From Cyanobium sp. WAJ14-Wanaka (GTDB lineage: Bacteria; Cyanobacteriota; Cyanobacteriia; PCC-6307; Cyanobiaceae): 64,000 nt of DNA. The notes under the pieces were generated by a model. That model saw only the letters and a list, made by a program, of their open reading frames with translations, made no database searches and was not told the DNA's origin. The stretch is from NCBI RefSeq assembly GCF_024345375.1, contig NZ_JAGQAZ010000001.1:124001-188000 (forward strand). The letters are read 5' to 3'. A program made the position numbers and the translations under genes. This document shows, piece after piece, positions 1-64,000 of this stretch. Numbering within the stretch: the stretch's first letter is position 1; each line of letters starts with the position of its first letter.

Positions 1-833
1 CCGCCTGCTGGCTGCTGGCGGTGCTGTTGTTTTTCACCTTGGCGGCGACCAAGCTCCCCAGCTACTGGATCCCTGCCACGCCTGCGGCCGGCCTGTTGGT
101 GGCCCTCACCGCCCCCAAAGCCAGGCGTTGGGCCTGGGGGGCGACCGTGGCCCTGGCTGGGGTGTTTTGCCTGGCCTGGGCTGCCGCACCGAGCTGGCTT
201 CCCCTAATCCACGAACCGGAAATGCCAGCCCTGGCCCAGGAGCTGCTGGCGGCTGGATGGTTGCCCTGGGCCTCTGGGCTCTATGGCCTGGCTGTTGGGT
301 TGGCTTTGCTGGGCCTCCGCCGCGATGGCGCCATCGCCCTGCTGGGTCTGCAGCTCCCCCTGGTGGCCTTTGTGCCCCTGGCGCTTATGCCTGCCTGGCA
401 GGTGGGGGATCAGCTGCGGGGTCTGCCCGTGCGCCAAATGGCCCAACAGGTGCTGCGTCAGCGCGGGCCCCAGGAACCCCTGGCGATGGTTGGGATCATG
501 AAGCCCTCGCTCCACTACTACGGGCGCCAGGTGGTGCTCTACGAGGGGGCCGAGCCGGTGGGCTTGATAAACCTGGCCGACCGCTTGGCCAGGGAGGGGC
601 GCCAGGGGCTGCGGCCCAGCGCTGCCACGACTGGCTCAACGGTGCTGCTGGTGATTGACCAGGGCACCGCCGCCCTGTTGCCATGGCGGGCCGTTCCCCA
701 CCAGCAATTGGCCAGCCAGGGCCTCTATCGGCTCTGGCGGATCCAACGGACCGATCTCCAGGGCCAGGCCGAGCTGCTGCTCCAGGGCGGCCAACGCCCC
801 GATTGGGACCTGCCCAGGCCTGAGCGCTACTAG
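1..833 (+). CDS. Membrane glycosyltransferase, ArnT/PMT-like (C-terminal part)
   Basis: The reading frame is already open at the window edge (in frame from base 3), so this is the 3' part of a longer gene; the GTG at 21 is internal. The visible protein starts with a hydrophobic stretch containing TKLPSYWIPATPA, a motif typical of the GT39/ArnT membrane glycosyltransferases that use polyprenyl-phosphate sugars. Three or four further hydrophobic segments follow, then a soluble tail of about 150 residues. It probably transfers a sugar to an envelope lipid or glycan; substrate unknown. Its stop overlaps the stop of the convergent DUF721 gene. Confidence 0.7.
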   Translation, partial: ACWLLAVLLFFTLAATKLPSYWIPATPAAGLLVALTAPKARRWAWGATVALAGVFCLAWAAAPSWLPLIHEPEMPALAQELLAAGWLPWASGLYGLAVGLALLGLRRDGAIALLGLQLPLVAFVPLALMPAWQVGDQLRGLPVRQMAQQVLRQRGPQEPLAMVGIMKPSLHYYGRQVVLYEGAEPVGLINLADRLAREGRQGLRPSAATTGSTVLLVIDQGTAALLPWRAVPHQQLASQGLYRLWRIQRTDLQGQAELLLQGGQRPDWDLPRPERY

Positions 834-1387
834 GTCAAATCAGCCATGCCTGGCAGGTCAGCTGTTTCCTGGAGGTGAGAGCGGCGGCAAAAACTGCAGT
901 GGCCCCAGAGGGCCATTTCGCCCGCCGGTGCCGGGCTGCCGCATTGCGGGCAGCTGCCCATCCCATGCACGTCCACCCGGCTGGGGTGCTGGGCCCATAC
1001 CTGGGCTTCCTCCTCGCCCCCTGGGGTGCCTGGCCCCTGGCTGTGGTGTTGCTCAAAGCGCAGGTCCCGCACCGAAAAGCCCTTAGCCCGCAGGGACCCC
1101 AGCAGCTGGTGGCGGTTGTATTGGAGGGCCTGGAGCCAGGGCCCTGGGCCCGCCCCCACGGTGAGGAGGCCCCCCTGGAGCCTTAGGGGCCGGCAGTGGG
1201 GAGCCAGTTGGGGGCCAGCAATCGCGGGCCAGGCTTTCCAAAGGGCACCGAGGTGGTCGGCCTGTTGCCAGCGTTTTTGCAGGCTTTCCAGGCAGTTGGC
1301 CAGGCCACTGGCGGGCGCCCTGGGCGGTGCCATTAGGTAGGAGAGATTGCCCACCTGGCGGGTTTGTTCGCGGGGCGCCTTGGCCAT
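830..1387 (-). CDS. DUF721/DciA-like protein with C-terminal zinc ribbon
   Basis: A 185-residue protein. Residues about 25-110 match the DUF721 pattern: a helix ending in LWKAWPAIAGPQLAPHCRP, then a hydrophobic strand (GGLLTVGAGPGPWLQALQ) and a helix. This is the fold of DciA, the replicative-helicase loading factor of many bacteria. A C-terminal tail of about 75 residues ends in CPQCG and CSFC pairs, which should bind one zinc; that part is not in standard DciA. By inference it acts in replication initiation or binds nucleic acid. It is divergent from vipp1 (67-base gap) and convergent with the upstream glycosyltransferase, overlapping it by 4 bases. Confidence 0.7.
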   Translation of the reverse strand: MAKAPREQTRQVGNLSYLMAPPRAPASGLANCLESLQKRWQQADHLGALWKAWPAIAGPQLAPHCRPLRLQGGLLTVGAGPGPWLQALQYNRHQLLGSLRAKGFSVRDLRFEQHHSQGPGTPGGEEEAQVWAQHPSRVDVHGMGSCPQCGSPAPAGEMALWGHCSFCRRSHLQETADLPGMADLT

Positions 1388-1454
1388 TTCTGGAGGCTAG
1401 GCCCGTTTTGGTTAGCCTCATGGTCTGCAATCACCTTTTGGCGCAGTTGCATCC

Positions 1455-2234
1455 ATGGGTTTTTTTGAACGTCTGAGCCGGCTGATCCGCTCGAATGCCA
1501 ATGCGGTCCTGGGGGCCGCTGAGGATCCCTCCAAAATCCTCGACCAGTCGGTGGCCGACATGCAGGCCGACCTGGTGAAGTTGCGCCAGGCGGTGGCGAC
1601 GGCAATTGCCAGCCAAAAGCGCATTGGCAACCAGGCTGAACAGGCCCAGGAACAGAGCCAGACCTGGTATGCCAGGGCGGAGTTGGCCCTCCAAAAAGGG
1701 GAGGAGGACCTCGCCCGCGAAGCGTTGGCCCGTCGCAAGACCTGCCAGGACACAGCCCTGGCCCTAACCGGCCAGCTCAACAGCCAGGCCGGCCAGGTTG
1801 AGAGCCTGAAGAAAAGCCTGCTCGCCCTTGAGGGCAAGATCTCCGAGGCCAAGACCAAAAAAGACATGCTCAAGGCCCGGGCCCAGGCGGCCCAGGCCCA
1901 GGTGCAACTCCAGAGCGCCGTGGGCCAGTTGGGTACCACCGGCGCCATGGCGGCCTTTGAGCGCATGGAGGAAAAGGTGGAGATGCTGGAGGCCAGCAGT
2001 GCCGCCGCCGGCGAACTGGCCGGGGCCGACCTCGAAAGCCAATTTGCGGCCCTGGAGGGGGCACCCGAAGTGGATTCGGAACTGGCGGCCATGAAGCAGC
2101 GCCTCTCCGGCGGCAGCCACCAGGTGTCCTTGCCCGCCGCTTCTGCCCCCTTGGCGGATGGGGTTCAAAAGGTCAAGGTCAGCGAGGTGGACATGGAGCT
2201 CGAGGCCCTCAAGCGCTCGATCAGCGAGAACTGA
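1455..2234 (+). CDS. vipp1: Vipp1/IM30, PspA-family membrane-remodelling protein
   Basis: 259 residues, almost wholly charged coiled coil, starting MGFFERLSRLIRSNANAVL with the amphipathic N-terminal helix of the PspA/IM30 family. The seven-helix core covers residues 1 to about 215. An extra acidic/lysine tail (about 215-259, ending ALKRSISEN) distinguishes Vipp1 from PspA. Vipp1 forms ESCRT-III-like rods and rings on the inner face of the plasma and thylakoid membranes and is needed for thylakoid upkeep. It is the first gene of a plus-strand run with a thioredoxin 33 bases downstream. No second PspA is in the window. Confidence 0.9.
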   Translation: MGFFERLSRLIRSNANAVLGAAEDPSKILDQSVADMQADLVKLRQAVATAIASQKRIGNQAEQAQEQSQTWYARAELALQKGEEDLAREALARRKTCQDTALALTGQLNSQAGQVESLKKSLLALEGKISEAKTKKDMLKARAQAAQAQVQLQSAVGQLGTTGAMAAFERMEEKVEMLEASSAAAGELAGADLESQFAALEGAPEVDSELAAMKQRLSGGSHQVSLPAASAPLADGVQKVKVSEVDMELEALKRSISEN

Positions 2235-2267
2235 TCCATACAATCGACTGAGCAAAGACCTAATCCC

Positions 2268-2588
2268 GTGGCCGTAGCCGAGTTCAACGATGCCAACTTC
2301 CAAGCCGAGGTGCTCGATGCCTCCGGCACGGTGCTGGTTGACGTGTGGGCCACCTGGTGTGGCCCCTGCCGCTTGATGGCGCCATTGATGGACTGGGCCG
2401 CCAAGGAGTACGACGGTCGCTTGAAGGTCGGCAAACTCGAGGCCGATGGCAATCCCACCTCAAGAGATGGCCAAAAAATCCAGGGCCTGCCCACCCTGAT
2501 CCTGTTCAAGGAAGGCGTCGAGGTGGCGCGCCATGAAGGGGCGATGGCCAAGCCCCAGCTAGGGGCTTTCCTGGATGCCCATATCTGA
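2268..2588 (+). CDS. Thioredoxin-like protein
   Basis: 106 residues from a GTG start. It has the classical active site WCGPC (residues 30-34) after a VLVDVWAT strand, and the cis-proline loop LPT about 45 residues later, so it should be a working dithiol oxidoreductase. It differs clearly from the trxA near 61.6 kb: the loop after the active site is shorter and more charged. It overlaps the following aminotransferase by 14 bases, so the two are probably translated together. The target is unknown; its place after vipp1 suggests a membrane or redox role, which is inference. Confidence 0.85.
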   Translation: MAVAEFNDANFQAEVLDASGTVLVDVWATWCGPCRLMAPLMDWAAKEYDGRLKVGKLEADGNPTSRDGQKIQGLPTLILFKEGVEVARHEGAMAKPQLGAFLDAHI

Positions 2589-3780
2589 TCGGCTTTCCCG
2601 GCTAGGCAGCGGAGTTTTCGCAAGAAACGACCAGGGCAAGCTTCGCTATCGGCAGCGGTTTGCTGGCGCAGCGGGTGAATGCTCGATGGCGCCCCTGTTG
2701 GATCTCTCCCTGGGATCGACGGATTTACAGCCCCCAGCCGCTGCCATCGCGGCCATGGAGGCATCCCTAGCCCAACCCAGCAGTGCGGCCTACTGCATGC
2801 ATGGCGGCACCCTGCCGTTTAGGCAGGCGGTGGCGGCCTGGGCTGGCCGCCGTTTTGGGGTGATTGTGAATCCCCAAACGGAGGTGTTGCTCTTGGTGGG
2901 TTCCCAGGAGGGCACGGCCCACCTGCCCCTGGCGGTGCTCAACCCCGGTGATCGGGCCCTGTTGCTCGATCCCTACTACCCATCCCACATGGGGGGCTTG
3001 CATTTGGCCTCCGCCGAACCCGTGCTCTTGCCCCTAGAGGCGAGCGCCGGCTGGCGGCCGAATTTTGAGGCGCTCAGCCCCAGCCAGTGGGATGACATTT
3101 CCTTGATGGTGCTGGGATTCCCCCACAACCCCACCGCCACCACCGGTGACCAGGCCTGGTTAGATGCCGCCGTGGCCAAGGCCCTCAACCATTCGATCGT
3201 GCTGGCCCACGACAACCCCTATGTCGACCTGGCCCTAGATGGCGAGGCCCCGGCCCTGTTGCGCAATCCCCATTGGCGTGAATGCGGCATTGAGTTTTTC
3301 TCTTTTTCTAAGAGTTGGTGCCTGGGGGGCTATCGCCTGGCCTTTGCGATCGGGGCGGAATGGCTGATCACGGCCCTGCGCCAACTGAAGGGGGTGGTCG
3401 ATTTCAACCAATCCCTGGCCCTCCAGGCCGGGGCGATTGCTGCCCTGGAGCAGGCTTCTGAGTGGCCCGAGCAGTTGAAAGCCACCTATCGGGAGCGGCG
3501 CGACCGCATGGCCCAGGCCCTGGAAAGCCATGGCTGGCCTGTGCGGCTGCCATCGATGGCCCTCTACCTGTGGCTGGAGTTGCCTCCCCAGGCCACGCGC
3601 CTGGGCTGGAGTTCGGAGGAATTTTGCGCGGCCCTGCTTGAGGCCACTGGAGTGGCAATTACCCCAGGCAATGGCTTTGGCCCGGGCGGTGAGGGTTGGG
3701 TGAGGGTTGCCCTCGTCCATCCGGTGGAGGAGTTGGAGGCCGCGGCTGGCCGCATTGGCAGTTGGTTGGCGAGGCTTTGA
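2575..3780 (+). CDS. PLP-dependent class I/II aminotransferase
   Basis: 401 residues with the fold-type I aminotransferase layout: GSQEGTAHL loop binding the cofactor phosphate (about 109-117), NPTATT (185-190), the pyridine-ring aspartate and tyrosine in AHDNPY (D213, Y216), and the Schiff-base lysine in SFSKSWCLGGYR (K246). A carboxylate-binding arginine lies near the C terminus (EGWVRVAL). It resembles the LL-diaminopimelate/aspartate aminotransferase branch, but the amino donor cannot be read from sequence. The ATG start lies inside the thioredoxin gene; the stop TGA overlaps the TTG start of birA. Confidence 0.85.
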   Translation: MPISDRLSRLGSGVFARNDQGKLRYRQRFAGAAGECSMAPLLDLSLGSTDLQPPAAAIAAMEASLAQPSSAAYCMHGGTLPFRQAVAAWAGRRFGVIVNPQTEVLLLVGSQEGTAHLPLAVLNPGDRALLLDPYYPSHMGGLHLASAEPVLLPLEASAGWRPNFEALSPSQWDDISLMVLGFPHNPTATTGDQAWLDAAVAKALNHSIVLAHDNPYVDLALDGEAPALLRNPHWRECGIEFFSFSKSWCLGGYRLAFAIGAEWLITALRQLKGVVDFNQSLALQAGAIAALEQASEWPEQLKATYRERRDRMAQALESHGWPVRLPSMALYLWLELPPQATRLGWSSEEFCAALLEATGVAITPGNGFGPGGEGWVRVALVHPVEELEAAAGRIGSWLARL

Positions 3781-4577
3781 GCCCCCAGGGTTGGCAAATA
3801 AGGCGCCTGGCTGTCTGCGCCAGCACCGAGCGGGAGCTGGCCCGCTGGCTGGCCCAGAGGGATGGGGCAGGCCTGGCCTTGGATTTGCCCCTGGCCCCAG
3901 CCTCAGGTTTGAAGGGATTGGCGGTGGTTTCCCGCAGGCAGCGCCACGGCCAGGGCCAGCAGGGCCGCCTTTGGCATTCACCCCCCGGTGGGCTTTGGTT
4001 GAGTGCGGCAGTGCCCTGGCCTGAGGCGAGTGCCAGTGCATCGGGCCTGGCGCTGGCCGTGGCCGTGAGCCTGGCCGAACCCCTGCTGGAGCTGGGGGTG
4101 GCCGTGCAGCTGAAGTGGCCCAACGACCTCCTGGTGGCTGGGTGCAAGTTGGCGGGGATCCTGCCCCGCCTGCGCTGGCGCGGGTCCCAGCTGCGCTGGG
4201 CCCAGGTGGGGGTGGGCATCAATGGGGTGAACAGGGTGCCGCCGGGGGCGATTTCCCTGGCCCAGGCCCTCGGTGCCCGTCGAGTGCACCCCAAGGCCTG
4301 CCCCGGGCGACTGCTGGCACCTGTGCTGGAGGCGATTGCCCGGGCCCCTGGCCTCTGCCTCAGCCCCGAACTGCTGCTGGACCGGGCTGAAGCCCTGCTG
4401 CTCCGCCCCAGTGGCGGGCTGTGGCATGGGGGCAACCTCTGGCAGGTGGTGGGATTGGAGAGCTCGGGAGGGCTAATCCTGGAGCGCTCTGGCATTCGCA
4501 CGACCCTGCAACAGCGCTTTGCCCAAGAACTGCCGGCCCAAGGAGAACCCTCGGCTGCCAGGCGGGCCGATTTTTAG
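3777..4577 (+). CDS. birA: Biotin--[acetyl-CoA-carboxylase] ligase
   Basis: Biotin protein ligase activates biotin as biotinyl-AMP and attaches it to the biotin carrier protein of acetyl-CoA carboxylase. The biotin-binding core KWPNDLLVAGCKLAGIL is intact, preceded by the WHSPPGGLW stretch of the adenylate loop. The usual GRGRxGR motif is degenerate here (RRQRHGQGQQGR). There is no N-terminal helix-turn-helix, so it is a class I ligase without repressor function. I place the start at TTG 3777, in a TTGA overlap with the aminotransferase stop; no ATG or GTG is suitably placed. This gives 266 residues, normal for the class. Confidence 0.85.
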   Translation: MSPQGWQIRRLAVCASTERELARWLAQRDGAGLALDLPLAPASGLKGLAVVSRRQRHGQGQQGRLWHSPPGGLWLSAAVPWPEASASASGLALAVAVSLAEPLLELGVAVQLKWPNDLLVAGCKLAGILPRLRWRGSQLRWAQVGVGINGVNRVPPGAISLAQALGARRVHPKACPGRLLAPVLEAIARAPGLCLSPELLLDRAEALLLRPSGGLWHGGNLWQVVGLESSGGLILERSGIRTTLQQRFAQELPAQGEPSAARRADF

Positions 4578-4586
4578 AGTGCGGCG

Positions 4587-5639
4587 ATGAATGGGAACCG
4601 TCAGCTGCGTTGGCCCACCGCCCTGGCGGCGCTGATCTGGTCCGTGCCCCTGCTGGGTGCCGGCTGGGCCTGGTCGCAGGCCCTTGAACCTGCCCAGATG
4701 CCACCGGCTTCCCTGCCTGAACCCTTGAGGCCTGCCCCGGGCGAGCTGCGCAGCCAACCCCCAGCCCGTTTTGATAGTTCCCTGGATGCCCTGGTGCGGG
4801 ATGGGGTGGTGACGCCGGCTGAGCGGTCCTTGATTCGCAGTGGCCAGGGCATGGCCCCCTTCAACGTGCCGGCCCATCAGCAGGCCTGCCGCAGTGGCGC
4901 CCTTTCCGCCCAGGAGTGCCGCACCGGCCTGGTGCTGCGCTGGGGTGTGCGCTCCGGTAGGCCCGGCATGGGCGCCGATGGCACCGAGCGCTTGGGGGCA
5001 GATGGCAGGCCCCTTTCGCCCCTGACCGTTCCGGTGTCGGCCCTGCTTTCCGGGGAGGGGGGCACCTTTCGTTTGGCCGATGTTTTTGGGGTCACCCCTC
5101 GCCCGGCACCGATTGGCGGCAATGGCAACCGGCGCCTGCTGTTCCCCCTGGTGGGATCGGCCGCGACCACCAGTGGCTTTGGTTGGCGGCTCCATCCCCT
5201 GTTGGGCAATTGGCTGATGCATGCCGGCCGCGACCTGGCGGCCCCTGAGGGAACGCCGGTGGTGGCCGCCCTGGCGGGGCGGGTGCTGAGCAGTGGCCTG
5301 GCGGGTGGCTATGGCCTGGCCGTTGAGCTGGAGCACGGCAGCCCCCGCCGCCGCACCCTCTATGGCCACCTCAGTGAGCTCTATGTGAAAGCCGGAGACC
5401 GGGTGCGCCAGGGCGAGGTGATTGGCCGGGTGGGCAGCACGGGTTTGAGCACGGGGCCCCACCTGCACTTTGAGCTGCGCTTGCCGGGCGATGGAGGCTG
5501 GGTTGCTGTCGATCCCGGTGATTTGGATCCCGGTCAGGCCGGAGCGGGCAGTGATGCCATCGCCCTGTTGATGGGGCAGCTGGTTCAGAGCCTGCAGCGG
5601 ACCCGCTCAGCCGGCGGCAATGCGGCCATCGCGAAATAG
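4587..5639 (+). CDS. Secreted M23 family metallopeptidase
   Basis: 350 residues. An N-terminal hydrophobic segment (about 10-30) forms a signal peptide or anchor. A low-complexity proline-rich linker follows, then a LasA/LytM peptidase domain from about 185 to 305. The zinc ligands are H212 and D216 in MHAGRDLAAPEG, and the catalytic HxH is H292/H294 in GPHLHFEL. With all ligands present it should be an active peptidoglycan endopeptidase in the periplasm, acting in wall turnover or division. It starts 9 bases after birA and its 3' end overlaps the convergent ABC ATPase gene by 33 bases. Confidence 0.88.
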   Translation: MNGNRQLRWPTALAALIWSVPLLGAGWAWSQALEPAQMPPASLPEPLRPAPGELRSQPPARFDSSLDALVRDGVVTPAERSLIRSGQGMAPFNVPAHQQACRSGALSAQECRTGLVLRWGVRSGRPGMGADGTERLGADGRPLSPLTVPVSALLSGEGGTFRLADVFGVTPRPAPIGGNGNRRLLFPLVGSAATTSGFGWRLHPLLGNWLMHAGRDLAAPEGTPVVAALAGRVLSSGLAGGYGLAVELEHGSPRRRTLYGHLSELYVKAGDRVRQGEVIGRVGSTGLSTGPHLHFELRLPGDGGWVAVDPGDLDPGQAGAGSDAIALLMGQLVQSLQRTRSAGGNAAIAK

Positions 5640-6299
5640 CACCACCTTTTGGGCCCGCTCTGCCACCTCGTCTTCATGGGTGACGATCACCACGGTCATG
5701 CCGCCCGCATGGAGCTCGCCAAATAGGTCGAGCACCTCGGCGGTGGTGGTGGAATCCAGGGCGCCGGTGGGTTCGTCGGCCAGCAGTAGGGATGGGTTGT
5801 TGATGATCGCTCGGGCCACCGCCACCCGTTGCTGTTGGCCGCCAGAAAGTTGGTTGGGCTTGTTATCGAGCCGGTGCCCCAGGCCCACCCGCTCGAGGGC
5901 CTGCTTTGCCCTTTCGCGCCGCTCCTGGTTGGGCACACCCGCATAGACCATCGGCAAAATCACATTCTCGATGGCACTTAGCTGGGCCAAAAGATGAAAT
6001 TGTTGGAATACAAAACCCAATTCCCGGTTGCGCAGATCGGCCAATTGATCGTCGTTTAATTGCTCAATCGGGGTGCCACTCAACCGGTAACTGCCTCTGG
6101 TGGGGCGATCGAGGCAGCCCAGGATGTTCATGGCCGTGCTCTTGCCCGAGCCAGAGGCACCCATCACGGCCAGGTAGTCGCCCCTGTTGACCATCAGGCT
6201 GAGTCCGTTAAGGGCCCTTACCTCAGTGTCCCCACTGCCGTAGACCTTGCAAACATCATTTAGTTCGGCCACCGGCAGGGCCTGGGAATTGTCAGCCAA
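5607..6299 (-). CDS. ABC exporter ATPase, DevA/MacB/LolD type
   Basis: 230 residues with Walker [10 protein letters not shown] (47-55), Q-loop (FVFQQFHLL), signature LSGGQQQ (151-157), Walker B LLLADEP (171-177) and switch histidine H208. The family powers lipoprotein release (LolD), macrolide/peptide export (MacB) or, in cyanobacteria, glycolipid export (DevBCA). No permease is adjacent. The upstream gene on this strand is ndhB, overlapped by 8 bases, so it may be cotranscribed with it. A MacA/DevB-type adaptor occurs far away at 42.9-44.1 kb and could be a partner; that is inference. Confidence 0.85.
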
Positions 6300-7911
6300 G
6301 GGCTAGGGAAGCTTCGCTGGCGCTGGCGATGGCCTGCTGCAGGATCGGGGTGCCGGTGACGGCATCACTGGCCCAGGTGAATAGGGGGTTGGAAAGAATT
6401 CCGCCAACGGCGGTAACAATCACGCAGCCCACCAGGGCGGTGCGCAGGGCCGGTAGGCCGGCCACCGACCAGCTGATTTGGGGATAGGCCTTGACCACGT
6501 CGGAAGCTTCCTGGGGCTCTTTCACCACCATCATCTTGATTACGGATATGTAGTAGTAGATCGAAACCACCGAGGTGATCAGGCCCACCACCACCAATAG
6601 GTATTGGTGGTCTGCCCAGCCGGCAAAGAAGAGATAAATCTTGCCGAAAAAGCCCAGCATCGGCGGAATGCCCCCCAGGGAAAGCAGGCAAAGACTCAGC
6701 CCCAGGGTGATCAGGGGATCCTTTTGATAGAGCCCTGCGTAATCGGCAATCCGATCACTGCCCGTGCGCAGGGAGAACAGGATGATGCAGGCGAAGGCCC
6801 CCAGGTTCATAAATAGGTAGACGGCCATGTAGAGCACCATCGCCGCGAAGCCGTCGGCAGTGCCACAGACCAGGCCAATCATCACGAAGCCGGCTTGACC
6901 AATCGAGCTGTAGGCCAGCATCCGCTTCATCGAGGTTTGGGCCAGGGCGACCACGTTCCCCAGCACCATGCTGAGGATCGCGAGCACGGTGAAAAGCAGC
7001 TTCCACTGGGCTTCAAAAGGTTCAAAGCAGCCCACCAGGATGCGCAGGGCCAAGGCAAAGCCTGCAGCTTTAGAGCCCACCGAGAGGAATGCCACCACTG
7101 GGGTTGGTGAACCCTCGTAGACATCGGGCGTCCACTGGTGGAAGGGCACGGCGGCGATCTTGAAGGCCACGGTGGCCAGCACAAAGACCAGGGCCAGGGC
7201 GCTCACCGGTGAAGCACTGGTTTGCAGGGCTAGACCCACGGCCTCCAGGCTGGTTTCACCGCCGGTAAGGCCGTAGAGAAGCGAAGCTCCGTAGAGAAAG
7301 ACGGCGGCGGCTGCCGAGCCCACCAATAGGTATTTAAGGGCTGCCTCGGAGCTGCGGGCATCCCGCTTCATGTAGCCCGAGAGCAGGTAGCTGGAAACCG
7401 AAAGGGTTTCTAGGGAGACAAAAATGCTCACCAGGTCGGTGGCGCCACAGAGGAACATCCCCCCGAGGGTGGCTGCCAACAAAATCGCGGCGTATTCCCC
7501 CACCGGTGAGCCGCTGCGCTCCACATAGCGCCAGCTCATCAACAGGGAGATCAAGGTGGAGGCGGCCACCACGGCGCGGAAGGCAATGGCCAGGTTGTCG
7601 GCCAGAAATGTGCCCACGAAGGATGGGCTTAGGGAGCTGTTCCACTGCAGGGCCAGCAGCACCAGGGCCGAGCCCAGGCCGGCGTAACAAAGGGGTGGCA
7701 CCCAGCGGGTGGCTGCTTTTTCACCGGCCAGGTCCACCAATAGGCAGGCCAGCAGGGCTATCAATACGGCCGCTTCCGGCGCTATGGCGGAGGCGTTGAG
7801 CTGGAGATCGACGCCAATCGTGCCCGCTCCACTGCCGATTGCTTCGGCCACGGACGAGAGGGAGCCGAGCAGAACTGTCACAGCGACTGGGTTAACCAAG
7901 GTCTGATGCAT
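6292..7911 (-). CDS. ndhB: NAD(P)H-quinone oxidoreductase subunit 2 (NDH-1)
   Basis: 539 residues with about 14 hydrophobic helices and proton-pumping-subunit landmarks such as [20 protein letters not shown] and [14 protein letters not shown]. It is a membrane subunit of the cyanobacterial NDH-1 complex, which moves electrons from ferredoxin to plastoquinone and supports cyclic flow, respiration and CO2 uptake. Length fits the family. Start is ATG at 7911. It is divergent from topA with 85 bases between, which must hold both promoters. The ABC ATPase gene follows with an 8-base overlap. Confidence 0.95.
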
Positions 7912-7996
7912 CGGACTGTAGCGGCGCTGGCCACCATGTCTGGCAGGCGAACGGTCCCAGGATGCGATAAAGAGGGGAGCGGTTGTAAGCCTGTCT

Positions 7997-10735
7997 GTGG
8001 GTCATACCCTCGTAATTGTTGAAAGCCCTACCAAGGCGCGCACCATCCGGAGCTTCCTGCCAAAGGACTTTCGGGTGGAGGCCTCGATGGGCCACGTGCG
8101 GGATTTGCCCAACAACGCCAGTGAGATCCCCGCTGCCTACAAGGGGGAAAAGTGGGCAAATCTCGGCGTCAACACCAACCAGGACTTCGAGCCCCTCTAC
8201 GTGGTGCCGAAGGACAAGAAAAAGACCGTCAAGGAACTCAAGGACGCCCTAAAGGGCGCCGACAAGCTGCTGCTAGCGACTGACGAAGACCGGGAGGGGG
8301 AAAGTATCAGTTGGCACCTTCTGCAGCTGCTCAGCCCGAAGGTGCCCGTCAAGCGGATGGTCTTCCACGAGATCACCAAGGAGGCGATTGGCAGGGCCCT
8401 AGACCAGACCCGCGAGCTCGACATGGAGCTGGTGCACGCCCAGGAAACGCGGCGGATCCTTGATCGCCTGGTGGGCTACACCCTCTCCCCCCTGCTTTGG
8501 AAGAAGGTGGCCTGGGGCCTGTCTGCGGGCCGGGTGCAATCCGTGGCGGTGCGGCTCCTGGTCCAGAGGGAGCGGGCCCGGCGGGCCTTCCGCAGTGGCA
8601 GTTATTGGGATCTCAAGGCCCAGCTCCAGCACGGCGGCACCAACTTCGAAGCCAAGCTCAGCCACCTGGCGGGCGAGCGCATCGCCAATGGCTCCGATTT
8701 CGACGAGAGCACCGGAGGCCTCAAGGGCTCGGCAACGGTGAAGCTTTTGGCTGAGGCAGAGGCCAGGACCCTGCAGGCCTCGCTGGCCTCCGCCAGTTGG
8801 AGCGTGGCTGGGGTTGAGGCCAAGCCCACGGTGCGCAAGCCCGTGCCCCCCTTCACCACCAGCACCCTCCAGCAGGAGGCCAACCGCAAGCTGCGGTTGT
8901 CGGCGCGGGAAACCATGCGCACGGCCCAGGGGCTCTACGAGCGGGGCTTCATCACCTACATGCGCACCGATTCGGTGAACCTCTCGGAGCAGGCGCTCCA
9001 GGCGGCCCGCAGTTGTGTGGCGGCCATGTATGGCAAGGAGTACCTGAGCCCCAGCCCCCGCCAATTCACCACCAAGGCCCGTAATGCCCAGGAGGCCCAC
9101 GAGGCGATTCGACCCGCCGGCGAGAGCTTCCGCACCCCCAATGACTCCGGCCTTGATGGCAAGGACCTTGCCCTCTATGAGCTGATCTGGAAGCGCACCG
9201 TTGCCAGCCAGATGGCCGAGGCCAAGCTCACGATGCTGAGCGTGGAATTGCAGGTCGACGGCGGTGCCCAGGGCCCCGCCAGCTTCCGGGCCTCCGGGAA
9301 GCGGATTGATTTTCCTGGTTTCTTTAGGGCCTACGTGGAGGGCAGCGATGACCCCGATGCGGCCCTAGAGGGTCAGGAGGTGCTGCTGCCTGCCCTGACC
9401 GTGGGAGACAAGCCCAGTTGTAGGGGGGTGGAGGCCCTCGGGCACCAAACCCAGCCCCCGGCCCGCTACAGCGAAGCGGCCCTGGTGAAGATGCTGGAAA
9501 AGGAGGGGATTGGCCGCCCTTCCACCTACGCCAGCATCATCGGCACGATTGCCGATCGCGGCTACGCCACGCTCCAAAACAATTCCCTTACCCCCAGCTT
9601 CACCGCCTTTGCGGTGACTGCCCTGCTGGAGGAGCATTTCCCCGATCTGGTGGACACCAGCTTCACCGCCCGGATGGAATCCAGCCTGGATGAAATTTCC
9701 ACCGGCAAGGAGCAGTGGCTGCCCTATCTCACCCAATTTTTCAAAGGTGATAGCGGCCTGGAAACCCAGGTGCAGCAGCGGGAAGGCGATATTGATCCAG
9801 GCGTATCCCGCACCATTGCCCTGGAGGGCCTGCCCTGTGTGGTGCGCATCGGCCGCTTTGGGGCCTACCTGGAGACCAAGCGGGTCGCGGAGGATGGCAC
9901 CGAGGAACTGCTCAAGGCCACCCTGCCGCAGGAGATCACCCCTGCCGATCTAGACGCCGACAAGGCGGATCTGATCCTCAAGCAAAAGGCCGATGGGCCC
10001 GAATCGATAGGTGAAGACCCCGAAACGGGCGAGCAGATCTATCTGTTGTTTGGCCAGTACGGCCCCTACCTGCAGCGCGGCCAGGTCAGCGATGAAAATC
10101 CCAAGCCGAAACGGGCTTCCCTGCCTAAGGGGGTGAATCCGGAGGCGATGAACCTTGAAGACGCCCTGGGTTTACTGCGCCTGCCCCGCCTGCTGGGGGA
10201 ACATCCCGATGGCGGCAAGATCCAGGCTGGTCTGGGGCGTTTTGGCCCCTATGTGATGCACGACAAGGGCAAAGGTGAGAAGGATTACCGCTCGATCAAG
10301 GCCGAGGACGATGTGCTGGCCATTGGCCTCAGCAGGGCGGTTGAGCTGCTGGCGATGCCCAAGAAGGGCCGCGGCGGTCGCACGGCCCTCAAGGATTTGG
10401 GCACGCCTGAGGGGGGCGATGAAGCCATCCAGCTGTTTGATGGCCCCTACGGCCTCTACGTAAAGCAGGGCAAGGTGAACGCCTCCCTGCCCGAGGGCAC
10501 CACGGCGGAGACGATCAGCCTGGAGCAGGCGGTGGAATTACTGGCTGCGAAGGCGAGCACCGCCAAGACAAGCCGGGCCAAATCCTCTGCTGCCAAATCC
10601 ACCACTGCCAAGGCCAAGGCCGCCAAGCCGGCAGCAGCGAAGAAGCCTCCAGCAGCCAAGAAGCCCCCGGCCACCACCAAGACCGGCCGGCTCCGGGCCA
10701 GTGCCGTGCGGGTGATCAAGGCGGCCGACCGTTGA
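7997..10735 (+). CDS. topA: DNA topoisomerase I (type IA)
   Basis: 912 residues. The TOPRIM domain begins [10 protein letters not shown] and carries the acidic cluster DEDRE (96-100). The catalytic tyrosine is Y321 in [10 protein letters not shown]. After the core come several topoisomerase C-terminal repeats marked by [16 protein letters not shown] and FDGPYGLYV in place of the Cys4 zinc fingers of E. coli TopA. An Ala/Lys-rich tail follows (about 850-905), likely binding DNA non-specifically. The enzyme relaxes negative supercoils. Start is GTG at 7997. The stop overlaps the next ATG (TGATG), so topA heads a coupled run of membrane genes. Confidence 0.95.
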
Positions 10736-11187
10736 TGGCTGCCCGACCATTGGCTGTGATCACTGGTCTTTTGCTACTCAGTGGCTGCAGCGGCAGTCGC
10801 TTTGGCGAGCAGCTCTCCCGCAGTTTTTCTGCCCCCACCAGCCCAGCCACTCCCACCACACCAGACCTAAAGCCCCCTGGGGCAGCCAAGGAGCTGCCCG
10901 AAAAGCCCAAGCCTGCTGCCATCCCAACCGCCCCCGCTACCACCGTCAAGCCGCCCTTGCCGGTGCCGGTGAAGGCCAATCTGCCGGCCACTGCGCCGCT
11001 GGCCCCCGCCCCCTACCGGGTCACGATCAAGCTGCCCTCCGCCGATCCCTCCGCGCCAGCTGAGATCGTTACCAGGGCCCTGCGCTCAGCAGGGGTGTCT
11101 TTTGAGGTGGAAACGATCGAGCGGGTGCGCCCTGGGGCTCCGGGGGCTACGGGGGCTACGGCGGCTCCGGCTCCTGCGCCGCGCTGA
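10735..11187 (+). CDS. Proline/alanine-rich lipoprotein, unknown function
   Basis: 150 residues starting at ATG 10735, which shares a base with the topA stop. An N-terminal hydrophobic stretch ends in a lipobox LLSGC, so it is probably a lipoprotein. A Pro/Ala/Thr linker (about 25-95) leads to a small domain starting PYRVTIKLPSADPSAPAEIV, with an amphipathic helix and a strand (about 97-135). I do not recognise this domain. The next gene starts one base before this one ends (TGATG), which links it to a DUF2232 membrane protein. A role at the membrane with that protein is inference. Confidence 0.6.
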   Translation: MAARPLAVITGLLLLSGCSGSRFGEQLSRSFSAPTSPATPTTPDLKPPGAAKELPEKPKPAAIPTAPATTVKPPLPVPVKANLPATAPLAPAPYRVTIKLPSADPSAPAEIVTRALRSAGVSFEVETIERVRPGAPGATGATAAPAPAPR

Positions 11188-11837
11188 TGGCGCCGTCTCG
11201 CCAGCTGAACCGCCGCCAGGCCCGCCAGTTGATGGATACGGCCTACCTGTCTGCGGCCATGGCCCTGCTATGGCTGGCGCTCTACTACCTGCCGGTGGGT
11301 AGTCCCCTGTTTCGGCTGGCCTTGCCCCTCCCCTTGGCCCTGTTGCAATTGCGCCATGGCTGGCGCTGTGCCCTCGAGGGTGTGGCGGTCACCGCCCTGT
11401 TGTTGGTGGTGTTGATGGGTCCGATCCGCGGACCCCTGGTGCTTTTCCCCTATGGGGCCCTGGCCCTTTGGCTGGGTTGGTGCTGGAACCGGCGCACCAG
11501 TTGGTGGTGGAGCTGGGGGATTGGCAGTTTGATTGGCACCGCTGGCTTTCTGGTGCGGGTGGCCGTGCTTTCGGTACTGGTCGGCGAGAACCTCTGGGTG
11601 GTCCTGACTACCGCTGCAGCTGGCCTGTTGGAGAAGCTGGCCGGCTGGTTTGGCCTGGCTGCCTCCATCGAATTGGTTCAGGTGCAGGCCATGGCCCTAG
11701 CCCTGGTGTGGCTGCAAAACCTGGTGGTGGTGTTTGCTTTGCACGCCGTTGCCTATTGGATTTTTCCAAAGCTGAAGGCGGCGATTCCCGAGCCACCTCG
11801 GCTGCTACAGGCCCTCGTGGCCCTCGATTCGCCCTAG
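11187..11837 (+). CDS. DUF2232 integral membrane protein
   Basis: 216 residues with about six hydrophobic helices and little soluble sequence, fitting the DUF2232 (YybS-like) family common in cyanobacteria. Conserved-looking features are an RRQAR N-terminal patch, FRLALPLPLALLQLRHGW, and GPIRGPL in the second loop. The biochemical role is unknown; relatives resemble small-molecule transporter membrane components. The ATG overlaps the lipoprotein stop by one base and the cobT-like gene follows after 4 bases, so it is in the middle of a coupled run. Confidence 0.75.
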   Translation: MAPSRQLNRRQARQLMDTAYLSAAMALLWLALYYLPVGSPLFRLALPLPLALLQLRHGWRCALEGVAVTALLLVVLMGPIRGPLVLFPYGALALWLGWCWNRRTSWWWSWGIGSLIGTAGFLVRVAVLSVLVGENLWVVLTTAAAGLLEKLAGWFGLAASIELVQVQAMALALVWLQNLVVVFALHAVAYWIFPKLKAAIPEPPRLLQALVALDSP

Positions 11838-11841
11838 TCCG

Positions 11842-12981
11842 ATGGGCGCCAACTGGCCCGCATGCCGCATACTGCTGCTACTCGCCGCCACCGACACGGC
11901 GGCGGTGGCGGGCATCTCGGCCGCCGGTGCCACCCCGGAGTCGCGGCGGCAAACAGCTGCGGCCGATGCCGAATTGCTCCTGCTGGGCCCCCTGGCGGCC
12001 CGGCCCCATGCCCTGCCGCCCCTAGACGCCGGCGTCAGCCCAGCCCTGATCGGCCATGTGGTCTTAAAGGAATTGGATTTGCTGGGCCAACTCGAGGTGA
12101 TTGACCTGGGCTGTCCGATGGCCCCCGCGATTCCCCACCTGCGCCTGCCGGCCCCAGAGGCCGCCGGCCCGGCCAGCTGTCTCAGTGGGGGCCAGGCGAT
12201 GGGGCGGGGCCGGGTGGAGGCCCTGATCGCCCGGGGTAGGGCCTGGGGCTCCAGCCTGGATAGGTCGGGCCAGCCGTTGGAGCGCCCGCTGCTGGTGGCC
12301 GAATGTGTGCCCGGTGGCACCACCACTGCCCAGGCGGTGCTTTGCGGCCTGGGGATCGCGGCCGATGGGCTGGTCAGCGGCAGCCTCCATCAGGCGGCCC
12401 ATGGGCTCAAGGCAAACCTGGTGGCCAGGGGACTGCAGGCCGCCGGCCTGGCCAATTACATGGATGTTTGCAGAGTGGGTGCTTGCCCAGTGGATTTTTA
12501 CTCGGTAGATGCAGTGGCAGTAATGGCGGCGGTGGGCGATCCGATGCAGCCCCTGGCGGCTGGCTTGGTGCTGGGGGCCATTGCCGAGGGGGTACCCGTG
12601 CTGCTGGCGGGGGGTAGTCAAATGGCGGCGGTGTTGGCCCTGGCCCTGGCCCTGGCCCCAGGGGATCTGCGGCCCGCCATCGCCCAAGGAGTTGAGGTGG
12701 CCACCACCGCCTGGGTGGTCGAGGAAGCAAGCAGCAACCTGGGGCTCCTGCTCGAGCGAATTGGCCAGCACTGGGGCTTGGCCCAAGCCTTGAACCTCCA
12801 GGTGGCGGGCCTGCGTTTTGGTGGCTGCAGCTGCCAGGCCCTGCTCGATTATGAGCGGGGTTTTGTCAAGGAGGGGGTGGGGGCTGGCGGCCTGGCCCTG
12901 CTCTGGGAGCGCTGTGGCCATGCCCCTGAGACCCTCGCCGCCGCCTGTGATGACCTGGCCCTGAAATGGCTTGGTGCCTAG
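11842..12981 (+). CDS. CobT-like nicotinate-nucleotide phosphoribosyltransferase family protein
   Basis: 379 residues of the cyanobacterial/archaeal branch related to CobT, which makes the alpha-ribazole phosphate lower loop of cobamides from nicotinate mononucleotide. Visible marks are the N terminus (LLLAATDTAAVAGISAAGATPE), VAECVPGGTTTAQAVLCGLG in the middle, and glycine-rich VLLAGGSQMAAVLALAL. Picocyanobacteria are known for pseudocobalamin with adenine as lower base, so the true base may not be dimethylbenzimidazole. cobM, another cobamide gene, is in this window at 32.9-33.6 kb. The gene lies 4 bases after DUF2232. Confidence 0.75.
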   Translation: MGANWPACRILLLLAATDTAAVAGISAAGATPESRRQTAAADAELLLLGPLAARPHALPPLDAGVSPALIGHVVLKELDLLGQLEVIDLGCPMAPAIPHLRLPAPEAAGPASCLSGGQAMGRGRVEALIARGRAWGSSLDRSGQPLERPLLVAECVPGGTTTAQAVLCGLGIAADGLVSGSLHQAAHGLKANLVARGLQAAGLANYMDVCRVGACPVDFYSVDAVAVMAAVGDPMQPLAAGLVLGAIAEGVPVLLAGGSQMAAVLALALALAPGDLRPAIAQGVEVATTAWVVEEASSNLGLLLERIGQHWGLAQALNLQVAGLRFGGCSCQALLDYERGFVKEGVGAGGLALLWERCGHAPETLAAACDDLALKWLGA

Positions 12982-12991
12982 GGTTTGGGCC

Positions 12992-13993
12992 ATGGGTTTT
13001 GATCTTGCGCTTTCCCGTCGCCAACTGCTGCGTCTCGGACTGGGCGCTGGGGTATCCGCCGCCCTGCCGGGGCTGCTGAGTTCCTGTGGAACCAATGCGC
13101 CCCAGCGGCTGTTGGCCGCCGAGGGGGGCTTCCCCCAGGCTTGGGCGCGCCAGTTACCGCAGGGTTGGCAGCTGCAGGGCGTGGCCGATCTGGCGCAGAT
13201 CAACCAGCGGACGGCGGCCCTTTGGTCGCTCAGTGATGGTTGGGCTGCGGCCATCCCCCGCCAGCAGTTGGAGCCCTTTTCGTTGCCTGGGGCCCTGGCT
13301 GAACTAGCCCCCTGGGCAGCTCCCGTCAGCCGTCTTTACGGCCCGGCAGATGGGGCCGTTTACGGCTTTCCTTGGGCCTACAGCCCCTGGGTTTTGCTGC
13401 TGCGCAGCCGCCCCGATTTGGTAGCAAGGAGCCAGGAGGGTTGGGACTTGCTGCTAGATCCCAGCCTCAAGGGCAAGTTGGTGCTGCCCTCCAGCCCTCG
13501 AGTGGCGATGGCCCTGGTGGGGAATTCGCTGGACCGGGTGGAATCGCTGCGGCGTCAGGCCCTGGCCTACGACGAGCGCGATGGCCTCAACCTGCTGCTC
13601 AGCGGTGCGGCCGAGGTGGCGGTAGCTCCCCTGCAAAGGGTGATCCCCCTGCTGCGCCGGGACCCCAGGTTGGCGGTGATTTGGCCCGCTTCCGGCTCTC
13701 CCCTCACCTGGCAGCTGCTGCTCCGCCCCCGGGGTGCAACTCTGCCGCCGGAGGCCTGGCTGAAGCAATTGGGCCAGGCACCCCTGCTGGAAAAGCTGCT
13801 TTTGCAGGGCTGGGTGCCCCCCCTGCCCCTGCCCCAGCTTGGGCAGGCCCTGCGGGGATTCCCTACAGCGGTGGCCCGTTTGCTGTTGCCCTCCGAGCAA
13901 CTACTCCAGCGTTGCTGGAGCCTGCCGCCCCTGGATGCCCAGGCCAGGCTTGATCTGCAGACCATGTGGGATGCGGCTGCCCCACCAGCCTGA
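12992..13993 (+). CDS. Periplasmic substrate-binding lipoprotein, PotD-like
   Basis: 333 residues from ATG 12992; an earlier in-frame start at 12971 would overlap the cobT-like gene. The N terminus SRRQLLRLGLGAGVSAALPG resembles a twin-arginine signal followed by a lipobox-like LLSSC. The mature part has the two-lobed bacterial solute-binding pattern (VYGFPWAYSPWVLLLRSRPD, then KGKLVLPSSPRVAM, then DGLNLLLSGAAEVAVAP), closest to spermidine/putrescine-type binding proteins. No permease or ATPase is nearby. The ligand is unknown. Confidence 0.65.
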   Translation: MGFDLALSRRQLLRLGLGAGVSAALPGLLSSCGTNAPQRLLAAEGGFPQAWARQLPQGWQLQGVADLAQINQRTAALWSLSDGWAAAIPRQQLEPFSLPGALAELAPWAAPVSRLYGPADGAVYGFPWAYSPWVLLLRSRPDLVARSQEGWDLLLDPSLKGKLVLPSSPRVAMALVGNSLDRVESLRRQALAYDERDGLNLLLSGAAEVAVAPLQRVIPLLRRDPRLAVIWPASGSPLTWQLLLRPRGATLPPEAWLKQLGQAPLLEKLLLQGWVPPLPLPQLGQALRGFPTAVARLLLPSEQLLQRCWSLPPLDAQARLDLQTMWDAAAPPA

Positions 13994-14006
13994 AAACCCC
14001 GGCCTG

Positions 14007-15212
14007 CTAATCCCAGAGCCGCCGCCTAGGGGCTGCGGCAAGGCGCCTGTGGGTATCGGCCAGTAGCTCTGGGATGTCGAGCTGCTGGGGGCAGAGGGGC
14101 AGGCAGTGGCCACAGCGCTCGCAGGCCTCCGCATTGCGGCTTTCCCACCAGTGGCCGGCCCGTCCGATCAGGTTGTATCGCTCCCCCGCGAAGGCCCCCA
14201 TGCCATGGCCCACGGCCAGGTTGCGCAGGCGCAGCAGCTCGGGGATCGGCACTCCATTGGGGCAGGGCAGACATGCCTGGCATTGGCCGCAGCGCTCCGC
14301 CCCTAGGCGCTCTCGGCCGGCGGCGGCCAGGCGTCCCAGGGCTGCGAGTTGGTCGGCACTCAGCCAGGACCCATCGGGGCTTTGGATGGCCCTAGCCCAG
14401 GCCAAATCGCTCGGCTGGGCCGCCCCCAGGGTGAGGGTGGTGATGCCCTCCGCCAGCAAAAAGCGGTAGGCCAATTCCAGGGGATGGAAGGGGCTGCAGT
14501 CGGCCAGCAGCTCCGCGGGTGGATCGAACAGCCTGCCGCCCTTATCGGCTGGCGAAATGGCCATCACCCCAAGGCCGGAGGCCAGGGCTTGGCGGGCAAG
14601 GGGCAGCCGGCTTTGGTCGAATAGGTGCAGATGCAGGCTGCAGAACTGGAAGCTGCCTGAGGCCAGGGCCGCCCCAATTAGGTCGGCGGAGCCGTGGCTT
14701 GAAAAGCCCACCTGCGCCACCAGACCCTCCTGCAGGGCCCAGCGCAGCAGCAGGGCACCATCGCCATTTAGGGCCCATTCCAGGTGCTCCGGCAAGTTCA
14801 GGCCATGCACCGCCAGGTTGGTCAGTTGGCCAATCCCCAGCCGGCCCAGGCTGGCGCGCAACTGCTGCTGGCCACTGGCCAGATCACAGCCCGGAAGCAC
14901 CTTGCTGGTGATCAGCCAGCCGCCATGGGGCTCCGCCTGCTCCCTGTCCAGCTGGGCCAGGGCCTCGCCTACAAAGCTTTCGGCGGGCCCATAGGCGGGG
15001 GCCGTTTCCAGGTGGTTAATGCCGGCATCTAGGGCGGCGCGCAGCACGGCCCCCATCTGGGCGGCACTGCCCAGGGCCCGCATCGTGCCCAAGGTGAATG
15101 CTGAAACGGCAGCACCGGGCCCAAATTGCCTGAGCGGCCCGGGCTTTGCCCCTATCCCCGCCTGGGCCCTAATCCCCGCCTGTTTCACCCGGTTTCTCCT
15201 CAGGGGGGCCAT
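14007..15212 (-). CDS. Aldo/keto reductase with C-terminal 4Fe-4S domain
   Basis: 401 residues. Residues about 35-285 form the aldo/keto reductase barrel, with AALDAGINHLETAPAYGPAE giving the catalytic aspartate-loop position and tyrosine. The C terminus has two cysteine clusters, CGQCQACLPCP and CERCGHCLPLCP, typical of a 2[4Fe-4S] ferredoxin-like module. This fusion is known in cyanobacteria and anaerobes, and suggests electron exchange with ferredoxin as well as nucleotide. The substrate is unknown. The ATG at 15212 lies inside the upstream bifunctional nuclease gene (44-base overlap), so translation is probably coupled. Confidence 0.8.
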   Translation of the reverse strand: MAPLRRNRVKQAGIRAQAGIGAKPGPLRQFGPGAAVSAFTLGTMRALGSAAQMGAVLRAALDAGINHLETAPAYGPAESFVGEALAQLDREQAEPHGGWLITSKVLPGCDLASGQQQLRASLGRLGIGQLTNLAVHGLNLPEHLEWALNGDGALLLRWALQEGLVAQVGFSSHGSADLIGAALASGSFQFCSLHLHLFDQSRLPLARQALASGLGVMAISPADKGGRLFDPPAELLADCSPFHPLELAYRFLLAEGITTLTLGAAQPSDLAWARAIQSPDGSWLSADQLAALGRLAAAGRERLGAERCGQCQACLPCPNGVPIPELLRLRNLAVGHGMGAFAGERYNLIGRAGHWWESRNAEACERCGHCLPLCPQQLDIPELLADTHRRLAAAPRRRLWD

Positions 15213-15762
15213 CCTTTGGAATTACATCCGGCTGGGCCCTGCTCAGATGGCGCACCAGATCGGCGGGGGAGGTGCTGTCGAGAAAACGGCGAAAGTCCTC
15301 TCGGTCTTCGGCATCGGCCTCGGCATCGACGGGAATCGAGGCATCGGCAACCACCTCCTCCAGCATCCAGATGCTGCTGCCGGTGCGTAGGGCCAGGGCA
15401 ATGGCATCACTGGGCCGGGCATCGATTTCAAGGCTTTCCTCCTCGGCCAGGGGCTGGGCGGACTCGCCTTCGGCGGGGGGGCACGGGCTCAGCTTGAGCA
15501 CGGCCCGAAAGGTGCTCTCCTCAATGGCGTGGATGATCACCCGATCCAGTTGCAGCCCGCCTGCCTCGAGCAGGGTGGCCATCAGGTCGTGGCTTAGGGG
15601 CCTGGGCGGCGTTTCATCGGCCAGACCGGCCAGGATGTTTTGGGCCTGGGCCTGGTCGATCCAGATCGGCACCTGGCGGCGGCCGGCCGGATCCCGCAAC
15701 AGCACGATCGGGCTGCGGCTTGCCGCATCAAGTGCAATTCCGGCGACGCGCATTTCGACCAT
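15169..15762 (-). CDS. Bifunctional nuclease family protein (DUF151)
   Basis: 197 residues. The core (about 1-140) matches the DUF151/BFN family: VGEM-like start (MVEMRVAGIALDAASRSPIV), VLLRDPAGRRQVPIWI, DLMATLLEAGG and IDARPSDAIALALR. Plant and bacterial members have been reported to have RNase/DNase activity. An acidic tail of about 50 residues (DAEADAEDRED) follows, as in other cyanobacterial members. It is divergent from ribE with 67 bases between the two starts, and overlaps the aldo/keto reductase gene downstream. Confidence 0.85.
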   Translation of the reverse strand: MVEMRVAGIALDAASRSPIVLLRDPAGRRQVPIWIDQAQAQNILAGLADETPPRPLSHDLMATLLEAGGLQLDRVIIHAIEESTFRAVLKLSPCPPAEGESAQPLAEEESLEIDARPSDAIALALRTGSSIWMLEEVVADASIPVDAEADAEDREDFRRFLDSTSPADLVRHLSRAQPDVIPKDGPPEEKPGETGGD

Positions 15763-15829
15763 GGTCTGGCGCTGCCCTTTCCTTGATTATGGCGATCCCT
15801 ACTCTGTGGTGGCTGTACACCGGGAGCGG

Positions 15830-16513
15830 ATGTTTACCGGGTTGGTCCAGGCCACTGGCCGCATTGAGCAGGCCCCCTCGGGGGTGCGCCTGCGCTGGTC
15901 TGCGGATCCCAGCCTGGCTGGGGTTACGCCATGGATGCCCCAAAACCTGGCCCTGGGCGACAGCGTGGCCGTGGATGGGGTGTGCCTCACCGTGGCGGAA
16001 TGCCTGGTCGATGGCTTTCGGGCCGATGTGAGCCCCGAAACCCTTGGCCGCTCCACCTTGGCCGCCAAGGCGGCAGCCGGGGATTGGGTGAATTTGGAGC
16101 CGGCCCTGCGCCTGGTGGATCGGCTGGGGGGCCACCTGGTAAGCGGCCATGTCGACGGCCTCGCTCAGGTGCGGGCGATTCGCCCCGAGGACAATGCCTG
16201 GCGCCTCGAGCTGCAGTGGCAAGACCCCGCCTACGGCCGCTACATCTGCGAGAAGGCCAGTGTGGCGGTCGACGGCATCAGCCTCACCGTGGCCGGTTGT
16301 GAGCCGGGTGGCAGTTGTTTCTGGATCGCGGTCATTCCCCACACCTGGGGGACAACCACCCTCCAGCAGTTGCGTCCGGGTTCCTGGGTGAACCTGGAGG
16401 CCGATCTCCTGGCCAAGTACACCGAGAGGCTGCTGAACGCAGGCGCTGCCAGCGGATCAGGGCCAAACCAGCTGGATTCCCACTGGATGGCAGAACACGG
16501 CTGGACTGCCTAA
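15830..16513 (+). CDS. ribE: Riboflavin synthase, alpha subunit
   Basis: 227 residues from ATG 15830, giving the family's standard N terminus MFTGLVQATGRI; the frame is open further upstream but that part is the shadow of the nuclease gene. Two lumazine-binding repeats are clear: SVAVDGVCLTV with HLVSGHVDG in the first and SVAVDGISLTV in the second. The enzyme dismutates two 6,7-dimethyl-8-ribityllumazine molecules to riboflavin. I see no FMN riboswitch in the 67 bases upstream. Confidence 0.93.
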   Translation: MFTGLVQATGRIEQAPSGVRLRWSADPSLAGVTPWMPQNLALGDSVAVDGVCLTVAECLVDGFRADVSPETLGRSTLAAKAAAGDWVNLEPALRLVDRLGGHLVSGHVDGLAQVRAIRPEDNAWRLELQWQDPAYGRYICEKASVAVDGISLTVAGCEPGGSCFWIAVIPHTWGTTTLQQLRPGSWVNLEADLLAKYTERLLNAGAASGSGPNQLDSHWMAEHGWTA

Positions 16514-16562
16514 TTTGCAGCCAGATCAACCCCAGCTGGCATCCGCCAGCGAGTAATCCACC

Positions 16563-17138
16563 ATGACCTCCAGCTTCTGGAATCCCAACGCCAACACCCT
16601 GAGGGCCTTCACCCTTTTTGAGGGGGTTTTGATGGTGGTGTTGGGGGTGCTTGCCCTGATTTTTCCGATGGTGGCCTCGCTCTGGGCCACGGCGGTAATT
16701 GCGGTGGCCTTTTTGGTGGGTGGAATTGTCGGCTGGATTAACAACCTGCTGCGGGCCAAATCCCTGCGCCGTTGGGTCACCTTTTGGCGCCTGGTGGTTT
16801 CAACGGTGTTTTTGGTGGCGGGTGTCTCGATGTTTCAGCAGCTCAGTGGGGGCCAGCAGGATGCCGCCATACCGGTGATCTCCCTGGCCCTGGCCGTGGG
16901 CATTGTCTTCCTGGTGGAGGGGGGCGTGGCTGCGGTCGTTTCCCTAACCCATCGGGAAATAAAGGGTTGGGGCTGGGGACTGGTCAATGGCCTGGTCACC
17001 CTGATCCTGGGCGCATTGATCTTGAGCCTGCCGCTGCCTGGCATCTTGAGTGTGCTGGGCATCCTGGTGGGGGTGAGCTTTCTGTTCAGCGGCATTGACC
17101 TGCTGAGCTTCAGCGCCAGTTTTCACCCCGAGGATTAA
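16563..17138 (+). CDS. HdeD/DUF308 family membrane protein
   Basis: 191 residues with six hydrophobic helices in three pairs, the HdeD/DUF308 repeat pattern (GVLMVVLGVLALIFP, then VAFLVGGIVGWIN, later GVSFLFSGIDLLSF). E. coli HdeD is tied to acid resistance; in cyanobacteria the role is unknown. It ends convergently with the cyAbrB-like gene, overlapping its stop by 4 bases. It starts 49 bases after ribE. Confidence 0.8.
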   Translation: MTSSFWNPNANTLRAFTLFEGVLMVVLGVLALIFPMVASLWATAVIAVAFLVGGIVGWINNLLRAKSLRRWVTFWRLVVSTVFLVAGVSMFQQLSGGQQDAAIPVISLALAVGIVFLVEGGVAAVVSLTHREIKGWGWGLVNGLVTLILGALILSLPLPGILSVLGILVGVSFLFSGIDLLSFSASFHPED

Positions 17139-17494
17139 TTGGCCTCGCCTTCTTCGAGGGGCAGCAACCAAATCGCACCAGTTTCTTTGTGCAGTTCGAT
17201 TTTGAATTCCATGCCCGGCTCCAGGCCCATGCGGCGGGTGTAGGCATTGCCAATCATCAAGTTGCCATTGCCGTGAACCCTGGTGTGGAAATCGGCTTGG
17301 CGCCCTTTGCCTAACCCCTGGGCCCCATGGCTGGCCGGCAGGGCATAGCCCTTGGCCGCCACCAGGGCTCGATAAAAACTTTTTTTCAACACCCTTCCAC
17401 TGGGCCCTACGTATCCACATCCGCGGGCAATTTGATCCTCCGGGCGATTGCTCAGGGAGCGGGCTCGATCCAGTAGGGCTTGACCTTCAAGCAT
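17135..17494 (-). CDS. cyAbrB-like transcriptional regulator
   Basis: The recognisable protein runs from ATG 17494 (119 residues): MLEGQALLDRARSL, then the family mark ARGCGYV, a FYRALVAAKG helix and a C-terminal AbrB-type DNA-binding part with HGNGNLMIGNAYTRRMGLEPG. cyAbrB proteins regulate carbon/nitrogen balance and redox genes in cyanobacteria. This copy differs from the usual one, lacking the TKKDGTERLNF loop (here GPSGRVLKKS). The frame stays open another 61 codons to 17677, with a possible ATG at 17599. I chose 17494 from family alignment and because it leaves a promoter gap before ctaA. Confidence 0.75.
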   Translation of the reverse strand: MLEGQALLDRARSLSNRPEDQIARGCGYVGPSGRVLKKSFYRALVAAKGYALPASHGAQGLGKGRQADFHTRVHGNGNLMIGNAYTRRMGLEPGMEFKIELHKETGAIWLLPLEEGEAN

Positions 17495-17682
17495 GACTTC
17501 TAGATCGTCCTCAATGGCGATGCTGGAGATAGGCAGATTGTGCCCAGCTGAACTCGTGATCTGCAAGGGCTTGAGTTGTTGTTTTGCTAAAACATTCATC
17601 AGCAGTGAATTGTGCGCAAATGCCCATCCATGATTTGGTTTTATCTGCTTAGCCTGTCGCCAACTTCTGGAAGGCAACTGCC

Positions 17683-18606
17683 ATGGTCGGGTCCACCCGT
17701 CCCGATCTCAGGCTCCAGGAACGCCTTGCCTTGATGGCCGCCCACCTAGTGGTCGCCCTGGTTGCCCTGGTAGTTATTGGTGGAGCCACCCGGGTGATGG
17801 AAGCCGGGTTGGCATGCCCCGATTGGCCCCTCTGCTACGGCCGCTTTTTGCCGGGTCAGCAGATGAACCTCCAGGTGTTCCTGGAGTGGTTCCACCGCCT
17901 CGATGCCTTTGTGGTGGGTGTTGCCCTGCTGGTGCTGACTGGAGTCAGTGCCTTTTGGCGCCAATCCTTACCCCGCTGGTTGCCCTGGGTGGCCGCAGGC
18001 TCCCTTCTATTGGTGGCGGTCCAGGGGGCCCTTGGAGCCCTCACGGTCAGCCAGCTGCTGGCGGCTCCTCTGGTCACCGCCCATCTGGCAACGGCCCTGT
18101 TGCTGGTGGCCCTGGTCAGCGGCCTCTACCAGCGCCTCGCCCTGGCTGGAGCCGAAACGGAAAGCAATTCCGGCCCGGCGCCGCGCTGGTGGCAGGCCCT
18201 GGCCTTTGGCTCGCTCTTATTAGTGGTGGGCCAATGCGTGCTGGGTGGCTCGATGGCTAGCCAGTGGGCGGCCCAGCAGTGCCTCAGCAGTGGCGACGGC
18301 TGTCGGTGGTTGCTGGCCCATCGCCAGGGGGCCGCACCTGCAGCAGCTGCTGTGGCCACCTTGGCCCTCAGCTCCCTGCTCCTGCCCGCCCACCAGAGCC
18401 AGGGAAGGGGTCTTGCCCTTGGGGCCCTGGCCCTGGTTGTGGCCCAGGTGGCTTTGGGGGTGGCCGTGCTGCGCCACCAGCTGATGCTGCCCGGGATCAC
18501 CATCGCCCACCAGCTGGTGGCTGCCCTGTTGGTGGCGCTGCTGGCTTCGGCCCTGGCCCGCAGCTATGGCCGGCCCCAAGCAAATTTGGAGTGGGCCCAT
18601 GGTTAG
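17683..18606 (+). CDS. ctaA: Haem A synthase, COX15/CtaA family
   Basis: 307 residues with about eight membrane helices. Family marks are [21 protein letters not shown] and the haem-ligand region EWFHRLDA, with two more histidines at TAHLATALL and [10 protein letters not shown]. It oxidises haem O to haem A for cytochrome c oxidase. The ctaB gene starts 8 bases before this one ends, so the two form an operon. It is divergent from the cyAbrB-like regulator. Confidence 0.92.
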
Positions 18607-19588
18607 CGCCAACATCGCTGCAGTTCCCGGGGTAAGCCCTGTCCCGGCCATTCGCCCCTCGGTCAAGCTGCCCGCCTGGCTTGAGGTGGCTAAGCCGCGC
18701 CTAATCCCCCTGCTGCTGGCCAGCACCCTGGGGGGTATGGCGGTCAGTGGGGAGGGTTGGCTCGATGCCAGCACAATTTTCTGCACCCTCGTGGGCGGGG
18801 CCCTCGCCTCTGCCGCCGCGGGAGTTCTCAATTGCCTCTGGGAACAGGACCTCGATGGGCGCATGCAGCGCACCAGTCGCCGGGCCCTGCCCTCGGGGCG
18901 CCTGGCCCAAAGGCAGGCCTTTGGCCTGGCCATCGCCCTGACGGTTCTCTCCGTAGTGGTGCTGGTGCTTGGCGTAAATGCCCTGGCGGCCAGCCTTGCC
19001 CTGCTGGGCCTTTGCAGCTATGTGCTGCTCTACACCGCCCTGCTTAAGCCCCGCACCCGCCAAAACATCGTGGTGGGGGGAGTTGCCGGGGCAATCCCGC
19101 CCCTGGTGGGGGCGGCGGCAGCCACCGGCCACCTGGGTTGGGCCAGTTGGTGGCTGTTTGCCCTAATCATGGTTTGGACTCCGGCCCACTTTTGGTCCTT
19201 GGCCCTCCTACTCAAGGAGGACTACCGCTCAGTGGGCATTCCGATGTTGCCTGTGGTCAAAGGGGTGGTGGTCACGACCCGGGCGATTTGGCATTACTCG
19301 ATCGCCACCGTGGTTTTGAGCCTGCTGGGGATTTGGGCCGTTCCTGGCGGAGAAATTCTCTATGGCCTGCTGGTGCTTCCATTTAATGGTCGCCTGCTTC
19401 AGCTTGCGGCCAGCCTGCGGCAGGAGCCAACCGATCCCCAGAGGGCTAAGGCGATGTTCCGCTGGTCGATCTTTTACCTCTTTGGGATCTGCCTGCTGCT
19501 GCTGATGGCCCATTCCCCCCAGGCGGCCCTAGTCAGCTGGCAGGGCATCACCCCGGCCCTGTTGGGCCTTCCTACATTGGGCGGCTGA
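18599..19588 (+). CDS. ctaB: Protohaem IX farnesyltransferase (haem O synthase)
   Basis: 329 residues from ATG 18599. The UbiA-superfamily prenyl-diphosphate motif reads [20 protein letters not shown], and the second conserved region is [18 protein letters not shown]. Nine hydrophobic segments fit the family. It adds a farnesyl group to protohaem to give haem O, the substrate of CtaA. No cytochrome oxidase subunit gene is in the window; an ABC exporter pair follows after 57 bases on the same strand. Confidence 0.93.
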
Positions 19589-19645
19589 AGCAGTTTTGAT
19601 CGTCCAGATGTCCATAGATCAGATGCTGCTTGAGGGGGTGGCCCG

Positions 19646-20665
19646 GTGATTGAACTGCAGCAGCTCACCAGGCATTACGCCGCCGCAAAGGGGGCGAAGG
19701 TTCGGGCCCTAGATGGCCTCTCGCTTGAGGTGCCAGCCGGCAGTTTGTTTGGCCTGTTGGGTCCGAATGGGGCGGGCAAAACCACCGCCATCCGGATCCT
19801 CTGCACCCTGCTGGCCCCAGATAGCGGCCAGGTTCGGGTGGCAGGGATTGATGCCCTTGCCCAGCCCCGGGCCGTGCGCCGTTTGCTTGGCTATGTGGCC
19901 CAGGAGGTGGCGATCGACAAGATCCTTACCGGTAGGGAACTGCTGCAACTCCAGGGTGACCTGTATCACCTGAACGCGGCCCAGCGCGATCGCCGCATGG
20001 CAGAGCTGATTGAGCTTTTGACCATGGGCGACTGGATTGATCGCCGTTGCGGCACCTATTCCGGCGGCATGCGCCGGCGCCTCGACCTGGCGGCCGGCTT
20101 GCTGCACAGCCCCAAGGTGCTGGTGCTGGATGAGCCCACAGTGGGCCTTGATATCGAGAGTCGCGCGGCGATTTGGCAGGTGCTTAGGCAGCTGCGTGAT
20201 GGCGGCACCACCGTGGTCTTGAGCAGCCACTACCTCGAGGAGGTGGATGCCCTCGCCGACCACCTGGCCATTATCGAAGCGGGCCGGGTGATTGCCGAGG
20301 GGGCGCCCGCGACCCTTAAGGCGGCCCTGGGCGGCGATCGCCTTACCCTGCGGGTGAGGGAATTCAGCGATGCCGGGGAGGCGGCCCAGGTGCAGGTGCT
20401 GCTGCAGGGCTGCTCCGGAGTGCGCCAGGTGGTTGTCAACCAGTCCCAGGGCTACTCCCTAAACCTGGTGATTGAGCACGACAGCGTGGTTGACCAACTG
20501 CGTCGCCAATTAGAAGCCGCCAACTTGCCGATCTTTGCCCTGGCCCAGAGTCGGCCGAGTCTGGATGATGTCTATCTTCAGGCCACGGGCCGCACCTTGA
20601 TGGATGCGGAATTGGCCGTCGCCGGGATTCGCGATCCCAAGGCCGAACGCAAAGCGAGCATGTGA
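19646..20665 (+). CDS. ABC-2 type exporter, ATP-binding protein
   Basis: 339 residues from GTG 19646. Walker A is GPNGAGKTT (39-47), the signature YSGGMRR (138-144) and Walker B VLVLDEP (158-164). A C-terminal extension of about 100 residues after the ATPase domain is typical of the DrrA/NatA-like drug or polymer exporter class. The cognate permease starts at its stop codon. The pair probably exports a drug, lipid or polysaccharide; the substrate is unknown. The position behind ctaA-ctaB suggests shared transcription, which is inference. Confidence 0.88.
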   Translation: MIELQQLTRHYAAAKGAKVRALDGLSLEVPAGSLFGLLGPNGAGKTTAIRILCTLLAPDSGQVRVAGIDALAQPRAVRRLLGYVAQEVAIDKILTGRELLQLQGDLYHLNAAQRDRRMAELIELLTMGDWIDRRCGTYSGGMRRRLDLAAGLLHSPKVLVLDEPTVGLDIESRAAIWQVLRQLRDGGTTVVLSSHYLEEVDALADHLAIIEAGRVIAEGAPATLKAALGGDRLTLRVREFSDAGEAAQVQVLLQGCSGVRQVVVNQSQGYSLNLVIEHDSVVDQLRRQLEAANLPIFALAQSRPSLDDVYLQATGRTLMDAELAVAGIRDPKAERKASM

Positions 20666-21531
20666 TGACCAGCGCCACCCCTCCCATTACCGCCAGCGCT
20701 CCGGCTCCCGTTGCCGAGCCCTCCGCCTTTGCGGAGATCAGCCAGGAAACCTTGGCGCTGACAAAACGGCTGTTTGTCCAACTCCAGCGCCGCCCCTCAA
20801 CTCTGGTGGCCGGGGTTTTGCAGCCCCTGATTTGGTTGATACTTTTTGGTGCCCTCTTTGCCAAGGCGCCCCAGGGACTTTTGCCTGGGGGGGTTAGCTA
20901 TGGCCGCTTCCTTGGGGCCGGGGTGATTGTGTTTACGGCCTTTAGCGGGGCCCTCAACGCCGGCCTGCCAGTGATGTTCGATCGCGAGTTTGGTTTTCTC
21001 AACCGGCTCCTGGTGGCGCCCCTGCGCTCCCGCAGCTCGATCGTGCTCGCTTCGGTGCTCTACATCACTTCCCTAAGCCTGGTGCAGAGCCTGGCAATCA
21101 TGGGCACCGCCGCTGTTTTGGGCTACGGCTGGCCCGGGGGGATCGGTTTGCTTTTGGTGGTGGTCACCCTGCTCCTTCTGGTTTTCACCTTCACGGCCTT
21201 GAGTTTGGGTTTGGCCTTTGCCCTGCCAGGCCACATCGAAATGATTGCGGTGATCTTTGTGGCAAACCTGCCCCTGCTGTTTGCCAGCACCGCCCTGGCG
21301 CCCCTTTCGTTCATGCCCAGCTGGCTGGCCTGGCTCGCCTCGCTCAACCCCCTCACCTTTGCCATTGAACCGATTCGGGCCGCCTATGCGGGAAATTTCT
21401 GCCTGGGTGCGGTGGTGCTCGAAGCACCCTATGGATCCCTAACGGCCGGCACCTGCTTGGCAGTTCTAGCGATTTTGTCGGCAGGGCTTTTCCTCTTGAT
21501 TCGTCCCCTTCTGGATCGCAAGCTCAGCTGA
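20665..21531 (+). CDS. ABC-2 type exporter, permease
   Basis: 288 residues from ATG 20665, which overlaps the ATPase stop by one base (a GTG at 20662 is the alternative). A soluble N-terminal segment is followed by six hydrophobic helices. The DrrB-like pattern is visible: PLIWLILFGALF, then FLGAGVIVFTAFSGALNAG and MFDREFGFLNRLLVAPLRS. It forms the channel for the preceding ATPase. The next gene, nanE, starts 42 bases later. Confidence 0.85.
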   Translation: MTSATPPITASAPAPVAEPSAFAEISQETLALTKRLFVQLQRRPSTLVAGVLQPLIWLILFGALFAKAPQGLLPGGVSYGRFLGAGVIVFTAFSGALNAGLPVMFDREFGFLNRLLVAPLRSRSSIVLASVLYITSLSLVQSLAIMGTAAVLGYGWPGGIGLLLVVVTLLLLVFTFTALSLGLAFALPGHIEMIAVIFVANLPLLFASTALAPLSFMPSWLAWLASLNPLTFAIEPIRAAYAGNFCLGAVVLEAPYGSLTAGTCLAVLAILSAGLFLLIRPLLDRKLS

Positions 21532-21573
21532 TATTTCAAGCTCAGCAACAAGCCAAGCTCTCCTAAAAAAGCA

Positions 21574-22251
21574 ATGAAGCCCAAAGGATTGATTGTTTCG
21601 GTGCAGGCACCCGAGGGTTCGCCCATGCGCGATCCCCACGTGATTGCCGCCATGGCAGAGGCGAGCCTGCGCCATGGCGCTTCGGGTGTGCGGTTGGAGA
21701 GCCCGGAGCACATCGGGGCCGTACGGCGCCGCTGCCCCCAGGCCCTGATCGTGGGCCTCTGGAAACGGACCTACCCGCAAAGCTCTGTCTACATCACGCC
21801 CAGCTGGCAGGAGATTCAGGCGGTCTGGGCTGCTGGGGCGGATGTGATTGCCATCGATGCCACCGACCGGGACCGTCCAGGTGGCGAAGGCCTGGCCTCC
21901 CTGGTGGGCCGCGCCACCCGGGAGTTGGGGGCGGTGGTGATGGCTGATGTAGATAGCGTGGCCAATGGTTTACGGGCCGCAGAGCTGGGTTGCCAGTGGG
22001 TGGGTACCACCCTGTTTGGCTACACCGAAGCCACCGCGGGCCAGAAACCACCCGGCTGGGATTTGATCGGTGAACTGCGTTCCCGGCTGCCCGCTGATGT
22101 CGGTTTGATCTGTGAAGGCGGCATCGCCTCAGCAGACCAGGCAAAACAAGCGTTAAGCCTGGGGGCCGATGCGGTGGTGGTGGGTACGGCCATCACCGGC
22201 GTCGACCTGCAGGTAAGGGCCTATCTGGCCCGGCTAGCGGACGCTGCCTAG
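21574..22251 (+). CDS. nanE: Putative N-acetylmannosamine-6-phosphate 2-epimerase
   Basis: 225 residues, a TIM barrel of the NanE family: LIVSVQAPEGSPM at the start, IVGLWKRTYPQSSVYITP, DVIAIDATDRDRP, VMADVDSVANGLRAAELG and ICEGGIASADQAKQALSLG. It would interconvert ManNAc-6-P and GlcNAc-6-P. There are no sialic acid catabolism genes here, so the role may be in amino-sugar or envelope metabolism. It ends convergently with groEL, 12 bases away. Confidence 0.85.
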   Translation: MKPKGLIVSVQAPEGSPMRDPHVIAAMAEASLRHGASGVRLESPEHIGAVRRRCPQALIVGLWKRTYPQSSVYITPSWQEIQAVWAAGADVIAIDATDRDRPGGEGLASLVGRATRELGAVVMADVDSVANGLRAAELGCQWVGTTLFGYTEATAGQKPPGWDLIGELRSRLPADVGLICEGGIASADQAKQALSLGADAVVVGTAITGVDLQVRAYLARLADAA

Positions 22252-22263
22252 CTGCCTAGGGGA

Positions 22264-24030
<1,767 letters not shown>

Positions 24031-24048
24031 TCAAGGTAGGGTCTGGCA

Positions 24049-24327
24049 ATGGATGACATGCTCCAAACAGCCTTCGAGTCGGCCTTGGAAACCGCCATCC
24101 AAAGTGCGGATGAAACCGCTGGCTTGGCAACGGTTTCGGGCGCCAACGCCTTTGTATTCGTATTGATTGCGGGCTTGGGCGCGGTGATGGCCCTGGTCTA
24201 TCTGCCCCTCAGGCTCTTCCTCACGATCACGGCTAGAAGCCGGCGGTTGAAATTGCTTCAGCGGATCAGGCGGCTGCGCGATGACCTGGCCCAACCGGCG
24301 GTGAAAGGTGAATCCGCCCCGAGCTGA
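24049..24327 (+). CDS. Small single-pass membrane protein, unknown
   Basis: 92 residues, ATG start with a second ATG three codons later. An acidic N-terminal region is followed by a hydrophobic segment (FVFVLIAGLGAVMALVYLPL, about 35-55). The tail is strongly basic (RSRRLKLLQRIRRLRDD), so the C terminus is probably cytoplasmic. I do not recognise a family. It is divergent from groEL and convergent with fabG, 15 bases away. Confidence 0.6.
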   Translation: MDDMLQTAFESALETAIQSADETAGLATVSGANAFVFVLIAGLGAVMALVYLPLRLFLTITARSRRLKLLQRIRRLRDDLAQPAVKGESAPS

Positions 24328-24342
24328 GATCCGATCCCCTGA

Positions 24343-25095
24343 TCAGCGCATCACCATCCCGCCATCGACCTGGAGCACTTGGCCAGTCATGTAGGCGGCG
24401 GCTGGATCGGCGGCCAGGAAGCGCACCGCGCTCGCCACCTCTTGCGGCGTGCCCATCCGGCCCAACGGGATTGCCTTGAGGATGGGTTCCCGATCGAGTT
24501 CAGCGGTCATGTCGCTTTCGATGAAGCCCGGTGCCACGGCGTTGACGGTTACCCCACGACCGGAAAACTCGGCAGCGCAACTGCGGGTGAAGCCGATTAG
24601 GCCGGCCTTGCTGGCGCTGTAGTTGGCCTGGCCAGGGTTGCCCATCAAGGCCACCACGGAGGTGATGTTGATGATTCGGCCAGAACGGGCCTTCAGCATC
24701 GAGCGGCTAACGGCGCGGGTGCAGAGGAAAACGCCGGTGAGATTAAGGTCGAGCACGCTCTGCCAGTCCGCGGTTTTCATGCGCATCAGCAGGCCGTCTC
24801 GGGTGATGCCGGCGTTATTGACCAACACATCGAGCCTGCCTGACCGATCCAGCAAGGTTTTGATCAGGTCTTCCACCTGGGCTTCGTCGGCCACATTGGC
24901 CCGGTGACTCCAGGCCTTGCCGCCGGCCCCAACGATGGCCTCGACCACGGCATCGGCGGCCTCCGGCGAGTTGGCGTAGTTGACCACCACCTCGGCCCCC
25001 TCGGCGGCCAGGGCAATGGCAATGGCCCGGCCGATGCCGCGGCTGGCACCGGTTACTAGGGCGACTTGGCCGTTAAGGGAGTTGGAGGTGCCCAT
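24343..25095 (-). CDS. fabG: 3-oxoacyl-[acyl-carrier-protein] reductase
   Basis: 250 residues from ATG 25095; the longer open frame to 25458 shadows the next gene. Short-chain dehydrogenase marks: TGASRGIG (15-22) for NADPH, NNAG (93-96), and the catalytic set S146, Y159 and K163 (NYSASKAG). The PG motif in the C-terminal loop (VAPGFIESDMTAEL) is typical of FabG. It reduces 3-oxoacyl-ACP in fatty-acid elongation. The upstream gene on this strand starts far enough away (50 bases) to allow its own promoter. Confidence 0.93.
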   Translation of the reverse strand: MGTSNSLNGQVALVTGASRGIGRAIAIALAAEGAEVVVNYANSPEAADAVVEAIVGAGGKAWSHRANVADEAQVEDLIKTLLDRSGRLDVLVNNAGITRDGLLMRMKTADWQSVLDLNLTGVFLCTRAVSRSMLKARSGRIINITSVVALMGNPGQANYSASKAGLIGFTRSCAAEFSGRGVTVNAVAPGFIESDMTAELDREPILKAIPLGRMGTPQEVASAVRFLAADPAAAYMTGQVLQVDGGMVMR

Positions 25096-25145
25096 CGAAG
25101 CGGTTCGGCGCAGGCCTGGCGGTATGGCCTGATCGTATTTGGCCC

Positions 25146-25985
25146 CTAGCCCAAGCCCAGGGCCGCCATCACCTCGGCGATCCCGAGCTCCTTGAGCTGG
25201 CCCGGCAGGCCCAGGGCCTGGAGCCCAGGCCGTTGGGGCAGGGTTTCGGCGGCCCGGCCCAGGGCGACCAGGGGTAGGCCGAGCAGCAGGGCCCACTCGA
25301 TCACCGCTGGATCGCTGGCTAGCACCACATCCGCATTGGCCATCAGGGCGGCCCGCTGCAAGGCACCGGTGCCAGCGGCAGTGGGTTCGAGCACCCGCAG
25401 GTTCGCCAATTTGGCCCGGATCTGTTGGGGCAAGGCTTGCCATTGGTCCAGGGGCCAATCCTGGCCATCTCCGGCGGGGGCCAGCAGCAGGGCGGGGCCA
25501 TCCCCGGCTGGCAGGGCTTTGGCAGCCGCTTGGAGCTCGGCCTTGGGCAGGGCTAGTCGATAGCTCTGGGCATCCAGATGCACCCCCACTGGCTTGAGGA
25601 AGGCCTCCCAGGCCTGGTTTGGCCAGGGGTTGGCGCTGGGCTTGACCTGGGCCGTAGCTGAGAAACCCTTGAGCGCCACCCGGGTGGGGATGTGGCTCAT
25701 CGACAGCATCAAGTCAACCTGGCGGCCCTGGGCACGGTTAACGCAGAGCTGAAAATCGGGCTCCCGCACCGTACCCAGCAGGTTGGCCCAGTCGGCGAGG
25801 GTGGCCTCTTCAAACGGGAAGGCGACGACCTTTTCCACCGCCGGCTGCAGTTTCCAGAGGGCCAGGCTTGCCGCCTGACAAACCACATGGACCTGGGCCT
25901 TGAGTTGTTCGGCAACGGCCGCAACAGCGGCAAAGGCCTGCAGTTGCTGGGCGTTGCCCCCGGGAATTAGAAACAGGGCACGCAT
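25146..25985 (-). CDS. Glycosyltransferase family 9 (heptosyltransferase)-like protein
   Basis: 279 residues from ATG 25985, starting [21 protein letters not shown], a Rossmann-like GT-B opening. Middle and C-terminal parts hold [48 protein letters not shown] and LPLVALGR, patterns seen in the nucleotide-sugar half of family 9 transferases. It is shorter than typical heptosyltransferases. The role is probably envelope glycan synthesis. The start is 72 bases from the divergent ispD. Confidence 0.5.
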
Positions 25986-26056
25986 TGTCGTGGCATTGGC
26001 ACGGCGGCCTGATTGTATGGAGGCCATTCGATTTAGCCCGTAGCTCGGAGTTGCTT

Positions 26057-26737
26057 GTGCATTTGCTGATCGTTGCCGCAGGGAGTGGACGCCGCATGGG
26101 GGCCGCCGGCAACAAGCTTTTGCTGCCGGTTGCGGGCCGACCGGTGCTGGCCTGGACCCTGGAGGCGGCCCTGGCCTGCGCAGCGATTAGTTGGATCGGC
26201 CTGGTGGGTCAACCGGCCGATGCCGCTGAAATCACGGCGATCTTGGAGCTGGCCGAGCCGGCCATACCGGTGCGCTGGATTGTCGGCGGTGCAACCCGCC
26301 AGGAATCGGTGAGCAGGGGTTTGGCTGCCCTCCCCGCAGAGGCTGGGGGGGTGCTTATCCACGATGGGGCCCGCTGCCTGGTGGATCCGGAGCTGCTGGC
26401 CCGTTGCGCTGCGGCAGTGCAGCAGGGCCTCTCGGTGATTGCGGCTACGCCCGTCACCGACACGATCAAGCAGGTGGATGGGAAGGGCGCGATCACGGCC
26501 ACCCCCGATCGCAGCCAGCTCTGGGCGGCCCAGACGCCCCAGGGGTTTCCGGTGCAGGAACTGCGCCAGGCCCACGCCACCGCAACGGCCCAGGGCTGGA
26601 GTGTCACCGACGATGCGGCCCTATTTGAACGCCTGGGCCTGCCGGTGCAGGTGTTGGAGGCACCCCCTTCCAACATCAAACTCACCACTCCCTTCGATCT
26701 AACCATTGCCGAAGCCGTGTTGGCAGAGCGCCCCTGA
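26057..26737 (+). CDS. ispD: 2-C-methyl-D-erythritol 4-phosphate cytidylyltransferase
   Basis: 226 residues from GTG 26057 (a TTG at 26051 is the other choice); the open frame further upstream has no family match. The nucleotide-binding motif AAGSGRRMG (7-15) with GNKLLLPV supplies the catalytic lysine. VHDGAR-like [11 protein letters not shown] and [10 protein letters not shown], then QTPQGFP and TDDAALFE complete the IspD pattern. It makes CDP-methylerythritol in the MEP isoprenoid pathway, which feeds carotenoids, phytol and quinone tails. Confidence 0.93.
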
Positions 26738-26740
26738 GGT

Positions 26741-27661
26741 TCAGGGGTGCTGCTGAAAATCAGGCAGCTGCAGCAGGCCCCTGTCGCCATCTAAAACCGC
26801 CCGTACCCCCAGGGGTAGGGCTGCGTTGGCATCGCCATGGCCCACCTTTAAGCCCGCCACCACTGGGATTGCCAGGTCTGCGGTGCGTTCTCGCAACACC
26901 TCCTCCAGGCTGAAGCTGGAGACGGCGGCACCGTCGCTATCTCCCTCCCCGTCGCAGCCCCTAAAGCTGCCCAGGCCCATGCCGGCCAATTGATGCAGGG
27001 CTCCCGTAAGGCGCCAGTGGGTCAGCATTCGATCGATCCGATAGGGGGCCTCGCCCACGTCCTCCAGCACCAGGATTGCGCCCCTTAGTTCGGGGAGGTG
27101 GGCGGTGCCAAGCAGGTGGGTGGCCACCGTCAGGTTTGCCACCAGGAGGGGGCCTGCGGCGCAGCCGCCCCGCCAGCCCTGCCCCTGCAGATCCTCGAGC
27201 GGTTCACCGAAGAGCAGGCGGCGTAGCCGCTCCTGGCTCCAGCTTGGCTCCGCGGCCAGGGTGGTGAGCAGGGGGCCATGGATTGCGCCCCGGCGTTCTT
27301 GGGACAGTTGGGCCCAGAGCAGGGAGGTGACATCTGAAAAGCCCAGTAGCCAGGCTTGGGGAAGGTCCAGGGGCTGCTCCAGCAGCCTGGCCGAACCCCA
27401 GCCGCCCCGGATGCAGGCAAGCAGGGATGCCCCATTTGCAGAGGGAATTTTTAGGTCGCTGGCGCGCTCGTCATCGCGGCCCGCCAGGTATCCCCAGCTC
27501 CGCAGGGGCCGGCGCTCTACCAGGAGCCCCCAGCTTTCCAAGATGGCAATGCCGGCCTCGAGGCGCTCGATGGGCCCTTGCCCCTCCAGGCAGGAGCTGG
27601 CAGCCACCAGGTCGACCCGATCGCCGGCCTGCAGGGGCTTTGGCAGGGCAAGGTTTTGCAT
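26741..27661 (-). CDS. LD-carboxypeptidase, S66 family
   Basis: 306 residues from ATG 27661, whose A is shared with the upstream ubiA stop (TGATG). The S66 catalytic elements are present: serine in GFSDVTSLLW, glutamate in LEDVGEAPYRIDRML and histidine in GLKVGHGDANAALPLG. The RGGWGSARLL loop precedes the nucleophile. LdcA removes the terminal D-alanine from muropeptide tetrapeptides during wall recycling, while MccF cleaves microcin-like adducts; LdcA is the simpler reading. Confidence 0.85.
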   Translation of the reverse strand: MQNLALPKPLQAGDRVDLVAASSCLEGQGPIERLEAGIAILESWGLLVERRPLRSWGYLAGRDDERASDLKIPSANGASLLACIRGGWGSARLLEQPLDLPQAWLLGFSDVTSLLWAQLSQERRGAIHGPLLTTLAAEPSWSQERLRRLLFGEPLEDLQGQGWRGGCAAGPLLVANLTVATHLLGTAHLPELRGAILVLEDVGEAPYRIDRMLTHWRLTGALHQLAGMGLGSFRGCDGEGDSDGAAVSSFSLEEVLRERTADLAIPVVAGLKVGHGDANAALPLGVRAVLDGDRGLLQLPDFQQHP

Positions 27662-28575
27662 CAGGCCCTCCCTACAACCAGGGCTAGCAGCAGTAGCCCG
27701 CCGAGCTGCACCTGGCGGCTGAAATGCTGGCCGTAAATGCTCCTCGGCAGCTCTGCTGGCCGCAGGGCCCAGGCCTCTTTTTGCATCGCCCCAGTGGCCA
27801 GCAGCCACAGGGGCCAGAACGGCCAACCCACGCCGGCAAGCCAGGCGGCAAGGGCGAGGCCCAGGCAGGCAAGCAGGTAGCAGGCGGCCACGGCCCCGGG
27901 CGCCCGGCTCCCCAGGCTCAAGGCACTGCTGCGCACCCCCAGACGTTGGTCGTCTTGGCGGTCGGCCATTGCATAGACGGTGTCAAAGCCAAAGGTCCAT
28001 AGGGCTGCAGCAAGCCAGGTGAGCGCCAACACCCAGCTGCCTGTGATCGAGCTGGCGATTGAGCTTGTAATCGAGCCGGTGGAGGCCGCCCAAGGGATCA
28101 GCACCGCAAAGCCCCAGCACAGGGCCAGCACGGCCTGGGGGTAGGGGAACCAGCGTTTTGCCGATGGGTAAAGCAATACCGGCGGCAGGCTGGCCACCGC
28201 CAGCCAAAGGCAGGGCCAGCGGTGCTGGGACGGCAGCAGCAGCACCACCAGTAGGGCCAGGGCCAGGGCTATCACCAGTAGGGCCGCCGCCTCGGAGCTT
28301 TTAAGGCGGCCATCCGCCAGGGGGCGCCCCTTGGTGCGCTCCACCAGGGGGTCAATGCGTCGATCCCAGAGATCGTTGGCGATGCAGCCGGCCCCACTAA
28401 CGGCCAAGCCCCCCAGCACGATCAACAGCATCAGCCCCGCAGACGGTGGCGCGTTTGGGGTGAGCCAGAGGCTCCAACCGGCAGGAATCAGCAAAATCAG
28501 CCGCCCACTGGGCTTATGCCAGCGCAGCAGCTCAAGACAGGCCTTCAGTCGGGCGGAGAAGGTGGAGACAGCCAT
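27661..28575 (-). CDS. ubiA: 4-Hydroxybenzoate polyprenyltransferase, UbiA family
   Basis: 304 residues with about eight helices. The first aspartate motif is NDLWDRRIDPLVERTKGRPL, the second DTVYAMADRQDDQRLG. In cyanobacteria this enzyme prenylates 4-hydroxybenzoate for plastoquinone. A low-complexity stretch SITSSIASSITGS (about 168-180) sits in a loop between helices and comes from a near-repeat at DNA level (28040-28076). It is cotranscribed with the LD-carboxypeptidase gene. Confidence 0.9.
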   Translation of the reverse strand: MAVSTFSARLKACLELLRWHKPSGRLILLIPAGWSLWLTPNAPPSAGLMLLIVLGGLAVSGAGCIANDLWDRRIDPLVERTKGRPLADGRLKSSEAAALLVIALALALLVVLLLPSQHRWPCLWLAVASLPPVLLYPSAKRWFPYPQAVLALCWGFAVLIPWAASTGSITSSIASSITGSWVLALTWLAAALWTFGFDTVYAMADRQDDQRLGVRSSALSLGSRAPGAVAACYLLACLGLALAAWLAGVGWPFWPLWLLATGAMQKEAWALRPAELPRSIYGQHFSRQVQLGGLLLLALVVGRA

Positions 28576-28670
28576 TGGGGCGCACCTTAAATCTGTTGGG
28601 GGATTGAAATCAGCTCGGGGATGGTTCTACAGGTGGCAAACTGGCCCGGCCCGTGGTTTGCCACGTCCCC

Positions 28671-30305
28671 ATGGTTCAGGACCTATCCAAGCCATGGCCA
28701 GGTCGGCGGCGCGTCGCGGCCATTGATATCGGTACCAACTCGATTCACCTGTTGGTGGCTGAGGTCGACCTGGAGCTGCGCAGCTTTTCCGTGGTGCTGG
28801 CGGAGAAGGCCACCACCCGCCTGGGGGAGCGGGATCCCGTGAGTGGCGAATTGAGCGCCGATGCAATTGAGCGGGCCTTCCGCACCCTGCGCCACGACCG
28901 CGACCTGGCCCTCAGCCATGGGGTGGAGCAGATCGTCACGGCCGCCACCAGTGCGGTGCGCGAAGCCCCCAATGGCCGTGATTTCCTAGTGGCCCTCCAG
29001 GAAAAGCTCGACCTGGATGTGGATCTGGTCAGCGGTCCGGAGGAGGCGCGCCTGATCTATCTCGGGGTGCTTTCCGGCATGACCCTGGGGGATCAGCCCC
29101 ACCTGATTCTTGATATCGGCGGCGGTTCCACGGAATTGGTCTTGGCCGACGGCGGCGATGCCAGGGTTCTGACCAGCACCCGCATCGGTGCGGTGCGCCT
29201 GCAGAGGGAGTTCTGCCGCCAGGATCCCCTGCCCCCTGCCCAGCAGTCTTTCTTAAAGGCCTACATCCAAGGGTCCCTGGATCCGGCCGTGGCCCAGGCC
29301 CGAGCTGCCCTTAAGCCTGGGGAGCGGCCCAAAATGGTGGCCACCAGTGGCACGGCAATGGCCCTGGCGGCCCTGGCGGCGGCTGAGGATGAAAGGCCCC
29401 CCCTGAAACTCCAGGGCTACCGGCTCGGCAAGGCCCGCATCGACCAGTTACTTGCCAGGTTGCTGCAGATGGGCCCGGAGCAACGCAAGGCGCTTACCGC
29501 CATCAACGAACGGCGGGCCGAAATCATCGTGCCAGGGGCCCTGATCCTCCAAACCGCCATGGAGATGCTGCAGGTGCAGGAGCTGGTGGTGTGTGATCGG
29601 GCCCTGCGCGAGGGGTTGATTGTGGATTGGATGCTGCGCAATCAGCTGCTGGGGGATCGCTTTTCCTTCCAGAGCACCATTCGCGAGCGCACGGTGATCC
29701 ACCTGGCCCAAAGTTTTGGGGTGGATCGCAGCCGGGCCGACCGGGTGGCCGCCTTTGCCCTCAGCCTCTACGACCAAACCCGGGGTCTCCTCCACGAGGA
29801 CGGCGGTGAAGGCCGCCAGCTGCTTTGGGCTGCGGCCCAACTGCACACCTGTGGCAAGAGCATCAACATCGCCGCTTATCACAAACACACCTGGTACTTG
29901 ATCCGCCATGGGGAGCTTTTGGGCTACAGCGAGATGGAGCATTTGATGGTGGCGGCCATCGCCCGATACCACCGCCGGGGCCTGCCCAAAAAGCGCCATG
30001 AGTCTTGGCTGGTGATTGAGGGCCGGGATCAACGTCGCTGCGTGGCGGCGATGGGACTGCTGCTCCGTTTGGCCGCTGCCCTAGACAGGCGTCCCGCAGA
30101 GGTAATTGAGCGGATAACCGTTGCTGCGGATAGGGATGCGGGCCCCAAGGAGCCACCCACTGGCTTCACCATTTCCCTGGAGGAAAGCGCAGAGTTGGCC
30201 GCAGATCCCCAGGGCGACCTAAGCCTGGAGTGCTGGAGCCTGCTCTCTTGCCACGCCGTGGTCCAGGAGGCCTGTGGCCTGGAACTCAGGGTGTTGGGGG
30301 CTTAG
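28671..30305 (+). CDS. ppx: Exopolyphosphatase, Ppx/GppA family
   Basis: 544 residues from ATG 28671 (a GTG at 28653 is possible). Actin-like phosphate motifs are AAIDIGTNSIHLLVAE at the start and LILDIGGGSTELVLADGG near 140. The C-terminal half (about 330-510) is an HD-like domain with LHTCGKSINIAAYHKHTWYLI. The enzyme releases phosphate from polyphosphate and may also hydrolyse pppGpp. The 3' end overlaps the convergent rodZ-like gene by 20 bases. Confidence 0.9.
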   Translation: MVQDLSKPWPGRRRVAAIDIGTNSIHLLVAEVDLELRSFSVVLAEKATTRLGERDPVSGELSADAIERAFRTLRHDRDLALSHGVEQIVTAATSAVREAPNGRDFLVALQEKLDLDVDLVSGPEEARLIYLGVLSGMTLGDQPHLILDIGGGSTELVLADGGDARVLTSTRIGAVRLQREFCRQDPLPPAQQSFLKAYIQGSLDPAVAQARAALKPGERPKMVATSGTAMALAALAAAEDERPPLKLQGYRLGKARIDQLLARLLQMGPEQRKALTAINERRAEIIVPGALILQTAMEMLQVQELVVCDRALREGLIVDWMLRNQLLGDRFSFQSTIRERTVIHLAQSFGVDRSRADRVAAFALSLYDQTRGLLHEDGGEGRQLLWAAAQLHTCGKSINIAAYHKHTWYLIRHGELLGYSEMEHLMVAAIARYHRRGLPKKRHESWLVIEGRDQRRCVAAMGLLLRLAAALDRRPAEVIERITVAADRDAGPKEPPTGFTISLEESAELAADPQGDLSLECWSLLSCHAVVQEACGLELRVLGA

Positions 30306-31143
30306 CTGGAGTGGCCTGAAGCTTGGCCTGGGTTGGGGCAAAGGTTTGCCACCGGATTTGTTTGACCGTGCCAAGGGGCTTGGCCGGGCCGTTGCCCCGC
30401 TGAACCAGCACCAAATCCGGCCGGCCGGCCAGCACCCGAATTCCTGCGGCCAGGGGAAAAGCTCGCCGGCCCTGGAAGGCCCCCCTAAACAGCCGCTTGC
30501 CCGTGGTGGTTTTCACCTCCAGCCAGCTGCCCTCAGTGCTGATCAACACCAGTTGCTTGGCTTGGCTGGTCTCGATGGCCAGGGCGGCTGCCCGCTTGGC
30601 TTGCTCGAGCCGGGCTTTTTTAAGCGACGCTTCCTGGGCAATGGCCTGCTGGCGCAGCAGTTGTTGATGGGTTTGCCATTGCTGCCAAAGCAAGGTGCCA
30701 CCGGTTGCCAGCCCTGCGATCAGGGCCAGGCTGGCGATGGGGCGAAGGCCAGGCCAAAGGCTCCCACTGGATTTGGTTTGGCTTTTTGCTTTGGGGCCAG
30801 GTTCGGCTGGGCTGGTTGGGGGCTCCTCCTGTTCGATGCCCCGCGCTTGGAATTTGAGTTGGTTGAGATTGATTTTTGGAGCGCTAAATTCAGTAAATTG
30901 GCGCAGGGAAGTTACTTCCTCGTCAATAGAAATTTCTAGGCGACTGGCCAGCCGGCGGGCCTGGGCGATCACAAAAACAGCTTCCGGAAGATGCTCCAGA
31001 TCACCGGCTTCCAGGGCCCCAAGTTGCTCCACCCCCATGTTCAGCTGCGATGCCAGGGCTGCCTGGCTGAGGCCCCGGGCTTCCCGGGCTTGGCTCAGCC
31101 GCTGGCCAAGGGCTTGAAGCACAGGGATTACTGGGCTATCCAC
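30286..31143 (-). CDS. RodZ-like helix-turn-helix membrane protein
   Basis: 285 residues. The N terminus has a Cro/CI helix-turn-helix (about 10-70: LGQRLSQAREARGLSQAALA). One membrane helix follows (about 150-170: PIASLALIAGLATGGTLLW), then a coiled segment and a beta-rich DUF4115-like periplasmic domain (SWLEVKTTTGKRLFRG). This is the layout of RodZ, which links MreB filaments to the wall machinery. No mre genes are near. The start is ATG 31143, about 120 bases from the tRNA gene. Confidence 0.75.
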   Translation of the reverse strand: MDSPVIPVLQALGQRLSQAREARGLSQAALASQLNMGVEQLGALEAGDLEHLPEAVFVIAQARRLASRLEISIDEEVTSLRQFTEFSAPKINLNQLKFQARGIEQEEPPTSPAEPGPKAKSQTKSSGSLWPGLRPIASLALIAGLATGGTLLWQQWQTHQQLLRQQAIAQEASLKKARLEQAKRAAALAIETSQAKQLVLISTEGSWLEVKTTTGKRLFRGAFQGRRAFPLAAGIRVLAGRPDLVLVQRGNGPAKPLGTVKQIRWQTFAPTQAKLQATPAKPPTP

Positions 31144-31262
31144 AGGGGAAATTTCTAAGGGAAGCGAGGGTTTCGCTGGAATTTATCGAGGCCAATTGTG
31201 CCCCATGGGGGAGCAGTTGCCCAGGCCTTGAGCAGGCTTGTGGCAGCAGGGATTGTCAAAAA

Positions 31263-31334
<72 letters not shown>

Positions 31335-31382
31335 TTGCCTAGGCAGCTTAAGGCACCACCCCCCTGCCCCCGATCGGCGACC

Positions 31383-32855
31383 ATGGGGTCAGATTCTCGG
31401 ATGGATTTGAGCGTCGCAGCCCCTGCCCCTGACCCGGTGCCCGCCGCCTCCCTCGCGGATGGGGACCAGGTTGATGTGTTGATTGTGGGGGGTGGGGTCT
31501 GCGGCACGGCCCTGTTATTTGAGCTGGCCCGCTACACCGACCTGGGCCGCATTGCCCTGGTGGAGCGCTACGACCAACTGGCCCAGGTGAATTCCAAGGC
31601 CACTAACAACAGCCAGACGATCCACTGCGGCGACATCGAGACCAACTACACCCTGGAAAAGGCCCTGCGGGTTAAGCGCACCGCCGAAATGATCGTGCAC
31701 TACGCCGATCTGCTCGAACCCGAGATCCGGGATCGCTGCGTGTTTCGCACCCCCAAGATGGTGCTCGGTGTGGGCGAGCAGGAATGCGGCTTCCTGCGGG
31801 AGCGCTTCAACCACTTTTCCCCCCACTTCCCAGCCATGGAGCTGCTGGAGAAGGGGGAAATTGCCGAATGGGAGCCCCAGGTTGCCCTGGTGAATGGGGC
31901 CCTGCGGCCTGAGCCCCTGGTGGCCATTGGGATTCGACGCACCTACACCGCCGTGGATTACGAAGCCCTTTCGGAATCCTTTGTGGAACAGGCCCAGGCG
32001 GCCGTGTCCCAATCGGTGGAGGGGGCCAAATCGGTGGAGGGGGGAGCCGATCGCCAGCTTCGCATTCAAATGGGCACGAAGGTGGAGCTAATTGAGCAGG
32101 AGGGCGAGGGTTTTCGGGTCCAGATTCGGCCCACCAAGGGGGGAGCATCCCGCCAACTTTTGGCCCGCCATGTGGTGGTCAACGCCGGCGCCCACAGCCT
32201 GTTGATGGCCCAGCAGATGGGCTACGGCCTGGAGTATTCCTGTCTGCCGGTGGCGGGCAGTTTTTACTTCACCCCCGACCTCCTCAAGGGCAAGGTTTAC
32301 ACCGTTCAAAACGACAAGCTGCCCTTTGCCGCCATCCACGGCGACCCGGATGTGCGGGCACCCGGCAAGACCCGCTTTGGGCCCACGGCCCTTTTACTTC
32401 CCCAGCTCGAGCGCTACAAGGCGGCCTCCTTCTGGGAATTTTTAAAGGTGCTGCGCCTGGATTGGGCTGTTTTAAGCGTTTTTTGGCAGCTTTTTCGCAT
32501 TGCCGATATCCGCAACTACATCTTTAAAAATCTGCTGTTTGAAGTGCCCTGGCTCAGGCGCTTTTTGTTCCTGGCCGATGCCCGCAAAATTGTGCCGGGC
32601 ATGGCCCTTGCTGACCTCAGCTTTGCGGAGGGCTACGGAGGGGTGCGCCCCCAGCTGATCAATAAGACCAGCCGCCAACTGATGTTGGGCGAAGCCAGCA
32701 TTCGCCCCCTGCCAGGGCTGGTCTTCAATGTGACCCCCTCGCCGGGTGGCACCTGTTGCCTGGGCAATGCGGCTACCGATGTGGAGGCGATTGCGGAGCG
32801 CTTGGGCTGCTCCTTCGACCAGCAGGCCCTGGCCCAGGAGCTCTACGGGGCCTAG
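31383..32855 (+). CDS. mqo: FAD-dependent oxidoreductase, malate:quinone oxidoreductase-like
   Basis: 490 residues from ATG 31383 (31401 is an alternative; earlier codons run against the tRNA). The FAD Rossmann motif is VDVLIVGGGVCGTALLFELA, followed by NSKATNNSQTIHCGDIETNY, which resembles the Mqo family. The C terminus has the second flavin-binding part (TPSPGGTCCLGNAATD). Mqo oxidises malate and reduces quinone at the membrane, replacing soluble malate dehydrogenase. A near-perfect 18-base repeat (32011-32046) gives a duplicated SVEGA-like loop. Substrate assignment is by family only. Confidence 0.75.
   Translation: MGSDSRMDLSVAAPAPDPVPAASLADGDQVDVLIVGGGVCGTALLFELARYTDLGRIALVERYDQLAQVNSKATNNSQTIHCGDIETNYTLEKALRVKRTAEMIVHYADLLEPEIRDRCVFRTPKMVLGVGEQECGFLRERFNHFSPHFPAMELLEKGEIAEWEPQVALVNGALRPEPLVAIGIRRTYTAVDYEALSESFVEQAQAAVSQSVEGAKSVEGGADRQLRIQMGTKVELIEQEGEGFRVQIRPTKGGASRQLLARHVVVNAGAHSLLMAQQMGYGLEYSCLPVAGSFYFTPDLLKGKVYTVQNDKLPFAAIHGDPDVRAPGKTRFGPTALLLPQLERYKAASFWEFLKVLRLDWAVLSVFWQLFRIADIRNYIFKNLLFEVPWLRRFLFLADARKIVPGMALADLSFAEGYGGVRPQLINKTSRQLMLGEASIRPLPGLVFNVTPSPGGTCCLGNAATDVEAIAERLGCSFDQQALAQELYGA
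32011..32046 (+). repeat. 18-base tandem duplication inside mqo-like gene
   Basis: Two adjacent copies of an 18-base unit beginning AATCGGTGGAGGGGG, differing at one or two bases near the end. The frame is kept and the protein gains a duplicated SVEG motif in a loop between the two halves of the enzyme. Confidence 0.8.
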
Positions 32856-33616
32856 GCCCCGCCTCGAAACAGGTGGTTGTGGCTGGCGGAGTAGAGCTTG
32901 GAGCGGGCCTCCCCAGGGGGATTAAGGGCGGGACTAACCACGTAGAGCGTGGTGCGAATTAGTTGGCGTTCCTGGCTCACCCGGGCCATCTCAGCTAGGG
33001 GCACCACCGTGAGCCATTGGTCGGGCCAGCTCACCCGATAGCCGATTGCTACGGGCGTTTCGGCGGGGTAGTGGCGCAGCAGTTCGGCCTGCACCTCCTC
33101 CACATGGCGGGCGCTTAGGTAGAGGCAAAGGGAAGCGCGCAGGGCCGCCAGCCTGGCCAGGGATTCGCTTTCCGGTACGCCGGTGCGGCCCCCCGCCCGG
33201 CTGAGCACGATCGTTTGGACCAGCCCCGGGATGGTTAGTTCGCTCTGCAGGGATGCGGCGGTTGCCTGATAGGCGCTGATGCCTGGCACCACCTCAACGC
33301 CGATATCGGCATCGGCAAGACGGCAAATTTGCTCGGCCATGGCGCCGTATAGGCAGGGATCACCGTCGTGCAGGCGCACCACGTTTTTGCCGGCGGCTGC
33401 CCGCTCCAGCACGGCGGCCATCACCTCTTCCAGGGTGAGGGTGCTGGTTCGGATTTGCTCGCAACCTGCCGGGGCCATGCCGGCAATTTGGGGATTCACC
33501 AGGGAGTCGGTCCAGACCAATACATCGGCTTGGGCGATGGCGGCCGCTGCCCGCAGGGTGAGTAGGTCGGGTGCGCCAGGGCCGGCGCCCACAATCCATA
33601 CCTTGGAAGAGCTCAA
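32852..33616 (-). CDS. cobM: Precorrin-4 C11-methyltransferase
   Basis: 254 residues. The start is a TTG at 33616 in a TTGA overlap with the lgt stop; the longer open frame upstream is the lgt shadow. The tetrapyrrole methylase layout is clear: [35 protein letters not shown] for SAM binding, [14 protein letters not shown] and the [14 protein letters not shown] loop of CobM. It methylates C11 in the cobamide corrin ring. It is the last gene of the petC-petA-lgt-cobM run and ends convergently with mqo (4-base overlap). Confidence 0.88.
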
Positions 33617-34473
33617 TTCGTTACTCCACTGGGATCGGGTAAGGGCCTCTTCTGGCCATAGAGCCGCCAGAGCCCCAGGCTGCCCAGGGCGATCAAGGCC
33701 AGGCTCACCAGTTGGGCCATCCTTACCCCACCGGTGCAAAAGGGGGGGGTGGAAAAAAGGCAAAGGGGATCGATGCGCAATCCCTCAATCCAGACCCGGC
33801 CGGCGCTGTAGGCAATCAAATAAACGCAGCTCACCGCCCCAGCCGGCAATTGAATCCGGTCCTTTTTTGCCAGGCGAAATAGTTGGAGGAGCAGCAGGAA
33901 AACGCCGATATTCCAGATCGATTCGTAGAGGAAGGTGGGGTGGAAGGTGCTGTTATTCCAGAAGCCAGCATTGCGGGCAATGGCTGGGGCGATGGTCAGC
34001 TTCCAGGGCAGGTTTGTGGGCAGACCAAACGCCTCTGAATTGAAGAAATTTCCCCAGCGGCCAATTGCCTGGCCCAACACCACCGCCGGCAGTAAGACAT
34101 CTAGCAAAGACCAAAAGGGCAACTTGCGCCAGCGACAAAACAGGACCGTGGCCAAGCTGCCGCCGATCAGGGCACCGTGGATGGCAATGCCCCCGCGCCA
34201 AATGGCCAGGGCAGAAAGCCAGTCGCCGCTATAGAGCCGCCACTCCAGCAGCACGTAGTAGATCCTTGCCCCTAAAACAGCCCCCAACACCAGTAGGGGC
34301 AATAGGTCGGCAATTTGGGCGGGATCAATTGATCTCTGCTTCGCTAGGCGGCTAGCGACTGCCAATCCCACCAGCACCGCCAGGGCAATTAGCAGGCCAT
34401 ACCAGCGCAAGGCAAAGGGGCCCAGCTGGAAAACCAGGGGCCCCGGGGAAGTAAAAGCCAGGACTGGGATCAA
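33613..34473 (-). CDS. lgt: Prolipoprotein diacylglyceryl transferase
   Basis: 286 residues, about seven membrane helices. The Lgt signature is [17 protein letters not shown], with [13 protein letters not shown] and [11 protein letters not shown] later. It moves diacylglyceryl from phosphatidylglycerol to the lipobox cysteine of prolipoproteins; several candidate substrates are in this window. The ATG overlaps the petA stop by 4 bases. Confidence 0.93.
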
Positions 34474-35405
34474 ATGCCCTCAGCGGCTTGAACTTTCTCC
34501 ACCTGGCGTTTCTTGAGCACCAGCATGATTTGGGCCAGGGCAATCGCGGCGAAGAAGGCCAGTAGGCCGTAGATGCGCACGGGGTTTTGCAGGACGATCT
34601 CGGCATCTAGTTGGCCGAAGCCACCCACGTTCGGATCGTTGGTTAGGGGAGCTCCTGCCGCCACCACATCGCCGATGGCGACGGTGATGGAGGGGCCAGC
34701 GGGCACCGTTTCGGTTGCCTTGCTGCCGTCATCGGCGGTGATCTCAACAACCGATGCACCGTTGTCGCTAGCGGTGATTGCCGAAACCTTGCCGGCAGCA
34801 GTGGCGGTGAAGACGCCGTTGTTGGACTTCTCGCCGGTGGGATACACCTGGCCCCGGCCCCGGTTACCGCCTACGTGCAGTTGGTACTTACCAAAGCTGA
34901 TGGCGCTGTTGGTGGAGGGATCGGGAGAGAGGATCGGGAAGACAATTTCCTGGTGCTGGTCCCCAGGCAGGGGGCCCACCAGCAGGATGTTGGGCTGGTC
35001 GTCGGAGTATTGGGTGTAATAAACCCCAGCGGTTTCTTCCTTCAGCTCGTCGCTAAGGCGGTCCTGGGGAGCAAGGGTGAATCCGTCGGGGAGCATCACC
35101 ACCGCGCCCACGTTTAGGCCGGCGAGGCTGCCATCACCGGAGACCTGCTGGACGGAGGTGTCATAGGGGATCTCCACCACAGCCTTGAAGACCGTATCGG
35201 GGAAGACGGCCTGGGGAACTTCCACATGGGTGGCTTTCTTGGCCAGGTGGCAGTTGGCGCAGACCAGTTTGCCGGTGGCTTCCCTGGGGCTGTCGTAGTT
35301 CTGCTGGGCCCAGAAGGGGTATGCCCAGCTGGGGGTGGCGCCGGTCAGGAGCACGGCCAAGCCGAGCAGGGAGCCGAGCAGGAAAGAGAGGTTGCGACGT
35401 ATCAC
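34470..35405 (-). CDS. petA: Cytochrome f, b6f complex
   Basis: 311 residues from GTG 35405. This start gives a normal signal peptide ([18 protein letters not shown], cleaved at SWA before [10 protein letters not shown]), while the longer frame to 35450 runs into petC. The mature N-terminal tyrosine is the sixth haem ligand, and the haem-binding CANCH lies at about residues 50-54. A single C-terminal anchor (about 275-300) is present. It passes electrons from the Rieske protein to plastocyanin or cytochrome c6 in the thylakoid lumen. It follows petC by 35 bases. Confidence 0.95.
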
Positions 35406-35440
35406 GGTGGTCAGGCGGGCGGATGGGGATTGGCTAGGGA

Positions 35441-35989
35441 TCAGGCCCACCAGGGCTTGTCACCGGTCCGGAAGTCGGTTTCTGTCCACTGGCTCAAAAA
35501 GACGTTGTCGTTCTCAACCGAGACATGGGCCAGGGCCAGGGATAGGGGAGCTGGCCCCCTCACCACCTTGCCGGTGGCGTCGTATTGGGATCCATGGCAG
35601 GGGCACATGAACTTGTTGGCCCCACTGTTCCAGGGCACCACGCAGCCCAGGTGCGTGCAGATGGCGTTGATCCCGTAGCTGCCGATGGCATCGGAGCCTT
35701 CCACGATCAGGTAGGTGGGATCACCCTTGAGGCCCTGCACCAGATTGCGGTCGCCCTCCTTGTGGGTGCTCAGCCAACCGGTGGCCGTAACGCTGTTGCC
35801 GAGTTCGTCCTTGGCGGTGGTGCCACCGCCACCCCCAGCAGCCTTGGGGGGGATGAAGTAGTTGACCACTGGGTAGAGCGCCCCAAGGGCAACGCCAGTG
35901 ACCGACCCGAAGGTCAGCAGGTTCATGAACTGGCGACGACCCATTCCGGGCACATCACCGTTCGAAGCGCTCGCTGGCATCTGGGTCAT
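35441..35989 (-). CDS. petC: Rieske iron-sulfur protein, b6f complex
   Basis: 182 residues from ATG 35989. The N terminus [20 protein letters not shown] is a twin-arginine signal anchor, so the folded protein is exported by Tat. The 2Fe-2S ligands are in CTHLGC and CPCHGS. A glycine-rich hinge (AAGGGGGTT) joins anchor and head. It takes electrons from plastoquinol and passes them to cytochrome f. tatC is about 0.5 kb away. Confidence 0.95.
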
Positions 35990-36025
35990 ACGGGGCGGCT
36001 TGGGGGCCACAGCAACGTGGTATCC

Positions 36026-36031
36026 ATTATG
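36026..36031 (-). promoter_or_regulatory. Candidate -10 element for petC
   Basis: In the 98-base gap between petC and the divergent DUF3067 gene, the minus strand reads CATAAT about 37 bases upstream of the petC ATG, the best -10-like hexamer in the gap. I see no clear -35. Confidence 0.3.
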
Positions 36032-36087
36032 AACCTTGCCCCAGCGGCCCCGGCGGCTGAAACAGCTGTTGGGCTGATGGCTGAAAC

Positions 36088-36498
36088 ATGCTGTTGTGCA
36101 ATTGCCGGGCGATTGCCCCTAGCCCCTTGCCCCCATTTGGCCCAGCCATCCCCTTTGAGGGTTCGCAAGAGCGGTCCGAAAGCCCCCTCTCGGTGGCTGA
36201 CCTTCTCGCCGTTTTGCGCCAGCGCTGGCAGCGCAGCTACGACCTCCAGCTGGTGCAGCGCCGGGGGCGCTTCTACTTCCAGGTGATGTGGGCCTACCTC
36301 GAGCAGCAGTCGTTTCCGATGGCCGAGGCGGCCTACCTGGCCAAGCTCGAGGAGCTGGTGGGTCTGCTCAATGGCCTGGGGGTGGCCGACCAGGTGCGCC
36401 ATTGGCTCTGCACCACTTCAGACAAGCCGCGATTGGGTCGCGCCATGAACCTGCCCCTGGAAATTGACCCGGGGCGGGCCAGTGAATTTGTGCTTTAG
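36088..36498 (+). CDS. DUF3067 family protein
   Basis: 136 residues. The core (about 35-120) matches DUF3067: [39 protein letters not shown], a helix ending LVGLLNGLG, then [20 protein letters not shown]. It has no signal peptide or membrane helix, so it should be cytoplasmic. The first about 33 residues are low complexity, so the true start may be further in (GTG at 36193 or a TTG). It is divergent from petC, and the family occurs in oxygenic phototrophs. A role near b6f biogenesis is inference. Confidence 0.8.
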
Positions 36499-36529
36499 GG
36501 ACTGGCCTCAGCTGCTGGAGCTCCTGCCC

Positions 36530-37342
36530 TCAGCTGCTGGTGCTGGCGCTTGATTTGAACCTCTCGGCCATCGCCACGAGGCCCACCCCGATCAGGAAGA
36601 GGGCCGTGATTGCCCCCGAGAGCAGCAGCATTGTGACTGGATCGGTCGAGGGGGTCAGTACGGCTCCGGCAATGGCTGCCACCACCACCACCCAGCGCCA
36701 GGCCGCCAGCATCGCCCGCGCCTTGATCAGGCCCAGGGCCCCAAGCAAAAGCTGCAACACCGGCAACTGAAAGGCCAGGGCGGTGGCCACCATCAGCAGC
36801 AGCACAAAATCTAGATAGCGCTCAATTGACCAACTGGGCTCCACCACATCGGCCCCGTACTCGACTAAAAAGGCCAGGGCCGCGGGCACAAGGGCCCACC
36901 AGGCAAAGGCCAGGCCTGCCGCAAAGAGCAGGGCTGAGCCGGCCACTGCTGGCGCCACCAGGCGCCGCTCCCGACTGGTCAGCCCCGGCAGGACAAAGGC
37001 CAGCACTTCGTAGAGCACGTAGGGCAGGGCAATCGTCAGCCCCGCGTAGCCAGCCACCTTGATCGACACAAACAGAAATTCGCCTGGGGCCAGCTGGAGA
37101 AAGCGAATGCCAGGCGCCGGCATCTCCAGGAGCTTGACCAGGGGTTTCACAAAAACCAGGCAGCCGGCGGCACCAATTACCACCGCCAACAGGCTGCGCA
37201 GCACCCGGTTGCGCAGCTCCTCGAGGTGATCCACCAGGGTCATTTCCACTTCGCCAGGGAAGTCGTGACCCTGCGGGTCATGGCTGACCTCGGCAGTGTT
37301 GATTCGGATTGGTGCTGGCGGCGGCAGCGGGGTGGGGCTCAT
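36530..37342 (-). CDS. tatC: Sec-independent protein translocase TatC
   Basis: 270 residues with six membrane helices. After a soluble N terminus comes the TatC mark MTLVDHLEELRNRVLRSL, then FKP-like VKPLVKLLEMPAP, and YVLYEVLAFVLPGLTSRERR. TatC is the receptor for twin-arginine signals; the Rieske protein nearby is a known type of substrate. It starts inside the stop of the NFACT gene (4-base overlap). No tatA is in the window. Confidence 0.93.
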   Translation of the reverse strand: MSPTPLPPPAPIRINTAEVSHDPQGHDFPGEVEMTLVDHLEELRNRVLRSLLAVVIGAAGCLVFVKPLVKLLEMPAPGIRFLQLAPGEFLFVSIKVAGYAGLTIALPYVLYEVLAFVLPGLTSRERRLVAPAVAGSALLFAAGLAFAWWALVPAALAFLVEYGADVVEPSWSIERYLDFVLLLMVATALAFQLPVLQLLLGALGLIKARAMLAAWRWVVVVAAIAGAVLTPSTDPVTMLLLSGAITALFLIGVGLVAMAERFKSSASTSS

Positions 37343-38982
37343 GGTTGTCCTGCTGCCAAGAGGCTAAGGGCCCTATCCGGTTCCCCCCAGAGCACTTCCC
37401 CCTGGCGGTGCCTCACCGTGCCTTCGGCGGCTCCCGGAATGCGCTGGAGATCGCTGGTGGGCACCATCACCACGGGCACCTGGCTGCTGCCGCGGCCGCG
37501 GCTGAAGTGGGCGGCCAGGTCGGCGGCTGCCTGCAGATCGGCTTCTCCGGCCAGGCCCTCCGATGCCTTGAGAACCACATGGCTGCCCGGCAACTCCTGG
37601 GCATGGAACCAGAGATCACCGCGGCGGGCCTGCTTGAGGGCAATCCATTCGTTTTGGCGGTGGTTGCGGCCCACCTGCACAGGTATGCCGCTGGGGCTTC
37701 TGAGCAGCAGGGGCACGGGCTGGCCGCTGGGGCTGGGTCTGCGGCGCCGGCTGGAGCTGCTGCCCTTGCCCGCCAGTGGGCCCTCCAATTCCGCCCCCAG
37801 GGCCGCCAGCTCGAGGCTGGTGGAAGCATTTTCGAGAAAGGTGAGGCTGGCCTCTAGCCATTCCAGGCGCTGGTGATGCAGCTCTAGCCGCGGCGTTATG
37901 GCGGCCACCGAGCGGCGCAACTTTCTGGCCCTGTTGTAGAGCTTTTGGGCTGAGGCGATGCAGGCGCGACTTGGACTTAGCTGGCTCAGCAGGGCGTCTG
38001 CCTGGCCTTGCAGGCCATCGCTTTGCGGCACCGCCGCCAGGAGGGCCTGCTGCTGGGCGGCCAGTTGCCGCTCCCTGTTGGCGGCCTGCTCAAGGCGCAG
38101 CTGCAGCTGTTGGCGAGCTTGGAGCACTTTTAGTTGCTCCAGGTGGGCTGCGTAGTAGGCACCAAGGCCGCTGTTGATGCTGGTGGCGCCTTGCTCCCAG
38201 GGCTTCTCCAGAGGCGGCCAGCAGCGGTAGCTGTCGCCGTCGCATTGCCAGACAAAGTTGCCTGTGGAGAGGCAGGTCAGCCAGTGTTGCCATTGGCGCC
38301 AGAGTTGGAGCCATTGCTCCACCTTCAGATCGCCAACGGGCCTTTCCCGCAGTTCTGCTCCGACCAATTGGCGCATCAGGGCCGGACTAATCCCCTGGTA
38401 GGCGTTGCCGAGGGCCTTGCCCAGGGGCAGGGGCAGGAGGCTGAGTCGCCGCTGCCAGCTTTCTTGGCCCTCGTGGTGGTTGGGGGGCTCACCCATCAGG
38501 GCGGGGGGGCTTTGGTAGGCATCCCCGGTGCCGATCGGCCGCAGCCGCGATTGATGGGTCTTTACTTGCCTGGCCAAGGCAATCACCTGGCGCTGCCCAT
38601 CGAGCAGGAAGAGGTTGCTGTGGCGTCCCATCAGCTCGACCACCAGCCAGCGGGCGATGGGTTCCCCTGGCCGCTCTGAAAAGCCCAGCTCAACGATCCG
38701 CTCCCAGCCCTGCTGCTCCAGGCTGGTTAGGGCCAGGCCCCGCAGGCTGTGTTGAAGCTGCTGGGCCAGGGTGCTGCCATCCCCTTCCCGGGGCGGAGCT
38801 GTGATGATGTGCATCCTGGCGGCATCGGCCTGCCAGCTGATTTCCAGCCATTGGCTCCCTTCGAGGGTTCTCAGCCCTATTTGCAGGCAATCCCGGCTGG
38901 GCTGCTGGGCCTTCTCAAAGCGGCTTGGCAGCAGGGTGGGGCGCCATTCAGCCAGCACAGCCTTGAGGCTGGTGACGTCCAT
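37339..38982 (-). CDS. NFACT (RqcH/Rqc2-like) protein
   Basis: 547 residues with the NFACT order: an N-terminal FbpA/Rqc2 domain (about 1-200), a long coiled-coil (about 280-400: [20 protein letters not shown]), and a C-terminal NFACT-R domain with [20 protein letters not shown]. Bacterial RqcH binds stalled 50S subunits and adds C-terminal alanine tails. An acidic/serine-rich linker ([17 protein letters not shown]) precedes the NFACT-R part. The gene is upstream of tatC on the same strand and divergent from gmk. Confidence 0.85.
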
Positions 38983-39055
38983 GGGTTGCAGGCGCGCCAG
39001 GGGTGTAGACGATCAGATCAAGCCCCTACTCTGCAATCCTGCGCCCTTGCCTGCC

Positions 39056-39616
39056 GTGTCCTGTCGACTCACCCTGATCGCCGGCCCCAGCGGCGTCGGT
39101 AAGGGCACCCTGGTGGCCCAGCTGCTCGCCAGGCATCCGGACATCTGGCTATCGGTTTCAGCCACCACCCGTGCCCCCCGGGCTAGGGAGGTGGAGGGGG
39201 AGCACTACTTCTTCTTAAGCCGCGAAAACTTCGAGCAGCAGGTGGCCGCAGCTGGCTTTCTGGAATGGGCTGAATTTTCAGGCAACCTCTACGGCACCCC
39301 CCGGCAGCCGGTGGAGGAGATGCTGGCCCTGGGTCGGCCGGTGTTGCTTGAGATCGAGCTGGAGGGGGCTCGCCAGGTGCGCCAGAGCTTCCCGGCTGGC
39401 TTTCAGGTGCTGATTAAGCCCCCATCCTTTGGGGAACTAGAGCGCCGGATCCGCGGCCGTGGCACCGATGGCGAGGAGGCCATTGCCAAGCGATTGGAGC
39501 GGGCCCGGGTCGAATTGCAGGCGGAGGCCGAATTTGATGGGGTGCTGGTCAATGGCGATTTAGGCGAGGCCCTCGTGGCCCTGGAGCAGATGATCGGCCT
39601 GCCAGCTGGGCAATAA
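39056..39616 (+). CDS. gmk: Guanylate kinase
   Basis: 186 residues from GTG 39056 (a TTG three codons earlier is possible); the open frame upstream is the NFACT shadow. The P-loop is [10 protein letters not shown] (9-18). The GMP-binding segment [20 protein letters not shown] and the [10 protein letters not shown] loop are intact. It phosphorylates GMP to GDP. Its stop is 20 bases before the psaJ terminator hairpin on the other strand. Confidence 0.93.
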
Positions 39617-39630
39617 ATCGGTTGCGCAAT

Positions 39631-39654
39631 AAAAAAGCGGCCCCTGGGGGCCGC
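39631..39654 (-). terminator. Rho-independent terminator after psaF-psaJ
   Basis: Read on the minus strand, a hairpin with stem GCGGCCC/GGGCCGC and a 4-base loop is followed by six T residues. It lies 25 bases downstream of the psaJ stop. Confidence 0.85.
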
Positions 39655-39678
39655 GATAGCAATCACTACTGGTCCGAC

Positions 39679-39795
39679 TCACATCGGGTGGAACAAAAGG
39701 TCTGGGAAAAAACGGTTGAATTCGATCAGGATACCGGCGGTAATTGAAAACCAGATCGCTGCAAAAACCGGAGCTGTGGTAATAAATTTCTTCAT
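39679..39795 (-). CDS. psaJ: Photosystem I subunit IX
   Basis: 38 residues. One membrane helix ([19 protein letters not shown]) and the ending FPDLLFHPM are diagnostic of PsaJ. It lies beside PsaF in photosystem I and holds some chlorophylls. It starts 48 bases after psaF on the same strand and is followed by a terminator. Confidence 0.95.
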
Positions 39796-39843
39796 GGCTC
39801 GGGGCTGTGGAGGAGAGGGAAAGTAAGAAAAGTGCTAATTAAT

Positions 39844-40350
39844 TCAGCGGGGCGAGATAGTCACGTTTTCGTCGGACTCCAGCAACTTGCCGCTTTTCAG
39901 CTCTTGCAGTGCTGCTAGGGGCCACCTAGCCGCTGCCAGGGTGCTCTTGAAGGCCAGCGGAACGTCTATCTGGATTTCTTTCATGGTTGCGTCCTTGTCG
40001 CCGCGGATCGCAATCAGGTAGTTGCGACCAGCCCAGCCAATGCAGCCGGCGATGTAGAGGAAGGCGATGCCGGGGATCACGAAGTCACCGGCATGGCTCC
40101 AGCGGCCATCAACAATCAAGTGGGGCAGGCCATCGGCACCGCAGACAGCCTGGCTGTACATGGCGAAACGGGCCTTGGCTTGGTCGGTTTTGGCCCCGGC
40201 AGCACGCTGTTGGAAGCGGGCGCTTTCGGTGCAGGGGGTCAGGCCGGCCACGTCAGCGTTAGCAACGGGTGCAAAGCCAACCAACAGGAAGAGCGACAGC
40301 AGCACTGCAAAGAGTGGTGCTGAGAACAAACGGGAAAGTAGACGTTGCAT
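39844..40350 (-). CDS. psaF: Photosystem I subunit III
   Basis: 168 residues from ATG 40350. A signal peptide ([20 protein letters not shown]) directs it to the thylakoid lumen. The mature N terminus has [14 protein letters not shown] and the paired cysteine [14 protein letters not shown] membrane helix ([18 protein letters not shown]) follows. In algae and plants PsaF helps dock plastocyanin; in cyanobacteria it is mainly structural. It forms an operon with psaJ and is divergent from tsaD. Confidence 0.95.
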
Positions 40351-40411
40351 CAGACGCAATGCCGCGGGGCAAGATGTCACCCTCGGACAGTACGAGCCCT
40401 CTCCCTAGCTA

Positions 40412-41479
40412 ATGGCCACCGTTCTCGCCCTCGAAACAAGTTGTGACGAGTCGGCGGCAGCGATTGTGAGCGATCAAACGGTGCTCGCCAGTGCGGTGGC
40501 CTCCCAGGTGGAGGAGCACGCCCTTTGGGGCGGAGTGGTGCCCGAAATTGCCTCACGCAGGCACGTGGAAGCCCTGCCGGCCCTGATCGACCAGGTCTGC
40601 GTCGAGAGCGGCGTGGCCATGGCCGACCTCGATGCGATTGCGGCCACGGCTGCCCCTGGTTTGGTGGGGGCCCTGTTGGTGGCCTCGGTCACCGGGCGCA
40701 CCCTGGCCCGTTTGCACGGCAAGCCCTTTTTGGGCGTCCATCACCTGGAGGGGCACCTCTGTTCGGTGCAGTTGGGCGAGCCCCTGCCGGCAGGTCCATA
40801 TTTGGTCCTGTTGGTCAGTGGCGGCCACACCGAGCTGGTGCGGGTTGATGCCCCTGGGCGCTACCGCGGCCTGGGCCGCAGCCACGACGATGCCGCCGGT
40901 GAGGCCTTCGACAAGGTGGCCCGACTGCTGGGCCTGGGCTACCCCGGGGGGCCTGCGATTGAGCTGGCAGCCCGGGCGGGAGATGCGAACCGTTTTGCCC
41001 TGCCCAAGGGCCGGGTCTCCAGGCCAGAGGGTGGTTTTTATCCCTACGACTTCAGCTTCAGTGGCCTCAAAACGGCGATGCTGCGCCAGGTGCGGGCCCT
41101 GGAGGTCAGCGCGGATGGTGGGGGCGCGTCCCTGCCCCTAGCTGACCTAGCGGCCAGCTTTGAACGGGTGGTGGCCGAGGTGCTGGTGGAGCGCAGTTGC
41201 CGCTGTGCCCTCGACCAGGGCCTGGGCACCTTGGTGCTGGTGGGGGGGGTGGCAGCTAACCGGCGCTTGAGGGATCTGCTGGAGCTCAGGTGCCGGCGAG
41301 ATGGCCTCCAGTGGCGTGTGGCACCGCTGGCCTACTGCACCGATAACGCCGCCATGGTGGGGGTGGCTGCTGCTGAACGCTTTAGGGCCGGGGCAACCAG
41401 TCCTTGCGACCTGGGGGTGGCACCCCGGTTGCCCCTGGAGCAGGCCCACCGTCTCTACGAACCCCAAGCTTGCTTTTAA
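40412..41479 (+). CDS. tsaD: tRNA threonylcarbamoyladenosine transferase subunit
   Basis: 355 residues. TsaD/Kae1 family: [15 protein letters not shown] at the start, the metal-binding HHLEGH (110-115), SGGHTELV, and [14 protein letters not shown] near the C terminus. With TsaB and TsaE it makes the universal t6A37 base of ANN-reading tRNAs. It is divergent from psaF, with the promoter region in the 61 bases between. Confidence 0.95.
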
Positions 41480-41518
41480 TGCCCTTAGGCTTGCCGGGTC
41501 CGGCATCGGAGTAGCGCG

Positions 41519-41683
41519 ATGGGCGAACTCGATCCAAAAGGCGAGCCTGTTAACCCCACTGAGCTGAATGCTTGGCGCCGAGGCATTACACCCCAGGCCG
41601 AGATCTGGAATGGCCGGCTGGCGATGATTGGTCTATCGGTAGGGCTGTCTGTGCTGCTTTTGGCCAGGCTGGCTTCCCACTGA
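41519..41683 (+). CDS. hli: High-light-inducible protein (Hlip)
   Basis: 54 residues. The Lhc-like helix has the chlorophyll-binding mark EIWNGRLAMIGLSVGLSVLL. Hlips protect photosystem II assembly intermediates under high light. It lies 39 bases after tsaD, on the same strand. Confidence 0.9.
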   Translation: MGELDPKGEPVNPTELNAWRRGITPQAEIWNGRLAMIGLSVGLSVLLLARLASH

Positions 41684-41720
41684 GCAACCTTCGTAGGATC
41701 CACCTGTCTGCAACGCCTTG

Positions 41721-42836
41721 GTGACCAAGCCCCTTGTCACGATCGTGCTGGGTACCCGGCCAGAAGCCATCAAGTTGGCGCCGGTGATCCTGGCCTTCCA
41801 GCGGGCTGGGGATTTCCGCACCCGGGTGGTGCTCACCGGCCAGCACCGCGAGATGGTGAGCCAGGTGATGGAGCTGTTTGGCCTCCAGGCCGACCACGAT
41901 TTGGCGCTGATGGCGCCTAAGCAGACCCTCACCCACATCACCTGCGCAGCCCTTACAGGGCTCAAGGAGGAATTTGGGGCCCATCCCCCCGATCTGGTGC
42001 TGGTGCAAGGCGACACCACTACGGCTTTTGCATCGGCCCTGGCGGCCTTCTACGAGCAGATTCCGGTGGGCCATGTGGAGGCTGGGCTCCGCACCGACAA
42101 CATCTTTGATCCCTTTCCGGAAGAGGCCAATCGCCGCCTGATCTCCCAGGTGGCCCTGCTCCACTTCGCGCCCACGGGTGTTTCCGCTGCGAATCTGCGG
42201 GCTTCCGGGGTGGTGGGCGAGATCATCACCACGGGCAACACGGTTATCGACGCCCTGCTGTTGATGGCTGAGAAGGCCCCGCCCTTTGCTTTGCCTGGCC
42301 TGGATTTGGAGCATCAGCGGCTGATCCTGGCCACGGTGCACCGGCGTGAAAACTGGGGGGATCGGCTCGAGGAAATTGGCCGGGGTTTCCGGGAACTACT
42401 AGATCGCTTCCCGGATACGGCCCTGTTGCTGCCGCTGCATCGCAACCCCACGGTGCGGGAGCCCCTGCAGGCCCTGCTGGGCGACCATCCCCGGGCCTTT
42501 TTGGTCGAGCCCCTCGATTACGACCAACTGGTGGCGGCAATGCGCAGTTGCAGCTTGGTGTTGAGCGATTCCGGTGGCCTGCAGGAGGAGGCGCCGGCCC
42601 TAGGTAAGCCCGTTTTAGTGCTGCGCCGCACCACCGAGCGACCAGAGGCCATAGATGCGGGCACGGCCAAATTGATTGGTACCGACTGCGCCGACATCGT
42701 GGCTGAGGCCAGCCGCCTGCTGGAGGATCCCGAGGCCTATGGGGCCATGGCCAGGGCCCATAACCCCTTTGGTGATGGCCAGGCCAGTGGCCGGATCGTG
42801 GAGGCAGCACGCCAATTTTTAACTGCCCTCCCCTAG
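41721..42836 (+). CDS. wecB: UDP-N-acetylglucosamine 2-epimerase
   Basis: 371 residues from GTG 41721 (TTG 41718 is adjacent). The non-hydrolysing epimerase pattern is complete: IVLGTRPEAIKLAPVI, VQGDTTTAFASALAAF, HVEAGLRTDNIFDPFPEEANR, ATVHRRENWG and LSDSGGLQEEAPALGKPVLV. It makes UDP-ManNAc for surface polysaccharide. nanE, a ManNAc-6-P enzyme, is 20 kb away. Confidence 0.93.
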   Translation: MTKPLVTIVLGTRPEAIKLAPVILAFQRAGDFRTRVVLTGQHREMVSQVMELFGLQADHDLALMAPKQTLTHITCAALTGLKEEFGAHPPDLVLVQGDTTTAFASALAAFYEQIPVGHVEAGLRTDNIFDPFPEEANRRLISQVALLHFAPTGVSAANLRASGVVGEIITTGNTVIDALLLMAEKAPPFALPGLDLEHQRLILATVHRRENWGDRLEEIGRGFRELLDRFPDTALLLPLHRNPTVREPLQALLGDHPRAFLVEPLDYDQLVAAMRSCSLVLSDSGGLQEEAPALGKPVLVLRRTTERPEAIDAGTAKLIGTDCADIVAEASRLLEDPEAYGAMARAHNPFGDGQASGRIVEAARQFLTALP

Positions 42837-42859
42837 GAGAATAAACCCAGGCCTAGCCC

Positions 42860-44086
42860 CTACTTCCTTTTCTTGGCCCAGGGGGGCAGGTCAATGAATA
42901 CCTGGGTTCCGCTGCTGAGGCCCGAGATGATTTGGGTACTTTTGCCACTGCTGATGCCCAATTCCACCGGCTGGAATTTGGGCTGGTTGTCCGGCCCCAC
43001 CAGCAGCACCCCGGGCCGGCCGTCTTCCGTAACCACTGCCACGGTTGGGATCAGGGTTTTGGCCTCAATCCTGCCGGTCTGAAAGCCCACGTCCGCGGTC
43101 ATGCCGATGCGCAGGCCCGTGGGGCGCTCCACAAAGTTCAGGACCACATCGAAGGAGGTCACGTTGTTCAGTTTTACGGCCCGGGGGGTGATCCGTTTGA
43201 CCTGGGCTGCAAAGCGCTTATCTGGGAAGGCGTCCACCCGCACGGAGGCGTTTTGGCCCAGGCGAATGCGGCCGATATCACTCTCTGGCACCTTGGCGAC
43301 CACCTCCAGGCCTTGGGCCAATTCCACGATCGATGAACTGGTGGCTCCTGCGGTGGCCGAGGCTGTGGTGGTAGGGGTCACGAAGGAGCCCGGATCGGCA
43401 AAGCGTTGGCTGATCACGCCGCCAAAGGGGGCCCGTACCACCAATTCCTGGCGCTCCACCCCACGGGCTTCCAGCCGTTGCTTGGCTGCCTCCGCGGCCT
43501 CCAGATCCACCAGATAGGAGCTGCGCACTTTCTCGTAGTCGTTGCGACTGATGGCCCGCTGGCGGTAAAGCCCCCCATTGCGCTGTAATTCGCTGCGACT
43601 ACGGGCCAGCTGGGCCTGGGCTGAGCGCAGATTTGCACCCAATTCTTTTAGTCGGTCTTCCAGGTCGCCGCTGTCCATGCGGGCCAGGGGTTGCCCTTGG
43701 GTTACGGCATCACCCTCCTCCACGTAGAGCGCTTCGATCACTCCTTGGCGTTTGGGGCTCACATTTACCCTTTTTTCGGCGGCCAATTCGCCCGTGGCAC
43801 TGACCACCCCAGGCAGGCTGCCGGATTCAGCCCTCACTGTGTAGTTGGGCAGCTGGCGGCCAATTGCTCCCTGGCGCTGCTGGGAAATTGCCACCCCTGC
43901 CAGCAGCACCACACCAGCGCCCGCACCTAGCCAGATGCGTCGCCGCCGCAACCAATTGGGAATAGGGAAGCTAGTGATGGGGCTTAAAAGGCGTTGGCCT
44001 AATTCTGGCTGGTGATTGGGGCTTGGTGCGGGTGCTTGGTGAGGGGGGCTCGGACCTTTGCGGGGCGCCCCGTAGATTTCAGCCAT
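42860..44086 (-). CDS. Periplasmic adaptor of an exporter (MacA/DevB/HlyD-type)
   Basis: 408 residues if started at ATG 44086. An N-terminal membrane anchor (WLGAGAGVVLLAGVA) precedes a lipoyl half-motif (GVVSATGELAAEKRVNVSP), a coiled-coil hairpin (about 145-230) and beta domains with VRAPFGGVISQRF. It links an inner-membrane exporter to an outer channel. The start is uncertain: ATG 44086 shares bases with the divergent ychF start, and a TTG at 43951 would leave a promoter gap. No permease is adjacent; a matching ATPase is at 5.6-6.3 kb. Confidence 0.8.
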   Translation of the reverse strand: MAEIYGAPRKGPSPPHQAPAPSPNHQPELGQRLLSPITSFPIPNWLRRRRIWLGAGAGVVLLAGVAISQQRQGAIGRQLPNYTVRAESGSLPGVVSATGELAAEKRVNVSPKRQGVIEALYVEEGDAVTQGQPLARMDSGDLEDRLKELGANLRSAQAQLARSRSELQRNGGLYRQRAISRNDYEKVRSSYLVDLEAAEAAKQRLEARGVERQELVVRAPFGGVISQRFADPGSFVTPTTTASATAGATSSSIVELAQGLEVVAKVPESDIGRIRLGQNASVRVDAFPDKRFAAQVKRITPRAVKLNNVTSFDVVLNFVERPTGLRIGMTADVGFQTGRIEAKTLIPTVAVVTEDGRPGVLLVGPDNQPKFQPVELGISSGKSTQIISGLSSGTQVFIDLPPWAKKRK

Positions 44087-45176
44087 GCTTAAAGCCGGAA
44101 TTGTGGGGCTGCCCAACGTGGGCAAATCCACCCTCTTCAATGCCCTGGTCTCCAATGCCCAGGCCGAGGCAGCCAACTATCCCTTCTGCACGATCGAGCC
44201 CAACTCAGGGGTGGTTTCGGTGCCCGATGGCCGGCTTGCCCGGCTCTCGGCCCTATCGGGCTCGAAGGAGCTAATTGCCACCAGGGTGGAGTTTGTTGAT
44301 ATCGCTGGCCTGGTCAAAGGCGCCAGCCAGGGGGAGGGCCTGGGCAACAAGTTTTTGGCCAACATCCGGGAGGTGGACGCCATCGTCCACGTGGTGCGCT
44401 GCTTTGAAAACGACGACGTGATTCACGTTTCTGGTTCCGTAGGACCTGCCCGTGATGCCGAAATAATCAACCTGGAGCTGGGCCTGGCGGATCTGGCCCA
44501 AATAGAAAAGCGGCGCGAGCGGCTCAAAAAGCAGGCCCGCACCAGCAAGGAGGCCCAGGTGGAAGACGAAGCCCTGGCCCTGATCCAGGCGGAGCTGGAG
44601 GCGGGGGGCGCTGCCCGCAATGTGCCGATCAGCGAAGAAGTGGCCGCCATGGTCAAGCCCCTGGGCCTGCTCACGGCCAAGCCGATCATCTACGCCACCA
44701 ATGTGAGCGAAGACGACCTCGCCGAGGGCAACGCCTTTGTGGAGGAGGTGCGGCAGCTGGCGGCCCAGGAGGGTGCCAAAACCGTGCGCATTTCCGCCCA
44801 GGTGGAGGCGGAACTAATTGAACTGCCGCTGGAGGAACGGGGCGAGTTTTTGGCCGGTTTAGGGGTGAGTGAGGGGGGGCTGCAAAGCCTGATCAGGGCG
44901 ACCTATGAGCTTCTGGGCCTGCGCACCTATTTCACCACCGGCGAGAAGGAAACCCGCGCCTGGACGATCAAGGCCGGCATGACTGCCCCCCAGGCGGCTG
45001 GGGTGATTCACACCGATTTCGAGCGGGGCTTTATCCGGGCCCAAACCATCGGCTGCAAACAACTTTTGGAGGCGGGCTCCCTTGTCGAAGCCAAGGCCAA
45101 GGGCTGGTTGCGGGCTGAGGGCAAGGAGTATGTGGTGCAGGAGGGCGACGTGATGGAGTTTTTGTTCAACGTGTGA
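44085..45176 (+). CDS. ychF: Redox-regulated ATPase YchF
   Basis: 363 residues. Obg-type P-loop [10 protein letters not shown]3 [17 protein letters not shown], and a C-terminal TGS domain ([19 protein letters not shown]...). The NKxD position reads NVSE, typical of YchF, which prefers ATP. It binds ribosomes and the stress response. Its ATG lies in a CATG shared with the opposite-strand adaptor. Confidence 0.95.
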
Positions 45177-45219
45177 GCCGGAACAGGCCCCAAAATGGAT
45201 GACACCTAGCCGTTGAGTC

Positions 45220-45429
45220 ATGACTGCACCCTCTGCGCCCGAACCAGCCGCCCCCATCGGGGATGACGGTGCCACGACCCACGACTTCGATGCCCAAAAG
45301 GAGCTCCATCGCCAGATCCGCAACGATCCCGACTACGACGACTGGGAGTACGGCACCGAGCCCCTGCCCCATGAGGCCTGGGTTCCTAAGAAGCCAGGGG
45401 CTTCGGCTTCAACCAGCGCACCAGACTGA
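45220..45429 (+). CDS. Small acidic hypothetical protein
   Basis: 69 residues, ATG start, rich in Asp/Pro, with DPDYDDWEYGTEPLPHEAWV in the middle and disordered ends. No membrane segment. I do not recognise a family. The last 44 bases overlap the convergent MFS gene, so the tail is less certain. Confidence 0.5.
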   Translation: MTAPSAPEPAAPIGDDGATTHDFDAQKELHRQIRNDPDYDDWEYGTEPLPHEAWVPKKPGASASTSAPD

Positions 45430-46621
45430 GGCCCGCCAAGCAAAGGATGGCTGTGCCGCTCCATAGGGCCAGCCCGTTGCCGAATCCCTCCAGGGCCCAG
45501 CCCGCCACCAAGGGTGCCGCCAGGGCGCTGATGGCAAAGCATTGGGAAAATAGGGCCATGGCCAATCCCTGGTGCTCCCTGGGCGTCAGCTCGATCACCG
45601 CCTCTGTGGCAATGGGCAGGAAGGCCGCTTCACCGATCGCCAGGGGCAGCTGGGCCGCAACCACCAGAACCAGGCCCTGACGGCTGAGGGCCGAGAGGGC
45701 CAAGAGGGCAGTGCCACAGGCAAAGGCCACCAGGCTTAGCCCCAGTCCCTGGGCTACTGGGCGCTTGGCCAGGGCCTGGCCTAGGGGCCACTGGATCAAC
45801 ACCAAGATGCTCAGCTGCAGGCCAATCAACAGGGCCCCCAGGCCTTCCTGCATGGCGGGTCGCTCCAGTCCGCCCCGCACTAAATCCAGGGGCAGGGCGC
45901 TCTGCATTAGGGCAGGCAGGGCAGTGGCCAGCAGGGTGATTGCCAATACCGGCAGCAGGGGCGGCAGCCATTGGCGAGCCGCACTGAGGCGATTGTGGCT
46001 TTCGGCTTTTTGCGGCACCGGCAGCGGCCGCAGCAGCAGAAGAAGGACCACGGCCAGGGCGCAAAAGATATCGATGGCGTAGATACCCCTAAGGCTCCCC
46101 TGGCCCGCCAGCAGGGCCCCCAGTAGGGCGCCAGCGGCGATTCCTGCCGCATCCGCACTGCGCACCAGGGCATAGCCCCGGGCCGAGGGAATCGGCCGTG
46201 CTCCGCTACTGCAGCTAAGGGGCACGGCCAACTCAATGGCGGGCCAATAGAAGCCAGCCGCAATCCCCAGCAGAATCTGCCCCCCCAGGTATGCCGGAAA
46301 GGAGCTGGCAGATAGGAGCCTGATGTCTCCGGCGATCGCGGCAATGGCGGCCAAGAGCACCGGTAGGGCGCAACTGCAACCCCGATCGAGCATCAGGCCA
46401 CTGAGCAATCTGCCGAAGGTGCCAGCCAAAGCAGCCAGGCCAATGCCTTCGGTGACGGCCCTGGCGCTGAAGGAGGCATGGTGAAAGACGATGGGTGTCA
46501 GATAAATCACCCCACCGGCCCCCATCGAGGCCACCAAGCGAATCCAGGCCACTTCCCTCAACGCCGCGGGAAACTGGCTCCACCAAGACCTGGCAGGGGT
46601 CTTTGCCTGAGGAGATGTCAA
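45386..46621 (-). CDS. MFS transporter
   Basis: 411 residues with 12 predicted membrane helices in two halves. The loop RLVASMGAGGVIYLTPI begins the first helix; the central loop (about 205-230) is basic. The start is a TTG at 46621, overlapping the divergent hydrolase start by 7 bases. Substrate unknown; the family includes drug and sugar exporters. Confidence 0.8.
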   Translation of the reverse strand: MTSPQAKTPARSWWSQFPAALREVAWIRLVASMGAGGVIYLTPIVFHHASFSARAVTEGIGLAALAGTFGRLLSGLMLDRGCSCALPVLLAAIAAIAGDIRLLSASSFPAYLGGQILLGIAAGFYWPAIELAVPLSCSSGARPIPSARGYALVRSADAAGIAAGALLGALLAGQGSLRGIYAIDIFCALAVVLLLLLRPLPVPQKAESHNRLSAARQWLPPLLPVLAITLLATALPALMQSALPLDLVRGGLERPAMQEGLGALLIGLQLSILVLIQWPLGQALAKRPVAQGLGLSLVAFACGTALLALSALSRQGLVLVVAAQLPLAIGEAAFLPIATEAVIELTPREHQGLAMALFSQCFAISALAAPLVAGWALEGFGNGLALWSGTAILCLAGLSLVRWLKPKPLAS

Positions 46622-48219
46622 ACCGCCTTCACTTCATTGGAGCTCTGGTAGCCAGTCTGCTGTTGGCTTCCCCTGGATTGGCAACCCAGCAGATCCAGGT
46701 GCGTCTCGATGGGCTGACCCTGCCGGTCAATCTTCAAGAGTTGGAGGATTGGAGCCTCCATCCAGACCGCAGTGATGGCGATCTGAAGGCTTGGTTGAGT
46801 CTGTTGGATCGGCAGGATCGCCAGGCCCTGGCCAAGATTTTGCAGGCCCCTTTGCTGAGGGAGCAGAGCTTTGGCTACCAGTTGCTGAACAGCCGCACGG
46901 GGGAGCAGCTGATCGCTGCCCTCGACGACCTGATCACCTCTGACAGTGGCCAGAGCACCTCTCCTGTTTTCCTGGCCACCCTGCGGCAAATGCTGCAGCA
47001 GAACCGGCCGGTCACGGCGATTGACCTGCTTAAAAACTTTCCCCTGGAAAGGTTGACCATCAATCTCGATGGCCTGGTGGCTTTGGCGGGCCAATGGCGT
47101 TTCCAGTTGGATCAACAGAGCCTGGCCTTGCAGCGGCTGCGCCAGCTGCCCCTGCCCCGTCGGCAGTCACTGCCCTATGGCATCAAGGCCGGCAGCCAGG
47201 ATCAGCCCCTGCAGGTGGAGTTGGCGGTGGTGCATCGCTCCACCCCCTTGCCCTTGAGGATTTGGCCTGCTCTGCAGTCAAGGCCTGGACCTTGGATTTT
47301 GCTGATGCCCGGCCTGGGCGGCAGTGGCGACCAACTCAGTTGGCTGGCCCAATCCCTGGCGGAGCGGGGCTGGCCGGTGGTTCTTTTGGAGCACCCCGGC
47401 AGTGACGACCGGGCCGTTGAAGATGCCCTTTTGGGGTATATCCCACCGCCCGGGGCAGAGGCCCTCCCCCAGCGCCTGGCTGATGTGCAGGCCGTACTGC
47501 GGGCCCAGGGGGAAGGCTCTTTGCCGCCGCTGGGGCCAGAGCCCACGGGCCGCCAGGGGGTGGTGCTGATGGGCCATTCCCTAGGCGCCCTTACGGCCCT
47601 GATGGGAAGTGGTTTGGTCCCTGAGGCAGGCCTGGGCAGTCGCTGTAGCTCTGCCAAGGGTGATTTGCCCCTGGCAAATCTCTCGCGCCTGCTCCAATGC
47701 CAATTGCCACCGATCACCGGCGATTCGGCACCCGGCCCCGCTACTGCTGCCCCTGCCGCGGTCGGGGAGGCGCCCGTGGTGGCCGTGGTGGCCTTTAACG
47801 GCTTTGGCAGCCTGCTTTGGCCTTCAGGCGGGATCGGTAATTTGACGGTGCCCGTGCTGATGGTCGGGGGCAGCATGGACCTGGTGACCCCACCGGTGCA
47901 GGAGCAATTAGGCCTGTTCATCAATGCCCGCCACCCCCGTAGCCGTCTGGTGTTGGTGGAGGGGGGCAGCCACTTTTCCGTCGTGCGCGTTGCCAAACCT
48001 GAAAAGGCCCTGTTTCGCCTGGGCAGCGAATGGGTGGGCAGCGATCCCCTCAAGGTTCAGGATTTGATGTTGGGAGTCACCACAGAGTTTTTGCAGGGTT
48101 TCGAATATCCCTTCTTGCTCTCCCCCCAGCGCCGCGTTCAAGCCGGGCTTAGTGCCTATGTGCTCGATCAAAATATGGCCCGCCGCTGGCGGGGGAAGCT
48201 TCAAGCCTGGCCCTTCTGA
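46615..48219 (+). CDS. Secreted alpha/beta hydrolase with DUF1400 domain
   Basis: 534 residues from ATG 46615, with a GAGGAG ribosome site just upstream. A signal peptide (ALVASLLLASPGLAT) is followed by a DUF1400 region (about 25-150), then an alpha/beta hydrolase domain with nucleophile GHSLG and GGSMDLVTPP plus EGGSHFS for the other catalytic residues. Cyanobacterial relatives are predicted lipases or dienelactone-hydrolase-like. Substrate unknown. Confidence 0.85.
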   Translation: MSNRLHFIGALVASLLLASPGLATQQIQVRLDGLTLPVNLQELEDWSLHPDRSDGDLKAWLSLLDRQDRQALAKILQAPLLREQSFGYQLLNSRTGEQLIAALDDLITSDSGQSTSPVFLATLRQMLQQNRPVTAIDLLKNFPLERLTINLDGLVALAGQWRFQLDQQSLALQRLRQLPLPRRQSLPYGIKAGSQDQPLQVELAVVHRSTPLPLRIWPALQSRPGPWILLMPGLGGSGDQLSWLAQSLAERGWPVVLLEHPGSDDRAVEDALLGYIPPPGAEALPQRLADVQAVLRAQGEGSLPPLGPEPTGRQGVVLMGHSLGALTALMGSGLVPEAGLGSRCSSAKGDLPLANLSRLLQCQLPPITGDSAPGPATAAPAAVGEAPVVAVVAFNGFGSLLWPSGGIGNLTVPVLMVGGSMDLVTPPVQEQLGLFINARHPRSRLVLVEGGSHFSVVRVAKPEKALFRLGSEWVGSDPLKVQDLMLGVTTEFLQGFEYPFLLSPQRRVQAGLSAYVLDQNMARRWRGKLQAWPF

Positions 48220-48226
48220 GTGCTCC

Positions 48227-48266
48227 CTAAAAATGGGGGTCCTCTAAAAATTGGGGGCCTCTAAAA
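48227..48266. repeat. 17-base tandem repeat at the 3' end of the oppB-like gene
   Basis: Two 17-base units starting CTAAAAATGGGGG and CTAAAAATTGGGGG, then a partial third CTAAAAC. They lie in the convergent gap between the DUF1400 hydrolase and the permease and include the permease stop. Possibly a slipped duplication or a weak terminator. Confidence 0.7.
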
Positions 48267-49292
48267 CCTCACCCGGGGGTCGAGGATCGCCACCAGTAGG
48301 TCTACAGCCACGGTCACCAGCACCACCAGGGCTGCCACCACCACCACAATCCCCTGCACCAGGGGGTAGTCGCGCTGGCCGATCGCCTCCTGGAGTCGAA
48401 AGGCGATCCCAGGCCAGGAGTAGGTGACCTCGATCAACAGGGCCCCGCCAATCAGGGAGGCCACGGTGATGCCGGTGATCGTGAGAACCGGCAGCAGGGC
48501 ATTGGGCAGGGCGTGGCGCAGGATCACCCGTCTTTCGCTTAAACCGCGACTGCGGGCCGCCTCGATGAAATCGGAATCCAGGGCCCGCCGCAGGTTGAGT
48601 CTGAGGGCATTGGCAAAAATGCCACTGAGCAGCAGTCCCAGGGTGCAAGCTGGCAAAAGCAAATGGCGCAGGCTTCCCAGCAGGTTTTGCCATTGCCCGG
48701 AAACCAGGCCCAGTTGCAGGCTGTCGAGCAGATAAAAGCCGCTGCCTTCTGGCGGGAGCAGGGTCGGGGGGAAGCGGCCACCCACCGGCAGCCAGCCCAA
48801 CCAGACGGCAAAGACCAGCTGGATAACCATGGCGGCCCAAAAGGGCGGCAGGGCATAGGTGCCAATGCCATAGAGGCGCCCCGCCAGATCCAATTTGCCC
48901 TCCGGACGGGCCACTCCGGAAAAGCCCACGGCCAAACCCACCAATGCCGCCAGCAGCAGGGCCACCACCCCCAGTTCCAGGCTGGCGGGCAGGCTGTCGC
49001 GGATCACCGCCAAAACCGGCTCCTGGTTGGTCAGCGATTGGCCCAGCTGCCCATGAAGCAGCTGGCCGAGGAAGTGGCCGTATTGCTGCCATAGGGGTTG
49101 GTCCAGCCCCAACTGGGCCCTAAGCGCGGCCCTGGCCGCCTCTGGAGCCCGGGTTCCCAGCAGGGCGTCAATTGGATCGCCGGGCGCAAGGCGCAGCAGC
49201 AGGAAAACCAGGCTGGCAATCAGCCACATCATCACCGGGGCCAGGGCGATGCGGGAGGCCAGATAGCGCAAGAGGGCACTGCGGCGGCTCAT
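48261..49292 (-). CDS. Peptide/nickel-type ABC permease (OppB/DppB)
   Basis: 343 residues with six membrane helices. The N terminus RYLASRIALAPVMMWLIASLV and LLRLAPGDPIDAL, and the EAA loop EAARSRGLSERRVILRHALPN, are typical of DppB/OppB. It needs a second permease (OppC) and ATPases, none of which is in the window. It overlaps the binding protein gene by 4 bases. Confidence 0.9.
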   Translation of the reverse strand: MSRRSALLRYLASRIALAPVMMWLIASLVFLLLRLAPGDPIDALLGTRAPEAARAALRAQLGLDQPLWQQYGHFLGQLLHGQLGQSLTNQEPVLAVIRDSLPASLELGVVALLLAALVGLAVGFSGVARPEGKLDLAGRLYGIGTYALPPFWAAMVIQLVFAVWLGWLPVGGRFPPTLLPPEGSGFYLLDSLQLGLVSGQWQNLLGSLRHLLLPACTLGLLLSGIFANALRLNLRRALDSDFIEAARSRGLSERRVILRHALPNALLPVLTITGITVASLIGGALLIEVTYSWPGIAFRLQEAIGQRDYPLVQGIVVVVAALVVLVTVAVDLLVAILDPRVRF

Positions 49293-50899
49293 CTTTTGCC
49301 CCCTTGCGCGTCCAGCTCCTGGAGCAGCAGCCTGCCGGAACCGTCAAAGCGGGGCCGGCTTACCCGCGGCAGGGCCCAGGCCCTGGGCGCCACCAGCCAC
49401 ACCGGCAAATAGGGCGATGCCGCTGCGGTTTGACCTTGGATCCACCTGAGTAGATCCACCCTCGCCCTTCCCCGCAGCCCCGCGCTCCGCTCCAGTTCCT
49501 GGCTTAGCCCCGGTTGGCTCCAGAAACTGCCACTGGCTGCGCTAGCTCCTTCTAAACAACGGTTGCCCTGCACCTTTTCGCACCCCAGCAGGGGCACCAG
49601 ATAGTTGTCCGCATCTGGGAAATCCCCCATCCAATCCAGCAGGATCATCGGAAATGCCCCTTCCCCCAGTTGGCGGTAGGCGGTGGTGGCCTCCATGCCC
49701 GTGACCTCAAGGTCCACACAATCGCCGAGATCCTGCTGCAGTTGGGCCTGCCAGGTAAGGGCGAAAAGTCGGTCGCTGGGCACGTTTGAACGGAAGGTGA
49801 GCGGCAGCTGCAGACGCTTGCCCTGGCAAAAACCGGCTTGCCGGTACAGGCGCCTTGCCTGCTGGGGGTTGTAGCTGGGCCAGGCTTCTGGATCACTGCC
49901 GGCCAGGCTGGGGGGCACCAGATTCCGCAGGGGAGAGCGCAGGCCCAGGCTCACCCGCCGGCTGATGGTGGAGCGATCCAGGCTCAGGGCTACTGCCCTG
50001 CGCAGCAAGGGTTTGTCCAGGGGTGGTTGGTCGCTCAGCAAGGTGAGGTAGCCAATCTCTAGGGCCGGACCCTCCCCCTCCTTGAGCTGCCCCCGCTGGG
50101 CGGCTTGGTGCAGGGCTGCCTGTTGGTCAATCTCCAGGCTGGTGGAAAGCAAAACATCTACCTCGCCGCTGCGCAGGGCTCCGTAGAGGGCGGTCGAGTT
50201 GCTCAAGGCCACCAGGTCGATGCCGCCATTGGCGGGTTGGCGCCCCCAGTAGCGCTTAAAGGGCTCCAGTCTTTGCTGCTGGGTGCTGAAAAAACTGAGG
50301 CGGTAGGGGCCCGTTCCCACGAAGCGATCGTTGAGCAGGCGGCCCCTGTGTTGGCGGTAGGCGCTGGGGGAAAGGGGCGTCAGGTTGACCGCACTGAGCA
50401 ATTCAGCGATGGCCCCAAAGGGCCGCTTTAGCGTCAGTTCGACGGTGCCCGGGTCCAGGGCCCGCACCCGGCTGACCCGATCCCCCAGCAGGTAGTTGAG
50501 TTTGCCGATAGCCAGAAAGCGCTCCAGGCTGAAGACCATGGCGGCGGCATCGAAGCGGGTGCCGTCGTGGAAGAGCACTCCCTGGCGAAGCGGTACCCGC
50601 ACCTTGAGGCCGTCAGCACTGACCACCGGCAAGCCCGAAGCAAGACGGGGGGTGATGCGGCCGTTGACCTCAATCGAATAGAGGGGGTCGCCGATGGCGC
50701 TGAGTAGCTGCATGGCGCCAAAGGTGTAGGCGCCGGCAGGATCGACGGTGTCAATCCGGTTCTTGCTGGCCACCACCAGATGGTTGGGATCGCTCCAGCG
50801 GCTTTGGCAGCCAGCCAGCTGGGCAGCGATCGCCACCATGGAGGCAAGCCCCAGGGCTATCGGCTTCAGGGCGGACCCCAGGGAAGAACCCCTATTCAA
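49289..50899 (-). CDS. Peptide-type ABC substrate-binding lipoprotein (family 5)
   Basis: 536 residues. Start at TTG 50899 gives a lipoprotein signal (PIALGLASMVAIAAQLAGC). The SBP family 5 pattern is seen in DTVDPAGAYTFGAMQLLSAIGDPL and VPLRQGVLFHDGTRFDAAAMVFS, then FVGTGPYRLSFF. It binds a peptide, metal chelate or similar solute. The TTG overlaps the stop of the small upstream gene (TTGA). Confidence 0.88.
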   Translation of the reverse strand: MNRGSSLGSALKPIALGLASMVAIAAQLAGCQSRWSDPNHLVVASKNRIDTVDPAGAYTFGAMQLLSAIGDPLYSIEVNGRITPRLASGLPVVSADGLKVRVPLRQGVLFHDGTRFDAAAMVFSLERFLAIGKLNYLLGDRVSRVRALDPGTVELTLKRPFGAIAELLSAVNLTPLSPSAYRQHRGRLLNDRFVGTGPYRLSFFSTQQQRLEPFKRYWGRQPANGGIDLVALSNSTALYGALRSGEVDVLLSTSLEIDQQAALHQAAQRGQLKEGEGPALEIGYLTLLSDQPPLDKPLLRRAVALSLDRSTISRRVSLGLRSPLRNLVPPSLAGSDPEAWPSYNPQQARRLYRQAGFCQGKRLQLPLTFRSNVPSDRLFALTWQAQLQQDLGDCVDLEVTGMEATTAYRQLGEGAFPMILLDWMGDFPDADNYLVPLLGCEKVQGNRCLEGASAASGSFWSQPGLSQELERSAGLRGRARVDLLRWIQGQTAAASPYLPVWLVAPRAWALPRVSRPRFDGSGRLLLQELDAQGGKR

Positions 50900-51108
50900 G
50901 GGCGATGGGGACGCTCGGGCTGGACCCGTTGTAAGGAGATTTCAAAGACCTCAGAACCCGAGCGGGTCAGGGGCCAGCGGCGCAACCAGCAACGGTTGTG
51001 GCTGTCGTCTACGCCAATTACTTGATACAGCTGGTCGTCCGCATCAACAGTGACGCAAGCGCCCTGGTGGAGCGACTTGATCTGGCTGGGGCAGGAAATG
51101 GAACTCAT
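50896..51108 (-). CDS. Small conserved-looking protein upstream of the Opp-like genes
   Basis: 70 residues: MSSISCPSQIKSLHQGACVTV then a beta-rich part (QLYQVIGVDDSHNRCWLRRWPL) and EVFEISLQRVQ. It is compact, without signal peptide or membrane helix, and the TTGA overlap with the binding-protein gene supports translation. I do not recognise a family. It may be an SH3-like small domain. Confidence 0.6.
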   Translation of the reverse strand: MSSISCPSQIKSLHQGACVTVDADDQLYQVIGVDDSHNRCWLRRWPLTRSGSEVFEISLQRVQPERPHRP

Positions 51109-51281
51109 GCAGAAAAAAAGGGGGCTTAATGGGTTGGGGAGTGCAGCGGGGATCGGAACTTGCTGCTGCGCCTTGGGACCGGTAAGTCTGCGGTTGAGGC
51201 TTAAGGAATCTTTCAGATTTGTACACCAATTCTGGACCTCTACGGGCCCCCCGTGCCAGTTGGCCAGGATTTGAAGATTAT

Positions 51282-52646
51282 TCAGAGCGTGCGCAGGCAG
51301 GCCTCAACCGCTTGCACATCGGCCAGGGCCTCAATGGCAAGCAGGGCCTGGCGGAAATTGGCCTCCAACACCTCGTGGGTAATCACCACGATCTCGGCCC
51401 GCTCCCCCTGGGCTTCAAATTGCATGATCGATTGAATCGAAACCCCCGCCGCACCGAAACAGCTGCCGATCTTGCCGATGACCCCAGCCTCATCACTGGT
51501 GCGCAGCCTTATGTAGTTGCGATGGCGGGTTTGGGCGCTGTCGATCAGATGGCACTTCCTCCAGCGGCTGGCGGCCAGCAGGGGGTCGAGGGCCGCTCCA
51601 GCCCCGGAAGCTCCCGGCCCTGCCACCCCCGGCCCTGCCACCCCCGGCCTTGCCACTGCCCAGATGCCGGCGATGTTCAGGATGTCTGCCACCACCGCTG
51701 AGGCGGTCGGCCCGGCTCCAGCGCCAGGGCCATAAAACATCACCTGGCCCACGGGATCGCCCTCCACCAGGATCGCGTTGTTGACCCCATTTACGCCGGC
51801 CAGGGGATGGGATTTAGGTAGCAGGGTGGGATGAACCCTCACGTCCAGGGCCTGGCTGGCTGCGCTTTGGGCTGAATTGGCCGCACCGCCTGGGTTTTCG
51901 GCCACGGCCAGGAGCTTCACCACATAGCCCAATTGGGCGGCGTAACCCACGTCGCGGGCGTCGAGCCGGTTGATTCCCTCCGTGGGAATGGCCGACCTCG
52001 GCACACTGCCCCCGAAGGCAAGGGCCGTGAGGATTGCGATTTTGTCGGCCGCGTCAGCTCCTTCCACATCTGCGGCGGGGTCGGCTTCGGCGTAGCCCAG
52101 CTCCTGGGCATCGGCCAGCACGGCGCCGTAGGCGGCACCCTCATCGGCCATGCGGCTGAGGATGTAATTGGTGGTGCCATTGATGATTCCGCTCACTTTG
52201 GTGATGCGGTTACCCCCCAGGGATTGCTTCAGGGGTTCGATGATCGGAATGCCACCGCCCACGGCGGCCTCAATCAGCACATAGACCCCCTTGGCGGCGG
52301 CGGCGGCGGCAATTTCTTCGCCGTAGCGGGCGATTACGGCCTTGTTGGCAGTTACCACCGGCTTGCCAGCGGCAATTGCCCGCAGGATCAGGCTGCGGGC
52401 TGGCTCGAGGCCACCCATTACCTCCACCACGATGTCGACGCTGGGATCGTCGACCACGGCCTCGGCATCGGTGCTGAGGATGGCGGCCGGAAGGTCGATG
52501 GGCCGCGGCCGGTTCAAATCTCGAACTGCTATCCGTTTGAGGGCCAGCTCAGCAACCAGCGGATGGCGTCCGGCGGGGCTGGCCAGGATGCCGGCCACCC
52601 CGGCGCCCACGGTGCCCAAACCGAGCAGGCCAATGCCGATGGTCAT
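51282..52646 (-). CDS. hom: Homoserine dehydrogenase
   Basis: 454 residues. NAD(P) motif GLLGLGTVGAGV, substrate-binding EAAVGGGIPIIEPL and SGIINGTTNYIL, and AADKIAILTALAFGG. An ACT domain is at the C terminus (about 375-450), usually giving threonine feedback. Between the catalytic part and the ACT domain is a Pro/Gly/Ala-rich insert (about 329-351, RPGVAGPGVAGPGASGAGAA) from a 15-base tandem repeat. Confidence 0.92.
   Translation of the reverse strand: MTIGIGLLGLGTVGAGVAGILASPAGRHPLVAELALKRIAVRDLNRPRPIDLPAAILSTDAEAVVDDPSVDIVVEVMGGLEPARSLILRAIAAGKPVVTANKAVIARYGEEIAAAAAAKGVYVLIEAAVGGGIPIIEPLKQSLGGNRITKVSGIINGTTNYILSRMADEGAAYGAVLADAQELGYAEADPAADVEGADAADKIAILTALAFGGSVPRSAIPTEGINRLDARDVGYAAQLGYVVKLLAVAENPGGAANSAQSAASQALDVRVHPTLLPKSHPLAGVNGVNNAILVEGDPVGQVMFYGPGAGAGPTASAVVADILNIAGIWAVARPGVAGPGVAGPGASGAGAALDPLLAASRWRKCHLIDSAQTRHRNYIRLRTSDEAGVIGKIGSCFGAAGVSIQSIMQFEAQGERAEIVVITHEVLEANFRQALLAIEALADVQAVEACLRTL
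51613..51657 (-). repeat. Three 15-base tandem units inside hom
   Basis: The plus strand has two identical copies of a 15-base unit beginning CCCGGCCCTG, then a third with two changes. On the coding strand each unit encodes VAGPG-like residues. The frame is preserved. Confidence 0.9.
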
Positions 52647-52692
52647 GGGTTATCGCCACAAGTTCGCTGGATCCTAGAAATCGGCCGGCGGT

Positions 52693-53112
52693 TCAGCCCT
52701 GCAGGCCCCTGGCCTGGGACTGCATCAGCTTGAGGATGTTTAAAAAGCCGTTGGAGCGAGAGGGGGTAAGGCTGGCCTGCAGGCCAGTGGCGGCAATGAA
52801 GCTGGGGTCGATGGCAGCCACCTGCTCGGGGGTTAGGCCCTCGAGCCCCTCAATCAGTAGGGCCAGCAACCCTTTGGTGATCGCCGCATCGGAGTCACCT
52901 AGCCAGTGCAGTTTGCCTTCCAGTAACTGCCCAGCCACAAAGACCTGGGAAACGCAGCCCTTGACCATGAAGGCTTCGTGGCGAAATTCATCGGGCAGGG
53001 GCTGCAACTTTTTGGCCAGCCAAAGCACGTATTCGTAGCGCCGTTTGGGATCGCTGGATGCGGCAAGCCGCTCCACCATTCGATCTAGATTTGGGCTGCC
53101 GGTGCTGATCAT
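52693..53112 (-). CDS. sufE: SufE-like cysteine desulfurase activator
   Basis: 139 residues. The active cysteine is in FMVKGCVSQVFV. The N terminus RRYEYVLWLAKKLQPLPDEFR and the C-terminal TPSRSNGFLNIL fit SufE. It accepts persulfide sulfur from SufS for Fe-S assembly. It stands alone between hom and an intergenic region. Confidence 0.92.
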   Translation of the reverse strand: MISTGSPNLDRMVERLAASSDPKRRYEYVLWLAKKLQPLPDEFRHEAFMVKGCVSQVFVAGQLLEGKLHWLGDSDAAITKGLLALLIEGLEGLTPEQVAAIDPSFIAATGLQASLTPSRSNGFLNILKLMQSQARGLQG

Positions 53113-53399
53113 TGGCGTTTAATCGCACCCGGACCACCCGCAACGGGGCCTGCCCTCAGGAAGCTTGCCAACGGCTATCGCTGCTTCTTCCAGCCTGAAC
53201 CATGTGCACCATCGAGCTCACCATCATCGAGAGGGCGTCGTTGCTGAGGCTACGCCCCTCCAGCTCCGAGGCCAGGACCCTTTCCGGTCCTGAGGCGGCT
53301 CCGATGGGACGGGGGGCTGAAAGGTCCAACGGCGCGCAGTGAGCAATCCATCGATCTTGCCAAATGGAGCGGCTTAGCGCGCGACCTGTAAAGGTTTTG
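53113..53399. other. Intergenic stretch between sufE and 5-FTHF cyclo-ligase
   Basis: 287 bases without a confident gene. A 46-codon plus-strand frame at 53201-53341 (MCTIELTIIERASLL...) has no recognised match. A short hairpin AGGACC/GGTCCT is at 53274-53291. I cannot assign an RNA gene here. Confidence 0.5.
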
Positions 53400-54047
53400 T
53401 CAAGTTTGGGGGCAAAGGTGCAACCCCACCTCGTCTATCCAGCCGTTGAAGGGCACATCCCAGGGATCCCTTGGCAGCTGGGGGTGGATGCAGCCGCCGG
53501 GCAGCACCCCATAGGCGGGAATCCTTCGCCAGCGGCTGTCGGCCCGCAGGCGATCGAACCAGCCGCCGCCGTAACCGAGGCGAATACCCCGGGGATCCAG
53601 GGCGAGGGCAGGCACCAGCAGGCAGCCAATCGATTCGGGCTCGAGGTTGGGGCCCAGTGGGGCCGGAATGCCGCAGCCATCCTTTGCCAGGGGATCGCCC
53701 ACCTTCCAGGACCTGTAGGCCATCACCAGCCCTTGATCAATCCCCTGGGTGATCACGGGTAGGGCCAAGCCAGCTCCCGCCAAGCCTCCGCCCTCCAAGT
53801 TGACGCCCGCCAATCCCCGTAAATCCACCTCCCCCGGCAGGGGCCAGCTAACCCCCAGGTAATGATCTTCAGGGCCAGCCCCATCTCCTGAGGGAGTCAG
53901 CGAGGGCAGCAGCGAGGGGAGCATCCGGGGAAGCGCCTTTGCCACCTCGTCACCAATTCTGGTTTCAAGCTCGAGCAGTAGCTCCTGGCGTCTCTGGCGG
54001 TAGTAGCGGCGCAGCCCTGATTTGCCTGGCTCAGCTTGGGCGATCAC
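53400..54047 (-). CDS. 5-formyltetrahydrofolate cyclo-ligase
   Basis: 215 residues. The N-terminal basic helix [17 protein letters not shown] and the phosphate/ATP motif [13 protein letters not shown] are characteristic. It converts 5-formyl-THF to 5,10-methenyl-THF. A small repeat gives [11 protein letters not shown] near residue 45. Its ATG overlaps the ruvC stop by 4 bases. Confidence 0.88.
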
Positions 54048-54520
54048 CGCTGGTACCAGCCAGTTAGGGCCGCGGCGAGGGCGTCTGCCGCATCGTCGGG
54101 CCTGGGTGGATGCTCGAGGTCGAGTTCGCGCATCACCGCGTCCAAGACCTCGTCTTTTTGGGCATGGCCGGAGCCGGTGAGGGCCAGCTTGATTTGCATC
54201 GGTGGAAATTCAGCCACCGGAATGCCAAAACGAGCCAGGGTCATCATCACCACGCCCCGGGCTTGCACCACCGAGATGGTGGTACTGGAGCGATAGAAGA
54301 AAAACTTTTCGACCACGGCCAATTCCGGCCGCCAGGCGCGGATCAGTTGGCGCAGATCCCGGGCGATTTCCACCATTCGCACCCCTTCGCTGCGGCCCGG
54401 GTCGGTGCGGATGATGCCGCAATCGAGCATCTTCTGCTGGCGTTGGGCCCCATCCCCGGCCACGTCGATCACGCCGTAACCCACGCGGGCCAGGCCGGGA
54501 TCGATGCCGAGGATCCGCAT
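54044..54520 (-). CDS. ruvC: Crossover junction endodeoxyribonuclease RuvC
   Basis: 158 residues with the four acidic catalytic positions: D7 in [17 protein letters not shown] in AVVEKFFFY, and the DD pair in [12 protein letters not shown]. It resolves Holliday junctions as a dimer with RuvAB. It lies 4 bases after the MNT antitoxin gene. Confidence 0.93.
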
Positions 54521-54524
54521 GGGT

Positions 54525-54863
54525 TCAATAAGAAGCCGGTTTGCTGAGTGGCTGCTGCACTCCCAGCCAGGGCACCCCGGCGGCAGCGATGTGCTGCCGT
54601 AAGCCTGCGTGGTGGAGGCTTTCCCAGTGGGTCACATCCACCGTGTAGGGAATGGGCAAGTCGTCTAGGGCGCCGGCTAGGGCGGCGCTGCAATCCTCTG
54701 CAGCACTGAAGGCTAGGTCGATGTCGGAGCCTGGGCGTTCACGGCCGAGGGCGCGTGATCCATAAAGCTTTACCCAGCGGATTTGGGGAAAGCGTCGCAG
54801 TACAGCCCCAATCTGTTCGCAGGTGCTGACGGGCAGACCTCCCAGCTTGTGGCTGCTGTTCAC
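54525..54863 (-). CDS. MNT-family nucleotidyltransferase antitoxin (MntA-like)
   Basis: 112 residues. The minimal nucleotidyltransferase motif is exact: G35-S36, ten residues, D47-x-D49 ([16 protein letters not shown]). In HEPN-MNT modules this protein AMPylates the toxin tyrosine and silences it. It starts inside the stop of the HEPN gene (4-base overlap). Confidence 0.85.
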
Positions 54864-55273
54864 GGCCGCTCCTCCAGTGCCGAAGCCAGCTCCAGCAGAG
54901 CCGGCGCGAAGCGTTCACGGATCATGGCCGTCGCCTGCCGGGCTCGTTGCTCGTCGTAGGTGTGAGCCATCAGGTTGCGTTGCTCGAGCATGTCGATCCA
55001 GATTTGACCCTCAGGCAGTAGCCCGTAGGCGAAGGCTTGGCGCAATACCTCACGCGGGAGCATCGCATCGATGCCCTCATGTTGGAGCAGATCCTTGAGA
55101 CTTTTCCAGCTCAGCTCGAAGCTGAACTCGAACGCCTTGATCACGGCGATCGCGATCACGTCGTTGCTTGGGTCGTTGGCGAGAGCCGCAAGGGCCGCCT
55201 TCAGCTGCTTAAGTGCCCGCTGCAGGCTCTCCAGTCGCTGACGCCAGCGGAGATTCTTGCTGCTCTCCTCCAC
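54860..55273 (-). CDS. HEPN-family toxin (HepT-like, HI0074 type)
   Basis: 137 residues, nearly all alpha-helix. The HEPN RNase motif R-x4-H-x-Y is R99, H104 and Y106 in RNLMAHTY. N-terminal coiled helices and EFSFELSWKSLKDLL fit the HI0074 substrate-binding family. Known HepT toxins cleave tRNA or mRNA. It is upstream of its MNT partner, before ruvC. Confidence 0.88.
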   Translation of the reverse strand: MEESSKNLRWRQRLESLQRALKQLKAALAALANDPSNDVIAIAVIKAFEFSFELSWKSLKDLLQHEGIDAMLPREVLRQAFAYGLLPEGQIWIDMLEQRNLMAHTYDEQRARQATAMIRERFAPALLELASALEERP

Positions 55274-55317
55274 CTGCTCAGCTTCGCCTGACCTCAGGCT
55301 AGCCAGGCCGCTACGGA

Positions 55318-56406
55318 TCAGGTCGCTATGGCCAGCTCAAAGGCGCTGCGATCGCCGCTGTCTGGCCGCTCAAACACCTTGCAGAACATCTTTACCACCC
55401 GATCACCGGAGTCGATTTGCTCTAGGGGGTCCTTGCGCAGGCGGTGGCGCAGGCAGCAGGCCACCACCCTTGCCACATCGTCTACTTCCACTTCGTTGCG
55501 GCCCTCAAAGGCGGCCAGGGCCCGGGCTGCCCGGTTGGTGACGATGTCACCCCGCAGGCCGTCCACATCGAGTTCACCGCACACCGCCGAAATGCGGATG
55601 CGTAGGTCGGCGTCGATCTGCACCTGGGGAAGCCGGTTTTGCGCTTCGACCACCCGCGCCTGTAGGGCGTCCTGGGTGGCTTGCATGGCGTCGTTGTAGG
55701 TGTCGGGGTCGTTGTCGAAGCTGGTGCGTTGATCCACCACCTGCACCCTCAGCTCTGGTTCCCTAACGGTGCGAACTTCCACGCTCATGCCAAAGCGATC
55801 CAGGAGCTGGGGGCGCAGTTCGCCCTCCTCAGGGTTGCCCGAGCCAATCAGCACAAAGCGGGCCGGGTGGCGCACGCTCACCCCTTCGCGCTCCACGGTG
55901 TTCCAGCCGGAGGCGGCCGAATCGAGCAGCACGTCGACCAGGTGGTCGTCGAGCAGGTTCACCTCATCCACGTAGAGCAGGCCCCGGTTGGCCTTGGCCA
56001 GCAGGCCTGGCTCGAAGGCGCGAATGCCCTCACTGAGAGCCTTTTCAATATCGATGGTGCCGCAGAGGCGATCTTCCGTAGCGCCTAGGGGTAGGTCGAC
56101 CATCGGCACCTGGCGGGGTTCCACGGGCAAGGTCACACCCTGTTCGGCCCGGGCCCGCACCTCACTGCTCTGGAGGTCGGGATCGGTGGGGGAGGAGTTG
56201 TAGGGATCTCCCTCCACCACGTCGATCTCCGGCAGGAGGTCAGCCAGGGCCCGAATGGTGGTCGATTTACCCGTACCCCGATCTCCCATGATCATCACGC
56301 CGCCAATGCGGGGGTCGATCACATTGAGCAGCAGGGCCAGCTTCATCTCCTCCTGTCCCACGATCGAGGTGAACGGGAAGACCCGGCGCTTGCGGGCTTG
56401 AGTCAC
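55318..56406 (-). CDS. chlI: Magnesium chelatase subunit I
   Basis: 362 residues. Start FPFTSIVGQEEMKLALLL; Walker A GDRGTGKST (41-49), Walker B LLYVDE (143-148), then sensor and lid parts (GSGNPEEGELRPQLLDRFG). With ChlD and ChlH it inserts Mg into protoporphyrin IX for chlorophyll. It overlaps the upstream DUF3370 gene by 4 bases (stop of DUF3370 at 56403). Confidence 0.95.
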   Translation of the reverse strand: MTQARKRRVFPFTSIVGQEEMKLALLLNVIDPRIGGVMIMGDRGTGKSTTIRALADLLPEIDVVEGDPYNSSPTDPDLQSSEVRARAEQGVTLPVEPRQVPMVDLPLGATEDRLCGTIDIEKALSEGIRAFEPGLLAKANRGLLYVDEVNLLDDHLVDVLLDSAASGWNTVEREGVSVRHPARFVLIGSGNPEEGELRPQLLDRFGMSVEVRTVREPELRVQVVDQRTSFDNDPDTYNDAMQATQDALQARVVEAQNRLPQVQIDADLRIRISAVCGELDVDGLRGDIVTNRAARALAAFEGRNEVEVDDVARVVACCLRHRLRKDPLEQIDSGDRVVKMFCKVFERPDSGDRSAFELAIAT

Positions 56407-57818
56407 GGGCGATCTGCTGGTGAAAGTTCGGATTGTTTCACAACCGGTAGGAGGCTGAGCACCTGGGGGGGGGTGGCGTCGGCTGGATAGATCAGTCGAA
56501 AGCGCACCAGCCGCTCTGCCTTGGGGGCCAGGCTGATCTGGCCGAGCACCGGTCCCTGGGAGCCAGCCCGCTCCACCAGGTGGAAGCGTTGCCGCCCGCT
56601 GGGCCTTCCTTCCCCATTGTCGAGGCCTAAAACCTCAACCGTGCCGCGGAACATCACCGCCTTGCTGGGCTGGCTGTTGAAGCGCAGCCCGTTTTGGGGA
56701 GCATCACTTTTGAGGGGCGATTCCAGGGCTAGTTCCAGCACCACGGGCACGGCCAGGTCGTTGCGCAACGGCAGGCTGAGGTCGTATTCGATGCCGTAAT
56801 TGCCGTGGGCGGCCCAGGCGGTGGCGGGATAGGCGGCTTTCAATTCGGCGGTTTGAACTTGGCCGGTACCCAGGCTGCCCCGCTCAAGGCTGCTAATTGG
56901 CCAGGAAATAGGGGCGCGGCTGGCGCTTAGCCAGGCCTTGCCTGGATCGCTGATGCGCCCAGTCCAGGTGCTGCCCACCTGCACGCCACTGACCCGTGAA
57001 TAGACAATCGGCCCCTTTGTGCCGCGGGGGGAAGGGGCGTGCTCCTTGGGGCTTAGGTCGCCTTCGAGCAGCTGACGCCATACCTCCGGGCCTGGCGGAG
57101 TGTTGTTTTCGCCAAAGGCGGCCAGGGTGGCCAGGCTGATCGGGCCACTGCTCTCGAGGCGCAGTTGCAGGTTGCGGCCATTGAGGAGGGGATCAAGGCC
57201 CCGCACCGGAATCGGCAGCATCAGCAGGCTGGTGGGCTGGCCAGGGGGGAGGGTCCAGCCCTCGGGCAAGGGGGCCCCGCTCTGGCGCATCAGCAATTCC
57301 GTGGCAACCCGGCTGCCCGGGCCGGAATAGACCGGCACGCTCTCTTGGCGCATCAGGGCCGGCAGGGGCAGGAAGGGCGCCCCCGGCTGGATGCCATCCA
57401 CCGACTGCGAAAGGGCAGTGGAGCCGGCGATAAGCCGCAGGTTCACCGGCTTTGGACCCCGGGGGGCGGCGATCACCCCAAGCCAAAGGGTGGAATCAAG
57501 GCTGTCGGTTTTACCCGCAAATACGTGGTGACTGAACAGGTCAAAGCGGCCGTTTAGGGCCACATCCAGGTGGGCCCCTGGATTGGTGCGTCCCTGGCGG
57601 GGAAAGGTGGAGAGCAGGATCCCCGGGCCTGAAATCAGCTCTGGGTTGTTGTCGTTGACCACCAGAATCTGGTCGAGGCCGCCGGGCAAGGGGGCAACGG
57701 TTTGCCTACGCAGCAACTTTTGGTTGCCCTGCAGGGCTGCTGGGTCGGCCAGGGCTGGGCTGGTTAGGAATGCCAGCAACAGCGGCAGAGCGGCCTTTCC
57801 CCATGGGATGAAATTCAT
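56403..57818 (-). CDS. Secreted DUF3370 protein
   Basis: 471 residues. A signal peptide (LPLLLAFLTSPALA) precedes a beta-rich body with LPGGLDQILVVNDNNPE, SGPGILLSTFP and GRFDLFSHHVF, the DUF3370 pattern found in cyanobacteria. It is presumably periplasmic or surface-exposed. Function unknown. It overlaps both the serine-hydrolase gene upstream and chlI downstream by 4 bases. Confidence 0.8.
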   Translation of the reverse strand: MNFIPWGKAALPLLLAFLTSPALADPAALQGNQKLLRRQTVAPLPGGLDQILVVNDNNPELISGPGILLSTFPRQGRTNPGAHLDVALNGRFDLFSHHVFAGKTDSLDSTLWLGVIAAPRGPKPVNLRLIAGSTALSQSVDGIQPGAPFLPLPALMRQESVPVYSGPGSRVATELLMRQSGAPLPEGWTLPPGQPTSLLMLPIPVRGLDPLLNGRNLQLRLESSGPISLATLAAFGENNTPPGPEVWRQLLEGDLSPKEHAPSPRGTKGPIVYSRVSGVQVGSTWTGRISDPGKAWLSASRAPISWPISSLERGSLGTGQVQTAELKAAYPATAWAAHGNYGIEYDLSLPLRNDLAVPVVLELALESPLKSDAPQNGLRFNSQPSKAVMFRGTVEVLGLDNGEGRPSGRQRFHLVERAGSQGPVLGQISLAPKAERLVRFRLIYPADATPPQVLSLLPVVKQSELSPADRP

Positions 57819-58882
57819 TTGCGGCCCACCAGGGTTTTGGCCACTTCCCCTGCCATGGCACGAATCAGATCGGTGGAACGGGGATCGTTGAACGGACCCT
57901 TCACCATGAATGCGGCCACGGCCCTTTGCCCCGTAGGCAACTCAATTAGAGCCCCATCTGCATAGGCGATGCCGATGTCACCGGTTTTATTGAGAACGGT
58001 GATGCCAAATTCTTTTAAGGCGGCATCGGGATCGGGCGCATCACGGCCCAGGCCCAGCAGTAATCCCAGCGGAATCAAGGTGTTGGTGCGCGATGTGCCC
58101 ATGATTTCGCGAAAAAGGTCCCGGGCCCTCGGGCTCAGCTTTTGGCCGGTGTCGACCAGGGCGATCGCCTTGGCCAGATCCTTGGCACTGGTGGTGTTGG
58201 TGCCATTTAGGTCGGGCAGCCAGTTGCGCAAAACCGTGGCGGGCAGCCCAAGCGCCGCAAACTGGCCATTGGCAATTTTTTTGCCGCCAAGCCTCTTGAT
58301 TAGGAGATTGGTGGCGCTGTTGTCACTCACCCGAATCATCTCGGTGGCGGCTTCGAAAAAGGGAAAGCGGGTGCCCAAGGGGCGGCTCGCCATCCAGCCC
58401 GCGCCGCCACCTATCACCTCTTTGGTGAGGGGCAAAGGTTCGTTCCAGCGCAGGGAGCCGGAGTCCAGCTGCAGCAATCCCAAGAGGAGGATCGGGGTCT
58501 TAATCGAGCTGGCAGCTGGCAGGGGCTTGTCTGGCTGCAGTTGGGCGAAGCGACCGTCGTCGAGCACCAACAAATAACCACTGGCAGCCAGATCTGGCTG
58601 GGTTGCTGCCAGCTCGGCCCAGCGATTACTGAGGGCCGTCAGCTCTTGGCGAGGTTCAAAACGGCCGCTGCTGAGCCCCTGGTTGCCTATGGCCACCACC
58701 GGATTTGCCGCTTCCACCTTGGGGGTTTTGATGCCCCCCTTGGCCAGGTGGGGCGCCAGCAGTTTCAAGCTGGTGCCCGCAATCACGCCCAGGCCAATGC
58801 CCATGACGGCCAGCCGCAGCACCAATTGCAGGGGTTGGCCCCAGCGGTTTTTGGGATTGCGTGGTGAACGGCTTGCCGTCAC
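57815..58882 (-). CDS. Class A beta-lactamase-fold serine hydrolase
   Basis: 355 residues with an N-terminal membrane anchor (about 18-45). Motifs of the penicillin-recognising fold are present: SxxK S125-K128 in ASSIKTPIL, SDN 186-188, and KTG 299-301. The Omega-loop Glu166 that releases the acyl-enzyme in class A beta-lactamases is not evident (WLPDLNGTNTTSAKDLAK). It may be a carboxypeptidase- or sensor-like protein rather than a lactamase. Confidence 0.82.
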   Translation of the reverse strand: MTASRSPRNPKNRWGQPLQLVLRLAVMGIGLGVIAGTSLKLLAPHLAKGGIKTPKVEAANPVVAIGNQGLSSGRFEPRQELTALSNRWAELAATQPDLAASGYLLVLDDGRFAQLQPDKPLPAASSIKTPILLLGLLQLDSGSLRWNEPLPLTKEVIGGGAGWMASRPLGTRFPFFEAATEMIRVSDNSATNLLIKRLGGKKIANGQFAALGLPATVLRNWLPDLNGTNTTSAKDLAKAIALVDTGQKLSPRARDLFREIMGTSRTNTLIPLGLLLGLGRDAPDPDAALKEFGITVLNKTGDIGIAYADGALIELPTGQRAVAAFMVKGPFNDPRSTDLIRAMAGEVAKTLVGRK

Positions 58883-58909
58883 AGGTCAGAGAAGTTATTC
58901 CGACCGAAG

Positions 58910-59713
58910 CTAAGGGGTCTGGCCGATGCCGTTCCGCTGGCTGGCCCAGCGCAACTGGCGCACCATGCCGCGAACCAGGGCAACTTCCCCGCTGCTGATC
59001 TGGGCCCTTTGCAGGATCTGACGCACCTTGGCCAACCTGGCGTGGGCGGTGTGGGGATAGAGAAAGCCCACAGCCATCAGCAGGGATTCGGCATCGAGGA
59101 GCAGGGCCTCAAATTCTTCCCGTAGGCAGGGATCCAGCCCCGGTAGGGCCGATGGGCCAGGGGCCTCCAGTTTTTGATGGAGGCTGTGCAACACCACGGC
59201 CACGGCGTGGGAAAGGTTTAGGGAGCTGTAGGCGGGGCCCGTGCCCAGGGTCAGCAGGCAGCCCGCCTGGAGCAATTCCGCATTGCTGAGGCCCCGATCT
59301 TCCCGGCCAAATACCAGGGCCAAAGGTGCGCCCTCTGAGGAACCGCTTGCCTGGCTCGCCTGGCTTGACTGGCTCGATCCCAGCAACCAGTCGAGGGCTT
59401 GGTCGGGGCAGAGCAGGGGCAGGGGTTCGCCATCGCAGCGGCCACTGGTTGCCACCACCCTGCGGCAATCGGCCAGGGCATCCGCCAACTGGTCAAAACA
59501 GCGGGCCTGCTCCAGCAGGCCGCGGCCATGGACCGCCATCAAGCGAGCCTCTTCGCCCAGGTGGTTACAGCGGGGATTCACCAGCCTGAGCTCAGCCATG
59601 GCGAAATTGGCGCAGAGCCTGGCCACGCTGCCCACATTCAGGGGCCCCGCCGGCTCCACCAGCACTACCACTACGGTTTTTGGGGCCCGTGGAACGGAAT
59701 CAGACCAGTCCAT
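58910..59713 (-). CDS. trmJ: SpoU-family RNA 2'-O-methyltransferase, TrmJ-like
   Basis: 267 residues. The knotted methyltransferase parts are EPAGPLNVGSVARLCANF, RLVNPRC, VFGREDRGLSNAEL and SLNLSHAVAVV. TrmJ methylates position 32 of tRNAs. A Ser/Gln/Ala-rich insert (about 113-126, SSQSSQASQASGSS) precedes motif 2 and comes from near-repeats. It overlaps cytM by 14 bases. Confidence 0.8.
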   Translation of the reverse strand: MDWSDSVPRAPKTVVVVLVEPAGPLNVGSVARLCANFAMAELRLVNPRCNHLGEEARLMAVHGRGLLEQARCFDQLADALADCRRVVATSGRCDGEPLPLLCPDQALDWLLGSSQSSQASQASGSSEGAPLALVFGREDRGLSNAELLQAGCLLTLGTGPAYSSLNLSHAVAVVLHSLHQKLEAPGPSALPGLDPCLREEFEALLLDAESLLMAVGFLYPHTAHARLAKVRQILQRAQISSGEVALVRGMVRQLRWASQRNGIGQTP

Positions 59714-60086
59714 TTAGGTAGGCCAGCAGGTCAGCCATGGCCTGGGGTTCTGGTTGGAAGCGGGGCATCGGGGGGGTGCGACCACTGACAACCTGCTGGA
59801 TCAGCTGGCGTTGGTTCTTACGGGCTGATACCCCATGCAGATTGGGCCCTACCACCCCCTGGCCGGCAATGCCATGGCAGCCAGCGCAATTGATTAAAAA
59901 GAGGGTGTTGCCATTTTCGGTTGACCCGTGCAGTTCCAGGGTTTGGCGGGTGTAGGGGTCGGTTCGGGTGGCCGAGATGACCACGGCCAGCACCACGATG
60001 CAGGCCACGGCAGCAGCAACCACCAGCCCGGTGATCAGGCTGTTGCGCCCGGAGGAACCATCCTTGAGGGTCGAATCTGCGGTCAC
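59700..60086 (-). CDS. cytM: Cytochrome cM
   Basis: 128 residues from GTG 60086. An N-terminal anchor helix ([21 protein letters not shown]) precedes a class I c-type domain with CAGCH and a methionine ligand at MPRF. CytM is thought to divert electrons when photosynthesis and respiration conflict. Its start is divergent from petG, 75 bases away. Confidence 0.85.
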
Positions 60087-60161
60087 AGTTGGTGGCGTTC
60101 TCTCGCGTTTTGGGTGTGGGGCGTGGAAGAATTGTGTTCTGAGCAAGCCCCTTGTTTTTCC

Positions 60162-60275
60162 ATGATCGAACCCCTGCTATGCGGCATCGTGCTCGGTTTG
60201 ATTCCCGTGACCATGTTGGGCCTATTTGTAGCGGCCTGGAACCAGTACCGCCGGGGCACCCTGCTCGATAGCTGA
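60162..60275 (+). CDS. petG: Cytochrome b6f subunit PetG
   Basis: 37 residues, one helix: [20 protein letters not shown] then AAWNQYRRG. PetG is one of the small subunits stabilising the b6f dimer. It is convergent with rsmD, 54 bases away. Confidence 0.95.
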
Positions 60276-60329
60276 ATTTTCGGGGAAATAGATTCGGCCT
60301 AGATCCCGCGTTTGGGGGGGCTGTCTCCC

Positions 60330-60890
60330 TTAATTCGCTCTTTTAAGCAGCATCAAGCTAGTGGTGCCATAGCTGCGCTGATCCTCGAGCAGCCATCCTT
60401 CGGGCACTGCCGGCAGGGCCCGGCTGGAGCACTCCCAAACCATCAAACCGCCCGGGCTGAGCCACTCTCCCTTCAGCACAGCTGACCCGATCTGCCCGTA
60501 CAGCTCCGCTTGATATGGGGGATCGGCATAGATCAACTGAAATTGGCAACCCTCGGCAGCCTTGCCCTTCCCTAGCCAGCTGAGCACTTCGGCCTGCACA
60601 ACCTGCAGCTTGGGACCATGGCCCAGGCCCTGGGCCACGGTTTCCAGGTTGGCCTTGGCAATGCGGGCAACCTGGCGGTCTTGCTCAATGGCTACGACCC
60701 TTTGGGCGCCCCGCTGTAGGGCTTCACATGCCATCAGCCCACTGCCGCAGCAGAGATCAAGCCAGCCACACCCTGGGATGTCGTGGGCCAGCAGGTTCAT
60801 CGCCGCCAGGCGCACCCTGGAGGTGGTGGGTCTGGCGGTCTGCCCTGGTGGACTGAGCAGTTTGCGGCCGCCACTGAGGCGCAGGGTCAT
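60330..60890 (-). CDS. rsmD: 16S rRNA (guanine(966)-N(2))-methyltransferase
   Basis: 186 residues. SAM-binding LDLCCGSGLMACEALQRGA and the catalytic YADPPYQ motif are present; TSRVRLAAMNLL near the start is typical. It methylates G966 of 16S rRNA in the 30S subunit. It is followed by hisH upstream on the same strand, 30 bases away. Confidence 0.9.
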   Translation of the reverse strand: MTLRLSGGRKLLSPPGQTARPTTSRVRLAAMNLLAHDIPGCGWLDLCCGSGLMACEALQRGAQRVVAIEQDRQVARIAKANLETVAQGLGHGPKLQVVQAEVLSWLGKGKAAEGCQFQLIYADPPYQAELYGQIGSAVLKGEWLSPGGLMVWECSSRALPAVPEGWLLEDQRSYGTTSLMLLKRAN

Positions 60891-60920
60891 GGCTGGCGGA
60901 GGGTCATGGGTGGGGCAGTG

Positions 60921-61541
60921 TCATCTGTTGAGCCAGTCCAGCCAGCGCATCAGCAGGGCTTCGCCCGCCTCGGCGGATTTTTCCGGGTGGAATTGGCAGG
61001 CACCAATCGCGTCTTGCCAGACCGCTGCGGTGACGGTTTGGCCGGCAAAAGCCACATTGGCCGTCGTGCAGCTTGGCTCCGCAGGCACGGTGGCATAGGA
61101 GTGCACGAAATACATCCAGCTTTCTTCGCAGCCGCTGGGCACAAGTGGGCTGGGCTGGGCTGGGATTAGGGGCTCCCAGCCCATGTGGGGAATGGGGTGG
61201 CCACTTTTGCGGGGTAGGGCCACGACCTTTCCCTTGAGCAGCCCCAGACCCTCCCTTGAACCCTCATCACTGCCTTCAAACAACAACTGCAGGCCAAGGC
61301 AGATGCCCAAAAGCGGCTTGCCTGCCCCGCACCACTGGTGAATGGCGGTGGCCAGACCACTTTGATCAAGTCTCTCCATGGCTGGATCAAAGGCGCCCAC
61401 CCCTGGCAATACCAGGCCGGCGCATCCTTCCATTGCGGCGCCGGCCCGGATTGGCACCACCTCTGCCCCCAAGCGCTCAAAGGCCCGCTTCACGGAGTGC
61501 AGATTGCCCATGCCGTAATCGATTAGGCCGATGGGGCGCAT
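60921..61541 (-). CDS. hisH: Imidazole glycerol phosphate synthase, glutamine amidotransferase subunit
   Basis: 206 residues. Class I amidotransferase: nucleophile C81 in GICLGLQLLFEG, and HP-E in CQFHPEKS. It passes ammonia to HisF for histidine and AICAR. It starts MRPIGLIDYGMGNLHSV, a good family N terminus. Confidence 0.93.
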   Translation of the reverse strand: MRPIGLIDYGMGNLHSVKRAFERLGAEVVPIRAGAAMEGCAGLVLPGVGAFDPAMERLDQSGLATAIHQWCGAGKPLLGICLGLQLLFEGSDEGSREGLGLLKGKVVALPRKSGHPIPHMGWEPLIPAQPSPLVPSGCEESWMYFVHSYATVPAEPSCTTANVAFAGQTVTAAVWQDAIGACQFHPEKSAEAGEALLMRWLDWLNR

Positions 61542-61591
61542 CAGGATTGCTGCTCTGGCTTCGGGGCCCTAGGGCGCCCAGGGCAGGTTTT

Positions 61592-61915
61592 CTAGAGGTA
61601 CTTGCTAATCGTGCTGGAGAGGGTGGTCTTGGGCACGGCACCCACAACCGTATCCACCTTCTGGCCTCCCTTGAAGATCATCAGGGTGGGGATACTGCGA
61701 ATGCCGTACTGGCTGGCCACGTTGGGGCTTTCGTCGGTATTGAGCTTGAAGACCTTAATCTTGCCCTCAAACTCCTTGGCAATTTCGTCAACGATTGGAG
61801 CCACCATGCGGCAAGGACCGCACCAAGGCGCCCAGAAATCAACCAATACGGGCACATCACTTTTGAGCACGTCCTGCTCAAAGGAAGCGTCGGTAACTGC
61901 AGCGGCGCTCGACAT
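61592..61915 (-). CDS. trxA: Thioredoxin TrxA
   Basis: 107 residues. Active site WCGPC at 31-35, cis-proline IPTLMIF. It is the m-type general thioredoxin. It follows Yfr1 and guaB3 on the minus strand; the 200-base gap holds Yfr1 and presumably the trxA promoter. Confidence 0.95.
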
Positions 61916-62041
61916 CCTTGCGTTGATACGGGTTATTGGAATCTAGCAACGTTGCCTTGCGCCTACCAGCGCTTCTCTTCAAGCGTTGCATTTGCAGCCA
62001 GTTGCAAGCCAGTTCAGGGGCAGCTGCAGCTGGAAGAAGAC

Positions 62042-62063
62042 AAAAAGCCCGGACGCGCCGGGC
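62042..62063 (-). terminator. Rho-independent terminator of Yfr1
   Basis: Stem GCCCGG/CCGGGC with a 5-base loop and five T residues on the minus strand, forming the 3' end of Yfr1; guaB3 read-through may also end here. Confidence 0.85.
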
Positions 62064-62100
62064 CGGAGGGTGTGAGGAGTGTGTGGGCCGAAGCCCCCAC
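62042..62100 (-). ncRNA. yfr1: Yfr1 small regulatory RNA
   Basis: On the minus strand the guaB3-trxA gap reads as a 5' hairpin (GUGGGGGC, UUCG loop, GCCCACAC with one mismatch), the Yfr1 motif ACUCCUCACAC (plus-strand complement at 62070-62080), then a hairpin and five U residues. This is the published Yfr1 layout and position (between guaB and trxA) in cyanobacteria. Yfr1 acts as an antisense regulator, for example of porin mRNAs. Ends are from the visible promoter and terminator, so exact bases are inferred. Confidence 0.9.
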
Positions 62101-62106
62101 AAACTA

Positions 62107-62112
62107 AAGATA
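62107..62112 (-). promoter_or_regulatory. Candidate -10 element for Yfr1
   Basis: TATCTT on the minus strand ends 6 bases before the G that would be the first base of Yfr1. It lies just after the guaB3 stop (62117). No strong -35 is visible, since that region is inside guaB3. Confidence 0.5.
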
Positions 62113-62116
62113 GGCC

Positions 62117-63304
62117 TTACTTGCCCATCCCTAGCTGCTGGGCTTTTTGATACACCTTGCCCTCCGTGAGCAGGGATGGGGCCACCACCACCTCCACTTT
62201 TTGCATCTCCTTAATGGTGCGGGCACCGAGGGTTCCCATCGAGGTTTTGATGCAACCCAGCAGGTTTTGGGTGCCATCGTCGAGTCCAGCTGGGCCCCGC
62301 AGGATTGTTTTCAGGCTGCCGGTGGTGCCCACTTTGATGCGGGTGCCGCGGGGCAGCACGGGGCTAGGTGTGGCCATGCCCCAGTGGAATCCCCGGCCTG
62401 GGGCCTCCTGGGCGCGGGCAATAGGTGAGCCAATCATCACAGCATCGGCCCCGCAGGCCAAGCATTTACAGATGTCGCCGCCGGTGACGATGCCGCCATC
62501 GGCCACGATCGGCACGTAGCGACCACTTTCCTCGAAGTAATCCTGGCGAGCTGCGGCACAGTCGGCCACGGAGGTGGCCTGGGGGATGCCAACGCCCAAA
62601 ACGCCGCGGGAGGTGCAGGCGGCACCCGGGCCAATGCCCACCATTACGCCTGCGGCGCCGGCTCGCATCAATTTGATGGCCACGTCGTAGGTGACGCAAT
62701 TGCCGATGATCACCGGCACACCGAAGTCGCGGCAGAGGGCCTCGAGATCAAGGCTCTCCTGGCCGGCCGGACCGATGTGTTCGGTGCTGACCACCGTTGC
62801 CTGCACAAAGAACAGGGAGGCGCCGGCCTCGGCAATGGCCTTGCCAAATTTGATCGCTGCCACGGGGGTGGCGCTGACGGCCGCAATTCCTCCCCCCTGT
62901 TTGATTTCTGCAATTCTTTGGCGGATCAGATCTTCGCGAACAGGCTGGCTGTAGAGCTCCTGCATTAGGGGCACAAACTCCTCTTTACCCACGGCGACAA
63001 TCCTGTCCAGCACGGGGTTGGGGTCGTCGTAGCGACATTGCACACCCTCAATGTTCAATACGCCCAGGGCGCCCAGCTTGGTCAGCTCAACGCACATGCC
63101 CACATCCACCACCCCATCCATGGCGCTGGCGATGATCGGGATCTCCAGTTGCAGTCCCCCCAGGCTCCAACTGCTGTCAGTGACTGCTGGATCCACGGTG
63201 CGGCCGCCTGGCACCAGGGCAATTTCGTCAATGCCGTAGGCGCGACGAACAGTGCGGGAGCGACCGAGCTGAATGTCCACCTGAATATTCCGTATTCGGG
63301 CCAA
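62117..63304 (-). CDS. guaB3: GuaB3-type IMP dehydrogenase family protein
   Basis: 395 residues without the CBS domains of classical IMPDH. The active-site cysteine is C230 in GIGPGAACTSRG, with KLMRAGAAGVMVG before it and VADGGIVTGGDICKCLACGADAVM after. It starts ARIRNIQVDIQLGRSRTVRR, the GuaB3 N terminus. Cyanobacterial GuaB3 has been reported as a genuine IMP dehydrogenase. It is upstream of Yfr1 and trxA. Confidence 0.9.
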   Translation of the reverse strand: MARIRNIQVDIQLGRSRTVRRAYGIDEIALVPGGRTVDPAVTDSSWSLGGLQLEIPIIASAMDGVVDVGMCVELTKLGALGVLNIEGVQCRYDDPNPVLDRIVAVGKEEFVPLMQELYSQPVREDLIRQRIAEIKQGGGIAAVSATPVAAIKFGKAIAEAGASLFFVQATVVSTEHIGPAGQESLDLEALCRDFGVPVIIGNCVTYDVAIKLMRAGAAGVMVGIGPGAACTSRGVLGVGIPQATSVADCAAARQDYFEESGRYVPIVADGGIVTGGDICKCLACGADAVMIGSPIARAQEAPGRGFHWGMATPSPVLPRGTRIKVGTTGSLKTILRGPAGLDDGTQNLLGCIKTSMGTLGARTIKEMQKVEVVVAPSLLTEGKVYQKAQQLGMGK

Positions 63305-63349
63305 CCTATCAACTTGAGCAGAGAGCTGGGTCTTTCAGCGGCTGGGGGC

Positions 63350-64000
63350 TTAGTCATCGAGAGCCAGTAGGGAAGGGCGCTGGCCCAGGGGGATTGGGGG
63401 CAGCCGTAAGGGGAAGCGGCCATCGCGCAGTTGGCGGGCCAATTCCTCGCCATGGGCCTCCGCCAACCTCGGGCTATGGGCAGGCGCGCAGCTGAGCCGC
63501 TGCCCGTTTAGCTCCAGTTGGCCGCCCAGCAGATGGTCGTAGCTGGCCAGGCCCAGGTTTGGTTTGAGCCGCCTGGGCAGGGCTAGATCGAGCACTGGTG
63601 CCTGCAGACTGGCGTTGTCTGCTGCGGCCTGTTCGGCAACTTTCCTATTGATCAGGGGCACGGGCACTGCCGTGGCGATCAGTAGGGCGCTGCCATGGCC
63701 CTCAAAAAAACAGGCCCGCACCCATGGGCTCCGCAGGGGATGGAGATCCACCGCCACCGCCGCGCTGCAGCCGGGGCTCAGGGCATGGCCACTGGCTTGG
63801 CGCTTGGGTTTGGGCTGGTGGCCGCTGCCGCTGCCCACCACCCAACCGATGGCGCCGCCCACCAGCACGGGGGAGCCAGGGCCCAAGAGCGCCAGACCTG
63901 GCATGGTCAGGCCAATGCTGCCCGCCCCGGCACAGCTGTAGAGGGCATTGGCAAAGGGGCCCAGCAGGGGGCCATAGGGGCTGGCCGTGAGACCTTCGGC
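63350..64000 (-). CDS. DUF39 / homocysteine-biosynthesis-type protein (5' end beyond window)
   Basis: 216 residues are visible and the frame is open to the window edge, so the start is missing. GSIGLTMPGLALLGPGSPVL then GGAIGWVV, GHALSPGCSAAVAVDLHPL and VPVPLIN match the DUF39 family, whose archaeal members turn aspartate semialdehyde and sulfide into homocysteine. The cysteine in SPGCSAA is a candidate active residue. It lies 45 bases upstream of guaB3 on the same strand. Confidence 0.65.
   Translation of the reverse strand, partial: AEGLTASPYGPLLGPFANALYSCAGAGSIGLTMPGLALLGPGSPVLVGGAIGWVVGSGSGHQPKPKRQASGHALSPGCSAAVAVDLHPLRSPWVRACFFEGHGSALLIATAVPVPLINRKVAEQAAADNASLQAPVLDLALPRRLKPNLGLASYDHLLGGQLELNGQRLSCAPAHSPRLAEAHGEELARQLRDGRFPLRLPPIPLGQRPSLLALDD

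Follow-up and report, generated by a model that had tools for sequence, protein, structure and literature searches.

The window analyzed here, a 64,000-nucleotide stretch of Cyanobium sp. WAJ14-Wanaka DNA, contains a gene for the small RNA Yfr1 on the minus strand (positions 62042 to 62100), located between guaB3 upstream (62117 to 63304; TIGR01304, 514.6 bits) and trxA, coding for thioredoxin, downstream (61592 to 61915; TIGR01068, 140.3 bits), with all three genes on the same strand. Yfr1 is a regulatory RNA of roughly 60 bases that is present in almost all cyanobacteria. The placement between guaB3 and trxA on the minus strand had been read in the initial annotation, and it is borne out by the two protein family matches and by the guaB-yfr1-trxA order, the published arrangement in the majority of cyanobacteria (PMC2190773, Table 2); this synteny is a majority feature of Yfr1 and is not required for membership in the family.

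The Rfam Yfr1 model (RF01116) matches positions 62100 to 62044 of the minus strand over its full length (1 to 59) with 66.5 bits against a cutoff of 38, with E values of 5.5e-11 for the window and 4.3e-13 for the genome, and the Rfam search returned this as the sole match in the 2.14-Mb genome. Together with the end of the T-tract at 62042, this predicts a transcript of ~59 nt, compared with 54 to 69 nt for the abundant discrete transcript expected of a Yfr1. A covariance search had been proposed as a check when the RNA was first named Yfr1; its result is clearly positive and confirms that an unannotated small RNA was correctly read from raw sequence. The identification is based on the covariance score and the comparative evidence described below; the folding energy relative to shuffled sequences (z of about -1.3) is in itself weak evidence, as the region is GC rich. 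A neighboring hit to SNORD105 (61964 to 62036) was rejected as a chance match, since it scored 24.8 bits, below the cutoff of 45, and belongs to a eukaryotic family.

Among related genomes, Yfr1 was found in 53 of 60, and its 11-nt motif lies downstream of guaB3, within ~360 nt, at 74 of 80 named guaB3 loci. In the interval from Yfr1 to trxA, some Prochlorococcus loci share a string resembling GCGACCGTCA, which was dropped from consideration, as only 5 of 75 loci have it and it is absent here. A weak terminator-like hairpin on the plus strand (62130 to 62142), inside the 3' end of guaB3, is probably due to chance.

Structure of the RNA and its putative promoter

The 5' end of the RNA forms a 20-nt hairpin (62081 to 62100, minus strand), supported by the fold, the pairing, and covariation, with arms at 62100 to 62093 and 62088 to 62081 and a UUCG loop at 62092 to 62089. 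It contains seven pairs and one G-A mismatch, G62097 opposite A62084, the single mismatch to which the initial annotation had drawn attention. Of 39 distinct picocyanobacterial hairpins, 34 have no pair at the equivalent position and 5 form a standard pair there, as do 2 of the 26 alignment sequences. The mismatch is therefore no defect and is instead a conserved 1x1 internal loop of picocyanobacterial Yfr1, in keeping with the published model of a 5' stem-loop of 6 to 10 bp that tolerates no more than a single bulge or internal loop (PMC2190773).

The hairpin is followed by the 11-nt motif ACUCCUCACAC (62070 to 62080, minus strand; ACTCCTCACAC as read on the DNA from 62080 to 62070), which is perfect, is invariant in the alignment of relatives (A1), and is unpaired in the predicted fold between the two stem-loops, as is typical of the family. 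Within it, UCCUCAC is complementary to an extended Shine-Dalgarno (SD) sequence. The genome contains the motif itself a single time, and the one further copy lies on the reverse strand of Yfr2. An intrinsic terminator (62042 to 62064, minus strand) completes the RNA, with a GC-rich 7-bp stem spanning 62064 to 62046, a CGCGU loop, and a U-tract at 62046 to 62042. The UUCG hairpin, the motif, and the terminator can thus all be read directly on the minus strand, as had been claimed.

Covariation was assessed for the given structure in 26 distinct relatives, with shuffled sequences and sliding of the pairing partner as controls. In total, 91.5% of cells were paired, compared with 24 to 53% after the partner had been slid, and 17 cells were changed on both sides, compared with 8.5 (standard deviation, 2.6) in the shuffles. 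At least one double change was seen at each of five pairs, mainly 6-15 of the 5' hairpin and 44-50 of the terminator, whose helix is 97.8% paired in relatives with changes on both sides. Compensatory changes across relatives are thus present in both Yfr1 helices, and RNAalifold without constraints returned the same structure minus the pair at position 4.

Upstream of the RNA, a putative -10 element, TATCTT, is located at 62107 to 62112 on the minus strand, 6 nt ahead of the predicted first base, G62100. The pattern TANNNT is found at -12 to -7 from the first base of the hairpin in 68 of 83 relatives and in 0 to 5 of them at 29 other offsets, and this positional conservation backs the -10 and the start base originally proposed. 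The promoter search found no -35 box or full sigma-70 promoter at Yfr1, and support for the promoter is thus limited to the -10. We infer that Yfr1 is transcribed in this organism, and its own promoter would lie directly after the guaB3 stop codon and give rise to an RNA of ~59 nt that stops at a terminator of its own.

Alternatively, Yfr1 could be an element of the guaB3 3' untranslated region that is produced by read-through and processing and has no promoter of its own, with the terminator merely ending the guaB3 mRNA. The guaB3 stop codon ends just 4 nt ahead of the -10, which lacks a recognizable -35, and the terminator would end guaB3 transcripts as well. However, the distance between the -10 and the first base is kept in relatives whose guaB3 stop-to-Yfr1 gap ranges from a few to more than 50 nt, and hence TANNNT is not a by-product of the coding sequence; furthermore, the Yfr1 RNAs described in the literature are abundant and discrete, including those with a gene other than guaB upstream (PMC2190773). 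We therefore regard an origin from the guaB3 transcript as very unlikely. That the sequence resembles Yfr1 by chance or is a decayed copy with no function has even less to recommend it: the mismatch in the 5' stem and the modest folding z-score could be taken to point that way, but the genome-wide E value, the occurrence of the mismatch as the family norm, and the intact motif, terminator, and -10 leave it a negligible probability, and the covariance and comparative results have, in effect, already refuted it. We are highly confident that the locus carries an intact, complete, typical, and functional Yfr1.

Porin ribosome-binding sites and the Yfr2 RNA

A genome-wide search for the complement of the motif ahead of a start codon, GTGTGAGGA-N(3-10)-ATG, yielded three sites, each of them at the 5' end of a por_somb porin gene. 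The sites GGTGTGAGGACCCCG-ATG (L185) and GTGTGAGGAACACC-ATG (L186) are those of intact genes and have duplex energies of -19.3 and -16.3 kcal/mol, respectively; the remaining one is a porin 5' end that has been cut off. In the genus (16 genomes), porin starts account for 27 of 32 GTGTGAGGA sites and fall into two paralogous groups. When 40 porin genes from 17 picocyanobacterial genomes, including the window's own, were picked without reference to the motif, 33 had a perfect complement of at least 8 nt within 25 nt before the start codon, at the SD sequence, a count that overstates the number of independent events, as the leaders are partly paralogous. Shuffling of the flanks around a kept GAGGA gave a mean of 2.6 of 40 genes, with the few shuffles that recreate the motif also reaching 33. 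At the porin sites, conservation extends to the 4 nt preceding the SD core. Two broader target screens were uninformative: duplex energy at gene starts has a background that reaches -18.9 kcal/mol and overlaps the targets, and the 11-mer complement with one mismatch gave fewer matches genome wide than the reversed control.

Of the four por_somb genes in the genome, one has no site and another has a start that could not be placed. The porin gene without a site (L184) lies outside the window (G000:C1:950169-954900, L317), and a porin 5' end with GTGTGAGGACCACCATG is found at ~954790, ~4.2 kb upstream of its intact frame. The intervening DNA is other sequence, including, by eye, a Fur-family-like reading frame, and a 77-nt stretch is present at both the cut-off 5' end and the L184 frame with 95% identity. 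This looks like a rearrangement that severed a porin from its regulated leader.

The genome encodes a single Yfr2 RNA (Cyano-1, RF01701; L031, G000:C2:125983-126055), in which GTGTGAGGAGTG, close to the 5' end, is perfectly complementary to Yfr1 over 12 nt (-23 kcal/mol). Apart from the Yfr1 locus itself, no exact complement of the motif occurs elsewhere in the genome. Yfr2 relieves repression by Yfr1 in Prochlorococcus MED4 (PMC6778093), and in vitro binding of Yfr2 to Yfr1 has been shown for Nostoc (PMC6974561). Multiple Yfr2 copies with shorter Yfr1 complements are found in many other genomes. The perfect 11-mer is present in 1 of 11 Yfr2 copies from genomes without Yfr1 versus 23 of 59 others, a gap that mostly follows clade and is confounded by Yfr10-like RNAs.

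Genomes without a Yfr1 match still keep the porin site, and the partner there may therefore be a different RNA that shares the motif, such as Yfr10. In several of these genomes (G022, G025, G028, G031, and G035, with loci L228-L231, L235-L237, and L240, and G023, with L318), we noticed the 11-nt motif in other RNA-like contexts: in those of the Prochlorococcus type, it is located in the loop of a hairpin (CGACACTCCTCACACAAGTTTGTCG), downstream of which lies a terminator-like hairpin, and in G023, it precedes a terminator-like hairpin. These motif-bearing RNAs resemble Yfr10, and both porin and Yfr2 sites are kept in the Yfr1-less genomes where seen.

Proposed function

Sequence comparison reveals complementarity of Yfr1 to the porin sites and to Yfr2 that is present here and conserved, and Yfr1 most likely acts by antisense pairing that tunes porin production. 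In the proposed mechanism, the two hairpins would keep the 11-nt motif single stranded, allowing it to pair with the ribosome-binding sites of porin mRNAs (GGUGUGAGGA and GUGUGAGGA, 4 to 5 nt ahead of the AUG) and block translation, while Yfr2 would titrate Yfr1 through its 12-nt complement and thereby release the porins. By analogy with other cyanobacteria, we infer that both porin repression by Yfr1 and titration by Yfr2 take place here. The MED4 porins PMM1119 and PMM1121 are described as repressed by Yfr1 in a report that refers to Richter et al. 2010 for this point (PMC6778093), and targets of Nostoc Yfr1 are paired mostly at translation start regions (PMC6974561).

Yfr1 might instead act mainly on other targets, in carbon and nitrogen metabolism or the cell wall, with GTGTGAGGA at porins being a strong ribosome-binding site that is kept for other reasons. 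CRAFD-Seq in MED4 tied Yfr1 to 206 mRNAs (PMC6778093), cell wall genes are among the Nostoc targets (PMC6974561), and weaker sites, such as TGAGGAG before an ATG, are common in this genome (45). Against this, every exact 9-nt site at a start codon in the genome belongs to a porin, and the 4 conserved nucleotides upstream of the SD core are not needed for ribosome binding. We consider a mainly non-porin role unlikely, though a serious alternative, and porins probably the main target of Yfr1.

The family, the locus, the porin targets, and the antagonism by Yfr2 have all been published; what might be new is confined to the family-wide pattern of porin sites, at most a modest extension of a known interaction. 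This pattern suggests that the Yfr1-porin link validated in MED4 may hold across the family. More tentatively, and at a little short of even chances, we propose that the chief role of Yfr1 in freshwater and marine picocyanobacteria is to regulate porins, that nearly all major porin ribosome-binding sites are held by selection as Yfr1/Yfr10 targets, and that genes losing the site by rearrangement escape control. If the family-wide link is true, outer membrane permeability would be a core output of this ancient RNA. The sites also provide a short, testable target list for this picocyanobacterial group.

Comparison with known systems

Enterobacterial small RNAs of the MicF/MicC type pair as antisense RNAs with the start regions of porin mRNAs. 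The same mode is proposed here for Yfr1, which is unrelated to them in sequence and origin, and, in contrast to this type, we know of no demonstrated Hfq requirement for Yfr1. Regulation of ompF by MicF is mentioned in PMC6202907. Prochlorococcus Yfr10 has the same 11-nt motif; however, in the Yfr10-like RNAs of relatives a different hairpin borders the motif, and for the RNA at 62042 to 62100 a Yfr10 identity is ruled out by its Yfr1 structure and synteny, with the one further copy of the motif in the genome accounted for by Yfr2. The closest counterpart is the Yfr1 of Prochlorococcus and marine Synechococcus (RF01116), which has the same length, the same two hairpins, ACUCCUCACAC, and the guaB-yfr1-trxA order, as well as the conserved -10, the complementarity to porin SD sequences, and the Yfr2 partner. 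Nothing of substance separates the two; the RNA described here has UUCG as its loop and, downstream of the motif, CCUCC as the spacer instead of more A-rich sequences.
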